A stretch of DNA of 64,000 nt from NCBI RefSeq assembly GCF_900638025.1, contig NZ_LR134481.1, positions 62,001 to 126,000 of the forward strand, written 5' to 3'. This document shows, in pieces, positions 1 through 64,000 of the stretch; position 1 is the stretch's first letter, and each line of letters starts with the position of its first letter. Below the pieces are notes generated by a model. It was not told the origin of the DNA. It made no database searches and saw only the letters and a program-made list of their open reading frames with translations. The DNA is from Haemophilus parainfluenzae (GTDB lineage: Bacteria; Pseudomonadota; Gammaproteobacteria; Enterobacterales; Pasteurellaceae). The position numbers were made by a program, and so were the translations under genes.

Positions 1-1
1 C

Positions 2-841
2 ATTATCGGGGAAGAAGTCGATGTGCCAGTCGCAAGCTTGAGTGGTGAAATTCGTTCTGAACGCGTTGTGGTTACCAATGAAAAAGTATTAGGTAAACAA
101 ATTCGCCATCTCGGCATCCATAAAAAATATGGTGTAGTGATTTCACGCTTAAATCGTGCGGGTGTGGAATTAGTACCGACTTCCCATACAGCCCTTCAAT
201 TCGGCGACGTATTACACATGGTGGGTAAAACTGACATTCTCAACCAGGCCATTTCAGTGATTGGGAACGCTAAACAGAAACTGTTACAAGTACAAATGTT
301 ACCCGTATTTATTGGGATTGGCTTAGGGGTGTTACTCGGCTCTATTCCTTTCTATATTCCAGGCTTTCCTGTGGCATTAAAATTAGGGCTAGCGGGAGGC
401 CCATTAGTTGTCGCATTAATCCTTGCTCGAATTGGCTCTATCGGTAAACTCTATTGGTTTATGCCTCCAAGTGCAAACTTGGCATTGCGCGAAATTGGTA
501 TAGTACTCTTTCTCGCTGTAGTCGGCTTAAAATCTGGCGGTAGTTTTGTGGATACACTCACCAATGGTTCAGGCCTTGAATGGATGGGCTACGGTATTTT
601 TATCACTCTCGTACCATTAATGATTACTGGCATCATTGCCCGTTTATATGCCAAATTAAATTACCTTTCACTTTGTGGTTTATTGGCGGGTTCGATGACA
701 GATCCTCCAGCACTCGCTTTCGCCAACGAACTTAAAGAGGGAAATGGTGCAGCTGCACTCTCCTATGCTACAGTTTATCCTCTCACTATGTTCTTACGGA
801 TCGTTTCACCACAATTGTTAGCGATTCTTTTATGGGTTTGA
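2..841 (+). CDS. yidE: YidE/AAE-family putative transporter, C-terminal part (5' end outside window)
   Basis: The frame is open from the window's left edge, so the gene starts outside; about 280 C-terminal codons are present. Residues before the first hydrophobic block look like the end of a cytoplasmic RCK_C (TrkA-C) domain with strand-rich GKQIRHL and GDVLHMVG segments. The rest is a run of about five to six hydrophobic membrane segments ending at LLAILLWV. This layout (membrane half, RCK_C pair, membrane half) is that of the aspartate:alanine exchanger (AAE) family protein YidE. The substrate is unknown. The gene lies just upstream of rsfS, as I recall for H. influenzae. A hairpin terminator follows the stop. 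Confidence 0.85.
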
Positions 842-853
842 TATTCTTCTGAC

Positions 854-882
854 TTGGGGCAGAATAACTGCCCCAATATTTA
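854..882 (+). terminator. Hairpin after yidE
   Basis: TTGGGGCAG and CTGCCCCAA pair perfectly around a 5-base loop, followed by a short T-rich tail. It separates yidE from the rsfS operon. Confidence 0.6.
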
Positions 883-999
883 TACTAAGTGACTAAGTGC
901 TATTTCAAACATAAAACAATTCAAATAAATCGCCCCTAAGTCTACCCCTTTCTCTCATTCAATGATAGAATTCCTCGCTTTACTTCAATAGGAAAATAA

Positions 1000-1308
1000 A
1001 TGTCATTAGTTGAATTTGTAATTGATAAACTCGATGATTTGAAAGGCTCGGAAATCGTGCATTTTGATGTAAAAGCTAAATCATCGATTACTGAAAATAT
1101 GATTATTTGTACTGGCGCATCTAGCCGTCAAGTCTCTGCTATGGCGAACAACCTTATCGCAGAATGTAAAAAAGCGGGTTATGAAACCTTTGGTGAAGAA
1201 GGACGCAATACAGCTGATTGGATCGTGGTCGATCTCGGTCAAACCATCGTGCACATCATGCAACGTGATGCGCGTGAGATGTATCAGTTAGAAAAACTTT
1301 GGGCATAA
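1000..1308 (+). CDS. rsfS: Ribosome silencing factor RsfS
   Basis: The 102-residue protein matches the RsfS/Iojap family in length and in the conserved block GEEGRNTADWIVVDLG. The family binds ribosomal protein L14 on the 50S subunit and blocks subunit joining during starvation. A ribosome site (AGGA) lies about 8 bases before the ATG. It leads a same-strand cluster rsfS-rlmH-mrdA-mrdB, as in other gamma-proteobacteria. Confidence 0.95.
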   Translation: MSLVEFVIDKLDDLKGSEIVHFDVKAKSSITENMIICTGASSRQVSAMANNLIAECKKAGYETFGEEGRNTADWIVVDLGQTIVHIMQRDAREMYQLEKLWA

Positions 1309-1347
1309 AGTGCGGTCAATTTTGACTGTCTTTTAAAAGGGAAAAGG

Positions 1348-1815
1348 ATGAAAATCACATTAATCGCTGTGGGCACAAAAATGCCAGCTTGGGTGACAAC
1401 TGGATTTGAAGAATACCAACGTCGTTTTCCTAAAGATATGCCTTTTGAACTGATTGAAATTCCTGCTGGAAAGCGTAGCAAAAATGCAGATATTAAACGC
1501 ATCTTAGAACAAGAAGGCAAAGCAATGCTAGCGGCTTGTGGAAAAAGCAAAGTGGTGACATTAGATATCCCTGGAAAACCTTGGTCTACACCTCAGCTTG
1601 CTGAGCAATTAGAAGGCTGGAAAAATGATGGTCGTGATGTGTGCTTGCTTATTGGCGGACCTGAAGGCTTATCTCCTGAATGCAAAGCTGCGGCAGAACA
1701 AAGCTGGTCACTTTCTCCGCTCACCATGCCACATCCATTAGTGCGTGTTGTGGTGGCAGAAAGCTTATACCGCGCTTGGTCGCTAACCACAAATCATCCT
1801 TATCACAGAGAATAA
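1348..1815 (+). CDS. rlmH: 23S rRNA (pseudouridine1915-N3)-methyltransferase RlmH
   Basis: The 155-residue SPOUT methyltransferase has the typical C-terminal knot motifs: [12 protein letters not shown] (SAM site) and [25 protein letters not shown], ending in the family's NHPYHRE. It methylates pseudouridine 1915 in helix 69 of 23S rRNA using S-adenosylmethionine. Length and both ends match the family exactly. A strong AAAGGGAAAAGG ribosome site precedes the start. It follows rsfS, its usual partner. Confidence 0.96.
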
Positions 1816-1830
1816 CGTGTTACATAACCG

Positions 1831-3813
1831 ATGAATTTAAAGAAATTCTTTGCTGCCCCAAGCCATGATGCGATCCGTGATAAAAAAGCCGAACGGAATT
1901 TATTTGCACGTCGCACATTGGTCGCATTCGTTGGTATTTTAGCTCTAAGTAGTGTGTTATTTGCCAACATTTACCATCTTCAGGTGATAAATTACGAAAC
2001 ATATCAAACTCGCTCTAACGGCAATCGCATTAAATTACTTCCATTGCCGCCTACTCGCGGATTAATTTATGACCGTTATGGTGAATTACTGGCGGAGAAT
2101 CTCACCTTTTTCGGCTTATATATCGTACCAGAGAAAACGGAGAATTTAGACCGTACTTTTGATGAGTTGCGCTATATTGTCGGACTCACAGACGAGGACA
2201 TTGAACATTTCAAGAAAGAGCGCCGCCGCGGTACTCGCTATACACCCATTTTACTCAAACAAAACTTAACGGAAGAACAAATTGCCCGTTTTGCTGTGAA
2301 TCAATATAAATATCCAAGCCTTGATATTCGCCCCTATTTCAAACGAAATTACCTGTACGGCGAAGCGATGACTCATATTTTAGGCTATGTTGGACGCATC
2401 AATGACCGAGATGTTGAACGCCTGAAAAAAGAAGAAAAATTCGCTAATTACTCTGGCTCGACAGATATGGGAAAACTGGGTATTGAACGTTATTACGAAG
2501 AGCAACTCCATGGCTCGACGGGCTTTGAAGAGGTTGAAATTAATAACCGTGGCAAAGTTATTCGTAAATTGCGAGAACAACCAGCTACTGCGGGTAAAAG
2601 TATTCATCTGACTATCGATTTAGCTCTACAACGCTATATTATGACATTACTGTCAGGGCAAAAAGGCGCGGTTGTCGTACTGGATCCGAAAGATAACAGT
2701 GTACTAGCGATGGTTTCTACACCAAGTTACGACAATAATTTATTTGTAGATGGTATATCCTCTAACGATTACAAGCGTTTATTAGATGACCCAGCTCGCC
2801 CACTTTACAGTCGTGCAACACAAGGAGTTTACCCCCCAGCCTCCACAGTAAAACCATTTGTTGCTGTTGCTGCGCTAACAGAAGGTGTAATTACAACCAA
2901 TACCACTATCTTTGATCCAGGTTATTGGACATTACCCAATTCAACAAAACGTTTCCGAGATTGGAAAAAATCAGGACACGGTTATACGGACTTAAATAAA
3001 GCGATTACTGAATCATCAGATACTTTCTTCTATCAAACCGCCTTTAACTTAGGTATTGATCGTTTTTCTATGTGGATGAAACGTTTTGGGTTTGGTATGC
3101 CAACAGGTATTGAAATTCAAGAAGAAGCCACGGCCAATATGCCGAGTAAAGAATGGAAACAAAAACGTTACAAAAAACCTTGGGTGCAGGGCGATACAAT
3201 CTCGGTGGGGATTGGTCAGGGGTATTGGACGACGACACCATTACAAGTGGCAAAAGCAACCTCTATTGTGGTCAATAACGGCAAAATTCATACACCACAT
3301 TTAATGAAATTAGTTGAAGGCGCCACCATTGAGCCATATCAAGATCCACTTTTATATGAAGATATTACCGATCCGAAACAAGCTTATTGGGATGCAGCTA
3401 AGCGTGGTATGTTCAATGTGGTGAATTCAGGTGCAGGGACGGGGCGAAAAGCCTTTATCGGCACCAACTACCATGTAGCCGGAAAATCTGGTACGGCACA
3501 GGTTTTCAGTTTAAAAGAAAACCAAAAATATAATGCTGCAGGGTTAAAAAAGGAATTGCATGACCATGCTTGGTTCACCGCTTATGCACCCTACGAAGAT
3601 CCAAAATTGGTTGTTACGATTATTTTAGAAAATGCCGGTGGTGGCTCAAGTAATGCAGCGCCAATTGTGCGTCAAATTATGGATTTCTACTTGAATAAAC
3701 GCTTGCCACAAATTGAGCGTCAAGAAAATGCTGGAAAAGAGAAAAAGACGACCCAAACTGATTTAGATGCGCTAGCGCTAGCACTAGAACCTCAACCAAG
3801 TGAGAATGAATAA
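1831..3813 (+). CDS. mrdA: Penicillin-binding protein 2 (peptidoglycan DD-transpeptidase)
   Basis: The 660-residue class B PBP crosslinks peptidoglycan during lateral wall growth, working with RodA in the elongasome. A single N-terminal membrane anchor lies at about residues 29-50, then the dimerisation domain, then the transpeptidase. The active-site motifs are STVK (Ser338, Lys341), SSD (395-397) and KSGT (552-555). The region just before the ATG lacks a good Shine-Dalgarno, but the start fits the family's N-terminus and the preceding rlmH stop is only 15 bases away, which suggests coupled translation. The stop overlaps the mrdB start by one base. Confidence 0.96.
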
Positions 3814-4928
3814 TGGAAGAAAAAGTACCTTTATGCTTGCGATTATGGCAACGTTTACATATTGATTTCTTATTATTTATTGGGCTCGTTGCTATTACGG
3901 CTTACGGTATGCTTGTGCTTTATAGTGCATCAGGTGCCAGCGAAGTGATGTTTCAAAATCGCATTATTCAAGTCATATTAGGCTTTACTGTCATGATCAT
4001 TATGGCACAGCTACCCCCAGAATTTTATCAACGTCTGGCACCTTATTTATATTTGATGGGTTTTATTATGCTAATTTTGGTTGATGCTATCGGTACCACA
4101 AGTAAAGGAGCTCAACGTTGGTTAGATCTCGGATTTATTCGCTTTCAGCCTTCTGAAATTGTAAAGCTCGCAGTACCATTAATGGTTGCCGTCTATTTGG
4201 GTAACCGTCCATTACCCCCTAAAATGAGCGAGACTTTCATTGCTATCGCAATAATTATCATACCTACCTTACTTGTAGCCATTCAACCAGACCTAGGTAC
4301 ATCAATTCTCGTTAGTGCATCAGGCTTATTCGTGGTATTTTTAGCCGGGATGAGTTGGTGGCTTATTATTTCTACTATACTTGGTTTAGCAGCCTTTATT
4401 CCCATCATGTGGATCTATTTAATGCATGACTACCAACGCATGCGTGTATTGACCTTACTTGATCCAGAAAAAGATCCGCTTGGAGCAGGTTACCACATTT
4501 TGCAATCTAAAATTGCCATCGGTTCAGGCGGTATATCTGGAAAGGGGTGGATGCAAGGAACACAATCCCAATTAGAATTTTTGCCTGAACCGCACACTGA
4601 TTTTATTTTTGCCGTAATGAGTGAAGAGCATGGAATGATTGGTTTCCTTATTTTGATGGCGATTTATTTATTTATTATTATCCGTGGATTAATGATTGCA
4701 GTTAATGCAGAAACTTCTTTCGGGCGTATTCTTGCTGGAGCAACCACACTGATTTTCTTTGTTTATATCTTTGTAAATATTGGCATGGTAAGTGGCATTT
4801 TACCTGTTGTAGGAGTACCTTTACCACTCTTTAGCTACGGCGGAACTTCATATGTCGCTATCATGGCAAGTTTCGGTTTAGTGATGTCTATCCATACGCA
4901 TAAACCTCGTTTTATGAAAGGGAACTAA
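3813..4928 (+). CDS. mrdB: Rod-shape determining glycosyltransferase RodA (SEDS family)
   Basis: The 371-residue polytopic membrane protein polymerises lipid II into glycan strands during elongation, as partner of PBP2. SEDS hallmarks are visible: [32 protein letters not shown], the [15 protein letters not shown] loop and the C-terminal SYGGTSY. The ATG overlaps the mrdA TAA by one base (TAATG), so the two are translationally coupled. Confidence 0.96.
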
Positions 4929-4981
4929 TTTCTCTTTTAGCTTTCTTATAAAGAATACGGATAATATTGAAAGTAATAAGT

Positions 4982-5695
4982 ATGATATTTAAAAACTTTT
5001 TAAAAACGACCGCTCTTTTCACCATGGTCATTAGCTCAAGCCTCTCCGCTTTTGCCGATACTAAAAAAATGTATGGTATCCAAGGCGATTCATTATCAAT
5101 TGCCACAACCATTCAAACACCGAAAAGCTACCAAGTGAATGGTAAAACCTACACTACACAAGGTGATGAAGCAAAATCTTACTCCAAAGAAGGAATGGCA
5201 AGTTACTACCATCATAAATTTAATGGACAGAAAACTGCGAATGGTGAACACTATGATTCAACAGGTTATACGGCTGCCCATAAAACCTTACCATTAAATT
5301 CATATGCAGTAGTAACAAACTTACGAAACAACCGTAAAGTTATTGTTCGAATTAATGATCGCGGTCCGTTTAGTCAGAAACGCATCATCGACTTATCACA
5401 TTCTGCAGCAAAAGAATTAGGTATTATATCCCGAGGAACTGGACAAGTGAGAATTGAAGCTCTCCATGTTAATCGCAAAGGACTAATTTCAGGCGCAGGC
5501 GTAAAAACACTTGCTAAGCATGCGAAAACAAAAGAAGCAATTCGTCGCTTGGTATCAAATAAACATAAAAAGGAAAAAAAATCACAACTCAAACATCACA
5601 AAGAATGTAAAAATTGCCTCAAAACTAAAACGACTCATTCTATCGCACAAAAAAAAAGCAAAAAACACGAACATAAAGCTCGTATTAAACGATAA
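4982..5695 (+). CDS. rlpA: RlpA-like septal/envelope lytic transglycosylase family protein, no SPOR domain
   Basis: I chose the ATG at 4982 (237 residues) because it begins a clean Sec signal peptide ending at SAFA-D; an upstream TTG in the same frame is also possible. No lipobox cysteine is seen, so this looks exported but not lipidated. The double-psi beta-barrel (about residues 60-155) carries the family's conserved NGEHYD, AAHKTLPL and INDRGPF motifs, so the catalytic Glu, His and Asp appear to be kept. The usual C-terminal SPOR domain is absent; instead the last ~60 residues are Lys/His-rich and low-complexity. It sits between mrdB and dacA, in a cell-wall cluster. Confidence 0.88.
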   Translation: MIFKNFLKTTALFTMVISSSLSAFADTKKMYGIQGDSLSIATTIQTPKSYQVNGKTYTTQGDEAKSYSKEGMASYYHHKFNGQKTANGEHYDSTGYTAAHKTLPLNSYAVVTNLRNNRKVIVRINDRGPFSQKRIIDLSHSAAKELGIISRGTGQVRIEALHVNRKGLISGAGVKTLAKHAKTKEAIRRLVSNKHKKEKKSQLKHHKECKNCLKTKTTHSIAQKKSKKHEHKARIKR

Positions 5696-5825
5696 GATTT
5701 ATTTTATTGTATTCACGAAGTAAGCTATAACGCTTAGCAATTAAGCAAAAAATGATAAAAACACCTAATAAATTATCATTCATCATTTATACTTATAGAC
5801 CGAATAGACTATTAAAGGAAAAACT

Positions 5826-7013
5826 ATGTTAAAACAATCTACTAAATTGAAAAAACTTGCCTTACTCACTGCATTAATGGCAACTTCAACATTTGTAGCA
5901 GCTGAAGATATTCAATACGGTATTGCTATACCCGAAATAAATGCCCAAACCTATATTTTAATGGATTATAATTCTGGAGCCGTATTATCATCACTGAATC
6001 CAGATCAACGTCAATATCCAGCCTCATTAACCAAAATGATGACTAGCTATGTGATTGGCGAAGCTTTAAAGCAAGGTAAAATTCATAATGAAGATATGGT
6101 CACTATTGGCGAAAGTGCTTGGGGTAGAAACTTCCCTGATTCTTCAAAAATGTTCTTAAATTTAAATCAACAAGTATCCGTCGGTGATTTAAACAAAGGG
6201 ATTATCATTGTTTCAGGTAATGATGCTTGTGTAGCAGTGGCAGAACATATTTCTGGTACCGTTGCGAACTTTGTTGATACTATGAATAAATACGTGCAAC
6301 AATTTGGCTTAAAAAATACCCATTTCACTACACCACACGGTTTAGATGATCCAAACCAATATTCAACTGCTCGTGATATGGCGATTATTGGTGCACATAT
6401 TATCCGCGATTTACCTGAAGAATATAAAATCTATTCAGAAAAAGAATTTACTTTTAATAAAATTAAACAGCCTAACCGTAATGGTCTATTATGGGATAAA
6501 AGCCTTAATGTAGATGGCATGAAAACGGGTCACACAAGCCAAGCTGGCTATAATCTCGTTGCTTCTGCAACAAACGCAAGCAATATGCGTTTGATTTCTG
6601 TTGTCATGGGCGTACCAACCTATAAAGGTCGTGAAGTAGAAAGTAAAAAACTCTTACAATGGGGTTTTGCTAACTTTGAAACCTTAAAAACCTACAAAGC
6701 CAATGAAGAAATTTCAACACAATCGGTTTACTACGGTGATAAAGGAGAGGTAAAAGTTGGTGTATTACAAGATGGATTTATTACCGTACCCAAAGGCAAA
6801 CAAGCTGACTTAAAAGCACGTTACGAATTAGATAACAAATACTTACAAGCACCTTTAGCAAAAGGCCAAGTGGTGGGTAAAATCATTTATCAATTAGATG
6901 GTAAAGATGTCGCAACCGTGAGTCTTCAAGCATTAGAAGATGTGCAAGAAGGCGGCTTCTTAGGTAAAGGTTGGGACTGGTTAGTGTTAACGGTTAAAGG
7001 ACTATTTGATTAA
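5826..7013 (+). CDS. dacA: D-alanyl-D-alanine carboxypeptidase (PBP5/6 type)
   Basis: The 395-residue low-molecular-weight PBP trims the terminal D-Ala from pentapeptide side chains in the periplasm. A signal peptide ends near VAA-ED. The active-site motifs are SLTK, SGN (in IIVSGNDACVA) and KTG (in DGMKTGHTSQAG). The C-terminal beta domain is followed by an amphipathic tail, GWDWLVLTVKGLF, typical of membrane-tethered PBP5. The ribosome site AAAGGAAAAAC precedes the ATG. Confidence 0.96.
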   Translation: MLKQSTKLKKLALLTALMATSTFVAAEDIQYGIAIPEINAQTYILMDYNSGAVLSSLNPDQRQYPASLTKMMTSYVIGEALKQGKIHNEDMVTIGESAWGRNFPDSSKMFLNLNQQVSVGDLNKGIIIVSGNDACVAVAEHISGTVANFVDTMNKYVQQFGLKNTHFTTPHGLDDPNQYSTARDMAIIGAHIIRDLPEEYKIYSEKEFTFNKIKQPNRNGLLWDKSLNVDGMKTGHTSQAGYNLVASATNASNMRLISVVMGVPTYKGREVESKKLLQWGFANFETLKTYKANEEISTQSVYYGDKGEVKVGVLQDGFITVPKGKQADLKARYELDNKYLQAPLAKGQVVGKIIYQLDGKDVATVSLQALEDVQEGGFLGKGWDWLVLTVKGLFD

Positions 7014-7064
7014 ACACCTTGAAAACTAACCGCACTTCCCCATTTATATTTCATCAACAAATTC

Positions 7065-7099
7065 ATAAGGTGTGAATTTAACCGATTATCACACCTTAT
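7065..7099 (+). terminator. Hairpin between dacA and ybeD
   Basis: ATAAGGTGTGA and TCACACCTTAT form a perfect 11-bp stem around a 13-base loop. The following T-run is weak, so it may be an attenuator or processing site rather than a full terminator. Confidence 0.4.
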
Positions 7100-7119
7100 C
7101 TTTAAATTAAGGAAACAAA

Positions 7120-7398
7120 ATGGCAAACGAAAATGATTATGAAAAACTGAAAGAATTAATGGAATTTCCTGCTACAATGACTTTTAAAGTAACAGGCATT
7201 AATCGCGAAAATTTAGCACAGGACCTTATTGCAGTGGTACAAAAATACTTACCGGGTGATTATATTCCAAAAGAAAAACGCAGCAGTAAGGGCACTTATA
7301 ATTCTGTTTCAATTGATATTGTGGCACAAAACTTTGAGCAAATAGAAACACTTTATAAAGAGCTTGCTAAAGTTGAAGGCGTCAAAATGGTTATCTAA
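7120..7398 (+). CDS. ybeD: YbeD / DUF493 family protein
   Basis: The 92-residue protein has the DUF493 (ACT-like ferredoxin fold) pattern: [14 protein letters not shown] at the start and a final KMVI. The E. coli homologue is small and its function is unsettled; proximity to lipB suggests a link to lipoate metabolism, which is inference. Its stop lies one base before the lipB ATG. Confidence 0.92.
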
Positions 7399-7399
7399 A

Positions 7400-8041
7400 A
7401 TGAATAAAACTGATTTAATTGTCCGTCAATTAGGTTTGCAAGATTATCAGGAAATTTGGCATAAAATGCAGGAATTCACCGATAATCGAAATACAGAAAC
7501 GACTGATGAAATTTGGTTAGTTGAGCATCATCCTGTTTTCACTCAAGGCCAAGCTGGCAAACCAGAACACTTATTACAACGTAGTAATATTCCTGTTGTT
7601 CAATCCGATCGCGGCGGTCAAATTACTTATCATGGCCCAGGCCAGCAGGTGATGTATGTGCTCATTGATATTAAACGTCATGAACATTTAAATGTCCGTC
7701 AATTAGTGACTGCACTTGAACAATCTGTCGTGAAAACCCTCGCAGACTATGGTATTAAAGGTTATCCAAAACCCGATGCACCAGGCGTATATATTGACGG
7801 CAAAAAAATCTGTTCATTAGGTTTACGCATTCGCAAAGGCTGTTCTTTCCACGGTTTAGCATTTAATATCAATATGGATCTCAATCCTTTCCATTATATT
7901 AATCCTTGTGGCTATGCAGGGCTTGAAATGTGTCAGCTTGCTGACTTTATTGGTAAAGAAGAGGCGACAATTGACAAGGTTTCCCCCAAATTAATTAAAC
8001 ACTTTGCCAAACTTTTGGGCTATAATGTTACAAATTTATAA
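7400..8041 (+). CDS. lipB: Octanoyl-[ACP]:protein N-octanoyltransferase LipB
   Basis: This 213-residue enzyme moves octanoate from acyl carrier protein to lipoyl domains, the first step of endogenous lipoate synthesis. The family motifs [34 protein letters not shown] (catalytic Lys136) and [10 protein letters not shown] (nucleophile Cys170) are all present. I chose the ATG at 7400, directly after the ybeD stop, because it gives the family's usual N-terminus ([12 protein letters not shown]); a longer frame from 7364 would overlap ybeD. Confidence 0.95.
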
Positions 8042-8062
8042 CATTCACTTTTATAACATATA

Positions 8063-8090
8063 AAAAATGCCTAAATCAGGCATTTTTCTT
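8063..8090 (+). terminator. Terminator or attenuator between lipB and lipA
   Basis: AAAAATGCCT and AGGCATTTTT form a 10-bp stem with a 5-base loop, and the right arm ends in a T-run. It lies 15 bases upstream of lipA, so lipA is probably partly uncoupled from lipB. Confidence 0.7.
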
Positions 8091-8102
8091 TAGGAAAGAA
8101 CA

Positions 8103-9065
8103 ATGTCAACGCCTTTTAAAATGGAACGCGGTGTGAAATACCGCGATGCTGCTAAAACATCAATTATCCCTGTTAAAAATATCGATCCTAACCAAGAATT
8201 ATTGAAAAAGCCGGAATGGATGAAGATCAAATTACCGTCTAGCTCATTAAAGATCGAAACGATTAAAAACGGGATGCGTCGTCATGGCCTACATTCGGTA
8301 TGCGAAGAAGCGTCTTGCCCAAATTTACACGAATGCTTTAACCATGGCACAGCAACCTTTATGATTCTAGGCGCAATTTGTACTCGTCGCTGCCCTTTCT
8401 GTGACGTTGCACATGGTAAACCCTTATCGCCAGATCCTGATGAACCACGTAAATTAGCTGAAACCATCCAAGATATGAAGTTGAAATATGTGGTGATTAC
8501 CTCTGTTGACCGCGATGATTTACCTGATCGTGGTGCGGGTCATTTTGCTGAATGTGTAAAAGAAGTACGCGCATTAAACCCTGGTATTAAAATTGAGATT
8601 TTAGTGCCTGATTTCCGTGGTCGGATTACGCAAGCCTTAGAAAAATTAAAAGATAATCCACCAGATGTGTTCAACCACAACTTGGAAAATGTGCCACGCT
8701 TATATAAAGAAATTCGTCCTGGTGCTGATTATCAATGGTCTTTAAAATTACTTCATGATTTCAAAGAAATGTTCCCAAATATCCCAACGAAATCGGGCTT
8801 AATGGTTGGGTTGGGTGAAACCAATGAAGAAATCCTTGAAGTGATGGAAGACTTACGCGCAAATGGCGTAACCATGCTTACGCTTGGTCAATATCTCCAA
8901 CCAAGTCGCCATCACTTACCGGTTGCCCGCTATGTGCCACCAGCAGAGTTTGATGAATTCCGTGATAAAGCCAACGCAATGGGTTTTGAACACGCAGCTT
9001 GTGGCCCATTTGTTCGCTCCTCCTATCATGCCGATTTACAAGCAAGTGGTGGATTAGTGAAGTAA
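8103..9065 (+). CDS. lipA: Lipoyl synthase (radical SAM)
   Basis: The 320-residue enzyme inserts two sulfurs into protein-bound octanoyl groups. Two cysteine sets are visible: the auxiliary cluster [12 protein letters not shown] and the radical-SAM cluster CTRRCPFC. The C-terminal RSSYHADLQ contains the conserved serine that ligates the auxiliary cluster. It follows lipB across a hairpin. Confidence 0.97.
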
Positions 9066-9075
9066 TCAAAACAGC

Positions 9076-9119
9076 TAAAAAAATGACCGCACATTGAATT
9101 TCAAGTGCGGTCATTTTTT
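9076..9119. terminator. Bidirectional terminator built from an inverted uptake-signal pair
   Basis: An A-rich arm with TGACCGCAC pairs with GTGCGGTCA and a T-run. The stem contains two facing copies of the Haemophilus uptake core. It serves both lipA and the convergent ydgA-like gene. Confidence 0.8.
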
Positions 9120-9134
9120 ATGTCATCCTTTCAA

Positions 9135-11159
9135 CTAGTCAGTTACGGCGGGCTTCCCTTCTTCCCCCTCGTCAGTTTCCATCATGCTTTCTTGACGAAG
9201 GTCTTCAAGGGTACGACCATTAATTAAGTAGCCATTTTCTGTTTTTTCCACTCTAGAAACGTAATTATCACCTTCTTCTACAAATTCTCGGTGAAGTTTT
9301 CCATCATGTTTCACAAAGCTACTTAAATATTGCCAAAAGTATGAATTTTCCTTAATGGCTAAGGCTTTTTCATTTTGATCATCAAACAACATTTTATTTA
9401 ATGTCAGATTAAATGTGCCTTCAATATTATCAGGAATCATATCTGATGAATCATCTTCTGGCACTTGAGGCACAATACCACTGACTTCCAATTTAACTGG
9501 ATAAGCATTGGTTTCAGGATAAGTATTTAAATTGAAATTTAACGTTGCATTATCAACAATTAAATCAAGCTCTTTCCAGGAGTTTTTAATGTATTTCTCA
9601 AATGTTGCTGACGTTAAATGCGTGTTACACAATGCACCATAAAAAGGTGCTGAACAAAATCTTGCTGATAAATGCGCTTTGCTATGATTAACTTTAAATG
9701 GCGCATCCACAGATAATTTTTCAAATTGGAAACCTGCACTTGGATAACCAATTTTATTCGCAGACAATGTGATATGCTCATTATATTGGTCATTGTCTAA
9801 TGTTTCCGTCTTATCACTGGCTGATATGTTATCAAGCACTAAATCGGCCATATTAAATGATTTTAATGCTGCCTCAATATTGGTTTTACCACTAAACTCT
9901 TTCACCCATTTATCTTTGGCATTTAAGAAATCTTTATTGTCTTTTGCCGAAGCCTCTTTCTCAGCAAACGCATCTAATAAAAACGGTACAAACGCCAGTT
10001 CATTTGCCACATTGTAATCATCTAACTGAATATTAACCTTACCTCCTTTGGCTTCCCATTTACGTTCTTCCTCGGCAGGCGTTTGCTTCACACTTTCAAC
10101 ATTCAGTTTAAAATCCACATTGGCTTTAGTTAAATTCGTATTCGCCAACTTAAGTTCAAGACCTGCATTTTCTAAGTTAAAGTAAGGTTGATTATTTTTA
10201 GGCACATTAACAGAAAGCACAGATAACGAACTATCAAAACGATCGTTTTGTGTAAAAATTTTTGTTAACAAATTGACGCCATCTTTAATGCTTAATGAAC
10301 CATCACTTAATTTTTTAAATTCATGATGAAAATTGATCGAACTTGGCACACCGTTTTGCTTAACGAATAAATTTAAACCACCTGCTGTTGCTTGACTTTC
10401 TTCTGTTGTGCGGCTTTTATTGGCTACGCGCAAAATATCACTGCTGAATTTTGTGCTCAGATCACGTTTATCTGCCTCGCCTGGTTTTACATCAAAATGG
10501 TAAGTCGCATTTTTAAGATAAATATGTGTATTTTCACCATTTAACAACGCTAATTCGGCATTTTTCGCGGTTAATTCTATACTTGATAGGTCATACTGAT
10601 TTGCACCGACAGGCACTAGATGAGCTTCACCTTCAATTTGTTCCAGTTTAGTGTCTTTATCGTAATTAAAACCACTAAGGGTTGTTTTTAGCTCAACTTC
10701 TTTATTTTTTAAGAAATTAAGACCGATAGAAAGGTTTTGGGACTTATTCGCAAAATCACGGAATTCCGTCAAAATATCAGACTGTAAATAATCCCCTACT
10801 GGAGAAAATTTACTGTTAATTGTATTTTTATCAATCGTGATATTTAATGTTTTATTTAATTGACGAACTAATTGATCGGATAACTGTGACTCAGCCGTAA
10901 TAAAGAAAAGCAATGCGGTAAGCTTTGTTGAAATCACACTCGTGTTTTTCGACTCACTATTTTTTACGCTAAAGATTAACTCACGAATAAAAAAGTTTTT
11001 CGCAGTTTGTGTCACGTTTAATGTTGCTTGATTATCCAAAGAGTAAGGGAAATTTTTTAATACCTGATCGATTTTGTGATTAGTATAAAATTGTGCGCCG
11101 ATCCCAAGTGCCACTGCGATAGCCGAAATCGTCAATGTTATTGTTTTTTTCTTGCTCAT
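9135..11159 (-). CDS. YdgA-like DUF945 family protein
   Basis: The 674-residue protein begins with a single N-terminal membrane segment (ITLTISAIAVALGIGAQFY) followed by a long region rich in beta-strand patterns, as in the DUF945/YdgA family. The N-terminal hydrophobic stretch could be an uncleaved anchor that leaves the rest in the periplasm. The function is not established. The C-terminus is acidic (MMETDEGEEGKPAVTD). It is convergent with lipA and downstream of adk. Confidence 0.75.
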   Translation of the reverse strand: MSKKKTITLTISAIAVALGIGAQFYTNHKIDQVLKNFPYSLDNQATLNVTQTAKNFFIRELIFSVKNSESKNTSVISTKLTALLFFITAESQLSDQLVRQLNKTLNITIDKNTINSKFSPVGDYLQSDILTEFRDFANKSQNLSIGLNFLKNKEVELKTTLSGFNYDKDTKLEQIEGEAHLVPVGANQYDLSSIELTAKNAELALLNGENTHIYLKNATYHFDVKPGEADKRDLSTKFSSDILRVANKSRTTEESQATAGGLNLFVKQNGVPSSINFHHEFKKLSDGSLSIKDGVNLLTKIFTQNDRFDSSLSVLSVNVPKNNQPYFNLENAGLELKLANTNLTKANVDFKLNVESVKQTPAEEERKWEAKGGKVNIQLDDYNVANELAFVPFLLDAFAEKEASAKDNKDFLNAKDKWVKEFSGKTNIEAALKSFNMADLVLDNISASDKTETLDNDQYNEHITLSANKIGYPSAGFQFEKLSVDAPFKVNHSKAHLSARFCSAPFYGALCNTHLTSATFEKYIKNSWKELDLIVDNATLNFNLNTYPETNAYPVKLEVSGIVPQVPEDDSSDMIPDNIEGTFNLTLNKMLFDDQNEKALAIKENSYFWQYLSSFVKHDGKLHREFVEEGDNYVSRVEKTENGYLINGRTLEDLRQESMMETDEGEEGKPAVTD

Positions 11160-11213
11160 AACGTCCCCAAATACGATCTCTATTTACAATCTTGAAATTC
11201 TTTTAAAAAATTA

Positions 11214-11240
11214 ACCGCACTTTTCTCTTCAAAGTGCGGT
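11214..11240 (-). terminator. Uptake-signal hairpin terminator after adk
   Basis: ACCGCACTTT and AAAGTGCGGT form a 10-bp stem; read on the minus strand it is followed by a T-rich stretch. It lies just after the adk stop. Confidence 0.7.
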
Positions 11241-11256
11241 CAGTTTCCTGCCTATT

Positions 11257-11940
<684 letters not shown>

Positions 11941-11999
11941 TTAAAGCCTTGTTTGGTCAAATGATTTTGCTGTTAATTTTGACCGCACTTTATTTTATT

Positions 12000-13274
12000 T
12001 TAAGCTTTTTTATTTTCTTTTTCATTCCACGGAGCAACCCAGAATAAACAAATCATTCCTGGGATAGCGAGGAATAAACAAATCCAGAAAAAATGATAGT
12101 AGCCCACTGCTTTAACCAAGTAGCCCGATAACATACCAAGTCCTTTACTGGGTAAAGCAGAAAGGCTGGTAAATAAAGCTAACTGAGTGGCGGTATAAAG
12201 CGGATTCGTTTCGCGAGCCATAAAGGCGACAAAGGCGGCAGTACCGAGACCGACACCGATATATTCACCCGCAATCACGAAACCTAATTTCCAAAGTTCT
12301 GCAACGCCGATATGGTCAAAATGCCCAAATGCAGCCAACCAAATAAATCCACCAATAGTAATCAATTGGATAAAACCAAATACCCATAATGCGCGGTTAA
12401 TGCCTAGGCGTAACATAATTACGCCACCGACGAGACCGGCAGAGATACTTGCCCAAAGAGAGGTACTTTTTACCACCAACGCAATATGCTCTTTTTCAAA
12501 GCCTATGTCATAGACAAATTTCGTTTGTAACGTAGTGGCAAATGAATCACCAAATTTATACAAGAACAAAAAGAGTAAAAAACCGATGGCTTGGGCGACG
12601 CCTTTACGTTGGAAGAACTCTTTCAAGGGTATCCAAAACACCCTATAGAAAGGTTGATCACGATCAACCTGTGCAATGTTTGGTTCTTTCGCTAAAAAGA
12701 GCGTCATAAATATGCCCGCCAGCATACAAAGTGCGGTCAATAAAAAGACAGTTTCCCATGGATAAATTGTCGCTAAATAAAGCGATAGCCCCCCAGGAAT
12801 TAAGCCTGCAACACGATAAGCATTAATGTGGATGGTGTTTCCCAATCCTAATTCATTATCGGTCAAAATTTCACGACGGTAAGCATCGAGCACAATATCT
12901 TGTGTCGCAGAGAAAAAGGCAATAAATGTGGCAATTTTAGCCACTGTACTTAACTCTGCCACGGGATCAAACTGACTAATCGCATAAAGCGAAATCAGCA
13001 AAATCACTTGAGAAATCAATAACCAACTACGACGACGCCCTAAAAAATGTGGGAAATAGCGATCTAATAACGGTGCCCATAAAAACTTCAAACCATATGG
13101 CACCATCACCCCAGTCAAGGCACCGATTAATTCAACAGAAAGCCCTTTATCTGTCAGCCACACTGGCAACATTTGCAATAACACGAAAAGTGGTAAACCC
13201 GAACTAAATCCAGTGAAGACACAGATCAGCATTTTTCGGGTAAATATTTGACTGGAAAGGGATTGTTCTGACAT
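12000..13274 (-). CDS. ampG: AmpG-like MFS permease (muropeptide importer)
   Basis: The 424-residue protein has about 12 hydrophobic segments. The N-terminus GFSSGLPLFVLLQMLPVWL, the loop LKFLWAPLLDRY and the segment ATQDIVLDAYRRE are typical of AmpG, which imports GlcNAc-anhydroMurNAc peptides for cell-wall recycling. A single uptake signal lies between it and adk. The gene order adk-ampG-galE is the one I recall from H. influenzae. The substrate is inferred from family. Confidence 0.88.
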   Translation of the reverse strand: MSEQSLSSQIFTRKMLICVFTGFSSGLPLFVLLQMLPVWLTDKGLSVELIGALTGVMVPYGLKFLWAPLLDRYFPHFLGRRRSWLLISQVILLISLYAISQFDPVAELSTVAKIATFIAFFSATQDIVLDAYRREILTDNELGLGNTIHINAYRVAGLIPGGLSLYLATIYPWETVFLLTALCMLAGIFMTLFLAKEPNIAQVDRDQPFYRVFWIPLKEFFQRKGVAQAIGFLLFLFLYKFGDSFATTLQTKFVYDIGFEKEHIALVVKSTSLWASISAGLVGGVIMLRLGINRALWVFGFIQLITIGGFIWLAAFGHFDHIGVAELWKLGFVIAGEYIGVGLGTAAFVAFMARETNPLYTATQLALFTSLSALPSKGLGMLSGYLVKAVGYYHFFWICLFLAIPGMICLFWVAPWNEKENKKA

Positions 13275-13354
13275 AAAGTGTGGTTATTTTTGAGCGTATT
13301 TTATCTGATTAAAATAGTAAGGGCGGAATGATACTCCGCCCAACAAAAGTGAGA

Positions 13355-14371
13355 TTAATCTCTGTATCCTTTAGGATTATTTTTTTGCCAATTCCAGGTG
13401 TCTTTCATCATTTGCTCAAGACCACGTTCTGCTGTCCAATTTAACTCTTTCGCAGCAAGACTTGGATCGGAATAGCATGTTGCAATATCACCAGGACGAC
13501 GTGCCACAAGACGATACGGAATTTCGATATTGTTCGCTTGCTCAAACGCTTTCACCATATCAAGCACAGAATAACCGGTACCTGTACCTAAGTTATAAAT
13601 GTGTAAACCTGCGTCATTTTCATGGCGATTTAATGCTTTTAAGTGACCAATCGCTAAATCCACCACGTGGATATAATCACGTACACCTGTGCCGTCATGA
13701 GTATCATAATCGCTACCAAACACCGAAAGTTGCGGTAATTTACCGATCGCAACTTGGCTGATGTAAGGCAATAGATTATTTGGAATGCCATTTGGATCTT
13801 CACCAATCAAGCCGCTTGCGTGAGCGCCTACTGGATTGAAATAACGTAAAATCGTCATACTAAATTGTGGTTCAGCTTTCGCAACATCAGTCAGAATTTG
13901 CTCCACCATGTATTTAGATGTACCGTAAGGGTTGGTTGTACCGCCTACTTTGCAGTCTTCTGTAATTGGAATAATTTCCGGATCACCATAAACTGTTGCG
14001 GATGAACTAAATACAAAATTCCACACGCCTGCTTTTTTCATTTCTTGAATCAAAACAATCGTGCCTGATACGTTATTCATATAGTATTCAGCTGGTTTTT
14101 GGACACTTTCACCCACAGCTTTTAAACCCGCAAAATGGATGACCGATTGAATGCTATTCTCAGCAAAGATTTTTTGTAATAAAGCACGATCTAAAATATC
14201 GCCTTCATAAAATTTCACGTCTTTACCGGTAATTTCTTTGACTCGTTCTAAAGATTTTGGGGAGGAATTGCATAAATTATCCAATACCACCACTTCTTTA
14301 TTTGCATTTAATAATTCCACTACGGTGTGTGAACCGATATAGCCGGCTCCACCTGTTACTAAAATCGCCAT
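13355..14371 (-). CDS. galE: UDP-glucose 4-epimerase
   Basis: The 338-residue short-chain dehydrogenase family enzyme supplies UDP-galactose for lipooligosaccharide and runs the Leloir pathway. The NAD site GGAGYIGSH and the catalytic SSSATVYG ... YGTSK motifs are visible. I chose the ATG at 14371 because it is preceded by AAGGAGCAACCC and gives the usual MAILVTGG start; a frame six codons longer has no advantage. Confidence 0.96.
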
Positions 14372-14804
14372 GGGTTGCTCCTTAATCATTTTGTTCGCAG
14401 ATTATAACATTGATTTCTGCGATAGATAAATTTATCCCCTTTCTTGACCGCACTTTTTTACTTATATAGCACCATAATCAAGAGACAAAGTTAAGCTAGG
14501 CATCTTCTAACAAAAATCGGCCAGGAACAAAGATTAGATAACATTCTTTTTAAACTTAAAAAATAGCGTCTTTTGGGATGTTATACAGTGAGTCCAGAAT
14601 ATCTGTATTATGATGTAATCTAACCGCTGAGGAGGTGTTCAGGTAAATTGAGATACCCCTAGTTCAAAATAAGATCTTCGTGATGTTAGAAATAGAAATT
14701 GACAATTTATTGTTTGAACACGCTGATTTTATTTAGTTATAAAAAATCTGCACCTTAATCAGTTGGTAATTTGGTCCAACTTTTGAGGTACAGATCAAGG
14801 TTAT
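14372..14804. other. Gene-free stretch upstream of galE with decayed sequence
   Basis: No reading frame of note is seen in about 430 bases. The part nearest galE holds one uptake signal and presumably the galE promoter. An inverted repeat lies at 14747-14794. The rest looks like decayed sequence left beside the inserted fghA cassette. Confidence 0.5.
14747..14794. repeat. Imperfect inverted repeat resembling fused insertion-sequence ends
   Basis: TCTGCACCT ... GTTGG on the left pairs with CCAAC ... AGGTACAGA on the right. GTCCAACTTTTGAGGT followed by CAGATC resembles the terminal inverted repeats of some IS3-family elements from memory. No transposase is present. It could equally be a chance hairpin. 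Confidence 0.3.
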
Positions 14805-14878
14805 ATGCCTTTTAAACTTATTAAAATGAAAAATTAACATTCATTCCAATGTTTGAATGATTCACGAATCACTTCTTT
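14805..14878 (-). pseudogene. Decayed second copy of the 3' end of ppa
   Basis: Bases 14826-14878 match 17491-17543 at 50 of 53 positions, and similarity continues through the right half of the ppa terminator (ATGCCTTTTA). Read on the minus strand it encodes EVIRESFKHWNEC then stop, close to the true ppa C-terminus EVIRESIKRWNER. It abuts the fghA stop codon and so marks one edge of the fghA-adhC-nmlR block. Confidence 0.85.
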
Positions 14879-14881
14879 GGC

Positions 14882-15709
14882 CTACTTCAAAAATGCCGCA
14901 TGATACGCAATATGCTCACCAATAAAACTGGCGATGAAGTAATAGCTATGATCGTAGCCTTTATGGAAGCGCACATCGACCGGTTGATTTGCCGCACGAC
15001 AGGTTTCGATAAAATCTTCGGTGCGTAATTGTGTTAGCAAGAACTCATCTTCTAAGCCCTGATCAATGCGCATACCTTGCACTTTATAACCTTGTTGAAT
15101 GAGCGAGCTGGCATCATATTGCTGCCATTTTTCACGATCTTCGCCTAAATAAGCAGTAAAGGCTTTTTCTCCCCAAGGCACGAGGCTTGGCGATAAAATA
15201 GGCGAAAAGGCAGAAACACTTTGATAACGTTCGTGGTTTCGTAGTGCCAATACCAATGCGCCGTGTCCGCCCATTGAATGTCCCATAATAGAACGTTTGC
15301 CGTTGGTAGAGAAATTTGCTTCAATTAAAGTAGGCAATTCATTCAAGATATAATCATACATCTGATAATTCGTCGCCCAAGGCTGCTCGGTCGCATTAAG
15401 ATAAAAGCCCGCACCTTGCCCTAAATCGTAAGCCGCATCGTTCGGCACTTGCTCTCCACGAGGGCTAGTATCAGGGGCAACCACAATCACTTGATGTTCT
15501 GCTGCATAACGCTGAAAGCCTGATTTGGTAATGAAATTTTGTTCAGTACAAGTTAAGCCAGAAAGCCAATAAATCACACCAAGCGGTCGATTTTCCGGAT
15601 TATTTGGCAAATAGATGGCAAATTTCATTTCGCATTGAAGCGTTTGGGCATCATGTGCCCAAACTTGTTGCAAACCGCCAAAAATTTGATGTTGTTCAAT
15701 CAGTTTCAT
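14882..15709 (-). CDS. fghA: S-formylglutathione hydrolase
   Basis: The 275-residue esterase-D type alpha/beta hydrolase hydrolyses S-formylglutathione to formate and glutathione. The nucleophile elbow GHSMGGHG, the oxyanion region YWLSGLTCTEQNFI and the catalytic histidine in HKGYDHSYYFI match the family. It follows adhC by 8 bases and completes the formaldehyde route. In H. influenzae the equivalent gene has been called estD. The stop lies next to the ppa remnant. Confidence 0.95.
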   Translation of the reverse strand: MKLIEQHQIFGGLQQVWAHDAQTLQCEMKFAIYLPNNPENRPLGVIYWLSGLTCTEQNFITKSGFQRYAAEHQVIVVAPDTSPRGEQVPNDAAYDLGQGAGFYLNATEQPWATNYQMYDYILNELPTLIEANFSTNGKRSIMGHSMGGHGALVLALRNHERYQSVSAFSPILSPSLVPWGEKAFTAYLGEDREKWQQYDASSLIQQGYKVQGMRIDQGLEDEFLLTQLRTEDFIETCRAANQPVDVRFHKGYDHSYYFIASFIGEHIAYHAAFLK

Positions 15710-15717
15710 AGCGTACC

Positions 15718-16854
15718 TTAGTAATGAATAACAGTGCGGATCGATTTACCTTCGTGCATTAACTCAAAGGCTTCATTGATTTGATCGAGTGTCATTGTGT
15801 GGGTCACAAACGGTTCTAACTGGATGTCGCCTTTCATTGAATCTTCTACCATTTTCGGCAGTTCAGAACGACCTTTCACGCCACCAAACGCTGAACCTTT
15901 CCAAACACGGCCTGTGACCAACTGGAACGGGCGCGTTGAAATTTCTTGTCCTGCACCTGCTACGCCGATGATAATGGATTGTCCCCAACCACGGTGTGCA
16001 CTTTCTAATGCTTGACGCATTACGTTTACGTTGCCGATACATTCAAAGGTATGGTCAATGCCCCATTTGTTGATGTCTAACAACACATCTTTAATCGGTT
16101 TATCGTAATCATTCGGATTTAAACAATCCGTTGCACCAAACTGTTTTGCCAACTCAAATTTTGCAGGATTGGTATCAATAGCAATAATACGACCCGCTTT
16201 AGCTTGACGAGCACCTTGTACCACCGCTAAACCAATCGCTCCCAAGCCAAACACCGCAACAGAGTCGCCTTCTTGCACTTTTGCTGTGTTATGCACCGCA
16301 CCAATACCTGTGGTAACGCCGCAACCAAGTAAACATACTTGTTCATGATTTGCTTCTGGGTTAATTTTCGCCAGTGACACTTCTGCAACAACAGAATATT
16401 CACTAAAGGTCGAACAGCCCATATAATGATAAATTGGCTGACCTTGATAAGAAAAACGCGTCGTGCCGTCCGGCATTAAACCTTTACCTTGCGTATCACG
16501 CACTGAGACGCATAAGTTGGTTTTACCTGAACGACAAAATTCACATTCGCCACATTCTGCAGTGTAAAGTGGAATCACGTGATCACCTGGTTTTACGCTT
16601 AACACACCTTCGCCCACAGCAACAACCACACCGGCACCTTCGTGCCCAAGGACCACTGGGAATACGCCTTCAGGATCACTTCCTGATAACGTAAATGCAT
16701 CAGTATGACACACGCCAGTGTGAGTGTTGCGGATTAATACTTCGCCTTTGCGAGGCATTTCTACATCGATTTCTATAATTTGTAAAGGTTGATTTGGCGC
16801 AAATGCGACCGCCGCACGAGATTTGATCGTTGAGTTGATTTGTTTAATTTCCAT
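15718..16854 (-). CDS. adhC: S-(hydroxymethyl)glutathione dehydrogenase / GSNO reductase (class III ADH)
   Basis: The 378-residue zinc alcohol dehydrogenase oxidises hydroxymethylglutathione and reduces S-nitrosoglutathione. Catalytic zinc ligands lie in GVCHTDAF and GHEGAGVV; the structural zinc loop is [15 protein letters not shown]; the NAD site is [14 protein letters not shown] chose the ATG at 16854, behind GAGGAAAAACA, 18 codons inside the longest frame, because upstream residues overlap the promoter. It is transcribed from a MerR-type promoter shared with nmlR. Confidence 0.96.
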
Positions 16855-16908
16855 TGTTTTTCCTCTTAATTCATTGACAAAGTGGCCTTGCCTAAGCAAG
16901 ATAGCCAC

Positions 16909-16939
16909 AGTTTACACTTTAGAGTTCACTCTAAGGCAA
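16909..16939 (-). promoter_or_regulatory. NmlR-type operator and adhC promoter with 19-bp spacer
   Basis: On the minus strand TTGCCT (-35) and TAAACT (-10) are separated by 19 bases, the stretched spacing that MerR-family activators remodel. The spacer holds a dyad, CTTTAGAGT-TC-ACTCTAAGG, at 16917-16936 with one mismatch between arms. Confidence 0.75.
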
Positions 16940-16975
16940 GCGTTTTTTGCAACTTTTTATTTGGAAGGAAGGGAA

Positions 16976-17383
16976 ATGACTTACACCACCGCTAAAGCTG
17001 CCGAAAAAATCGGTATCTCCGCCCACACTTTACGTTTTTATGACAAAGAAGGCTTATTGCCTAACGTTGGGCGCGATGAACACGGCAATCGCCGTTTTAC
17101 TGATAACGACTTGCAATGGTTGAGTTTATTACAATGCTTGAAAAATACAGGAATGAGCTTAAAAGACATCAAACGCTTCGCTGAATGTACCACCATTGGC
17201 GACGATACCATTGACGAACGCCTAGCACTATTTGAAAGCCAAACGGAAAATGTGAAGTGTCAAATTGCTGAATTAAAACGCTATTTAAACTTGCTAGAAT
17301 ACAAGTTAGCATTTTATCAAAAAGCCAAAGCATTAGGCTCGGTGGAAGCCGTGAATTTGCCGCAGATTCCTGAAACGACTTAA
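16976..17383 (+). CDS. nmlR: MerR-family regulator NmlR/AdhR
   Basis: The 135-residue protein has a MerR winged-helix (TTAKAAEKIGISAHTLRFYDKEGLLP) followed by a coiled-coil dimer helix. One cysteine in LLQCLKN, one in FAECTT and one in VKCQI are available for thiol sensing. It is divergent from adhC-fghA. In H. influenzae, NmlR is known to control adhC-estD and to respond to reactive aldehydes. I chose the ATG at 16976 behind GGAAGGAAGGGA; the longer frame runs backwards through the operator. Confidence 0.9.
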   Translation: MTYTTAKAAEKIGISAHTLRFYDKEGLLPNVGRDEHGNRRFTDNDLQWLSLLQCLKNTGMSLKDIKRFAECTTIGDDTIDERLALFESQTENVKCQIAELKRYLNLLEYKLAFYQKAKALGSVEAVNLPQIPETT

Positions 17384-17454
17384 GTTAGATATTGAGTTTA
17401 ACTTTTTGGGCTGGGCAAAATTGACCGCACTTTCTTATATTTCTAGATAAATAA

Positions 17455-17483
17455 AAAAGGCATCAATCTGATGCCTTTTAATT
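17455..17483. terminator. Bidirectional terminator between nmlR and ppa
   Basis: AAAAGGCATCA and TGATGCCTTTT make an 11-bp stem with a 3-base loop and A/T runs on both sides. Its right half is also found in the duplicated copy at 14805. Confidence 0.8.
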
Positions 17484-17498
17484 CATTAACATGAAAAA

Positions 17499-18029
17499 TT
17501 AACGTTCATTCCAACGTTTGATTGATTCACGAATCACTTCTTTCGCTTCTTCTACATCACCCCAGTGAGTCACTTTCGTTGAACCTGGTTTTTTCAATGC
17601 TTTATAGTTGTTGAAGTGGAATTCAATTTGTTTGATTAATTGTGCAGGTACATCTGCAAGGCTGTTATATGCATTGCCGGTATCGCGGTCATCTGCTGGC
17701 ACACAAACGATTTTATCGTCCACTTCGCCATCATCAACGAATTTCATTACACCGATTACTTTTGCTTCAAGGAATACACCTGTCGCAAGTGGTTGGCGAG
17801 TTAATAATAAAACATCTAACTCATCGCCATCTTCGTCTAAAGTTTGTGGAATGAAACCATAGTTAGTTGGTTTTGCGAAGATCGCTGGCTCAACACGGTC
17901 TAATTGGAATGCCGCAACTTTACGGTTCCATTCGATTTTGTGGCAGCTACCTTCTGGAATTTCATTTACCACATTGATAATGCCGGCATCTACATCGCCT
18001 GGCGTTAAAATTTGATTAAAATCAGCCAT
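17499..18029 (-). CDS. ppa: Inorganic pyrophosphatase
   Basis: The 176-residue family I enzyme hydrolyses pyrophosphate to phosphate. The signature DEDGDELDVLLL and the metal-site VPADDRDTGN are present; length matches E. coli Ppa. A diverged copy of its last codons lies at 14826, on the far side of the fghA-adhC-nmlR block. It is divergent from the purine permease. Confidence 0.97.
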   Translation of the reverse strand: MADFNQILTPGDVDAGIINVVNEIPEGSCHKIEWNRKVAAFQLDRVEPAIFAKPTNYGFIPQTLDEDGDELDVLLLTRQPLATGVFLEAKVIGVMKFVDDGEVDDKIVCVPADDRDTGNAYNSLADVPAQLIKQIEFHFNNYKALKKPGSTKVTHWGDVEEAKEVIRESIKRWNER

Positions 18030-18156
18030 TATTTTTCCTTTTTTTGATTACGTTAAAAACTTTCAGAGTATAGCAGTTTTTAGTCGATAAAAAAATATGC
18101 GAAAAACATCCTCAAAACTGACCGCACTTTCCCGCCAGCCTAGCAAAAAAACGATT

Positions 18157-18172
18157 GCGCAAACGTTTACTT
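18157..18172. promoter_or_regulatory. PurR-like operator upstream of the NCS2 permease
   Basis: GCGCAAACGTTTACTT matches the PurR consensus ACGCAAACGTTTGCGT at 12 of 16 positions, including the central CGCAAACGTTT core. It lies about 60 bases before the permease start and just upstream of a TATAAA-like -10. Confidence 0.7.
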
Positions 18173-18232
18173 TTGAGTGATTTACTATAAAATAGCACGT
18201 CTTTTTTTTTGATTATTAACCTAGGGGACTTT

Positions 18233-19549
18233 ATGTCAAGTTTAGAAAAAACCTTTGAACTCAACAAACGCGGTTCAACGGTTCGTCAAGAAATCATTGC
18301 GGGTTTAACCACCTTCTTAGCCATGGTATATTCCGTAATTGTTGTGCCTAAAATGCTTGGTGATGCAGGCTTTCCCGCTGAATCCGTGTTTATCGCAACC
18401 TGTTTAGTGGCGGGTCTTGGTTCGATTTTAATTGGCTTTTGGGCAAATGCGCCAATGGCGATCGGCTGTGCTATTTCATTAACCGCTTTCACCGCGTTTA
18501 GCTTAGTGATTGGTCAACATGTTTCTATTCCTGTGGCATTAGGTGCCGTATTCCTCATGGGTTTGGTGTTCACCTTAATTTCGGCAACAGGTATTCGTTC
18601 ATGGATTTTACGTAACCTGCCATCAAGTATCGCGCACGGTGCAGGGATCGGGATCGGCTTATTCTTACTTTTAATCGCCGCAAACGGCGTAGGCTTAGTG
18701 GTCGGCAACCAAGCGGGTTTACCGGTTAAGTTAGGTGATTTCACCTCGTTCCCTGTGATGATGTCCTTAATCGGCCTTGCATTCATTATCGGCTTAGAAA
18801 AAATGAAAGTGAAAGGCGGGATTTTATGGGTCATCATCGCCATTACTATCGTAGGTTTAATCTTCGATTCAAACGTAACATTCAATGGACAGATCTTCAA
18901 AATGCCAACCTTTGGTGAAAACTCACTTTTCTTACAATTAGATTTGCAAGGTGCATTACAACCAGCCATTTTACCCATTGTCTTTGCGTTAGTGATGACC
19001 GCCGTATTTGATGCAACAGGTACGATTCGTGCCGTTGCAGGTCAAGCTGATTTATTAGATAAAGACGGACAAATCATCAACGGTGGTAAAGCCTTAACCT
19101 CTGACTCTGTAAGTAGCTTATTCTCAGGTTTATTTGGTACTGCTCCAGCAGCCGTTTATATCGAATCTGCAGCAGGTACAGCCGCAGGCGGTAAAACGGG
19201 TATCACCGCTATCGTAGTCGGCGTATTATTCTTATTAATGTTATTCTTCCAACCACTTGCATTCTTAGTGCCTGGTTATGCAACTGCACCGGCGTTAATG
19301 TATGTGGGCTTATTAATGCTAAGCAATGTGAGCAAATTAGACTTCGATGATTTCGTGGGCGCAATGAGCGGCTTAGTTTGCGCGGTATTCATCGTGCTCA
19401 CCGCAAATATCGTAACCGGTATCATGCTTGGCTTTGCAGCGTTAGTGATTGGTCGTATCGTGAGTGGCGATGTGAAAAAACTCAACATCGGTACAATTAT
19501 CATCGCCATTGTACTTGTCGCCTTCTATGCTGGCGGCTGGGCGATTTAA
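18233..19549 (+). CDS. NCS2-family (AzgA-like) purine permease
   Basis: The 438-residue protein has about 12 hydrophobic segments and the AzgA-type motifs [44 protein letters not shown] and [13 protein letters not shown]. Relatives carry adenine or guanine/hypoxanthine by proton symport. The start at 18233 has AGGGGACTTT before it. The PurR-like box upstream supports a purine substrate. The specific base cannot be told from sequence alone. Confidence 0.9.
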
Positions 19550-19566
19550 TTAAATACAATCTTGAT

Positions 19567-19595
19567 AAGGCGAACGAATGGTTCGCCTTTTTATT
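19567..19595 (+). terminator. Terminator after the purine permease
   Basis: AAGGCGAAC and GTTCGCCTT pair around a 5-base loop, followed by TTTTATTTTT. Confidence 0.8.
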
Positions 19596-19727
19596 TTTAA
19601 CCTAAAAAACAATCGAAAAACCAACCGCACTTTTACTTTACAAATCCCTAAATCCGCCTAAAATACAGGCCTTTGATACGGCTTGCCAAAAGCAAGCTAC
19701 TGACCTGAAATCAGACAAGAGAATATT

Positions 19728-21107
19728 ATGACAACCCCATTTAAACCTGAATTACTCTCCCCTGCGGGCTCCCTTAAAAACATGCGCTACGCCTTTGCTT
19801 ATGGCGCAGATGCCGTTTATGCAGGCCAACCTCGTTACAGCTTACGTGTACGTAACAATGAATTTAATCATGCCAATTTAAAAATCGGGATCGATGAAGC
19901 CCATGCACTTGGCAAAAAATTCTATGTGGTCGTAAACATTGCACCGCACAACTCCAAACTCAAAACCTTTATTAAAGATTTACAACCTGTGATCGACATG
20001 GGCCCTGATGCCTTAATTATGTCTGACCCAGGCTTAATTATGTTGGTGCGTGAAAACTTCCCGGATATTGATATTCACCTTTCTGTACAAGCGAATGCAG
20101 TAAACTGGGCAACGGTAAAATTCTGGAAACAAATGGGGTTAACTCGTGTGATTTTATCGCGTGAATTATCCATTGAAGAGATCGCTGAAATTCGCCAACA
20201 TGTGCCAGATATCGAACTCGAAATTTTCGTACATGGTGCGTTATGTATGGCATATTCTGGCCGTTGCTTGCTTTCTGGCTATATCAACAAACGCGACCCA
20301 AACCAAGGTACTTGCACGAATGCTTGCCGTTGGGAATACAAAATGGAAGAAGGCACGACGGATGAAGTAGGCAACATCGTACCGAAAATCGATCCCGCTC
20401 AACAAATCGAAGTTAAAAATGTCGCGCCAACCTTAGGTGAAGGTGCAGTAACGGATAAAGTCTTCCTTTATACCGAATCACAAAAGCCAGATGAGCAAAT
20501 GACGGCGTTTGAAGATGAGCACGGCACCTACTTTATGAACTCAAAAGATCTTCGTGCCGTACAACACGTGGAAAAATTGACCGCACTTGGTGTGCATTCT
20601 TTAAAAATTGAAGGTCGAACTAAATCATTCTATTACTGTGCAAGAACCGCACAGGTTTACCGCAAAGCCATTGACGATGCAGCAGCGGGAAAACCATTTG
20701 ATGAAAGCCTAATGGATACGTTGGAATCCCTTGCGCATCGTGGTTATACCGAAGGTTTCTTACGTCGCCATACGCACGATGAATACCAAAATTACGAATA
20801 CGGCTACTCTATTTCTGAACGCCAACAATTTGTCGGTGAATTTACCGGTAAACGTAATGAACAAGGTATGGCTGAAGTAGCAGTGAAAAACAAATTCTTG
20901 CTTGGTGATGAAGTGGAAATGATGACGCCACAGGGCAACATCATCTTTAAGATTGAAAAAATGCTCAATCGCAAAAACGAAAATGTGGAAGCTGCACTTG
21001 GCGATGGTCACTTTGTCTTTTTAGATGTGCCACAAGACGTCCAACTTGATTATGCATTGTTGATGCGTAACTTGGTCAACACCAACACGCGCAATCCACA
21101 TTATTGA
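19728..21107 (+). CDS. trhP: tRNA 5-hydroxyuridine synthesis protein TrhP (YegQ, peptidase U32 family)
   Basis: The 459-residue protein matches the U32 family member YegQ, now known as TrhP, which with prephenate makes 5-hydroxyuridine at tRNA position 34. The start ELLSPAGSLKNMRYAFAYGADAVYAG and the cysteine cluster CMAYSGRCLLSGY ... CTNACRWEY are diagnostic. It is a single gene with a hairpin leader (GCTTGC/GCAAGC at about 19681-19697). Its 3' side borders the candidate small RNA and the foreign CRISPR locus. Confidence 0.93.
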   Translation: MTTPFKPELLSPAGSLKNMRYAFAYGADAVYAGQPRYSLRVRNNEFNHANLKIGIDEAHALGKKFYVVVNIAPHNSKLKTFIKDLQPVIDMGPDALIMSDPGLIMLVRENFPDIDIHLSVQANAVNWATVKFWKQMGLTRVILSRELSIEEIAEIRQHVPDIELEIFVHGALCMAYSGRCLLSGYINKRDPNQGTCTNACRWEYKMEEGTTDEVGNIVPKIDPAQQIEVKNVAPTLGEGAVTDKVFLYTESQKPDEQMTAFEDEHGTYFMNSKDLRAVQHVEKLTALGVHSLKIEGRTKSFYYCARTAQVYRKAIDDAAAGKPFDESLMDTLESLAHRGYTEGFLRRHTHDEYQNYEYGYSISERQQFVGEFTGKRNEQGMAEVAVKNKFLLGDEVEMMTPQGNIIFKIEKMLNRKNENVEAALGDGHFVFLDVPQDVQLDYALLMRNLVNTNTRNPHY

Positions 21108-21122
21108 TTTGTTAAAAAATTG

Positions 21123-21237
21123 TTGCATTTGTTAATGAATGAACTATAATGTACCCCATACCTGATTTGTTAATTCACAACTCATAGTATGACTCCAAAT
21201 ATTTTGCCCTTTCACCTTTTTGAAAGGGCTTTTTTTA
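21123..21237 (+). ncRNA. Candidate small RNA (promoter to terminator unit) downstream of trhP
   Basis: A TTGCAT / TATAAT promoter pair with 16-bp spacing lies at 21123-21150, and a strong terminator (GCCCTTTCA / TGAAAGGGC plus a T-run) at 21206-21237. A transcript of about 80 bases would start near 21157. No convincing coding frame is seen except an 18-codon one that runs through the terminator. In E. coli the small RNA CyaR lies in the same place after yegQ, but I see no clear sequence match. It may instead simply be the trhP terminator. Confidence 0.45.
21206..21237 (+). terminator. Intrinsic terminator downstream of trhP
   Basis: A 9-bp GC-containing stem with a 6-base loop is followed by eight T residues. 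It ends the trhP transcript, the candidate small RNA, or both. Confidence 0.85.
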
Positions 21238-21409
21238 TGTCTTAACAACACACTCCAAAATTATATAAAACACTTCATTCTTAAAATTAATTAACTTCAT
21301 ATTATTTATGAAAAAATATATAAATTAATGAACATTGACATAAAAATAAAGTTAGGAGTACATTAAGCAATAATCATTAAAAGTAATCATAAATATAAAG
21401 GATTATTTT
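21238..21409. other. AT-rich lead-in to the cas operon
   Basis: About 170 bases of very AT-rich sequence separate the trhP terminator from the first cas-derived frame. AAAGGA lies 8 bases before the ATG at 21410. I see no gene here; it presumably holds the cas promoter, but I could not settle on a -35/-10 pair. Confidence 0.5.
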
Positions 21410-22108
21410 ATGTTTGCGAAACTCTCCTACTACGCCCATTCCGCCCAAGACGAACTCGGCAATCTCTTACCTTACGAACATTGGCAAACCTTACAAAGCC
21501 ATTCTGTCAATGTTGGTGAAATGGCGGCGGTGCATTGGAAGCCGGCGATTCGGTGGGTGATTGACCGGATTTATGTGTTGAAACCGATTCGGTTTGAGTC
21601 GGTGCGACGCAATGAGTTGGGCGGCAAGATTTCGGCGGGTAAGGTTAGCGGCGCGATGAAGCGTAAATCGATCGACCCGATTGTGCCGTTGGAGGTTTCC
21701 ATCACCCGCATGGCGGTAACTAACGAAAAAGACTTGGAAAAAGAACGCACTATGGGGCGCAAATACATCGTCCCTTACGCGCTCTACCGCGTGCACGGCT
21801 TTATCTCCGCCAACCTTGCTGCTAAAACCGGTTTTTCAGACGACGACTTAGCCAAACTCTGGCAAGCCCTGACGCTGATGTTTGAACACGACCGCTCCGC
21901 CGCCCGTGGCGAAATGGCGGCGCGCAAACTGATTGTTTTCAAACACGACAGCGCGCTCGGCAGCCAGCCTGCACATAAACTGTTTGACGCCGTGAAGGTC
22001 GAACGCGTAAACGGCGAATCAGGTACGCCCGCAAGCGGTTTTGGCGATTACAACATCAGCGTGGTTTCAGACGGTCTGAATGGCGTGAGTGTGGAAGAAT
22101 ATCTGTAA
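21410..22108 (+). CDS. Chimeric Cas3-Cas5-Cas7 fragment (type I-C), in-frame deletion product
   Basis: The 232-residue open frame is made of three cas pieces in operon order. Residues 1-40 (LSYYAHSAQDE ... WQTLQSHSVNVGEMAA) are the start of a Cas3 HD domain. Residues about 41-87 (HWKPAIRWVIDRI ... RFESVRRNELGGKIS ... GAMKRKS) are the middle of Cas5d. Residues about 88-232 (VPLEVSITRMAVTNE, RTMGRKYIVPYALYR, HDRSAARGEMAAR, PAHKLFD) are the C-terminal half of Cas7/Csd2. The Cas3 helicase, the rest of Cas5, all of Cas8c and the Cas7 N-terminus are gone, so no Cascade can form. Both joints keep the frame. Codon use is GC-rich, unlike the flanking genes. An automated call would probably be Cas7. 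Confidence 0.85.
   Translation: MFAKLSYYAHSAQDELGNLLPYEHWQTLQSHSVNVGEMAAVHWKPAIRWVIDRIYVLKPIRFESVRRNELGGKISAGKVSGAMKRKSIDPIVPLEVSITRMAVTNEKDLEKERTMGRKYIVPYALYRVHGFISANLAAKTGFSDDDLAKLWQALTLMFEHDRSAARGEMAARKLIVFKHDSALGSQPAHKLFDAVKVERVNGESGTPASGFGDYNISVVSDGLNGVSVEEYL
21835..21844 (-). other. Neisseriaceae uptake-sequence core (GTCGTCTGAA) in cas7
   Basis: TTCAGACGAC read on the minus strand is GTCGTCTGAA, the 10-base core of the AG-mucDUS dialect as I recall it. The 12-base flank does not match. Confidence 0.55.
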
Positions 22109-22151
22109 AAATGTCTGAAAAAAAGACAGCTTGTATTGCAGAAGTCGGTAG

Positions 22152-22169
22152 GGTGGGCTTCAGCCCACC
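22152..22169. terminator. Perfect 7-bp hairpin after the Cas chimera
   Basis: GGTGGGC-TTCA-GCCCACC forms a perfect stem but has no T-run. Hairpins of this sequence are, from memory, frequent between genes in Neisseria. It supports a neisserial origin for this piece. Confidence 0.45.
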
Positions 22170-22262
22170 GTTTCAACAAATATAAAGGATTGATTAAAGC
22201 CCATCCTGCAAAACTATTACAAATAAATCTCATAAAGCCCTTATTCAACAAATGAACATATA

Positions 22263-22308
22263 TTGTGTTATTTTATGTGTTTATATTTGTGTTATTTAAT
22301 GGTATAAT
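22263..22308 (+). promoter_or_regulatory. Promoter with direct repeats upstream of the RHH-EVE gene
   Basis: A perfect -10 TATAAT lies at 22303-22308, with TTTATA 17 bases upstream as a possible -35. Two near-identical 13-base repeats, TTGTGTTATTTTA at 22263 and TTGTGTTATTTAA at 22287, are 24 bases apart and bracket the -35. They are plausible operators for the RHH domain encoded downstream. Confidence 0.5.
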
Positions 22309-22336
22309 AGCTTCGTTAATATGAAAGGAGCATTCA

Positions 22337-22960
22337 GTGAAAAATTTTATCCAAAACCTAGAAAACGAGTTTGTTGAAAAAAATCAGGAAAAAACAACGT
22401 TCAGTATTCGCCTTTCTGTAAAAGAAGATTTGATCTTGCAGGAAATTGCTGAAAGTTTTGATCTTTCGCGGCAGGAACTATTGCATCGTCTGATTACAGA
22501 GCAAATTATCGTTCCATGGAAACAACGCTTTGAGGCACAGGCAAATGAAGAGCTTGAACTGGATGGAGAGGAGTCAACTCAATATTTTTTGCTGAACACA
22601 AATAAAGTCAATGATATCGACGATCATAAATTTATGTTAGAAAAACAGGTAGCTGCGGCATTTGAAGATGGTTATAAAGAAAAAATTGCCAAATTCAAAA
22701 AAGGTGATTGGGTATTTTTATATGAGTCAGGGCAAGGAATCGTGGCATTTGGCCAGGCATCAGGTAAGCTAGAAAAAGCACCACATTATGGGCGGGAGGA
22801 CAAAACCTATTATCAGCGCTTGGACGGTTTTACCTGTTTACCAAAAGCTATTAAAGCTAGTGAAGTCAAAAAGATTTTAAGCCGTTCTTTTCCCTTTGCT
22901 CAAACCTTGGCGCGAATTGTTGATGGGGAAAAATTATTATCAGAAATTAAAAAGCGATAA
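22337..22960 (+). CDS. Ribbon-helix-helix plus PUA/EVE-like protein inserted in the cas operon
   Basis: The gene encodes 207 residues from a GTG behind AAGGAG. Residues about 20-55 (TTFSIRLSVKEDLILQEIAESFDLSRQELLHRL) have the strand-helix-helix pattern of a ribbon-helix-helix DNA-binding domain. Residues about 82-200 (YFLLNTNK, KKGDWVFLYESGQGIVAFGQASG, YYQRLDGF) resemble the EVE/PUA-like fold, which in bacteria is often found in modification-dependent defence. Base composition is AT-rich, unlike the cas genes on both sides. It has its own promoter. The cellular role is unknown; an autoregulated defence or regulatory protein is inference. Confidence 0.7.
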   Translation: MKNFIQNLENEFVEKNQEKTTFSIRLSVKEDLILQEIAESFDLSRQELLHRLITEQIIVPWKQRFEAQANEELELDGEESTQYFLLNTNKVNDIDDHKFMLEKQVAAAFEDGYKEKIAKFKKGDWVFLYESGQGIVAFGQASGKLEKAPHYGREDKTYYQRLDGFTCLPKAIKASEVKKILSRSFPFAQTLARIVDGEKLLSEIKKR

Positions 22961-23217
22961 ACATACATTATGTAAATTATTCCCCTTTCCGCCTTGCAAC
23001 ACTACGCTTTCTGCCCGCGTCAATGCGCGCTGATTCACAACGAGCAGGCGTGGACGGAGAACTATTTAACCGCGCAGGGAAAGGCGCTACACGAACGGGT
23101 GGATTCGGGCGAGCCCGAAACGCGCAAGGGCGTGCGTTTTGAGCGGACGGTGCATGTGTCTGCGGAGAAACTGGGCATCAGCGGAGTGTTGGATTTGGTG
23201 GAGGTGGAAACGAAAAC

Positions 23218-23229
23218 AGGCCGTCTGAA
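23218..23229 (+). other. Neisserial DNA uptake sequence, AG-DUS (AGGCCGTCTGAA), in cas4
   Basis: An exact 12-base match to the AG-DUS dialect as I recall it. Such a site is not expected in Haemophilus DNA, which uses AAGTGCGGT. Confidence 0.85.
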
Positions 23230-23385
23230 ACCCGTGGAATACAAACGCGGCAAGCCCAAACCCGACCCGATAGACGAAATCCAGCTTTGCGCCCAAGGCT
23301 TGTGCTTGGAAGAAATGACGGGGCAAATCGTCTCTGAGGGCGCGCTGTGGTATATGCAAACCCGCCACCGCGTCCCCATCGTGTT

Positions 23386-23397
23386 TTCAGACGACCT
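23386..23397 (-). other. Neisserial DNA uptake sequence, AG-mucDUS (AGGTCGTCTGAA), in cas4
   Basis: TTCAGACGACCT on the plus strand is the reverse complement of the 12-base AG-mucDUS dialect as I recall it. Confidence 0.8.
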
Positions 23398-23615
23398 GCG
23401 CGCCCAAACTCTGGCCACCATCGCCGCCGTACGCGAACTCTTGAACAGCGGACAAACTCCGTCGCCCAACTACGGTAAACACTGCAAAGCCTGCTCGCTG
23501 GTGGAAATTTGCCAACTGGAGTTGTTGGGGAAACGGGATAGGAGTGTGGGGTATGTGGCGGGGTTGTTTGGGAGTGAACAGTTTTCTTTTTTATTTGAGC
23601 TTTATAGATAACTAT

Positions 23616-24566
23616 ATGAATAATAATTTTATACATCATCACCCAATGCCAATTTCAGATAATTCGTTATCTTATTGGAGTATGCACTTTATTGCTGTTT
23701 TAGAGTGTTTGGAAAATCATAAAACACTTCAATATCCGGCTCACAGATTAGATGAATATCCTATGTTTTCACTTGCCAATATGAAAGGATATTATCCAAA
23801 TTACTTTTTTGAAAATATGGTCAATTTTATACAAAATTGGGGTATGCAATACTTTATTGTTCATTTCTTTAATCATAAGTTTGGTTTAGAGATTGTAGAT
23901 AAAATTAAAGAAAATTTAGATGGTTTGTTTAATATTCCAAACTATAAAGATTATGATGATTTTGAGTTCTATGTATCGGGAATTGATTCAGAACTTGGAA
24001 AGAATATATCTGAAAGATATGATGAAATATATCCTAAATCTTTTAATCTAACTGTAGAAAACAAGTCTGTTCTGGAAAGAAATTCAGATTTTTGCCTAGT
24101 TTTAAAGAACACTCAAGAAGGTAAAAACATTGGAATATTTGGGGAGCTAGAAGGGAATTATGGTGAAAAATTATTTCAAGATAGTTTTTGGGAAAGAAAA
24201 TCTGATTTTTGTGTGATTGGCATAGGAGCTATAAATGGCAAAAATAAAGGATACTACTTAGAAAGCTATTTATATCGTGGTCAATATCCTAAGTTGAATA
24301 TATTATTTGAAAAAAGCAACTATATCATTCATGACTTTTATAGGGTTGTTAATGAGTTTAAATATGTTTTCTACCAAGGAGTTAATTATAAAAATTTCCA
24401 ACCAGATAATTCTTTTAGATTTTTGATAGATATGATTATCCAAGATTGGAATGCTCCTGTTAGAAACATATTGGATAAACTATATTCATATAAAGATGAT
24501 CCAGATGAATTGATAGGGAAACTAGAAAATAAACCTATTTTACTCATATCATCTATGGATAATTGA
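23616..24566 (+). CDS. Unrecognised 316-residue protein inserted between cas4 and cas1
   Basis: I do not recognise this family. The ATG at 23616 follows the cas4 stop by 4 bases; an upstream in-frame start would overlap cas4. The gene is strongly AT-rich (many AAT, TTT, GAT codons) against GC-rich cas DNA. The protein is aromatic-rich, with no membrane segment or signal peptide. A stretch SDFCLVLKN ... GIFGELEGNYGEKLF ... SDFCVIGIGA has an Asp, then Glu-x-Glu arrangement that might be a degenerate nuclease or beta-sheet core, a weak guess. Its place among remodelled cas genes suggests cargo, possibly defence. Confidence 0.6.
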   Translation: MNNNFIHHHPMPISDNSLSYWSMHFIAVLECLENHKTLQYPAHRLDEYPMFSLANMKGYYPNYFFENMVNFIQNWGMQYFIVHFFNHKFGLEIVDKIKENLDGLFNIPNYKDYDDFEFYVSGIDSELGKNISERYDEIYPKSFNLTVENKSVLERNSDFCLVLKNTQEGKNIGIFGELEGNYGEKLFQDSFWERKSDFCVIGIGAINGKNKGYYLESYLYRGQYPKLNILFEKSNYIIHDFYRVVNEFKYVFYQGVNYKNFQPDNSFRFLIDMIIQDWNAPVRNILDKLYSYKDDPDELIGKLENKPILLISSMDN

Positions 24567-24656
24567 AATAATAACCAACTAAGTACTGAGATGATGTAAT
24601 TTGAAATGATTGTTGCGGACTGGCGATGTCGAATTTAAGAATCCGACCTACCATTT

Positions 24657-24668
24657 TTCAGGTAGCCT
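24657..24668 (-). other. Eikenella-type uptake sequence, AG-eikDUS (AGGCTACCTGAA)
   Basis: TTCAGGTAGCCT is the exact reverse complement of the AG-eikDUS dialect as I recall it. It lies in the spacer just upstream of the truncated cas1 copy. Confidence 0.75.
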
Positions 24669-24705
24669 AGCTCTGTTAAATTCCCCAAAAGTACAGTCAA
24701 ACCCC

Positions 24706-24913
24706 AAGGAGTTCCCCATGCGCAAACTGCAAAACACGCTCTACATCACCACCCAAGGCAGTTATCTGCATAAGGAGCGGGAGACGCTGGTGGTAGAGCT
24801 GGAGCGTAAAAAGATAGCGCAGTTGCCGGTGCATTCCATCGGGCATATTTTCTGTTTTGGGAATGTGCTGGTGTCGCCTTTTTTGTTGGGGAGGGGTGCG
24901 GTGAAAATAATGT
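24706..24913 (+). repeat. First copy of the duplicated cas1 5' end
   Basis: Pairs with 25852-26063. The two copies run from the AAGGAGTT ribosome site through GAAAATAATGT, differ by 1-, 2- and 5-base indels plus scattered substitutions, and are roughly 90% identical by eye. They flank the 298-residue cargo gene as direct repeats. Confidence 0.9.
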
Positions 24914-24918
24914 ATTAA
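24718..24918 (+). pseudogene. Truncated cas1 5' fragment (66 codons)
   Basis: The frame reads MRKLQNTLYITTQGSYLHKERETLVV and follows Cas1 through FGNVLVSPFLLG, then shifts by two bases and stops. It covers only part of the Cas1 N-terminal beta domain, without any catalytic residue. Unlike the downstream copy it lacks the GGGAG duplication, so its first 57 codons preserve the normal frame. Confidence 0.9.
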
Positions 24919-24951
24919 CCATTAATTATATTTTATTTAAGGAGGAAGATG

Positions 24952-25848
24952 ATGAGTTTGCTACAAGCATATTCTTTAGATTTAGGTAAAAAAATTAATG
25001 CGAAAGAAGCGGATATCGCTTATGAGAAAGGTTTGATTGGCAGTCAAAAAAACTTTCAATGTCCTCATCAGGAGTGTGGTATTGCGGTTACTTGTGCAAA
25101 TTTAGAACGACCTAAATACAAAAGAAAGGTAGAACCTTATTTTAAATCGGTTGAAAATCATAAATTTGGTTGTCCTTTTGCAGAGGAGGAAAGACGTACC
25201 AAGTTTCAGGATATTGATAAAAATGGATTTTATGAAAATGTCACTTCAGGCGAGATTTTGGTAAATCTGGCAGAACCTACACCTAAAAAACAAAATAGCG
25301 ATAATGCTTCTGAGGTTAAAGAAATCAATGTTTCACGAACTTGCCAACTTTCAGATTCAAAAAAAGATAAAGTATCAACTAATCAAACTAAAACTTTATC
25401 TGTATTGGTTTCATCTTTCTTAAATAATGAAAACTTTCCAATAACATTACCAAGACCATATCAAGAAAGAATCTTTTTGAAAAACGCATTTATTAAAGTT
25501 GATGGTCAGGATTTGTCAAGCCTGGAACAAAATTGTTGGAGAGTTTATTACGGAAAAGCGTGGATAAACAAACTATCAAGTGGTGATTATCAAATTAAAT
25601 TTGACTCTCAGTTACATGATCTTTCAGTTGAAGTGAGTGGTGTTAGACCTTCGTTTTTTATTTCAAAATCTTTGATTTGTGATTCGCCATATGAAAAATT
25701 CACAAAAGAGAAAATAGATGAATTAGTAATTCAGAAAAAACCTAAACAAGTTTTTATTTTTTCAGATGTTCCATCTTTAAATCATACAAAGAAATATATT
25801 AATTTTATACTTGAAGGTCTACCATATTTAGAGATTTTGGATACATAA
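24952..25848 (+). CDS. Unrecognised 298-residue protein with N-terminal Cys/His cluster
   Basis: I do not recognise the whole protein. Start ATG 24952 is behind a near-perfect AAGGAGGAAG (an ATG one codon earlier is also possible). Residues about 35-75 hold CPHQEC, a later TCANL, a PYF aromatic block, then H-x3-GCPF, a layout like the zinc-binding domains at the start of CoiA-like proteins (weak inference). A polar linker rich in Asn/Lys/Ser follows, then a C-terminal beta-rich part. The gene is AT-rich and lies exactly between two copies of the cas1 5' end. Confidence 0.6.
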   Translation: MSLLQAYSLDLGKKINAKEADIAYEKGLIGSQKNFQCPHQECGIAVTCANLERPKYKRKVEPYFKSVENHKFGCPFAEEERRTKFQDIDKNGFYENVTSGEILVNLAEPTPKKQNSDNASEVKEINVSRTCQLSDSKKDKVSTNQTKTLSVLVSSFLNNENFPITLPRPYQERIFLKNAFIKVDGQDLSSLEQNCWRVYYGKAWINKLSSGDYQIKFDSQLHDLSVEVSGVRPSFFISKSLICDSPYEKFTKEKIDELVIQKKPKQVFIFSDVPSLNHTKKYINFILEGLPYLEILDT

Positions 25849-25851
25849 AAT

Positions 25852-26063
25852 AAGGAGTTTCCCCATGCGCAAACTGCAAAACACGCTCTACATCACCACT
25901 CAGGGCAGCTATCTGCATAAGGAGCGGGAGGGGAGACGCTGGTGGTGGAGCAGGAGCGTAAGAAGGTGGCGCAGTTGCCGGTGCATTCCATCGGGCATAT
26001 TTTCTGTTTTGGGAATGTGCTGGTGTCACCGTTTTTATTGGGGTTTTGCGGCGAAAATAATGT
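25852..26063 (+). repeat. Second copy of the duplicated cas1 5' end
   Basis: Partner of 24706-24913; this copy continues into the full cas1 body and carries an extra GGGAG at about 25931-25935. Confidence 0.9.
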
Positions 26064-26883
26064 GAATTTGGCGTTTTTTACCGAAAACGGGCGTTATTTG
26101 GGACGACTTCAGGGGTGGCAGAGCGGCAATGTGCTGCTGCGTCGGGCGCCGTATCGGGTGTCGGAGCAAAATCCCGTGCCGATTGCGCGCAATATCATTG
26201 CGGCGAAGATTCAGGCGAGTAAGCGGGTGCTTCAGCGGCAGATTCGCAATTATGGCGAGAATGCGGCGATTCAAAGTGCGGTTGATTCTTTGAATATTTC
26301 GCTGCAGCAATTGAAGGGCGCGGCGGAGCTGGACGTGGTGCGTGGTATTGAGGGCGATGCGGCGGCGCGTTATTTCGGCGTGTTCGGGCAGCTTTTGAGC
26401 GAAAAAAGCGGCTTTATTTTTGACGGACGCAACCGCCGTCCGCCCAGAGACGGGGTGAATGCGCTGTTGTCGTTTGTGTACAGTCTGTTGGGCAAGGACA
26501 TCAGCGGCGCGCTGCAAGGCGTGGGGATAGACCCGCAGGTGGGTTTTCTGCACGCCGACCGCCCGGGGCGCGATAGTCTAGCGCAGGATATTTTGGAAGA
26601 ATTCCGCGCATGGTGGGCGGATAGGTTGGTGCTGTCGCTGATTAACCGAGGGCAAATCAATCCGCAGGATTTCGTTACCGAGGCGAGCGGCGCGGTAAGC
26701 TTAAAAACCGAGGCACGTAAACTGTTGTTCCAAGCCTTTCAGGCGAAAAAGCAGGAAAAAATCGTGCATCCGTTTTTGGGCGAAGAAGTGGAAATCGGCT
26801 TGTTGCCGTATATTCAGGCAATACTGTTGGCGCGCCATTTGCGAGGAGATTTGGCGGAATATCCACCGTTTTTGATGAGATAA
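25865..26883 (+). pseudogene. cas1: Cas1 (type I-C) with a 5-base duplication near codon 22
   Basis: The ATG at 25865 opens with MRKLQNTLYITTQGSYLHKE, but GGGAG is duplicated (GGGAGGGGAG at 25926-25935), shifting the frame. From GTG 25942 the correct frame runs 313 codons to the stop, lacking only the first 24 residues of a 337-residue protein. Active-site residues are kept, in this numbering Glu137 (GIEGDAAARYF), His204 (GFLHADRPGRDSL) and Asp216/Glu219. The duplication produces GGAGGGGAG 6 bases before GTG 25942, so a truncated Cas1 might be made. Cas1 integrates new spacers with Cas2. Confidence 0.88.
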
Positions 26884-26886
26884 GCT

Positions 26887-27179
26887 ATGTTAATGCTGAT
26901 TACTTATGACATTTCTTTTGACGATCCAAACGGGCAAGCGTGATTACGTCGTATCGCAAAACATTGCTTAGATTACGGCGTGCGGGCGCAATATTCGGTA
27001 TTTGAATGCGATGTCAAGCCTGACCAATGGGTTATGTTGAAAAATAAACTGTTGGAAACCTACGACTCCACATGTGACAGCCTGCGTTTTTATCATTTAG
27101 GCAGTAAGTGCTTAATAAAGTGGAGCATCATGGGGCAAAACCGGCAGTGGATGTATTTAAAGACGTGCTTGTCATTTAG
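26887..27179 (+). pseudogene. cas2: Cas2 (type I-C), nonsense codon and frameshift
   Basis: The frame MLMLITYDISFDDPNGQA stops at TGA 26941, where related proteins have Arg (CGA to TGA fits a single transition). Downstream LRRIAKHCLDYGVRAQYSVFECDVKPDQW ... LRFYHLGSK is clear Cas2. After GSK one base appears to be missing near 27108, and the family C-terminus continues in another frame to TAG 27177. Corrected length would be about 97 residues, as usual for I-C Cas2. Confidence 0.92.
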
Positions 27180-27370
27180 TTCGCTAACCTGTTGTTCTCA
27201 TCAAAACCCTGATGGGATAGCGATCCTTATTTTCTTTAACAATTTGGATGAATTAATCTATTTGTATAACGGCGGTATGGTCGTTATACTTACTAAACTC
27301 CTTATCATAAAATCAGTTAGCGAAATACAGTGTTTAATTCGCTGATTTTTCTTACTTTTTTATATAGGGA
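27180..27370 (+). promoter_or_regulatory. CRISPR leader region
   Basis: About 190 bases between cas2 and the first repeat hold no gene. It is AT-rich and ends in TATATAGGGA at the repeat. Position after cas2 and before the repeat is that of a type I-C leader. Confidence 0.6.
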
Positions 27371-27471
27371 GCAGCCGCCTCCGTGCGGCTGTGTGTTGAA
27401 ACTTCCCCAACTGCATTGTTAATATCAGCTTTAATGGAGGCACCCGCCTTCGGGTGGTTTTACGTTGCAAT
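27371..27471 (+). CRISPR. Minimal CRISPR array: one repeat, one 37-bp spacer, one decayed terminal repeat
   Basis: The first repeat (27371-27402, 32 bp) has the type I-C stem GCCGCC...GGCGGC-like pairing (CAGCCGC / GCGGCTG) and ends GTGTTGAAAC. The spacer is 27403-27439. The second unit (27440-27471) matches the first at 22 of 32 positions, with its stem changed to CACCCG/CGGGTG, as expected for a degenerate distal repeat. Only one spacer remains. Confidence 0.82.
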
Positions 27472-27618
27472 AAAACTTAATAAATTTGAATAGCATAATA
27501 TTTACAGCGCTACTACTCGATCTCTCAACCCAATTCATATCCAACAACATTCCCCCTTGTTTTTCCCCCTTATTCGCTCTAGACTATGCCCCATTTTTAG
27601 CTTTCATTATTTACAATT
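27472..27618. other. Spacer between the CRISPR array and queA
   Basis: AT-rich noncoding sequence that returns to Haemophilus composition; it should contain the queA promoter. No other structure is seen. Confidence 0.4.
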
Positions 27619-28710
27619 ATGCGTGTTTCTGACTTTCATTTTGACTTACCTGATGAGCTGATTGCTCGTTACCCTAAAGAAGATCGTTCTTCTTGTCGCT
27701 TGTTACAACTCAATGGTGAAAACGGGGAAATTTCTCACCGCACTTTTACCGATGTATTGGATTTAATCGACGAAGGTGATTTGTTGATTTTTAACAATAC
27801 GCGCGTGATCCCTGCTCGTATGTTTGGTCGCAAAGCCAGTGGCGGGAAAATTGAGGTGTTGGTGGAACGTGTTTTAAGTGAACATCATTTCTTAGCGCAT
27901 ATTCGTTCATCAAAAGCCCCAAAAGAAGGTGCAGAATTATTTTTAGGCGAAGATAAGCTCGGTGAAAATAATGGCGTAAAAGCGATTATGGTCGGTCGTC
28001 AAGATGCCCTTTTTGAAGTGGAATTAGCGGATAAAAGTCGCAATGTACTTGATGTGTTGCAAGAAATCGGTCATATGCCGTTACCGCCTTATATTGATCG
28101 CCCAGATGAAGAAGCGGATCAAGAATGCTATCAAACCGTGTATAACAAAGTGCCTGGTGCAGTGGCGGCACCAACAGCAGGCTTGCATTTTGATGATGAG
28201 CTTTTACAAAAATTACACGAAAAAGGCGTCAATTTTGAATTTGTGACTTTGCACGTGGGCGCAGGTACATTCCAACCCGTACGTGTTGAAAATATTGAAG
28301 ATCACATCATGCACGCAGAATATGTGGAACTTTCTCAAGAAGTCTGCAATGCCATTATTGAAACGAAAAAAGCGGGTAAACGTGTGATTGCGGTAGGTAC
28401 AACATCAGTGCGTTCTGTTGAAACCGCAGCCCTATCAGCAGAAGAAAATGGCAATCCAGATTTAATTGAACCTTATTTTTCTGATACGTCTATTTTTATT
28501 TACCCGGGCAAATCATTCCGTGTGGTGGATGCGTTGATTACCAACTTTCACTTACCGGAAAGCACATTGATTATGTTGGTGTCTGCCTTCGCAGGCTTTA
28601 GCCACACCATGAACGCCTATAAAAGTGCGGTCAAAAATCGCTACCGTTTTTTCAGTTATGGCGATGCGATGTTCATCACTAAAAACCCCAATGTGAAAGG
28701 GTTAGAATAA
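27619..28710 (+). CDS. queA: tRNA preQ1(34) S-adenosylmethionine ribosyltransferase-isomerase
   Basis: The 363-residue enzyme transfers and rearranges the ribosyl part of SAM onto preQ1 in tRNA to make epoxyqueuosine. The family motifs [46 protein letters not shown] and [11 protein letters not shown] are all seen. It leads the conserved queA-tgt-yajC-secDF cluster. Its own uptake signal sits near the 3' end (28623). Confidence 0.97.
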
Positions 28711-28754
28711 GTGGTTTGACTTATTTTCAGCCAACTCATAAAATACTCGTCCAG

Positions 28755-29970
<1,216 letters not shown>

Positions 29971-29976
29971 TTGATG

Positions 29977-30017
29977 AAAGTGCGGTAGAAAAATGAAATG
30001 TTTTTTGACCGCACTTT
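29977..30017 (+). terminator. Uptake-signal pair hairpin between tgt and the hemerythrin gene
   Basis: AAAGTGCGGT and ACCGCACTTT are inverted around a 21-base loop, followed by TTTT. The long loop makes it a weak terminator. Confidence 0.5.
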
Positions 30018-30034
30018 TTAACAAAGGAAACCTT

Positions 30035-30547
30035 ATGCAAATCCTCGAACCTCAACAATTTGCCACTTGGAATGAACCGATTGATATGCTTTATGCTTGT
30101 CATAGCAAAGTGAAACGCTTTTGCAAGCAACTTACGATTCTTCCTGGCTACTTAGAAAAAAATGGCGTGAATCAAGCCGTATTAAATGATGTGAAAACCA
30201 TTTTGCAGTATTTTAATCATGCGGCACCACTTCATCATGATGATGAAGAAAAAGACTTTTTCCCCGCTTTAATTGAAAAAGCACCTCAAGCGAAAGAGTC
30301 GGTGGATGAATTAGAACGCCAGCATGTTAGTTTGCATGAAAATTGGGCAAAGCTTTCGGAGCAGCTAGAAGAATTGATTGCAGAGAAACGTACCGATGTA
30401 GATGAAAGACTGGTTACGCAGTTTGTGGCGAGCTATGATAGACACATTGCCCTTGAAGAGCCGCTATTTGAGCTTGGTAAACAATATTTATCCGTAGAAC
30501 AACTCACGGCTATGGGCAAAATTATGTTTGCTCGTCGCCAAGCTTAA
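30035..30547 (+). CDS. Hemerythrin-like domain protein
   Basis: The 170-residue, all-helical protein has the spaced His/Glu ligands of hemerythrin-like domains: LYACHSKVKRF, FNHAAPLHHDDEEKDFF, RQHVSLHENW and DRHIALEEPLFE. Such domains bind a di-iron centre and sense or carry oxygen, NO or iron. The ATG at 30035 follows AAAGGAAAC; a longer frame would include the uptake signal. It is 3 bases from the TusA-like gene, so the two probably act together, perhaps in iron-sulfur or redox stress (inference). Confidence 0.8.
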   Translation: MQILEPQQFATWNEPIDMLYACHSKVKRFCKQLTILPGYLEKNGVNQAVLNDVKTILQYFNHAAPLHHDDEEKDFFPALIEKAPQAKESVDELERQHVSLHENWAKLSEQLEELIAEKRTDVDERLVTQFVASYDRHIALEEPLFELGKQYLSVEQLTAMGKIMFARRQA

Positions 30548-30550
30548 ATC

Positions 30551-30778
30551 ATGAAATATCAATTAAATTTGACCGCACTTTCCTGCCCGATTCCGCTTTT
30601 AACTGCAAAGAAGGCTTTAGCAAATTTAGCGCCAAATGATGAATTAGTTTTGCAATTAAATCGTCAAAGTGCGGTAGAAAATTTTGTTGTTTTTTGTGAA
30701 GAAAATCAATGTGAATTAGTGGATCAGCATTGGCTTTCCGAGCAAATCTTCGAAGTTTGCTTGAAAAAAATCAATTAA
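30551..30778 (+). CDS. TusA/SirA-family sulfur-carrier protein
   Basis: The 75-residue protein has the family signature [17 protein letters not shown] with the reactive Cys12 followed by Pro. Relatives pass sulfur for tRNA thiolation, molybdopterin or selenium metabolism. It is not clearly TusA itself. It is co-directional with the hemerythrin-like gene, 3 bases away. An uptake signal lies within the gene. Confidence 0.85.
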
Positions 30779-30880
30779 TTCCAAAATTCTCGTTGTTATT
30801 GCCCTCATCGGCTTTTACTGAATGCCGTTTTATGGTATTTTACGACCACTTTTAACTTTTCATTTTATAAGGAAAACACA

Positions 30881-31171
30881 ATGGAAGCACAAAGCCCAAT
30901 GTCCACGCTATTTATTTTCGTGATCTTCGGTTTAATTTTTTATTTTATGATTTACCGCCCACAAGCAAAACGTAATAAAGAACACAAAAAATTAATGTCT
31001 GAATTGGCGAAAGGCACTGAAGTATTAACCGCTGGTGGCGTCATTGGTAAAATTACCAAAGTAACCGAAGGTGCTGAAATTGTTATCGCATTAAACGATA
31101 CCACTGAAATCACGATTAACCGTAACTACATTGTTTCAGTATTACCGAAAGGTTCTGTAAAATCTCTCTAA
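30881..31171 (+). CDS. yajC: Sec translocase accessory subunit YajC
   Basis: The 96-residue protein has one N-terminal membrane helix (FIFVIFGLIFYFMIYRPQ) then RNKEHKKLMSELAKGTEVLTAGGVIGKI, the family hallmark. It associates with SecDF at the inner membrane. The gene starts the yajC-secD-secF operon; ribosome site AAGGAAAAC. Confidence 0.96.
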   Translation: MEAQSPMSTLFIFVIFGLIFYFMIYRPQAKRNKEHKKLMSELAKGTEVLTAGGVIGKITKVTEGAEIVIALNDTTEITINRNYIVSVLPKGSVKSL

Positions 31172-31194
31172 TTTAAATTCCTAAAGGGAAAACT

Positions 31195-33045
31195 ATGTTA
31201 AATCGTTACCCATTATGGAAGAATCTAATGGTGATCCTTGTGGTCGCCATTGGTGCTTTATACTCTCTTCCAAATATCTATGGTGAAGATCCTGCGGTGC
31301 AAATTTCCGGTACTCGCGGACAACAAGCAGACACCACCGCATTAACTGAAGTACAAAATGTACTGAAAGAAAATAACCTTCCAACCAAATCTATCGTTCT
31401 TGAAAATGGCTCTATTCTTGCCCGTTTCACCAACACAGATGATCAACTTCTTGCCAAAGATAAAATTGCAGAAAAATTAGGCAACAGCTATACCACGGCA
31501 TTAAACCTTGCACCGGCAACACCGACTTGGTTAAGCAGCATTGGGGCTAACCCAATGAAATGGGGTTTGGACTTACGTGGTGGTGTACGCTTCTTAATGG
31601 AAGTGGACATGAATTCTGCTTTGGCTAAACGTCAAGAACAGCTACAAGACACATTACGTGGCGAGTTACGTAAAGAAAAAATTCAGTTTACCGCCATTAA
31701 AAATGGTGACAAATTTGGTACAACGGTCACGTTAGAAAACGCTGACCAGATGTCAAAAGCAGCACGTATTATTCGTCAGTTACACCCAACATTAGATGTG
31801 TCTGATATTGGTGACAACACCTTAAACCTTGCCCTTTCTGAAACGGCATTAACAGAATCACGTAACTTAGCGATCGAGCAAAACTTAACGATTTTACGTA
31901 AACGTGTCGCTGAATTAGGCGTAGCTGAAGCAGTTATTCAACGTCAAGGTGCAGAACGTATCGTAATCGAATTACCGGGTGTTCAAGATACTGCTCGTGC
32001 AAAAGAGATCTTAGGTGCAACCGCAACACTTGAATTCCGCATTGTGAATTCGTTGGTGAACCCTGAATCAGCAGCGCGTGGTATGTTACCTTCTGACACA
32101 GAAATCAAATATGACCGTCAAGGTAGACCTGTTGCACTTTACAAACGTGCGGTATTGGGTGGTGAACACATCATCAACTCAAGCTCGGGTTTAGACCAAA
32201 ACACCAGTACGCCACAAGTAAGTGTAACCTTGGATAGTGAAGGCGGCGAAATCATGTCGCAAACCACCAAGAAATACTACAAAAAACCAATGGCAACCTT
32301 GTATGTAGAATACAAAGACAACGGTAAAAAAGACGAAAATGGCAAAACCATTTTAGAGAAAAATGAAGAAGTCATTAACGTCGCAACCATTCAAGGTCGC
32401 TTTAGTTCTAACTTCCAAATTACGGGTGTAAGCAGCTCTGCGGAAGCACAAAACCTTTCTATGTTATTAAAATCAGGTGCATTAATCGCGCCAGTGCAAA
32501 TCGTTGAAGAACGTACAATTGGTCCTTCACTGGGTGCACAAAACGTAGAACAAGGTATCAATGCAAGTTTCTGGGGATTAATTATAGTCATCTTCTTCAT
32601 GTTGATTTACTACAAAATCTTCGGCGTGATCGCAAGCTTTGCATTAGTGATTAACATCGTTTTATTAGTCGGTTTAATGTCTATCCTACCTGGAGCAACA
32701 CTTTCCATGCCGGGGATTGCGGGTATCGTATTAACCTTGGGGATGTCGGTGGATGCCAACGTACTTATTTTTGAGCGTATCAAAGAAGAAATTCGTAATG
32801 GTCGTCCAATCCAGCAAGCTATTAACGAAGGTTATAACGGTGCATTCTCCTCTATCTTCGATGCGAACTTAACCACAATTTTAACGGCAATTATCCTTTA
32901 TGCAGTCGGTACAGGTCCAATTCAAGGCTTTGCGGTAACCCTTGCATTAGGTGTGGCAATTTCAATGTTTACAGCGATTACCGGAACACGTGCTATCGTG
33001 AACTTCCTATACGGCGGTAAACGTCTTGAAAAATTATCAATTTAG
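31195..33045 (+). CDS. secD: Protein translocase subunit SecD
   Basis: The 616-residue protein has an N-terminal membrane helix, a large periplasmic region with WGLDLRGGVRFLMEVD, and five C-terminal helices carrying GIVLTLGMSVDANVLIFERIKEE. With SecF it uses proton motive force to finish protein export. It follows yajC by 23 bases. Confidence 0.97.
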   Translation: MLNRYPLWKNLMVILVVAIGALYSLPNIYGEDPAVQISGTRGQQADTTALTEVQNVLKENNLPTKSIVLENGSILARFTNTDDQLLAKDKIAEKLGNSYTTALNLAPATPTWLSSIGANPMKWGLDLRGGVRFLMEVDMNSALAKRQEQLQDTLRGELRKEKIQFTAIKNGDKFGTTVTLENADQMSKAARIIRQLHPTLDVSDIGDNTLNLALSETALTESRNLAIEQNLTILRKRVAELGVAEAVIQRQGAERIVIELPGVQDTARAKEILGATATLEFRIVNSLVNPESAARGMLPSDTEIKYDRQGRPVALYKRAVLGGEHIINSSSGLDQNTSTPQVSVTLDSEGGEIMSQTTKKYYKKPMATLYVEYKDNGKKDENGKTILEKNEEVINVATIQGRFSSNFQITGVSSSAEAQNLSMLLKSGALIAPVQIVEERTIGPSLGAQNVEQGINASFWGLIIVIFFMLIYYKIFGVIASFALVINIVLLVGLMSILPGATLSMPGIAGIVLTLGMSVDANVLIFERIKEEIRNGRPIQQAINEGYNGAFSSIFDANLTTILTAIILYAVGTGPIQGFAVTLALGVAISMFTAITGTRAIVNFLYGGKRLEKLSI

Positions 33046-33055
33046 GTAGGATAAG

Positions 33056-34030
33056 ATGAGATTATTTGCAAAAGATAAAAACGGACATTTTATCCGTGAA
33101 GTGAATGGGATTAAATTGCCATTCCCTCTCACTGAATTTATGAAAGTGAGATTTGTAGGGTATGCATTTTCTGCTATTTTGATGACGATTTCCCTCTTCT
33201 TCATTATTACAAAAGGCTTCAACTGGGGCTTAGATTTTACGGGTGGTGTGGTATTTGATACTCACTTCTCACAACCCGCTGATTTAGAGAAAATCCGTGG
33301 CACATTAAACCAAAACGGGATTTCAAGCCCAATTGTACAAACAACGGGTTCTGTACAAGATGTCATGATCCGTTTACCGGCTGACAATAACGACTCAGGT
33401 ATCGGTGAACACGTTAAAGGCATGCTTCAAACGATTGATCCAAATATTCATATTAACAGTATTGAATTCGTTGGGCCTAACGTCGGTGAAGAACTGGCTC
33501 AAGGTGCGGTTTATGCGACGCTTGCCACTCTTGCGATGATGTTGATTTATATCGGCTCACGCTTTGAATGGCGTTTAGGTGTGGGTGGTATTGCATCACT
33601 CGCTCACGACGTAGTCATTACCCTCGGTTTGTTCTCTGCATTACAAGTTGAAATGGATTTAACCTTTGTGGCGGCAATTCTTTCCGTTGTGGGTTACTCT
33701 ATCAACGATAGTATCGTGGTATTCGACCGTGTACGTGAAAACTTCCGTAAAATTCGTCGTGTAGATACTATCGATATTATTGATATTTCCTTAACGCAAA
33801 CCTTGTCGAGAACCATCATGACCTCTCTCACAACACTTCTTGTTGTGATTGCCTTGTTCTTCTTTGGTGGGCCATCCATTCATAACTTCTCGTTAGCGTT
33901 ATTAATCGGTATCGGTTTTGGTACCTACTCATCAATCTTTATCGCGATTGCGATTGCTTATGACGTTGGTCTACGTCGCGAACATATGATTCCACCAAAA
34001 GTGGATAAAGAAATCGATGATTTACCTTAA
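33056..34030 (+). CDS. secF: Protein translocase subunit SecF
   Basis: The 324-residue partner of SecD has six membrane helices and the conserved WGLDFTGGVVFD and VGYSINDSIVVFDRVREN motifs. It lies 10 bases after secD and ends the operon at a strong terminator. Confidence 0.97.
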   Translation: MRLFAKDKNGHFIREVNGIKLPFPLTEFMKVRFVGYAFSAILMTISLFFIITKGFNWGLDFTGGVVFDTHFSQPADLEKIRGTLNQNGISSPIVQTTGSVQDVMIRLPADNNDSGIGEHVKGMLQTIDPNIHINSIEFVGPNVGEELAQGAVYATLATLAMMLIYIGSRFEWRLGVGGIASLAHDVVITLGLFSALQVEMDLTFVAAILSVVGYSINDSIVVFDRVRENFRKIRRVDTIDIIDISLTQTLSRTIMTSLTTLLVVIALFFFGGPSIHNFSLALLIGIGFGTYSSIFIAIAIAYDVGLRREHMIPPKVDKEIDDLP

Positions 34031-34053
34031 TCTATCGAACATGAGATAAAAAG

Positions 34054-34081
34054 AAAGCCACCATAATGGTGGCTTTTTTAT
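34054..34081. terminator. Terminator after secF
   Basis: AAAGCCACC and GGTGGCTTT pair across a 5-base loop, followed by TTTTT. A-run on the left makes it usable by the convergent perM transcript too. Confidence 0.85.
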
Positions 34082-34111
34082 TGCTAAAATTAAGTGCTTT
34101 TTGACCGCACT

Positions 34112-35151
34112 TTATTCGTTTACATCACCTAATAAAGCTGCATATTTCTTCGTTGATTCGGCACTTTCCAGGGTAATTTTAAACGCCATTGTCAGCGGTA
34201 CTGAAAGCAACATGCCTACCGTACCAAGTAACCATCCCCAGAAAAGTAATGAAAAGAATACGACCAAGGTAGAAAGCCCTAAGGTTTTTCCCATCATTTT
34301 CGGTTCAATAATATTACCGATCACAATATTTAATACAATAATACCGACGGTTACGCCCATTCCTACACCAAATCCATTCAGTAATAACGCCTGAACCACA
34401 ATCGGCACTGCGGCAATAATTGAACCGATATTCGGAATATAATTTAATAGGAAGCTTAAGGTTGCCCATAAAATCGCATATTGCACCCCCGTTACATCCA
34501 ACAAAATCCAAGTCGCAACACCCGTCAACAAACTTGTCACCGTTTTCACACCAAGATAACTAATCACACCGTCTAAAATACGATCAATGTGATGCTCTTC
34601 CGCAACAACATCATGTTCATTGGCACTTAAAACTAACGCAAGTTTATGCTTCATGGTTGGTGCTTCAAGCAGCATAAAAATCACTGCTAAAATCAACACA
34701 AAAACATTCGTAACCACGCCAGAAAAGTTTAATAACAAACGGCTCACAAAGTTCATGATCACGCTCGGATCAAAATGCTCCATAATGGCTTCGCGAGAAA
34801 TCACAATCGGCAATTTCAGTTTTTGAGCTAACGCCATGACGTCATTTATACGCTCTGAAAGTAGCACTTTATATTGCGGAATAGAACGTGTAAATTCCTG
34901 CACACTGCTGTTAATTAATCCCGCCAAGAAAAAGAATACAATTAAAATCAAAATAAATAACAAGGCAATTGCAATACCATGTGGTACTTTGCGTTGTGTC
35001 ATTGCTTTAATCACGGGTGAACAAATAATGGCGATAAATAATGCCAATAAAAAAGGCACGACAATCTCTGCCGCCAGTTTAATTCCCGCAAACACAATCA
35101 CTAAAGCCGCCATAGCGACGACAGTGCGGTTAAAATTTAAGTTTTTTTCCA

Positions 35152-35152
<1 letters not shown>
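34112..35152 (-). CDS. perM: AI-2E family transporter (PerM-like permease)
   Basis: The 346-residue protein has about seven to eight membrane segments and the AI-2E/PerM motifs VVPFLLALFIAIICSPVI, LNYIPNIGSIIAAVP and GNIIEPKMMGKTLGLSTLVVFFSL. The substrate is unknown. The start is GTG, overlapping the glnB stop by one base, so it is translationally coupled to glnB. Confidence 0.85.
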
Positions 35153-36085
<933 letters not shown>

Positions 36086-36154
36086 TTTTTTCCTCATTTT
36101 TATACGCTATAAACAGCGTCATTCTACCCTATTTTATCTTTTACCAAAGCATAA

Positions 36155-36190
36155 AAAAGCCATTTAGCTTTCACTAAATGGCTTTTCATT
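36155..36190 (-). terminator. Terminator after clpB
   Basis: AAAAGCCATTTAG and CTAAATGGCTTTT form a 13-bp stem with a 6-base loop and an A-run on the left, which reads as a T-run after clpB on the minus strand. Confidence 0.85.
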
Positions 36191-36197
36191 TTAGAGC

Positions 36198-38768
36198 TTA
36201 TTGTCTGGCTTGAACTTTGCCATCCACATAATCCACTGTGACCACTTTACCTGGTAATAATTGACCAGATAGAACTTGTTGTGCCAAGCTGTTTTCGATC
36301 TCTTGTTGGATTGCTCGTTTTAATGGACGAGCCCCATAAATTGGGTCATAACCCACTTCACCAATGAAATCTAATAACGCTTCGGTAAACACTAATTCGT
36401 AACCACGAGTTTCCATACGTTTTGCTAGACGTTCTAATTGGATGCTTGCAATCGCACGGATATTTTCTTTACCAAGCGGATGGAATACCACAGTTTCATC
36501 AATACGGTTGATGAATTCCGGACGGAAATGTTGGCTCACCACTGACATCACTAAGGCTTTCATTTCACCATAGCTTTCGTCTTTGCTACCTTGGATTAAA
36601 TCAGAACCCAAGTTAGAGGTCATAATCACCACGGTATTACGGAAGTCTACTGTACGGCCTTGACCATCAGTTAAACGACCATCATCCAACACTTGTAATA
36701 AGATATTGAATACGTCCGCATGGGCTTTTTCCACTTCATCTAACAAAATCACCGAATATGGACGACGACGCACCGCTTCAGTTAAGTAACCACCTTCTTC
36801 ATAGCCTACGTAGCCTGGAGGTGCACCCACTAAACGAGATACGCTGTGTTTTTCCATAAACTCTGACATATCGATACGCACCATCGCATCTTCGCTGTCA
36901 AAGAGGAATTTCGCCAAAGTTTTGCAAAGCTCTGTTTTACCTACACCAGTTGGTCCTAAGAATAAGAATGAACCAATTGGACGGTTAGGATCAGAAAGCC
37001 CTGCACGGCTACGACGAATCGCGTTTGCTACGGCATCGACTGCTTCTTCTTGACCGATCACGCGTTTATGCAATTCTTCTTCCATGCGTAAAAGTTTTTC
37101 TTTCTCGCCTTCCATCATTTTAGAAACAGGAATACCTGTTGCTTTAGAAAGCACTTCGGCAATTTCTTCATCAGTTACACGATAGCGCAATAAGGTCATT
37201 TCTTTGCCTTCGCTAGTTTCAGCGGCAGCAAGTTGTTTTTCCAATTCAGGAATGCGACCGTATTGAAGCTCAGACATTTTATTTAAATCACCTGCACGAC
37301 GCGCTTGTTCCATTTCAGTTTTCGCCGCATCTAACTCTTGTTTGATGTGTTGTGAACCTGAAAGGGTCGCTTTTTCTGATTTCCAAACTTCTTCAAGTTC
37401 AGCGTATTCACGTTCTTTATCAGCAAGCTCTTTTTCTAACATCTCTAAACGTTTACGGCTTGCTTCGTCTTCTTCTTTTTGTAATGCTTGTTGTTCCAAT
37501 TTTAATTGGATAATACGACGTTCAAGACGATCGAGCGGCTCTGGTTTAGAGTCAATTTCCATACGGATGCTCGAAGCAGCTTCATCGATTAAGTCGATGG
37601 CTTTATCCGGCAATTGACGATCGGAAATATAACGGTGTGAAAGCGTTGCTGCTGCCACGATTGCCGGGTCAGTAATATCTACATGGTGATGGATCTCATA
37701 ACGCTCTTTCAAACCACGTAAGATCGCAATGGTATCTTCGACACTTGGCTCATCCACAAAGACTTTTTGGAAACGACGCTCAAGTGCGGCATCTTTCTCG
37801 ATATATTGACGATATTCGTCTAATGTAGTTGCCCCCACACAGTGTAATTCACCACGTGCTAAACTTGGTTTTAATAAGTTACCTGCATCCATCGCACCAT
37901 CAGTTTTACCTGCACCAACCATGGTATGGATTTCATCAATAAAGAGGATTACGCGACCTTCTTCTTTTGATAACTCATTTAAAACAGCTTTTAAGCGCTC
38001 TTCAAATTCACCGCGGTATTTCGCACCGGCAATCAGTGCGCCCATATCTAAAGAAAGTACACGTTTGTTTTTTAAGCCTTCAGGCACTTCACCATTAACA
38101 ATACGTTGTGCTAAACCTTCCACGATAGCGGTTTTACCTACACCAGGCTCACCGATTAATACAGGGTTATTTTTGGTACGACGTTGCAATACTTGAATCG
38201 CTCGACGAATTTCTTCATCACGACCAATAACTGGGTCAAGTTTGCCACTTTCAGCACGAGCGGTTAAATCAATAGTATATTTTTCAAGAGCTTGTCTGCT
38301 TTCTTCTGCATTTTGATCGTTCACGCTTTGTCCTCCGCGAATATGTTGAATCGCTTGTAAAATTTGTTCTTTTTTTGCACCACATTTTTTCAAAATGTCA
38401 TTTAATGTGCCTCGCTCTTCAAGCGCTGCCAATAAGAACAACTCACTGGAAATAAATTTATCTTGTTTTTGTTGTGCTAATTTGTCACATAAATTCAATA
38501 AGTTGAGTAATTGACGAGAAATTTGCACATCTCCGCCATTACCCGACACTTGTGGCAACTTATTCAATTCGGCGTTTAATTCATTACGTAATAACGCCAC
38601 ATTCACGCCACTTGCTGTCAAAATCGGTGCAATTGAACCGTCTTGTTGATTTAAAAGTGCGGTCAATAAATGCACTGGTTCGATAAACTGATTATCTTTA
38701 CCAAGCGCTAATGACTGTGCTTCACTGAGTGCTTGTTGGAATTTTGTGGTAAATTTTTCAATATTCAT
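36198..38768 (-). CDS. clpB: ClpB disaggregase (Hsp100)
   Basis: The 856-residue AAA+ chaperone rescues aggregated proteins with DnaK. The N-domain, Walker A sites GEPGVGKTA and GPTGVGKTE, and the long coiled-coil middle domain are all in place. I chose the ATG at 38768, behind GCAGGAGAAGAT, ten codons inside the longest frame. A heat-shock-like -35 lies upstream. Confidence 0.97.
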
Positions 38769-38824
38769 ATCTTCTCCTGCATAAAATTCTTGGGTCATCC
38801 CCTTTATGAGTAATTAAATAAGAT

Positions 38825-38843
38825 CCTTTTTTGGCATTTCAAG
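38825..38843 (-). promoter_or_regulatory. Possible heat-shock (sigma-32) promoter of clpB
   Basis: On the minus strand CTTGAAA, the sigma-32 -35 motif, lies about 70 bases upstream of clpB. The -10 side is only a loose match, so this is tentative. Confidence 0.35.
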
Positions 38844-38897
38844 AGAAAAAATCGACTATTTTTAATTTCTTCTATCAAATTTTATTTCTTGATAGGT

Positions 38898-39470
38898 TTA
38901 AGCAACTAAAATTCGGTGAAGAGGCACGTCCCAGGCTTCTATTGGGAGCTGTTCAACTTGCTGACATTGATGGGCTAATCCCACAGGAATAAAAGAAGCA
39001 TTTTGCCAATTCTGTAAAGTTCGGTCATAAAAACCACCGCCCATACCAAGACGATTCCCTTGTTTATCAAAAGCGACAAGTGGTGTAAAAAGAATATCTA
39101 ATTCATCCAAAGGCAATACGTTTTGCACATTGAGTTTTGGCTCCAAAATGCCAAATTTATTTTTCAGCATTGGTGTATCTGGCAAATAACGCAAGAACAA
39201 AAGATGATTAGGATTGAAAGGGTGCAATACCGGCAAATAAACGTGCTTATCTTGTGCCCAAAGGGTTTTAATAAGTTTATCTGTGGAGATTTCTCCATCA
39301 AAGGAAACATACAGGGCAATATGCTGCGCATTTCGTTCTTCAATTAATACAAGAGCTTGTTGAGTGATGGAATCTTCCGCCTGTTGTTGCTGAAGTGCGG
39401 CCAAATTTGCTCGCGTTTTACGAATTTGTTGACGGAGTTGATTGCGAAGCGTTTGCTGTGTTGATTTCAT
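38898..39470 (-). CDS. ygfA: 5-formyltetrahydrofolate cyclo-ligase
   Basis: The 190-residue enzyme turns 5-formyl-THF to 5,10-methenyl-THF. Signature residues FTPLVAFDKQGNRLGMGGGFYDRTL and the basic N-terminal RNQLRQQIRKTR are seen. I chose the ATG at 39470 because the longer frame runs backwards through 6S RNA. The ssrS-ygfA arrangement is also found in E. coli, where one transcript carries both. Confidence 0.93.
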   Translation of the reverse strand: MKSTQQTLRNQLRQQIRKTRANLAALQQQQAEDSITQQALVLIEERNAQHIALYVSFDGEISTDKLIKTLWAQDKHVYLPVLHPFNPNHLLFLRYLPDTPMLKNKFGILEPKLNVQNVLPLDELDILFTPLVAFDKQGNRLGMGGGFYDRTLQNWQNASFIPVGLAHQCQQVEQLPIEAWDVPLHRILVA

Positions 39471-39497
39471 TCGATTAGAAAGAATGGATTTTAAAGG

Positions 39498-39694
39498 AAA
39501 GCCCCAGAGTGCCGCTACGAGTAGTAGTCCTTGAACCCGATGGTTCAAGGAAACCGGTAAGGTCATTTTTAGGTTTCTTTAGCCCAATGACAAAGTCAAA
39601 GGTCAAGCCTACACACCAATGACGGGAAACCGATTTATAAGATTTTAAGTATCGGCTCAGGGACATAACCCATCCACGAACACCCCAGGAAATC
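39498..39694 (-). ncRNA. ssrS: 6S RNA
   Basis: On the minus strand this gives TCCTGGGGTGTTCG near the 5' end, the conserved CCCTGAGCCGATACTT, then TTGAACCATCGGGTTCAAGG and GCGGCACTCTGGGGC near the 3' end, matching 6S RNA of gamma-proteobacteria. The ends pair (CCTGGGGTG with CACTCTGGGGC) to form the closing stem. 6S RNA mimics an open promoter and sequesters sigma-70 RNA polymerase in stationary phase. It lies directly upstream of ygfA. Bounds are good to a few bases. Confidence 0.9.
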
Positions 39695-39787
39695 TTTTAA
39701 ATTTATACTAGCTCAATTTGATCAATTTGACTAGCTTTTATTTTAAATAATTTGCTTTTTACTTCTAGATTATAAACAACATATAAA

Positions 39788-40576
39788 CTATTTTTTAATT
39801 GGTTGAATTAAATCTGAATCGTCAGGTTTCTTTATTTCAGTAAATTTTTTATCCTTGTTCGCTTCAATTACTTTCTGCGTTTGATCCGCTAATTGCTGTA
39901 AACCCATTCGATCATATGCTTCTTTCATTAAGAATAAACCTTCATAAGTCGCTTGAGCATCAGGATATTGTTGCAACATACCCACTACACGATTTGATAC
40001 TGCGACCCATGCATCACGTTTTGCATAGAATTTCGCAATCTCTAACTCATGACGCGCTAATGAGTCTTTGATATACGCCATACGTGCTACCGCATCTTGT
40101 GAATATGGACTATTCGGGAATGCACTAACTAAACTTTGAAAGTTAGAAAATGCAGTTTTCATAGATGTTGTTTCACGCGTTGCACGATCGATGCCAAAAA
40201 AATCTTGAACCACATTATCAGCAGTTGCTAAATTTGTTAACCCTGCCATATAGACGGCATAGTCACGGTTTGGACTTTGTGGAAATTGGTGTAGATAATT
40301 ATCTACTGTCACTAATGTTGCCGTATAATCTTGTGCTTTATAGTTTGCATAAATTAAATCAAGCATAGCTTGTTCTTGATAAGTACTGCCTGGAAAACGT
40401 TCTGTTGTTGCATTTAAATAACGAATTGATTCTTTATAGCTACCTTCTTGCAAAGCAGATGAGCCTTTTGCATAAAGCTCATCAACTGAAGATTGTTCTA
40501 CTTCTTTCTTACCACTACAAGCCATAATAGCCAATGAAGTCATAGCAATAAGTGCGAAAGATTTTATTTTATGCAT
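39788..40576 (-). CDS. bamD: Outer membrane assembly lipoprotein BamD
   Basis: The 262-residue lipoprotein is part of the BAM complex that inserts beta-barrels. A lipobox SLAIMACSG puts the lipidated cysteine at residue 20. TPR-like repeats follow: ELYAKGSSALQEGSYKESIRYLN, then TLVTVDNYLHQFPQSP and so on. In H. influenzae the gene was named comL-like. It is divergent from rluD. Confidence 0.96.
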   Translation of the reverse strand: MHKIKSFALIAMTSLAIMACSGKKEVEQSSVDELYAKGSSALQEGSYKESIRYLNATTERFPGSTYQEQAMLDLIYANYKAQDYTATLVTVDNYLHQFPQSPNRDYAVYMAGLTNLATADNVVQDFFGIDRATRETTSMKTAFSNFQSLVSAFPNSPYSQDAVARMAYIKDSLARHELEIAKFYAKRDAWVAVSNRVVGMLQQYPDAQATYEGLFLMKEAYDRMGLQQLADQTQKVIEANKDKKFTEIKKPDDSDLIQPIKK

Positions 40577-40684
40577 TCTTTTTCCTTAATTTTTACGAAA
40601 ATCAATAAATAAGTTACAATTAGCGAATATTGTATAGAACATTACACAATAAGCCAACTTTTTAAATTTTTAGATGGATTGTTT

Positions 40685-41659
40685 ATGCCACAAATTACCT
40701 TAACGGCTGAAATTCAGCCCGAACAAATGGGACAACGTTTAGACCAAACCCTCGCAGAGTTGTTCCCTGAATATTCTCGTTCACGTTTAAAAACCTGGAT
40801 TGAAGCAAAACAGGTAAAAATGAACGATGAAATTGCCGATATTCCTCGTACTAAAGTTTATGGCGGAGAGCAAATTGAAATTTCAGTAGAAGTAGAAGAT
40901 GAAAACCGTTTTGAACCACAAAATATTCCGCTCAATATTGTTTATGAAGATGACGATATTATCGTGATTAATAAACCTAAAGATCTTGTGGTTCACCCAG
41001 GTGCTGGAAATCCAAATGGCACGGTACTTAACGCGCTACTCTATCACTATCCACCTATTGCCGAAGTACCGCGTGCAGGGATTGTGCATCGTTTAGATAA
41101 AGACACAACGGGTCTCATGGTTGTTGCCAAAACCATTCCTGCACAAACCAAACTCGTACGTGACTTACAAAAACGTAAGATCACTCGTGAATACGAGGCT
41201 GTTGCAAGTGGCATTATGACCAAAGGTGGAACCGTAGACCAACCCATGGCTCGCCATGCGACAAAACGTACACTGATGGCTGTTCACCCAATGGGAAAAC
41301 CTGCTGTGACGCACTATCGCATCATGGAAAATTTCCGTAATTACACCCGCTTACGCTTACGTTTAGAAACGGGTCGTACTCACCAAATTCGTGTGCACAT
41401 GGCGCATATCGCACATCCATTATTAGGTGATCAAACTTACGGAGGCCGTCCTCGCCCACCTAAAAATGCAAGCGAAGCCTTCACTGAGGTGCTACGCAAT
41501 TTTAAACGCCAAGCCCTACATGCGGTTATGTTGCGTTTAGCTCATCCTATCACAGGTGAAATGATGGAATGGTATGCCCCATTGCCAGATGACTTTGTCA
41601 AATTACTGCATGCCTTAAAAGCGGATTACCTCGAACACAAAGACGAATTGGATTATTAA
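40685..41659 (+). CDS. rluD: 23S rRNA pseudouridine(1911/1915/1917) synthase
   Basis: The 324-residue enzyme has an N-terminal S4 RNA-binding domain (QRLDQTLAELFPEYSRSRLKTWIEAKQV) and the catalytic motif GIVHRLDKDTTGLMVVAKT with its Asp. ATG 40685 gives MPQITL; a TTG two codons earlier is possible. Its product pseudouridine 1915 is the target of RlmH, also in this window. Confidence 0.96.
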   Translation: MPQITLTAEIQPEQMGQRLDQTLAELFPEYSRSRLKTWIEAKQVKMNDEIADIPRTKVYGGEQIEISVEVEDENRFEPQNIPLNIVYEDDDIIVINKPKDLVVHPGAGNPNGTVLNALLYHYPPIAEVPRAGIVHRLDKDTTGLMVVAKTIPAQTKLVRDLQKRKITREYEAVASGIMTKGGTVDQPMARHATKRTLMAVHPMGKPAVTHYRIMENFRNYTRLRLRLETGRTHQIRVHMAHIAHPLLGDQTYGGRPRPPKNASEAFTEVLRNFKRQALHAVMLRLAHPITGEMMEWYAPLPDDFVKLLHALKADYLEHKDELDY

Positions 41660-41660
41660 G

Positions 41661-42398
41661 ATGAAAACCATTGTTCCAAACTGGAATGTTCCACCACATA
41701 TCCAAGCTTTTACAACCACAAGAGAAGGTGGCGTAAGCCTGCCGCCTTTCGATAGTTTCAATTTGGGTGATCATGTCGAAGATGATAAAAGTGCAGTCAA
41801 AACTAACCGCACTTTACTGGTCGAAAAATTTAATCTGCCACATTTCCCGTTGTTTTTAACTCAAACGCACAGCACTCGTGTAATCACGGTGCCTTATGAA
41901 GGTAATAATTTAGAGGCTGATGCGGTTTATACCAATCAACCGAACCAAGTATGCTTGGTGATGACAGCTGATTGCTTACCGGTTTTATTCACCAATAAGC
42001 AAGGGACTGAAGTGGCTGCGGCACATGCGGGCTGGCGTGGACTCTGTGATGGTGCATTAGAAGAAACGGTGAAATGTTTCCAATCTGCCCCCGAAGAGAT
42101 TATTGCGTGGTTTGGGCCTGCTATCGGCCCTAATGCATTCCAAGTGGGCAAAGAAGTGATTGAGCAATTTATGGCTTTTGACCCGATTTCAGAAACAGCT
42201 TTTCGACCCGATCCGAATGAAGTAGGAAAATACCTCGGCAATCTTTATCAAATCGCCACACAACGCCTCAATAAATTAGGTATTACCCAAATTTACGGTG
42301 GGGAGCATTGCACATTCACTGAAAAAGAGAGCTTCTTTTCCTATCGTCGAGATGGCAAAACAGGAAGAATGGCGAGTCTGATTTGGATAAAAAAATAA
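41661..42398 (+). CDS. pgeF: PgeF/LACC1-family purine nucleoside phosphorylase-like protein (YfiH)
   Basis: The 245-residue protein has the family's zinc-site HSTRV, TADCLPVLF and AAAHAGWRGLCDGALEE, and the C-terminal GGEHCTFTEKESFFSYRRDGKTGRMASLIWI. Family members have been described as polyphenol oxidase, purine nucleoside phosphorylase and, in E. coli, a peptidoglycan-editing factor. It follows rluD by one base, the usual pairing. The catalytic role in this organism is inference. Confidence 0.93.
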   Translation: MKTIVPNWNVPPHIQAFTTTREGGVSLPPFDSFNLGDHVEDDKSAVKTNRTLLVEKFNLPHFPLFLTQTHSTRVITVPYEGNNLEADAVYTNQPNQVCLVMTADCLPVLFTNKQGTEVAAAHAGWRGLCDGALEETVKCFQSAPEEIIAWFGPAIGPNAFQVGKEVIEQFMAFDPISETAFRPDPNEVGKYLGNLYQIATQRLNKLGITQIYGGEHCTFTEKESFFSYRRDGKTGRMASLIWIKK

Positions 42399-42413
42399 AC
42401 TCATAAATACAAC

Positions 42414-42442
42414 AAACCGCACATTAAAGTGCGGTTTATTTT
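42414..42442. terminator. Uptake-signal pair terminator between pgeF and ruvX
   Basis: AAACCGCAC and GTGCGGTTT form a 9-bp stem with a 6-base loop, followed by ATTTTT. It lies between convergent genes. Confidence 0.75.
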
Positions 42443-42446
42443 TGAC

Positions 42447-42866
42447 TTATTCTGAATAGTTTTCAAACCAACTTTCTAAAATCAAGCAAGCAGAAATTCC
42501 ATCGACTTTACCTTTATTAAGGGCGCGATAACCGCCACGTTGGAAAATTTCATCTCGCGCAGAAACCGTCGTTAAGCGCTCATCTTGCAGTTCTACTTTG
42601 ATACCGAAACGACTATTTAAGCGGTTGGCAAATTTTTTCGCACGAAGTGTTAAATCTTGCTCGGTACCATCCATATTTAAAGGCAATCCCACCACAATGA
42701 CATCGGGTTTCCAGTCTTTTAAGCATTTTTCAATAGCATCCCAATTGGGTATGCCATCTTGCGCTTTAAATGCTGGTAATGCTTGCGCTGTACCCGTGAT
42801 ACTTTGCCCGACTGCACAACCGATGCTTTTTGTACCGAAATCAAATGCAATTGCTGTGATGCCCAT
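42447..42866 (-). CDS. ruvX: Holliday junction resolvase-like protein RuvX (YqgF)
   Basis: The 139-residue RNase H-fold protein has [15 protein letters not shown] at the start, [13 protein letters not shown] and DERLTTVSA in the middle, and a C-terminal [13 protein letters not shown], with the acid residues typical of the family. E. coli YqgF is tied to 16S rRNA 5'-end maturation. It overlaps yqgE by one base and is the last gene of rsmE-yqgE-ruvX. Confidence 0.94.
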
Positions 42867-43426
42867 TAACTGTGCCCCACTTGTGAAAAAACAAAATTAT
42901 GAGGATTAATCCCTAATAATTGATTCGCGGCAGGATAACGATCTTCATAAATGGTTTCAAATAAAATAGTATCTGACGCAGGTGCCACTAACCACGCATT
43001 ATCTGCAATCTCTTGTTCTAACTGTCCTGCTGTCCAACTTGCACAACCGAGCGCAACAAGATATTTTTCGGGCGCATCCTCTGAACCAAAGGTTTCCACA
43101 ATATCTGCCGAAGTGGTCAGAAACATCTCATCGGTAATTTTATAACTATGCTCAAATTCTTTCGCGGTTTTCTTATGCAGAATAAAACCACGCTCAGAAT
43201 GTACTGGGCCACCCGCAAGTACAAGTTCATTGCTAAAAGTGCGGTCATTTTTCATCATAAAATTCATTTTTGAATACAACTCAGCAATGCTTAAATCAGT
43301 GGGTTGATTAATTACTAACCCCATCGAACCTTGCTCATTATGCTCACACATATACACCACGGTATTTTGGAAATAATCGTCCAACTGTGGCATCGCAATT
43401 AAAAATTGCCCTTGTAAATCCATCAT
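42866..43426 (-). CDS. YqgE/AlgH family protein
   Basis: The 186-residue protein starts [42 protein letters not shown], the YqgE/AlgH signature. The start overlaps the rsmE stop (TAATG). Biochemical function is unknown; it is nearly always next to ruvX. A start one codon later is equally possible. Confidence 0.93.
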
Positions 43427-44160
43427 TATCCCAAATCTCCAAAACAAATTTGCAACGCACTAATCGCCGCTAAAGAGGCTGTTTCTGTACGTAACACACG
43501 CTTTCCTAATAAAATTTCAGTAAATCCTTGTTGTTCAGTTTGAGCGATTTCTTGAGGTGATAAACCGCCTTCTGAACCAATAAGCAAACGAACACCTTCT
43601 TTTGGAATAGAAGGCAAGGTTTTAATTGAATATTGGGCTCTTGGATGTAAATTCAATTTCAGCGCACCATCGTTTTCAGCACACCAATCTTGTAATTTCA
43701 TTAACGGACGAATTTCTGGCACAACGTTACGGCCACATTGTTCACAAGCCGCAATAGCAATTTTTTGCCATTGTTGGATTTTCTTATCCATACGTTCACC
43801 ATCCAACTTCACCCCACAGCGTTCTGACCATAATGGTGTAATCACATTCACGCCCAACTCTACTGATTTTTGAATGGTAAATTCCATTCGATCGCCGCGT
43901 GAAATAACCTGCCCTAAATGAATCGATAAATTCGACTCCTTATCACTTAATTCACAACCAAGAATTTCCACTTTAACGGCTTTTTTGCTCGCTTCAATAA
44001 TTTTTGCTGGATAAATATGATTACTACCATCAAATAATTCTATTTGCTCACCTTCAGTCATGCGAAGTACTCGCCCTACATGATTAGCCGCATCCTCTGA
44101 AAGTTGGCAAGTAGATTGATTTTTAAGGAATTCTGGATGATAAATTCTTGGAATACGCAT
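43426..44160 (-). CDS. rsmE: 16S rRNA (uracil1498-N3)-methyltransferase
   Basis: The 244-residue SPOUT enzyme methylates U1498 of 16S rRNA. Family motifs [53 protein letters not shown] and [14 protein letters not shown] ... [11 protein letters not shown] are clear. It leads the three-gene minus-strand operon. Confidence 0.96.
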
Positions 44161-44184
44161 AATATTGAGTCTTTGATATAAGGA

Positions 44185-44214
44185 AAAAGTGCGGTCATTG
44201 TCAACCGCACTTTT
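44185..44214 (-). terminator. Uptake-signal pair terminator after fadR
   Basis: AAAAGTGCGGT and ACCGCACTTTT form an 11-bp stem with an 8-base loop; on the minus strand a T-run follows. Confidence 0.75.
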
Positions 44215-44218
44215 AATA

Positions 44219-44947
44219 TTATTCTGTTGTTAAATCTTTCGGCAAACTTTCTAAAATGGATCGCCAGTAGGCGGAAGTCACTTGCTTGTGTTTACGAATA
44301 CATTCCACCACTAAATCGGATTGACCTTTTTCACAAATATCACGCAACTCGACATAAAAATCATGTGTCACTTGGCGATGTTTTTCGTCACTAAAGAATA
44401 GCAAACCAATTTTATGATAAACCCCACGTAAGCTATTGAAAATCAAACGATAGAAAGGTTTATTCGCCATTACTGTAAACTGACGAAATAAGGCATAGTC
44501 AAATTCCATGTAGCTTTCAGCAGTATTTTCTAAAACATCCATTCCTTTGAACAAAGCTGCTGAGGCTTTAGGCGAATTTTTTACTGCCTCATAAATATAA
44601 AATTCCGACATGCGACTACGCAATGACAGCATATTTTCAATGATTAACGGTGCGCTTTGGCGATCTAAGGTAATTAAGGTTTCAATGATGCTTGGACCCG
44701 CTGTATCCCAAATATCATTGACTTTCGTAGGCTTGCCGTGTTGAATGGTAAGCCAGCCATCACGAGCCAAACGCTGCAATACTTCGCGTAATGTCGTGCG
44801 TGTTACACCAATTTTATCAGCTAAATCACGCTCAGAAGGAAGATTGGTGCCTGCAGGAAATACATCATCCCAAATACTTTTTACTATGTATTCTTCAGCT
44901 AAAGCAGCAGGACTTTGAGCACGTAAAAGAGAGCTATCTGTTTGCAT
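44219..44947 (-). CDS. fadR: Fatty acid metabolism regulator FadR
   Basis: The 242-residue GntR-family protein has a winged helix ([31 protein letters not shown]) and an acyl-CoA binding C-terminal helical domain. FadR represses beta-oxidation and activates unsaturated fatty acid synthesis. I chose ATG 44947 ([11 protein letters not shown]); a longer frame begins at TTG 44974. It is divergent from nhaB, as in E. coli. Confidence 0.94.
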
Positions 44948-45070
44948 AAATATTAAAAAGTTTAAAAAGATCAAAAAAAATGTGATTTATTCAATAAATC
45001 TTTCACTGAACTATTATCCTTTAAAGCCGTATATATTACAATGTAAAGACTATAAAAAATGGAGTTAGCT

Positions 45071-46609
45071 ATGACTTATACACAAGCATTTATGAAAAAT
45101 TTTCTGGGTTCTAGTCCAGATTGGTATAAATTAACGATTATTTCTTTCCTAATCATTAACCCTATTTTGTTCTTTTGGATTAGTCCGTTTATCGCTGGTT
45201 GGGTTCTAGTTGCTGAATTTATTTTTACACTTGCTATGGCATTAAAATGCTACCCTCTTCAACCTGGTGGTTTGTTAGCTATTGAAGCAATTGCTATCGG
45301 TATGACAAATGTAGAACACGTTAAAGCAGAAATTATGGCTAACTTTGAAGTGATCTTACTTTTAATCTTTATGGTGGCCGGTATTTATTTTATGAAGCAG
45401 CTTTTACTTTATGTGTTCACCAAATTATTAGTTCGTATCCGTTCTAAAATTGTACTTTCTGTCGCCTTCTGCTTTAGTGCGGCATTTCTTTCAGCTTTCT
45501 TAGATGCCCTAACTGTTGTCGCTGTAATCATCAGTGTCGCCATGGGTTTCTATGGGGTTTATCACAAAGTTGCATCAGGCAAAACACTGCAAGATGCAGT
45601 TGATATTTCCGATGATAATAAAATCAAAAATCATGAAACCTTAGAAAAATTTCGTGCTTTCTTACGTAGTTTAATGATGCATGCGGGCGTGGGAACTGCG
45701 CTCGGTGGTGTCATGACCATGGTAGGTGAACCTCAAAACCTAATCATTGCAGAACAAGCAAAATGGAATTTTATTGAGTTCTTCTTCCGTATGGCGCCAG
45801 TGACTATCCCTGTATTTATCTGTGGACTACTCACATGTATTTTGATTGAAAAATTTAAAGTATTCGGCTATGGCGAAAAATTACCAGAAGAAGTATGGAA
45901 AATCTTGGCCGATTTAGATCGTGAAAATACACAAAAAATGTCTAAACAAGATAAAATTCGCCTTTCTGTTCAAGCTCTTATTGCGATTTGGTTAATTTTA
46001 GGCTTAGCCTTTCACTTAGCGGCTGTAGGTTTAATCGGTTTAAGTGTAATTATTCTTGCAACGACTTTTACTGGTGTAACCGATGAACATGCTATTGGTA
46101 AATCATTCCAAGAAAGCTTACCTTTCACTGCATTATTAGTCGTATTCTTCTCTATTGTTGCCGTGATTATCGATCAAAAACTCTTCGCTCCAATTATTCA
46201 CTTTGTATTAAGTGCAGAAGAGAAGACACAGTTAGCCTTGTTTTATGGTTTCAATGGATTACTTTCTGCGATTTCTGATAACGTATTCGTTGCAACGGTT
46301 TACATCAATGAAGCGAAAAATGCGCTTACAGCTGGATCAATTGCACCACACCAATTTGAATTACTTGCGGTCGCAATCAATACAGGTACAAACTTACCTT
46401 CTGTAGCAACGCCAAACGGTCAAGCCGCATTCTTGTTCTTACTAACATCGTCTCTTGCGCCATTAATTAAACTTTCTTATGGCAGAATGGTCTATATGGC
46501 ATTACCTTATACTATCATATTAACAATCGTGGGATTCCTTGCTATCGAATTTATCTTACCAGACATGACAATTTGGCTTGCGAACCTTGGCTTAATTCTT
46601 CCTATTTAG
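45071..46609 (+). CDS. nhaB: Na+/H+ antiporter NhaB
   Basis: The 512-residue protein has about 12 membrane segments and family motifs [36 protein letters not shown] and [20 protein letters not shown]. It exports sodium in exchange for protons. I chose ATG 45071 behind GGAGTTAGCT; an ATG four codons earlier overlaps that site. The length is within a residue of E. coli NhaB. Confidence 0.96.
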
Positions 46610-46628
46610 TGAAGCATAAGGAGAAAGA

Positions 46629-47162
46629 ATGCTCGACTTTTTTAAGCAATTATCCCTTAAACGTTCAGCGTGGATCTTTTTGGCATTTACCGCATTTGCC
46701 TTAGAATCGACCGCACTTTATTTTCAATACGGCATGGGGTTACAACCCTGCGTACTTTGTGTTTATGAACGTTTAGCTGTTGTGGGTTTATTCGTCGCTG
46801 GTCTTATCGGCGCCTTAGCCCCAAGTTCGCTTATTATCCGCATTCTTGCTCTTATTGTGGGTTTATTTAGTGCAATTAAAGGATTAATGATATCTATCCG
46901 TCACCTTGATTTACAAATGAACCCTGCACCGTGGAAACAATGTGAATTTATACCTAACTTTCCGGAAACTTTACCATTCCATAAATGGCTACCCGCAGTC
47001 TTCAATCCGACAGGTAGCTGTAACGAAAGTCAATGGTCACTCTTCGGTATTACTATGGTGCAATGGCTCGTGTTTATTTTTGCTGTTTATATCCTTGTGT
47101 TGGGGTTAATCACTATTTCACAAGTGAAGAAAAGCAGAAAAAGACGCCTCATTTTTAAATAA
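46629..47162 (+). CDS. dsbB: Disulfide bond formation protein DsbB
   Basis: The 177-residue inner-membrane protein reoxidises DsbA and passes electrons to quinones. Four membrane segments and two redox pairs are visible: CVLC (Cys41/Cys44) in the first periplasmic loop and the cysteines in QCEFIPN and TGSCNES in the second. It is 19 bases after nhaB and ends at a strong terminator. dsbD lies elsewhere in the window. Confidence 0.96.
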   Translation: MLDFFKQLSLKRSAWIFLAFTAFALESTALYFQYGMGLQPCVLCVYERLAVVGLFVAGLIGALAPSSLIIRILALIVGLFSAIKGLMISIRHLDLQMNPAPWKQCEFIPNFPETLPFHKWLPAVFNPTGSCNESQWSLFGITMVQWLVFIFAVYILVLGLITISQVKKSRKRRLIFK

Positions 47163-47172
47163 ATTATGTACT

Positions 47173-47206
47173 AAAAAGCCTAGAGAATATCTCTAGGCTT
47201 TTTTAT
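47173..47206. terminator. Terminator after dsbB
   Basis: AAAAAGCCTAGAGA and TCTCTAGGCTTTTT form a 14-bp stem with a 3-base loop and a T-run. Confidence 0.9.
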
Positions 47207-47238
47207 TTTCATTGATAAAAGTTATTCTAAATTTAAAA

Positions 47239-47514
47239 CTACTCAAGAAAGAAATACCAATAAGGTATTAAGATGAACCAAATAAAGCCACTAAGAATAA
47301 CAACAAATTTAAAACTGAAGTGTTTGGTTTTATGGCGAAAGCGTTTCATCCCGCAATAAACACCAATAAAACCACCGAGAAGACTTAATAGGAAGAAGGT
47401 ATTTTCAGAAATTCGCCAGCCGTGACGAACCGCGCGGACTTTATCTTTCCACATTAAAAAATAAGCGGCGATATTTACCGCCGCTAACATCACAAATAAA
47501 AGCTGAATCAGCAT
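47239..47514 (-). CDS. DUF1294 family small membrane protein
   Basis: The 91-residue protein has about three membrane helices and the DUF1294 pattern DKVRAVRHGWRISENTFFLLSLLGGFIGVYCGMKRFRHKTKH. The ATG overlaps the glyA stop by one base (TAATG), so it is coupled to glyA. The longest frame extends upstream inside glyA and is not used. Function unknown. Confidence 0.85.
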   Translation of the reverse strand: MLIQLLFVMLAAVNIAAYFLMWKDKVRAVRHGWRISENTFFLLSLLGGFIGVYCGMKRFRHKTKHFSFKFVVILSGFIWFILIPYWYFFLE

Positions 47515-48776
47515 TATGCGTAAACAGGAAGACGTTTGCAGATTGCCAATACTTTTTCTTTGGTTGTTGCAATCACTTGTTCTTCGTTTTCTTTGCCTAA
47601 TGCATCTAATACATCGCACATCCAACCGGCTAATTCACGCACATCATTTTCATTGAAACCACGGCGAGTCACAGATGGTGTACCTACACGGATACCTGAA
47701 GTAACAAATGGTTTTTGAGGATCGTTTGGTACAGCATTTTTATTCACAGTAATATTTGCTTTACCTAGCGCTGCATCTGCTGCTTTACCTGTTAAGCCTT
47801 GTTTGATGAAACTGACTAAGAATAAATGGTTTTCTGTGCCATTTGAAACCACATCATAACCACGTTGTTTAAACACTTCTACCATTGCTTTCGCATTTTT
47901 AATCACGTTTGCTTGGTATTCTTTATACGCTGGCTCTAATGCTTCTTTGAAACATACTGCTTTCGCCGCAATAATGTGCACTAATGGACCACCTTGGTTT
48001 GCAGGGAAAACAGAAGATTGTAAGCGTTTATAAAGCTCTTCATCACCACAAGAAGAAAGGATTAAACCACCACGTGGACCACCTAAAGTTTTATGAGTGG
48101 TGGTTGTTACAACGTGTGCGTATGGTAATGGATTTGGATATAAACCTGCTGCGATTAAGCCCGCAACGTGAGCCATATCAACGAATAAATACGCGCCCAC
48201 TTCATCAGCGATTTCACGCATTTTTTTCCAATCTACCACTTGAGAATAAGCAGAGAAACCTGCCACGATCATTTTTGGTTTATGTTCTAATGCTTTTTGA
48301 CGGACATCTTCATAATCGATTAAACCATCTGCAGTGATACCATACAGTACAGAATTATAGATTTTACCGGAGAAGCTCACTTTCGCCCCATGAGTTAAGT
48401 GACCGCCGTGTGCTAAATCCATCCCTAAAATAGTATCGCCTGCATTGATTAATGCACCATATACTGCCGCATTCGCTTGTGAACCTGAGTGTGGTTGTAC
48501 GTTCACATAATCCGCACCAAATAACTCTTTCGCGCGATCAATCGCCAACTGCTCCACAATGTCTGCGTACTCACAACCGCCGTAGTAACGTTTACCTGGA
48601 TAGCCTTCTGCATATTTGTTAGTAAACTGAGAACCTTGAGCTTCCATTACGCGTGGGCTTGCATAGTTTTCAGATGCAATAAGCTCAATATGCTCTTCTT
48701 GACGACGATTTTCGTCCTGAATGGCTTGCCATAGAACCGGATCGTAATCAGCGATGTTCATACTTTTTTTAAACAT
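47514..48776 (-). CDS. glyA: Serine hydroxymethyltransferase
   Basis: The 420-residue PLP enzyme makes glycine and 5,10-methylene-THF from serine. The PLP lysine lies in [14 protein letters not shown], and [16 protein letters not shown] and KRYYGGCEY are diagnostic. The [12 protein letters not shown] start matches the family length. It is not in the purine operon but serves the same one-carbon supply as purH and purD nearby. Confidence 0.97.
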
Positions 48777-48901
48777 TGTGTTTTCCTCGTTGTTTGCATT
48801 ATTTATGTATAGTTTACCTGTTTATGGATAAAAACTTAATTAAAATTTCATTCCTAAATTTTCATCACTTAAATGAAATTAATTCATCATAATAATATGA
48901 A

Positions 48902-50191
48902 TTATTTTTGGAACTCTCGTTCCACAGCTCTGTAACCAATGTCTCGACGATAAAAACGTCCAGACCATTGAATTTGCTCAGCGAGTTTTAAGGCTTTTTG
49001 TTGTGCTTCAAATACGCTTTCACCTAACGCAGTAACACAAAGCACGCGACCGCCGTTCGTGACTAATTTGCCTTCTTGTTCTGCAACGCCCGCTAAGAAA
49101 ACTTTCTCATTTTCGACCGCTCTTTGTGGCAAACCGGTGATTTCATCGCCCTTGCGATAATCGCCTGGATAGCCTTCAGCCGCCAAAACAATCCCTAAGG
49201 AAGATTTTGGATTCCATTGGGATTTCACTTCATCCAACTTGCCATCACAAGCCTTAAGACAAAGCTCCACCAAATCCGACTCCAAACGCAACATGATCGG
49301 TTGAGTTTCCGGATCACCGAAACGACAGTTAAATTCGATCACTTTCGGCTGACCATTTGGCATGATCATCAAACCAGCATACAAGAAACCTGTATAAACA
49401 TTGCCTTCCGCTGCCATGCCATTAACTGTTGGATAAATCACTTCACGCATAATGCGATCATGAATTTCTGGTGTCACTACTGGTGCAGGTGAATACGCGC
49501 CCATACCACCAGTATTTAAACCTGTATCATTTTCGCCCATGCGTTTATGATCTTGACTAGTTGCCATAGGTTCGACATTTTTACCATCTACCATAACAAT
49601 AAAACTGGCTTCTTCGCCATCTAGAAACTCTTCAATCACCACTCGGCTACCTGCTTCACCAAAGGCATTGCCAGAAAGCATATCACACACAGCCTCTTCC
49701 GCTTCCTGCAATGTCATTGCAACGATGACCCCTTTGCCCGCCGCCAAACCATCTGCTTTTACGACAATTGGTGCACCTTTTTCTCGCAAGTATGCCAATG
49801 CAGGTTCTACTTCAGTGAAGTTTTGATATTCTGCCGTTGGGATTTTGTGACGAGCGAGGAAATCTTTAGTGAATGCCTTTGAACCTTCCAATTGTGCTGC
49901 TGCTTTAGTTGGACCAAAAATCTTCAATCCAGCCTCACGAAATGCATCCACCACACCAATCACTAGCGGTGCTTCAGGACCAACAATGGTTAATCCAATT
50001 TGATTATCTTGAGCAAATTTTACTAATGCGGGAACATCAGTCGCAGAAATGTTTACGTTTTTTACTTTGTGCTCCAATGCGGTACCCGCATTGCCCGGTG
50101 CGACAAAAACGTTATCTGCTAGTGGAGATTGTGCTGCTTTCCAAGCCAAGGCGTGTTCACGACCGCCATTTCCGATGATAAGGATATTCAT
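48902..50191 (-). CDS. purD: Phosphoribosylamine-glycine ligase (GAR synthetase)
   Basis: The 429-residue ATP-grasp enzyme carries out step 2 of purine synthesis. Features include MNILIIGNGGREHALAWKA at the start, KADGLAAGKGVIVA, and the catalytic FNCRFGDPETQ. It follows purH across a 183-base gap holding a large inverted repeat. Confidence 0.97.
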   Translation of the reverse strand: MNILIIGNGGREHALAWKAAQSPLADNVFVAPGNAGTALEHKVKNVNISATDVPALVKFAQDNQIGLTIVGPEAPLVIGVVDAFREAGLKIFGPTKAAAQLEGSKAFTKDFLARHKIPTAEYQNFTEVEPALAYLREKGAPIVVKADGLAAGKGVIVAMTLQEAEEAVCDMLSGNAFGEAGSRVVIEEFLDGEEASFIVMVDGKNVEPMATSQDHKRMGENDTGLNTGGMGAYSPAPVVTPEIHDRIMREVIYPTVNGMAAEGNVYTGFLYAGLMIMPNGQPKVIEFNCRFGDPETQPIMLRLESDLVELCLKACDGKLDEVKSQWNPKSSLGIVLAAEGYPGDYRKGDEITGLPQRAVENEKVFLAGVAEQEGKLVTNGGRVLCVTALGESVFEAQQKALKLAEQIQWSGRFYRRDIGYRAVEREFQK

Positions 50192-50248
50192 GTTGTAGTC
50201 CTTGCGTATGCCTAATTTAAAAAAGTGCGGCTATTTTTTTCTGTAATT

Positions 50249-50360
50249 CCCCATCTTTTGTAAAGAGGGGGCTAGGGGGAGATTTAAACGATATTGAATT
50301 TAGTATGAGCTTGAAATCACTTCTGCCAAATCTCCCCTTCCCCTCTTTGCTAAAGAGGGG
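50249..50360. repeat. Long inverted repeat in the purH-purD gap
   Basis: The left arm (50249-50285, CCCC...AGAGGGGG...GGAGATTT) pairs with the right arm (50328-50360, AAATCTCCCC...CCCCTCTTT...AGAGGGG), separated by about 42 bases. Each arm contains its own small hairpin, perfect on the right (CCCCTCTTT/AAAGAGGGG) and imperfect on the left. The design resembles BIME/REP-like or MITE-like elements. No transposase is present. Confidence 0.75.
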
Positions 50361-50374
50361 GATAGTTAGATAAA

Positions 50375-51973
50375 TTAATGTCTAAAATGACGCATTCCAG
50401 TTAATACCATCACCATATTATGTTCATCCGCCGCATCAATGACTTCTTGATCGCGCATTGATCCACCCGGATGGATAACACATTGAATACCTACTTTCGC
50501 CGCCGCATCAATACCGTCACGGAATGGGAAAAACGCATCAGATGCCATCACACAACCGGCTACAGTTAAACCTTCATCCTGAGCCTTAATACCCGCAATC
50601 TTGGCAGAATATACGCGGCTCATTTGGCCTGCACCAATGCCGATAGTTTGATTGTCTTTGGCATAAACAATGGCATTAGATTTCACGAACTTCGCCACTT
50701 TCCAGCAGAACAATAAGTCTTTTAATTCTTGTTCAGTTGGTTGACGTTTACTCACTACTTTTAAATCATCCACACCAACCATGCCTAAATCCGCATCTTG
50801 TACTAATAAACCGCCGTTTACACGTTTGAAATCCAAACGTTCGGAACGAGAAGTCCATTCACCACATTCAAGCAAACGAACATTTTTCTTACGTTTCACG
50901 ACTTCTTGCGCTTCAGCAGAAACTTTCGGCGCAATAATTACTTCAACGAATTGGCGCTCCACAATTTCATTCGCAGTTTTTTCGTCTAATTCACGGTTGA
51001 AAGCAATAATGCCGCCAAATGCAGAAGTTGGATCGGTTTGGTAAGCGCGATTATAGGCGTCTAAAATATCTTTACCTAAAGCCACACCGCATGGATTAGC
51101 GTGTTTAACAATCACACAAGCTGGCTCATCAAATTCTTTCACACATTCAAGTGCTGCATCGGTGTCTGCAATATTATTGTAAGACAAAGCCTTACCTTGG
51201 AGTTGATTAGCCGTAGCCACGCTCGCCTCTTTCACATTTAAATCAACATAGAAAGCAGCATTTTGATGGGCGTTTTCGCCGTAACGCATGGTTTGTTTAC
51301 GCACGAAGTTAAGGTTTAAAGTCCGTGGAAATTGACCGCACTTCGCATTGGCATCTTCTTCCTCTGCCACATGATATGGTTTCACCATTTGTCCAAAATA
51401 GTTGGCAATCATGGAATCATATTGAGCGGTATGTTCAAATGCTTTAATCGCAAGGTCAAAACGAGTTTCAAGTGTTAGGCTGTTTTGATGTTTATCCATC
51501 TCTGCAAGAATTGCATTGAAATCATGATTATTCACCACGATCGCCACATCTTTATGATTTTTCGCTGCAGAACGAACCATGGTTGGGCCACCGATATCGA
51601 TATTTTCTACCGCATCAGCCAAGGTACAATTTGGTTTAGCCACAGTGGCTGCAAACGGATATAAATTCACGACAACCATATCAATGCCTTCAATGCCATG
51701 TTGCTGCATGATGGCATCATCTGTACCACGACGGCCAAGAATCCCACCATGTACTTTTGGATGCAAGGTTTTCACACGACCGTCCATCATTTCTGGAAAC
51801 CCCGTATAATCAGACACTTCAGTCACCGGCAAACCATGTTGCTCCAACAATTTTGCGGTACCGCCTGTGGAAAGTAGCTTTACACCACGCTGTACTAAAC
51901 CTTGAGCAAATTCTACGATACCGGTTTTATCAGAAACACTCAATAAAGCCTGACGAATTGGACGATCTGCCAT
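50375..51973 (-). CDS. purH: Bifunctional AICAR formyltransferase / IMP cyclohydrolase
   Basis: The 532-residue enzyme does the last two steps of IMP synthesis. The IMP cyclohydrolase half begins [20 protein letters not shown] with STGGTAKLL; the transformylase half contains [14 protein letters not shown] and the C-terminal [14 protein letters not shown] perfect PurR box lies upstream, so purine repression is expected. Confidence 0.97.
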
Positions 51974-52015
51974 GACATTTTCCTTTAATTAAATGGTTAA
52001 AAATAAGCGGGGGGA

Positions 52016-52037
52016 ATTATAACGCAAACGTTTGCGT
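52016..52037 (-). promoter_or_regulatory. Perfect PurR operator and -10 of purH
   Basis: ACGCAAACGTTTGCGT at 52022-52037 is the full palindromic consensus (16 of 16). On the minus strand TATAAT (52016-52021) follows it directly, so bound PurR would cover the promoter spacer. Confidence 0.9.
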
Positions 52038-52105
52038 TTATATAGAAAAAATTTTCCTGGTAAGCGCACTTCAAGGTTAGACTGCTTATTTAGGAGATTT
52101 AGAAA

Positions 52106-52133
52106 ACAAAAAAGCCCGCAAAATGCGGGCAAT
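52106..52133 (-). terminator. Terminator after the DoxX-family gene
   Basis: GCCCGCA and TGCGGGC pair around AAA, with an A-run on the left that is a T-run on the minus strand. Confidence 0.85.
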
Positions 52134-52154
52134 CTAACAGTATGAATAATGTGA

Positions 52155-52553
52155 TTAGCGTTTACGGTTATCTAAAGAAAATGCACCAGCACCAGCAAAC
52201 ACAAAATAGAAAAACACGAGAGAGTAAAGTAAAGCAAGTTCACCACCGTTCGCGATTGGGAAGAATAAATTCCCTTTACCTGCAACGTGCATAAAGAAAT
52301 ACGCATAAGCCATTTGACCCGAAAGGATAAATGCCGCTGGGCGAACAAATAAACCTAAAATTAATAGGATTGAACCGACAATCTCAATTACTCCGCCGAC
52401 AATCATCATTGGATCGCCCACTGCGCCGTTACCGCCCGTCATTGAAACTGGGAATTCCCAGAATTTCGCTGTGCCGTGTAAGATAAACATATATGCAGCG
52501 ACGATACGCAATAAAGCTAAAACATACGGAGAGTATTTTTCTAAATTTTTCAT
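52155..52553 (-). CDS. DoxX family membrane protein
   Basis: The 132-residue protein has four membrane segments and the DoxX pattern [52 protein letters not shown]. Family members are linked to thiol and quinone redox at the membrane, but the role here is unknown. It has its own terminator and lies between purH and dsbD. Confidence 0.9.
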   Translation of the reverse strand: MKNLEKYSPYVLALLRIVAAYMFILHGTAKFWEFPVSMTGGNGAVGDPMMIVGGVIEIVGSILLILGLFVRPAAFILSGQMAYAYFFMHVAGKGNLFFPIANGGELALLYSLVFFYFVFAGAGAFSLDNRKR

Positions 52554-52670
52554 AAAGTTTTCCTAATAAAAAATAAAAAGTGATTTCAGAACAGGGCGTA
52601 TATTAATGATTAACTTAAAGCTAAACAATACCTCTAATCGAAAAAGACTTTTTACTATTAGGAAATAATT

Positions 52671-54440
52671 TTACGCTTTGCGGATTTTCTCAATCCATTG
52701 TAAAAATTCAACAGGCGGCATGAATCCGTTAACACGACTGCCTTCAATTTCTTTTCCTTCTCGATTAAAGAATAAAATCGTCGGTAAACCTAGCACTTTA
52801 TACTTTGTCATTAAAGCGCGGTTTTCTTCGGAGTTTTTCGTCATATCAACTTGAAGAAGCAGCATGTCACCAAAGGCTTTTTGTACACTTGGATCACTAA
52901 ATGTTTCTTTTTCAAACTCTTTACACGCCACACACCAATCCGCATAAAGATCGAGCATCACAAGTGGTTTGTTATTTTCAGCAAGTGCTTGTTGTAATTC
53001 AGCTTCGCTTTTCACTTTCTTAAATTCAACATGAGAAACCGCCTTATTTTCGACCGCACTTGGTGCTTGGCTTTCACCCCACACCCAAGATTGAAGTGGT
53101 TTAACACTAATCATTGCCGCGACTAAAAAGAGAATTCGGAATACCCAGCCTGTACCATTTTTCGGCATTTGGAATGCAAACCAAATGAAAAATGCTGTAC
53201 CGAGCATCGCCCATAATCTTGGTGTCCATTCATCTGGTAAAATACGAGAAATTAAGAATACCGGTAATGCGAGCATCACAAAGCCAAAGAGCTTTTTGAC
53301 GGTTTCCATCCACATACCTGATTTAGGCAGGATTTTATTCCCAAATAAAGTGATTAAAATCAGCGGTACGCCCATACCCAACGCGAGCAAATAAAGCGTG
53401 ATCGCACCTGTAAACAAATCCCCACTCTGCGCCACATAAAGCAACGCGCCAGAAAGTGGTGCTGATGTGCAAGGTGAAGCTACAAGTCCCGCAATCATGC
53501 CCATTAAGAACACGCCACCCAAAGCGCCAGCTTTTTGCTGTTGGCTAAGTAAAGACAGTTTTGTTTGTAAGGAGCTTGGAAGCTGTAAGGTAAATACACC
53601 GAACATCGACAAGGCTAACAAGACAAAGATGATTGATAAACCAATCATCACATAAGGATGTTGTAAAGCCACTTGGAACGGTAAACCAATTGCGGCGACA
53701 ATCAAGCCTAGCAAGGTATAAGTCAGCGCCATCCCCTGCACATACACAAAGCTTAATGCAAAAGCACGCCACATATTAGGTCGCTGATTTTGGCCAATCA
53801 CAATCGCTGAAAGCAGTGGTAGCATTGGCAATACACAAGGGGTAAAGGCCAATCCTAAGCCTAATAAGAAAAAACCAAATACGGCATATTTGCTATTAAA
53901 TAAGCTTTCCGCTAAACGGTCTTGTTCTGCTTTGGGTTGTGCTGAAAGTGCGGTCGAATTTTCCGATATTTTTTCAGTATTAGCGACCTGTGCAATAGGC
54001 AAATCTGCCACTTTAATTTCTTTCACTTCAGGCGGATAACAAAAGCCCTCAGTACAGCCTTGGTAAGCAATCTCAACCACATCTTCTGCTTTTAATGGCG
54101 ACTGACTCGCTTTAAAAATAGCTTGCACGGGCTTTTTGAAAATTTTCATCAAGCCAAAATAAGGATCGTTATAATCCTCGGGGGAAATAGAAAATGTCGG
54201 TGCATCAAATGATGCATTTTCTTCTTGATTGAGCTTGACGGAAATTTTCTCTTGATAGAGATAATACCCTTCTGCAATCGACCAATTGACGATCACATTT
54301 TCTTGATTCTCACTTTTCGCAGCTGAAAATTGAAAAGCTTCATCAATAGGTAAAAAAGCCGTTTTCTTATCAAAAAGACTAGCTTGAGTGGAAAGTGTGG
54401 TAAAAATAAAAAATAAAAAAAGAAGAATTCGCTTCATCAT
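52671..54440 (-). CDS. dsbD: Thiol:disulfide interchange protein DsbD
   Basis: The 589-residue protein brings electrons from thioredoxin to the periplasm. It has a signal peptide, an N-terminal domain with CTEGFC, eight or so membrane helices with the FTPCVLPMLP and ASPCTSAPLSGAL cysteines, and a C-terminal thioredoxin domain with WCVAC. Start ATG 54440 or 54437 is undecided. It is divergent from arcA across a CRP-like site. Confidence 0.96.
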   Translation of the reverse strand: MMKRILLFLFFIFTTLSTQASLFDKKTAFLPIDEAFQFSAAKSENQENVIVNWSIAEGYYLYQEKISVKLNQEENASFDAPTFSISPEDYNDPYFGLMKIFKKPVQAIFKASQSPLKAEDVVEIAYQGCTEGFCYPPEVKEIKVADLPIAQVANTEKISENSTALSAQPKAEQDRLAESLFNSKYAVFGFFLLGLGLAFTPCVLPMLPLLSAIVIGQNQRPNMWRAFALSFVYVQGMALTYTLLGLIVAAIGLPFQVALQHPYVMIGLSIIFVLLALSMFGVFTLQLPSSLQTKLSLLSQQQKAGALGGVFLMGMIAGLVASPCTSAPLSGALLYVAQSGDLFTGAITLYLLALGMGVPLILITLFGNKILPKSGMWMETVKKLFGFVMLALPVFLISRILPDEWTPRLWAMLGTAFFIWFAFQMPKNGTGWVFRILFLVAAMISVKPLQSWVWGESQAPSAVENKAVSHVEFKKVKSEAELQQALAENNKPLVMLDLYADWCVACKEFEKETFSDPSVQKAFGDMLLLQVDMTKNSEENRALMTKYKVLGLPTILFFNREGKEIEGSRVNGFMPPVEFLQWIEKIRKA

Positions 54441-54500
54441 AAAGTTCCATTTGTTGTTCCTATTAAAATTCTAGCATAGATAAAAAGAATGTTAATAATT

Positions 54501-54516
54501 TATGACTCAGATCATA
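54501..54516. promoter_or_regulatory. Possible CRP-like site between dsbD and arcA
   Basis: TATGA-CTCAGA-TCATA is a perfect 5-6-5 dyad close to the CRP/FNR layout. It could act on either divergent gene. Based on pattern only. Confidence 0.35.
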
Positions 54517-54617
54517 AAATTAAATGTAATTTAAAAAAATCGTCACACTTTTCTGTTGTTGCAGCAATGTTACAATTATAAAATACACCCAGAACAAAGT
54601 ATAACAAGGAGAGACGA

Positions 54618-55331
54618 ATGGCTACCCCAAAAATTCTCATCGTGGAAGATGAAGCGGTAACCCGTAATACGTTAAAAGGAATTTTTGAAGCTGAAGGCTA
54701 TGAAGTATTACAAGCACAAGATGGTGCGGAAATGTATCACCAGTTAAACTCAGAAATAGTCAATCTCATCGTATTAGATATTAATTTACCCGGTAAAAAT
54801 GGTTTATTACTGGGTCGCGAATTACGTGAGAAAGCTGCAATTCCGTTAATTTTTCTCACAGGGCGAGATAACGAAGTCGATAAAATTTTAGGCCTAGAAA
54901 TTGGAGCGGATGATTATCTCACTAAACCATTTAACCCAAGAGAGCTCACTATTCGTGCACGAAATTTATTGCATCGCTCCATGGTATTAAATGGTAAAGA
55001 ACCCCATTTACAACGTGAAAATTATCGCTTTAATGGGTGGATTCTGGATTTAAATAGCCATAATTTAATTACACCTGAAGGCGTCGAGTTTAAGCTCCCC
55101 CGTAGTGAATTTCGTGCTATGTTACATTTCTGCGAAAACCCAGGTAAATTACAAACTCGTGAAGAATTATTATTAAAAATGACGGGGCGAGAATTAAAAC
55201 CACAAGATCGCACAGTGGATGTAACAATTCGTCGTATTCGAAAACACTTTCAAGATCACCCTAATACGCCTGAAATTATTGCGACGGTACATGGTGAAGG
55301 CTATCGTTTCTGTGGTGAATTAGAGGAATGA
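54618..55331 (+). CDS. arcA: Aerobic respiration control response regulator ArcA
   Basis: The 237-residue OmpR-type regulator has Asp54 as phosphoacceptor ([11 protein letters not shown]), [32 protein letters not shown], and a C-terminal winged helix. It is close to E. coli ArcA in these blocks, so ArcA is preferred over other OmpR members. AAGGAGAG lies before the ATG. Confidence 0.96.
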
Positions 55332-55347
55332 TCTAGCCTTAAGTAAT

Positions 55348-55380
55348 AAAAGGCTGGATCAAATCAGCCTTTTGTTTTTT
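55348..55380 (+). terminator. Terminator after arcA
   Basis: AAAAGGCTG and CAGCCTTTT pair with an 8-base loop and a T-rich tail. Confidence 0.85.
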
Positions 55381-55443
55381 GCTATCCACGGCGAGATTCG
55401 GTAAAATCAACGCCAATTTACGATTAATAAACAACGGATAACA

Positions 55444-55926
55444 ATGACCAAGAAAAAAGTCAAAGTCGGCTCCAACACCATTGCGTTAAATAAACGAGCT
55501 CGACACGAATATTTTATTGAAGATGAAATTGAAGCCGGCCTTGAATTACAAGGTTGGGAAGTAAAATCAATGCGCGCAGGTAAAGCCAATATCAGCGACA
55601 GCTATATCATTTTTAAAAATGGTGAAGCTTATTTATTTGGTGCGACCATTCAACCATTGAGCTTAGCCTCTACCCACGTGGTTTGCGATCCGACGCGTAC
55701 ACGTAAGCTTTTATTGAATAAACGTGAATTGGATAACCTTTTCGGCAAATCAAGCCGTGATGGTTTTACCATTGTTGCCCTTTCTCTTTATTGGAAAGGT
55801 GCTTGGGCAAAGATCAAAATTGGTCTTGCGAAAGGTAAAAAACAACATGATAAACGTGATGATATTAAAGAACGTGAATGGAAGGTGGCGAAAGAGCGTA
55901 TTATGAAAAATGCGCATCGAGGATAA
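55444..55926 (+). CDS. smpB: SsrA-binding protein SmpB
   Basis: The 160-residue protein carries tmRNA to stalled ribosomes. The family pattern [39 protein letters not shown] and the basic C-terminal tail [25 protein letters not shown] are seen. tmRNA itself is not in this window. Confidence 0.97.
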
Positions 55927-56021
55927 CTCTCCCTCCAAACGAAAAAATGCCTTTCAACCGAAAGGTATTTTTCTTTTTCTCAATATGAAAAAAATTCTCA
56001 TCGTCATGAATAAAAGTACAT

Positions 56022-56036
56022 TGATAATCATTTGCT
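56022..56036. promoter_or_regulatory. Possible Fur/Zur-type operator upstream of rpmE2
   Basis: TGATAATCATTTGCT matches the left half of the 7-1-7 Fur-family dyad well and the right half poorly. Zinc-independent L31/L36 genes are often Zur-repressed, which fits the location about 50 bases before the start. Confidence 0.35.
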
Positions 56037-56085
56037 TTTGAATTAGTATCTTCGCCCAATTATTTCCGTCATATAAGGAGTTCTA

Positions 56086-56352
56086 ATGAAAAAAGGCATT
56101 CACCCTGAAAATTATCGTACCGTTTTATTTTACGATTCCAATGCGAAACAAGGCTTTCTCATCCGTTCTTGCGCTAAAACCAACAACACCATGAAATGGG
56201 AAGATGGTAACGAATACCCTGTATTTATGTGTGATACCTCATCTGCATCTCACCCATTTTATACTGGTAAAACTCGTCAAATTGGTAACGAAGGTCGTGC
56301 AAGTGAATTTGCAAACCGCTATGGTAAATTTGGTGCATTTAAATCTAAATAG
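56086..56352 (+). CDS. rpmE2: 50S ribosomal protein L31 type B (zinc-independent)
   Basis: The 88-residue protein is the L31 paralogue without the CxxC zinc ribbon: [29 protein letters not shown] and the C-terminal [13 protein letters not shown] are typical of type B. It replaces zinc-binding L31 under zinc limitation. It lies 9 bases upstream of a type B L36 gene, the usual pair. Confidence 0.95.
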
Positions 56353-56361
56353 GAATATTCA

Positions 56362-56499
56362 ATGAAAGTATTATCTTCACTCAAAAGTGCTAAAAACCGT
56401 CCAGGCTGCAAAATTGTTCGTCGCCACGGTGTCGTCTATGTTATTTCGAAAACCAACCCTCGCTTTAAAGCGCGTCAAGGTGGAAAAAAGAAAGGTTAA
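56362..56499 (+). CDS. rpmJ2: 50S ribosomal protein L36 type B (45 residues)
   Basis: The short frame [19 protein letters not shown]... ending ARQGGKKKG is L36 type B, with only one cysteine instead of the C+ zinc set. AGGAATATTCA precedes the ATG. It is coupled to rpmE2 by 9 bases. Many automated ORF callers miss it at this length. Confidence 0.93.
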
Positions 56500-56506
56500 C
56501 CCCAAT

Positions 56507-56540
56507 AAAAAAAGAGCGGTCAAATTTCCGCTCTTTTTTT
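56507..56540. terminator. Bidirectional terminator between rpmJ2 and obgE
   Basis: AAAAAAAGAGCGG and CCGCTCTTTTTTT form a 13-bp stem with an 8-base loop. Confidence 0.9.
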
Positions 56541-56550
56541 CATTTAGGCA

Positions 56551-57750
<1,200 letters not shown>

Positions 57751-58668
57751 TTACTTTGATTGCGGTAATAACTTATGTCCTATTGCCGACAAAATTGCTC
57801 CGCATACTACAACAAACGCCCCGATATAGCTAATCATATTTAATTCTGGCGCGGCAAAATTCTCAGGGTTCGCATAATGTGCAAGATGAGCAAAGAAAAT
57901 GGTAAATAACGGCACTAAGGTTATCACAACGCTCACTTTAGAAACTTCCCAACGATTAAGGGCTTCGGCATAGGCACCATAACCAAATAGGGTATTTAAG
58001 CAACAATAAGCTAAACAACCAAATGCTAACGGGCTGAGCTCTCTCACTTGGGAAAATTCAGCAATAGGCGTAAATACCAAAAGACAACCGAAATAAATCA
58101 TTAATAAAATCTGTGGTGAACTAAAACGACGAAGCATGAGCTTTTGCGCCATACCATAAGCAACCCAAATTAACGAGCCTGCCAGACTTAATAATACGCC
58201 CGTTAAATAGCGGCTTTCCCCTTGAAACCCATCTAGCTTATCATTGAAGAAAAGCACTAATCCTACAAGTAATAAGACTAAACCTATTTTTTGGTGTAAT
58301 CCGAGCTTTTCTTTAAAGACAAAAAGACCACAAATCAACATGCCAAAAGAGGAAAAGTGAATAAAAATTTGAGCCGAAGAAGGATCGATAAACTTAAGTG
58401 AGCTATTAAATAAGAAGAAGTTACCAGACAACCCTATGACACCAATTACTACCAACCAAATAAATTGACCACCTTTCAAAAATTGTGGCAATTTTTTCTT
58501 ATAGGCAAGCAAAATAAAGAGCGCTAAAAATGCCACAATAAAGCGATACCATACGATCGTTTGTGGCGTCATCACGGATAAAACCTGTTTTAACGCAATA
58601 GGTAAAGATCCCCATGCCATCGCTGTAATTAAAGCAAATAGAAATCCTAAAAGAGGTTGTTGTTTCAT
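57751..58668 (-). CDS. EamA (DMT) family transporter
   Basis: The 305-residue protein has ten membrane segments in two EamA repeats (LFALITAMAWGSLPIALKQ and LLSLAGSLIWVAYGMAQKL). The substrate is unknown. It lies between rpmA and obgE, as I recall for H. influenzae. Confidence 0.9.
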   Translation of the reverse strand: MKQQPLLGFLFALITAMAWGSLPIALKQVLSVMTPQTIVWYRFIVAFLALFILLAYKKKLPQFLKGGQFIWLVVIGVIGLSGNFFLFNSSLKFIDPSSAQIFIHFSSFGMLICGLFVFKEKLGLHQKIGLVLLLVGLVLFFNDKLDGFQGESRYLTGVLLSLAGSLIWVAYGMAQKLMLRRFSSPQILLMIYFGCLLVFTPIAEFSQVRELSPLAFGCLAYCCLNTLFGYGAYAEALNRWEVSKVSVVITLVPLFTIFFAHLAHYANPENFAAPELNMISYIGAFVVVCGAILSAIGHKLLPQSK

Positions 58669-58854
58669 GATGTCTTCCTTTATTTGGCTAAAGCACAGTT
58701 AGGAATTCAGATAGATTTCATTCTCAAAAATATTGAAGAGAATGAATGACAGTGCCAAGATAACAGATTTGATTAATGATTGTAAATCACAGGTAAGAAA
58801 ACAAAGAAAACGCCCCACAGACAATGCGGGGCGTTTATCAAATCAGATGTAAAA

Positions 58855-59112
58855 TTATTCAGTTACAATACTTACGTATTTACGGCTTTTCTCGCCTTTC
58901 ACTTCAAATTTTACTTTACCGTCAGCGGTAGCAAATAAGGTGTGGTCACGACCCATACCTACGTTGTTACCTGCGTGGAATTTAGTACCACGTTGACGTA
59001 CAATGATGCTACCTGCTAATACAGATTCGCCACCGAAACGTTTAACACCAAGGCGTTTAGCTTCAGAATCACGACCGTTACGAGTTGAACCACCAGCTTT
59101 TTTAGTTGCCAT
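58855..59112 (-). CDS. rpmA: 50S ribosomal protein L27
   Basis: The 85-residue protein begins [29 protein letters not shown] and contains [29 protein letters not shown], the L27 signature. It follows rplU by 20 bases. The N-terminus reaches the peptidyl-transferase centre. Confidence 0.98.
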
Positions 59113-59132
59113 CTACTTGATCTCCTCTGAAA

Positions 59133-59444
59133 TTATGCTTGAATCCCAGTGATTTTCACTTCTGTGAACCACTGACGATGACCTTGTTGCTTACGGCTGT
59201 GTTTACGACGACGGAACTTAACGATTTTAACTTTATCGCCACGACCTTGTGCCATAACTTCAGCCACTACTTTTGCGCCAGCTACTACTGGTGCACCAAT
59301 TTTAACATCTTCACCATTAACGACCATCAACACTGAGTCGAACTCAACTGTTGCGCCAGTTGCAAGTTCAAGTTTTTCTAAACGAACGACTTGACCTTCG
59401 CTCACACGGTGTTGTTTACCGCCACTTTGGAAAACTGCGTACAT
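59133..59444 (-). CDS. rplU: 50S ribosomal protein L21
   Basis: The 103-residue protein starts [18 protein letters not shown] and ends in the family's [26 protein letters not shown]. It leads the rplU-rpmA operon and is divergent from ispB. Confidence 0.98.
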
Positions 59445-59665
59445 AAATACTCCGCTATAATTATGCTTATCCTTTTATTTTCGGTTAGCACTTCACAATT
59501 CATATAAATAGGTCGCAAATTCTACGGAAAAAACCGCTCGATCGCAAGCACTTATTTGCAATAAAATAAAAAAAAGCACTTTCCCTCGAGTTTAATTTCA
59601 GAAACCCTGAAAAATCAGGTAAAATTCACCAAACTTTCCTTTTTCATATACAACCATCGAACCAA

Positions 59666-60661
59666 ATGAAGATGAACAAACAAGATTTAATGGATATGCA
59701 TGCAATCCAAGCATTAACTGATGCGGATATGCAGAAAGTAGACCGAGCTATTCTAGCACAAATTAACTCCGATGTGCCGATGGTTAATCAGCTTGGTTTT
59801 TATATTGTACAAGGTGGCGGAAAACGTATTCGACCACTTATTGCGGTTTTAACGGCTCGTGCATTAGGCTACGAAAGCGATAAAGTGGCAACTTGTGCGA
59901 CTTTTGTAGAATTTATTCATACCGCTTCTTTATTACATGATGATGTGGTTGATGAATCGGATATGCGTCGCGGCCGCGCAACAGCAAACTCTGCCTTTGG
60001 TAATGCGGCTAGCGTATTAGTAGGCGACTTCATTTATACCCGTGCATTCCAGTTAGTGGCACAGCTACAATCGCTAGATATTCTTCGAATTATGGCTGAC
60101 GCCACCAACGTTTTGGCAGAAGGTGAAGTTCAACAATTGATGAATGTGAATGATCCCGATACCACGGAAGAAAGCTATATGCGTGTGATTTATAGTAAAA
60201 CAGCACGTTTATTTGAAGTGGCGGCACAATCTGTGGCGATTGTTGCGGGAGCTGAAAAATCAATTGAAAGTGCATTTCAAGAATATGGTCGCTATCTTGG
60301 CACCGCATTCCAATTAGTAGATGATGTGTTAGATTACAGCGCAAACGCTGCCGCATTAGGCAAAAATGTGGGTGACGACCTCGCCGAAGGTAAACCGACT
60401 CTTCCTTTATTACACGCAATGCGTCATGGTAATCCACAACAAGCCGCACTTATTCGTGAAGCCATTGAACAAGGCGGAAAACGTGATGCAATCGATGACG
60501 TGCTTACGATTATGGCTGAACATAAATCCCTTGATTATGCGATGGATCGTGCGAAACAAGAAGCCAAAAAAGCCGTTGATGCCATTGCTTTATTACCTGA
60601 AAGCGAATACAAAAAAGCCTTAATTTCACTGGCTTATTTATCGGTAGACCGAACTTATTAA
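59666..60661 (+). CDS. ispB: Octaprenyl diphosphate synthase
   Basis: The 331-residue polyprenyl synthase makes the quinone side chain. The two aspartate motifs are [15 protein letters not shown] and [11 protein letters not shown] second ATG two codons in is an alternative start. It is divergent from rplU, the common arrangement. Confidence 0.95.
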
Positions 60662-60662
60662 T

Positions 60663-61403
60663 ATGACTGAAGAACAAATTCAACCGCAAAGTGCGGCCGA
60701 TTCTCAACCTAAATTTCAAAAAACACGCAAACAAAAAGTGCGTAAGGATCCTAATGCGCCTTTTATTCGCGAAAAACTTGAATTACCTGAAGGACATAAT
60801 AAGTTACTTCTCCACTCTTGCTGTGCGCCTTGCTCAGGTGAAGTGATGGAAGCTATTTTGGCCTCAGGTATTGAATTTACAATTTATTTTTACAACCCGA
60901 ATATTCATCCCTTAAAAGAATATCTAATTCGTAAAGAAGAAAACATCCGCTTTGCCCAAAAATTTGGGATTCCGTTTATTGATGCAGACTACGATCGCCA
61001 ACAATGGTTTGATCGCGCAAAAGGTATGGAATGGGAGCCAGAACGTGGCATCCGTTGCACCATGTGCTTTGATATGCGTTTTGAAAAAGCCGCCGAATAT
61101 GCTCATGAGCATGGTTTCCCTGTATTTACCAGCTGTCTTGGTATTTCTCGCTGGAAAGACATGGATCAAATCAACGGTTGCGGTCACCGTGCAGCTGAAA
61201 AATATGATGATGTAATTTATTGGGATTACAACTGGCGTAAAGCTGGCGGATCGCAGCGCATGATCGAAATCAGTAAGCGTGAACGTTTTTATCAGCAAGA
61301 ATATTGTGGCTGTGTTTATTCTTTACGAGATAGCAATAAATGGCGTGAAGAAACAGGGCGACAAAAAATTGAAATTGGTAAACTCTATTACACACCTGAT
61401 TAA
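60663..61403 (+). CDS. queH: Epoxyqueuosine reductase QueH
   Basis: The 246-residue protein has [17 protein letters not shown] at the start, [16 protein letters not shown] in the middle and YCGCVYS near the end, the QueH (DUF208) cysteine pattern that binds an iron-sulfur cluster. It reduces epoxyqueuosine to queuosine in tRNA. It follows ispB by one base. With queA and tgt in this window it completes queuosine tRNA modification. Confidence 0.93.
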
Positions 61404-61411
61404 AAACACAT

Positions 61412-61450
61412 AAAAAAAGAACCGCACTTTCAACATGTGGTTCTTTTTTT
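61412..61450. terminator. Bidirectional terminator between queH and zapA
   Basis: AAAAAAAGAACCGCAC and GTGGTTCTTTTTTT pair over about 13 bp with a partial uptake signal in the left arm. Confidence 0.85.
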
Positions 61451-61452
61451 AT

Positions 61453-61758
61453 TTAATCTATGATGAAACGCCCACCTAATGCATTCTCTAAAGAATGATC
61501 TAACTGCTGAATTCGCGTACATAACACGTTTTCAATCTGGGCATTTTTGTTTTTTTCTTGGGTTAATTCGAAACTTAAATTTAAGGCAACAATAGAAAGC
61601 ACACGGTCTAATTGCAATAAACCTGTACGCTCTTTCATTTCAGATACTTGGAGATCTAAACTACGCGCAGCCTGACGCAAAATCTCCTCTTGTTCTGCAG
61701 GGACATTCAAGCGCAACACTTGCCCTAATACAACAACTTCAACCAGTTTTAATGACAT
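61453..61758 (-). CDS. zapA: Cell division protein ZapA
   Basis: The 101-residue protein matches ZapA: MSLKLVEVVVLGQVLRLNVPAEQEEILRQAARSLD, followed by DRVLSIVALNLSFEL and a coiled-coil. It bundles FtsZ at the division site. In E. coli zapA and ssrS-ygfA are neighbours; here ssrS-ygfA lies some 22 kb away. Confidence 0.92.
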   Translation of the reverse strand: MSLKLVEVVVLGQVLRLNVPAEQEEILRQAARSLDLQVSEMKERTGLLQLDRVLSIVALNLSFELTQEKNKNAQIENVLCTRIQQLDHSLENALGGRFIID

Positions 61759-61918
61759 GCTATTCCCTTATGTTGAATATTTAAGTATACCTATTATGCC
61801 ATAGCCAAATGCCTTCGTCATACTTTTTACATTTAATTAACCGTACTTTATATGTTCGCCCCATTTCCCAATTTAGGCTATAATGCGGCACTTTTCATTA
61901 TTTTTGAACGGAATATTT

Positions 61919-64000
61919 ATGCCAACTATCGCTCCTAATCCATTAGTCCTAGTGGACGGTTCATCTTATTTATATCGTGCTTTTCATGCTTTTCCGCCAC
62001 TTACCAATTCTGCCGGTGAACCGACTGGCGCCATGTACGGTGTATTAAACATGCTTAAAAGCCTGATTTCGCAAGTGCAACCAAGCCATATTGCGGTGGT
62101 CTTTGATGCGAAAGGCAAAACTTTCCGTGATGAAATGTTTGAACAATATAAATCTCATCGTCCACCAATGCCTGACGATCTGCGCAAACAAATTCAGCCG
62201 TTACACGATATTATCCACGCCCTTGGCATTCCTCTTTTAGTTATTGAAGGCGTGGAGGCTGACGATGTCATTGGTACTTTAGCGGTAGCGGCTTCTAAAG
62301 CTAATCAAAAAGTCTTGATCAGCACTGGCGATAAAGACATGGCGCAGCTAGTGGATGACAACATTATGCTGATCAACACCATGAATAATACCTTATTAGA
62401 TCGCGAGGCCGTGATTGAAAAATACGGTATTCCGCCAGAACTCATCATCGATTACTTAGCACTAATGGGCGATAGCGCCGATAATATTCCAGGCGTAGCA
62501 GGTGTGGGTGAAAAAACCGCACTTGGCCTCTTGCAGGGTATCGGCAGCATGGCAGAAATTTATGACAACTTAGACAAAGTGTCTGAATTGCCAATTCGTG
62601 GGGCAAAAAAATTAGGAGATAAATTATTGGCGGAAAAAGAAATGGCTGATTTATCCTATCGTCTTGCCACCATCAAAACCGATGTTGCCCTTGATATCAC
62701 CCCAGAACAACTCACTCTTGGTGCAAGTAATAACGATCAACTCACTGAATATTTCGGCTGTTATGAATTTAAACGTTGGCTCAATGAAGTGATGAATGGG
62801 GCTGATTCAATCACCAATAATCACGAACAACCGACCAAGATTAATCACTATCAAGCTACGCCTGCACTCGCTCAAGACAATAGCGAGGAAGCATTGCCGG
62901 CAATTCAAATTGATCGCAGCCGTTATGAAACCTTACTCACTGAAGCGGATTTAAATCATTGGGTGGACAAACTCAAACAAGCCAAACTTTTTGCCTTAGA
63001 TACAGAAACCGATAATTTAGATTATATGGCTGCCAACTTAGTGGGCATTTCCTTTGCGTTAGAAAACGGTGAAGCAGCTTACTTACCGCTGCAATTAGAT
63101 TATTTAGGTGCACCAAAAACCCTTGAAAAAACAACCGCACTTTCGCTGTTAAAACCGATTTTAGAAAATCCAGCCATTCAAAAAGTCGGGCAAAACTTCA
63201 AGTACGATCTCACTATTTTCGCCCGTAATGGCATTGATGTGCAAGGTGTAGCTTTCGATACCATGTTGGAGTCCTATGTCCTCAACAGCACTGGTCGCCA
63301 CAATATGGACGATCTGGCGAAACGTTATTTAGGACACCAAACCATCAGTTTTGAAGAAATTGCAGGCAAAGGTAAAAATCAGCTGACCTTTAACCAAATT
63401 CCATTAGAACAAGCCGCCGAGTATGCGGCGGAAGATGCTGATGTAACAATGAAGCTGCAACAAGTGCTATGGGAAAAACTTTCTAAAGAACCCACGCTTG
63501 AAAAACTCTTTAAAGAAATGGAATTGCCATTGTTAGGCGTACTTTCCCGTATGGAGCGTCGCGGTGTCTTAATTGATAGCGACGCACTATTCCTACAATC
63601 TAATGAAATCGCTAACCGTTTAAGTGAACTAGAAGAACAAGCCTATGTCTTGGCGGGGCAGCCATTTAATTTAGCCTCAACCAAACAATTACAGGAAATT
63701 TTGTTTGATAAATTAGGTTTGCCGGTTATTCAAAAAACACCAAAAGGCGCGCCATCCACCAACGAGGAAGTATTGGAGGAACTCGCATTTAGCCATGAAT
63801 TACCGAAAGTGTTGGTAGAACACCGTGGTCTCAGCAAACTAAAATCCACCTACACTGACAAATTGCCGCAAATGGTGAATCCGCAAACGGGTCGAGTGCA
63901 TACTTCCTACCATCAAGCGGTAACAGCCACCGGTCGTCTTTCATCAAGCGATCCGAATCTACAAAACATTCCGATTCGTAATGAAGAAGGCCGCCGTATT
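61919..64000 (+). CDS. polA: DNA polymerase I, N-terminal 694 codons (3' end outside window)
   Basis: The visible part spans the 5' nuclease (about residues 1-290, with [37 protein letters not shown]), the 3'-5' exonuclease with its intact [12 protein letters not shown] acidic site, and the start of the polymerase domain, ending within [21 protein letters not shown]. The full protein should be about 930 residues. It does gap repair and primer removal. ATG 61919 follows GAACGGAATATTT. Confidence 0.96.

Follow-up and report, generated by a model that had tools for sequence, protein, structure and literature searches.

In the passages of PMC13016550 on Haemophilus, type I-C is the commonest CRISPR subtype, with a standard gene order and a few incomplete loci, among them those of NCTC12699, which lacks cas1-cas2 (the subtype is not given there), and M1C152_1, whose I-C system lacks Cas1. 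An in-frame fusion of cas3, cas5 and cas7 is not mentioned in those passages. The parts of the literature returned by our searches on cas fusions, relics and cargo held no report of this sort of cas fusion, and the passages of PMC11090510 among them had nothing on it. In Neisseria, according to passages of PMC10865793, N. gonorrhoeae has no endogenous CRISPR system and N. lactamica possesses a functional one of type I-C. We analysed a stretch of 64,000 nucleotides from Haemophilus parainfluenzae (assembly GCF_900638025.1, contig NZ_LR134481.1, positions 62,001 to 126,000; hereafter the window), in which one open frame is made of parts of three type I-C genes. We conclude that this chimera is very probably a recent by-product of decay in a dead type I-C CRISPR-Cas locus, a relic and not a new protein.

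The chimeric frame and the state of its locus

The frame runs uninterrupted from ATG to TAA (Table 1). Measured against the type I-C operon of a genome of the same genus (G006, locus L012), positions 20002-21530 aligned with DNA ending in cas3 codon 40 (94.8% identity), 21524-21666 with cas5 (95.8%) and 21666-22111 with the 3' end of cas7 (92.6%), and the chimera's three blocks were collinear with that operon. Against the intact L040 operon, the proteins aligned at 90% for Cas3 residues 1-40, at 75% for the Cas5 piece (in an alignment extending past joint 2) and at 91% for the Cas7 piece, about 147 residues ending at residue 288. These two alignments of each piece confirm the Cas3-Cas5-Cas7 fusion in operon order and in one frame that the original prediction described, with segment boundaries that were correct to within a few residues.

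Profile searches recovered the frame unevenly. Pfam matched Cas7 only. The NCBIfam Csd2 model (TIGR02589) matched with E 3.1e-54 and 184.3 bits, above its cut-off of 182.25, over profile positions 134-283 of 284 only, short of a full-length backbone subunit; the Cas5d/Cas5c model (TIGR01876) reached 37.5 bits (E 2.7e-9) of the 85 that its cut-off requires. The earlier concern that a Cas7 label would hide the chimera was justified, as NCBIfam would call the frame Cas7/Csd2, and this is a caution for automatic annotation, which would report a Cas7 for what is no more than a chimeric scrap. A sequence search of the PDB with the chimera matched Cas7 and Cas5 chains (one match being named only 'uncharacterized protein') and no Cas3 chain, and Rfam gave no match at gathering score. 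P0240, a protein labelled Haemophilus parainfluenzae, was 100% identical over 95% of chimera residues 1-42.

The loss of Cas8c, also predicted, extends to the whole genome, in which a search with the PF09709 profile gave no matches. The genome holds no other Cas3, with residues 2-40 of 763 as the only part found; a single match to the type I-C repeat (18-nt core, at most two mismatches); and two Cas1 matches, both in the relic. By eye, a further repeat-like stretch lies at about 27436-27470, not within three mismatches. The chimera, cas4 and the second cas1 have a GC content of 53-58%, against 40% for the flanks and 29-36% for the inserts. PADLOC matched none of the window's three inserts. By the known type I-C pathway, no CRISPR immunity can come from this locus.

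Table 1. Features of the type I-C relic, in window coordinates
Feature	Position	Strand	Remarks
Type I-C relic with inserts, whole	21237..27555	+	21236 and 27556 adjacent in G002, G004, G010
Chimeric open frame, 232 aa	21410..22108	+	
cas3 5' end, codons 1-40	21410..21530	+	L012 3658-3778
Joint 1	21524..21530	+	7-nt microhomology GCGGCGG, identical codon phase in cas3 and cas5
cas5 internal piece, codons about 41-87	21524..21667	+	L012 9413-9555; Cas5d match below cut-off
Joint 2	21666..21667	+	2-nt microhomology (AA)
cas7 3' half, codons about 142-288 and stop	21666..22108	+	L012 12181-12626
Insert 1	22112..22978	+	867 bp; 207-aa ORF 22337-22960; weak EVE-domain match below cut-off
cas4	22979..23611	+	lacks first ~17 codons; lacks ATG; begins right after a TAA
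Insert 2	23544..24566	+	340-aa ORF; no family match above cut-off
cas1, first 5' fragment	24706..24913	+	
Insert 3	24949..25848	+	299-aa ORF
cas1, second copy	25865..26883	+	frame broken by 5-nt insertion near 25931-25935
cas2	26887..27179	+	stop at codon 19; 1-nt deletion further on
Type I-C repeat	27371..27402	+	the genome's only match

Joints, constraint and recurrence

At joint 1, GCGGCGG is common to cas3 (ATG GCG GCG G) and cas5 (TTA GCG GCG G) in equal codon phase; the overlap measured 7 nt in one comparison and 9 nt in another. At joint 2, AA alone is common to cas5 (AAGCGTAAA) and cas7 (CAATC), and the serine codon immediately after it is TCG, as in L044, with TCC or TCT in the other cas7 rows listed. 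Judged by their letters, the joint sequences are what microhomology-mediated or illegitimate deletion would leave.

Under a flat model, the chance that both joints keep the frame is 1 in 9, and it is somewhat higher if breakpoints use microhomology. Counting maximal exact matches of at least 7 nt among the cas genes of L040 (with cas4 taken from L043), we found 51% of 2661 in codon phase, including 58 of 139 between cas3 and cas5 and 19 of 51 between cas5 and cas7. Because in-phase microhomology is frequent among the cas genes, frame keeping is somewhat less surprising than 1 in 3, an argument from which joint 2, with its 2 nt, gains little. We regard frame keeping at the chimera's joints as weak evidence for function.

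We also surveyed joint phase in 32 stretches, consisting of the window and 31 loci (L012-L017 and L040-L064). The scripted survey gave nine cas-cas joints, five of them in phase. Merging L043 with L045, which share one cas1-to-cas4 joint, and adding the G009 joint by eye led to six of nine independent joints in phase across relics. Of these joints, the one in L042, with an overlap of 1 nt, could simply be an indel inside a gene, and those of G003 sit in a locus with the cas3 frame broken elsewhere. The probability of at least six of nine in phase is 0.042 at a rate of 1/3 and 0.25 at a rate of 0.5; hence, we do not call the excess selection for frame.

Away from joint 2 (227 codons), the chimera carries ten private synonymous changes, no private replacement and no stop. 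The synonymous changes fall as three in the cas3 piece (three relatives compared), one in the cas5 piece (nine relatives) and six in the cas7 piece from residue 148 on (ten relatives), with no replacement in any of the pieces; one private Q-to-K change lies at the joint-2 codon, where the lysine is cas5-derived. Elsewhere in the relic, private synonymous and replacement changes numbered 7:6 in cas4 and 9:9 in cas1, and cas2 had two synonymous and four non-synonymous changes, the stop included. Over the same cas7 stretch, the corresponding counts were 6:0 in L040, 5:0 in L041, 4:2 in L012, 2:2 in L042, 2:1 in L043, 3:5 in L045, 2:4 in L048, 14:4 in L046, 10:8 in L052 and 13:14 in L056. The chimera's counts agree with selection having acted on the gene until recently, a pattern that a recent fusion and continued constraint would produce alike. 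Since several intact relatives have similar counts, a recent fusion is enough to explain the chimera's lack of replacements. The dN/dS of the Cas7 part was 0.03-0.11 against 14 relatives (seven identical duplicate rows having been removed), and the median among those 14 relatives was 0.077 over 91 pairs.

The chimera was absent from all other genomes among the 140 family genomes searched. Its protein cluster in a large protein database, P0001, has three member sequences in five contigs, indicating that the chimera is not confined to one assembly. No other protein covered more than 68% of residues 1-90 in the best 120 of 573 matches, and therefore none among the matches listed shares joint 1. 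The exact joint-1 pattern had no matches in viral contigs, and the plasmid collection yielded two N. gonorrhoeae records of chromosome size, both of which cover 26% of the relic. The original prediction held that recurrence with low dN/dS would argue for function; the low values were there, equally low among the relatives, and the chimera was in one of the 140 genomes.

Other fusions of cas genes did occur. Five of 276 gathered proteins matched at least two Cas families (P0001, P0002, P0003, P0016 and P0205), a count that is blind to Cas4 fusions; P0212 combines Cas4 and Cas5 by Pfam labels, and P0244 and P0245 resemble in-frame deletions within Cas3. Unlike the chimera, the multi-family proteins other than P0001 consist of two pieces: Cas3 7-170 is joined in frame to Cas7 75-288 in P0002/P0003, at other breakpoints than the chimera's, and the partners themselves differ in P0016 (Cas8c 1-58 joined in frame to Cas7 97-288) and P0205 (Cas5 26-91 joined in frame to Cas1 194-337). 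A 56-codon mini-cas3 in G009 (L014 9729-9899) breaks at or next to the chimera's cas3 codon (39-40), at GCGG and in frame, but there cas3 is its own partner, the first 39 codons being followed by the last 17, where the chimera has cas5. In G070, there was no break at the chimera's cas3 breakpoint. A 180-aa C-terminal part of Cas7 from N. gonorrhoeae, P0004, has 114 member sequences in 1000 contigs. The cas7 of L045 matches as two pieces, and cas1 there continues out of phase into a second cas4 piece.

Probable decay of the operon and the alternatives

We propose that a horizontally acquired operon (cas3-cas5-cas8c-cas7-cas4-cas1-cas2-array) entered a recombination-prone site beside queA and would then have lost most of its length. 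One deletion, at the 7-nt repeat, would have joined cas3 codon 40 with cas5 codon 41, and another, at 2 nt, would have joined about cas5 codon 87 with about cas7 codon 142, the frame being kept by chance each time. The chimeric ORF may still be transcribed, and translated from what was the cas3 start. Its predicted product would combine 40 of the roughly 763 residues of Cas3 with an internal segment of Cas5 and one half of Cas7, and would have neither Cas8c nor a spacer array as a partner. We infer the order and mechanism of the deletions, and the lack of function, from the fusion, the breakpoints, the missing partners and the downstream lesions. Decay is favoured by the microhomology at the breakpoints, the lack of Cas8c and of any other Cas3, the single repeat and the broken cas4, cas1 and cas2, as well as by the scraps at this site in other genomes, the other cas-cas fusions (Cas3/Cas7, Cas8c/Cas7 and Cas5/Cas1) and the abundance of in-phase microhomology. 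Counting against it are the two in-frame joints, the absence of private replacements away from joint 2 compared with 6 in cas4, 9 in cas1 and 4 in cas2, the presence of P0001 in five contigs, and the six of nine joints in phase, more than 1/3 would give.

The same absence of replacements in 227 codons and the frame kept twice are what would be expected if the chimera had been kept as a protein, with the C-terminal half of Cas7 and a new N-terminus binding Cas7, RNA or an incoming type I-C complex, for instance to restrain acquired CRISPR systems; P0002/P0003, P0016 and the N. gonorrhoeae protein P0004 (180 aa) likewise retain 3' parts of Cas7. We consider this improbable. The loci L040 (6:0) and L041 (5:0), with full cas7 genes, have equally few replacements, such that history before the fusion can explain the counts; each domain is cut through; and the Cas7 fusions were gathered by a search with Cas7, so the sample is biased. 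Slightly less probable again is a kept Cas3-Cas5-Cas7 protein whose Cas7 C-terminal half, given its start by the Cas3 and Cas5 pieces, acts against incoming type I-C complexes or binds their RNA, in which case a dead CRISPR locus would leave behind a domesticated inhibitor. The original prediction saw in the two in-frame joints a sign that either the product or read-through translation into later genes is kept. That claim is unsupported, given the 1-in-9 chance under a flat model and the lack of a sound read-through target. The chimera does occupy the 5' end of the former operon, where a frame kept for ribosome read-through might avoid polarity on cas4-cas1-cas2, but an 867-bp insert intervenes, cas4 is without an ATG start, and neither cas1 nor cas2 is intact; we reject read-through because of these downstream lesions and give it next to no credence.

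An assembly error at the joints is unlikely. The genome is a single 2.06-Mb contig, the protein cluster occurs in five contigs and joint 1 has real microhomology, so that an artefact at one or both joints is scarcely credible. A mosaic formed by natural transformation, in which cas DNA arriving from Neisseria or Haemophilus underwent recombination at short stretches of homology instead of deletion acting within one operon, is possible but doubtful. It is consistent with the weak grouping of the Cas7 part with the N. gonorrhoeae relic (support 0.845), with the identities of the cas3 part (96.7% to G006) and the cas5 part (98.6% to L040), and with the region of insert 3 that is 99.1% common to N. 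viridiae; however, order and orientation fit one operon throughout, the segments are short and the trees are weak. Such a mosaic would yield an equally non-functional relic, and is compatible with our preferred conclusion that the chimera is a scrap of a dead locus.

The insertion site and comparison with type I-C operons

We compared the site across a genus set of 11 genomes. The flanks meet directly, leaving an empty site, in three of them (G002, G004 and G010). A few repeats occupy the site in G001, and cas scraps around other genes are present in G003, G005 and G009, with an Old-like protein at the G009 site and an HNH-type protein at the G005 site. G006 has a nearly full operon with the cas3 and cas4 frames split; about 47 kb separate the flanks in G007, and in G008 the flanks lie far apart. 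We take the flanking genes to be a U32-peptidase-like gene on one side and queA on the other. The site between 21236 and 27556 appears as an insertion hot spot, with CRISPR relics or cargo in other genomes of the set.

Part of the relic has close counterparts in Neisseria. Positions 24914-25851 (insert 3 and surroundings, 938 nt) are 99.1% identical in Neisseria viridiae, where they likewise lie between cas1 pieces. This identity, together with the equal arrangement, points to recent exchange between the genera. The stretches concerned are 24706-25935 of the window and L043 12756-14111, with the 299-aa gene between two cas1 5' copies. Within insert 1, 22286-22976 (691 bp) is 83% identical to L056 (Neisseria sp. 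83E34), where it also lies between cas7 and cas4. We found one Neisseria-type uptake motif (at 23220, in cas4) and one Haemophilus-type motif (at 26274, in cas1) in the relic, and 34 Haemophilus-type and no Neisseria-type motifs in the flanks.

Among 26 type I-C operons of Pasteurellaceae and Neisseriaceae (L012 and L040-L064), the cas3-cas5 gap ranged from 51 to 3733 bp in the 19 loci in which it was readable. The cas4-cas1 gap, readable in 25 of the 26, ranged from 50 to 2088 bp in 23 loci, L043 and L045 being left out because their doubled pieces make the value meaningless. Both slots hold differing genes across loci, several of defence type. Eight of nine hand-picked cargo proteins matched PADLOC models (Thoeris ThsA, Dsr2, HerA, DRT/AbiP2, CBASS cyclase, Old, HEC-05 and HEC-06/Orf5), as did three of ten in a second set (an L012 SLATT protein, a G009 protein and a G005 protein); four further L012 cargo proteins had no PADLOC match, leaving one of five L012 cargo proteins with a match. 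A three-gene cassette lies between cas3 and cas5 in L012 (6027-9132) and L040 (3892-6997), its first gene having a PF04245 nucleoid-associated domain; the L012 copy had no PADLOC match, and the cassette is possibly an undescribed defence system. The setting outweighs the fusion itself: cargo-bearing type I-C operons with two variable slots, exchanged between Haemophilus relatives and Neisseria, decay stepwise at one chromosomal site.

Compared with an intact type I-C operon (cas3-cas5-cas8c-cas7-cas4-cas1-cas2), the relic has no Cas8c, its other genes are cut or broken, and it carries one repeat and three inserted ORFs. It has partial module loss in common with the incomplete Haemophilus loci in the passages of PMC13016550, which lose adaptation genes. 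Its surviving genes nevertheless keep the order of the intact operon, as does its repeat the length of 32 nt, and piece by piece the chimera's DNA is 93-96% alike to the type I-C operon of G006.
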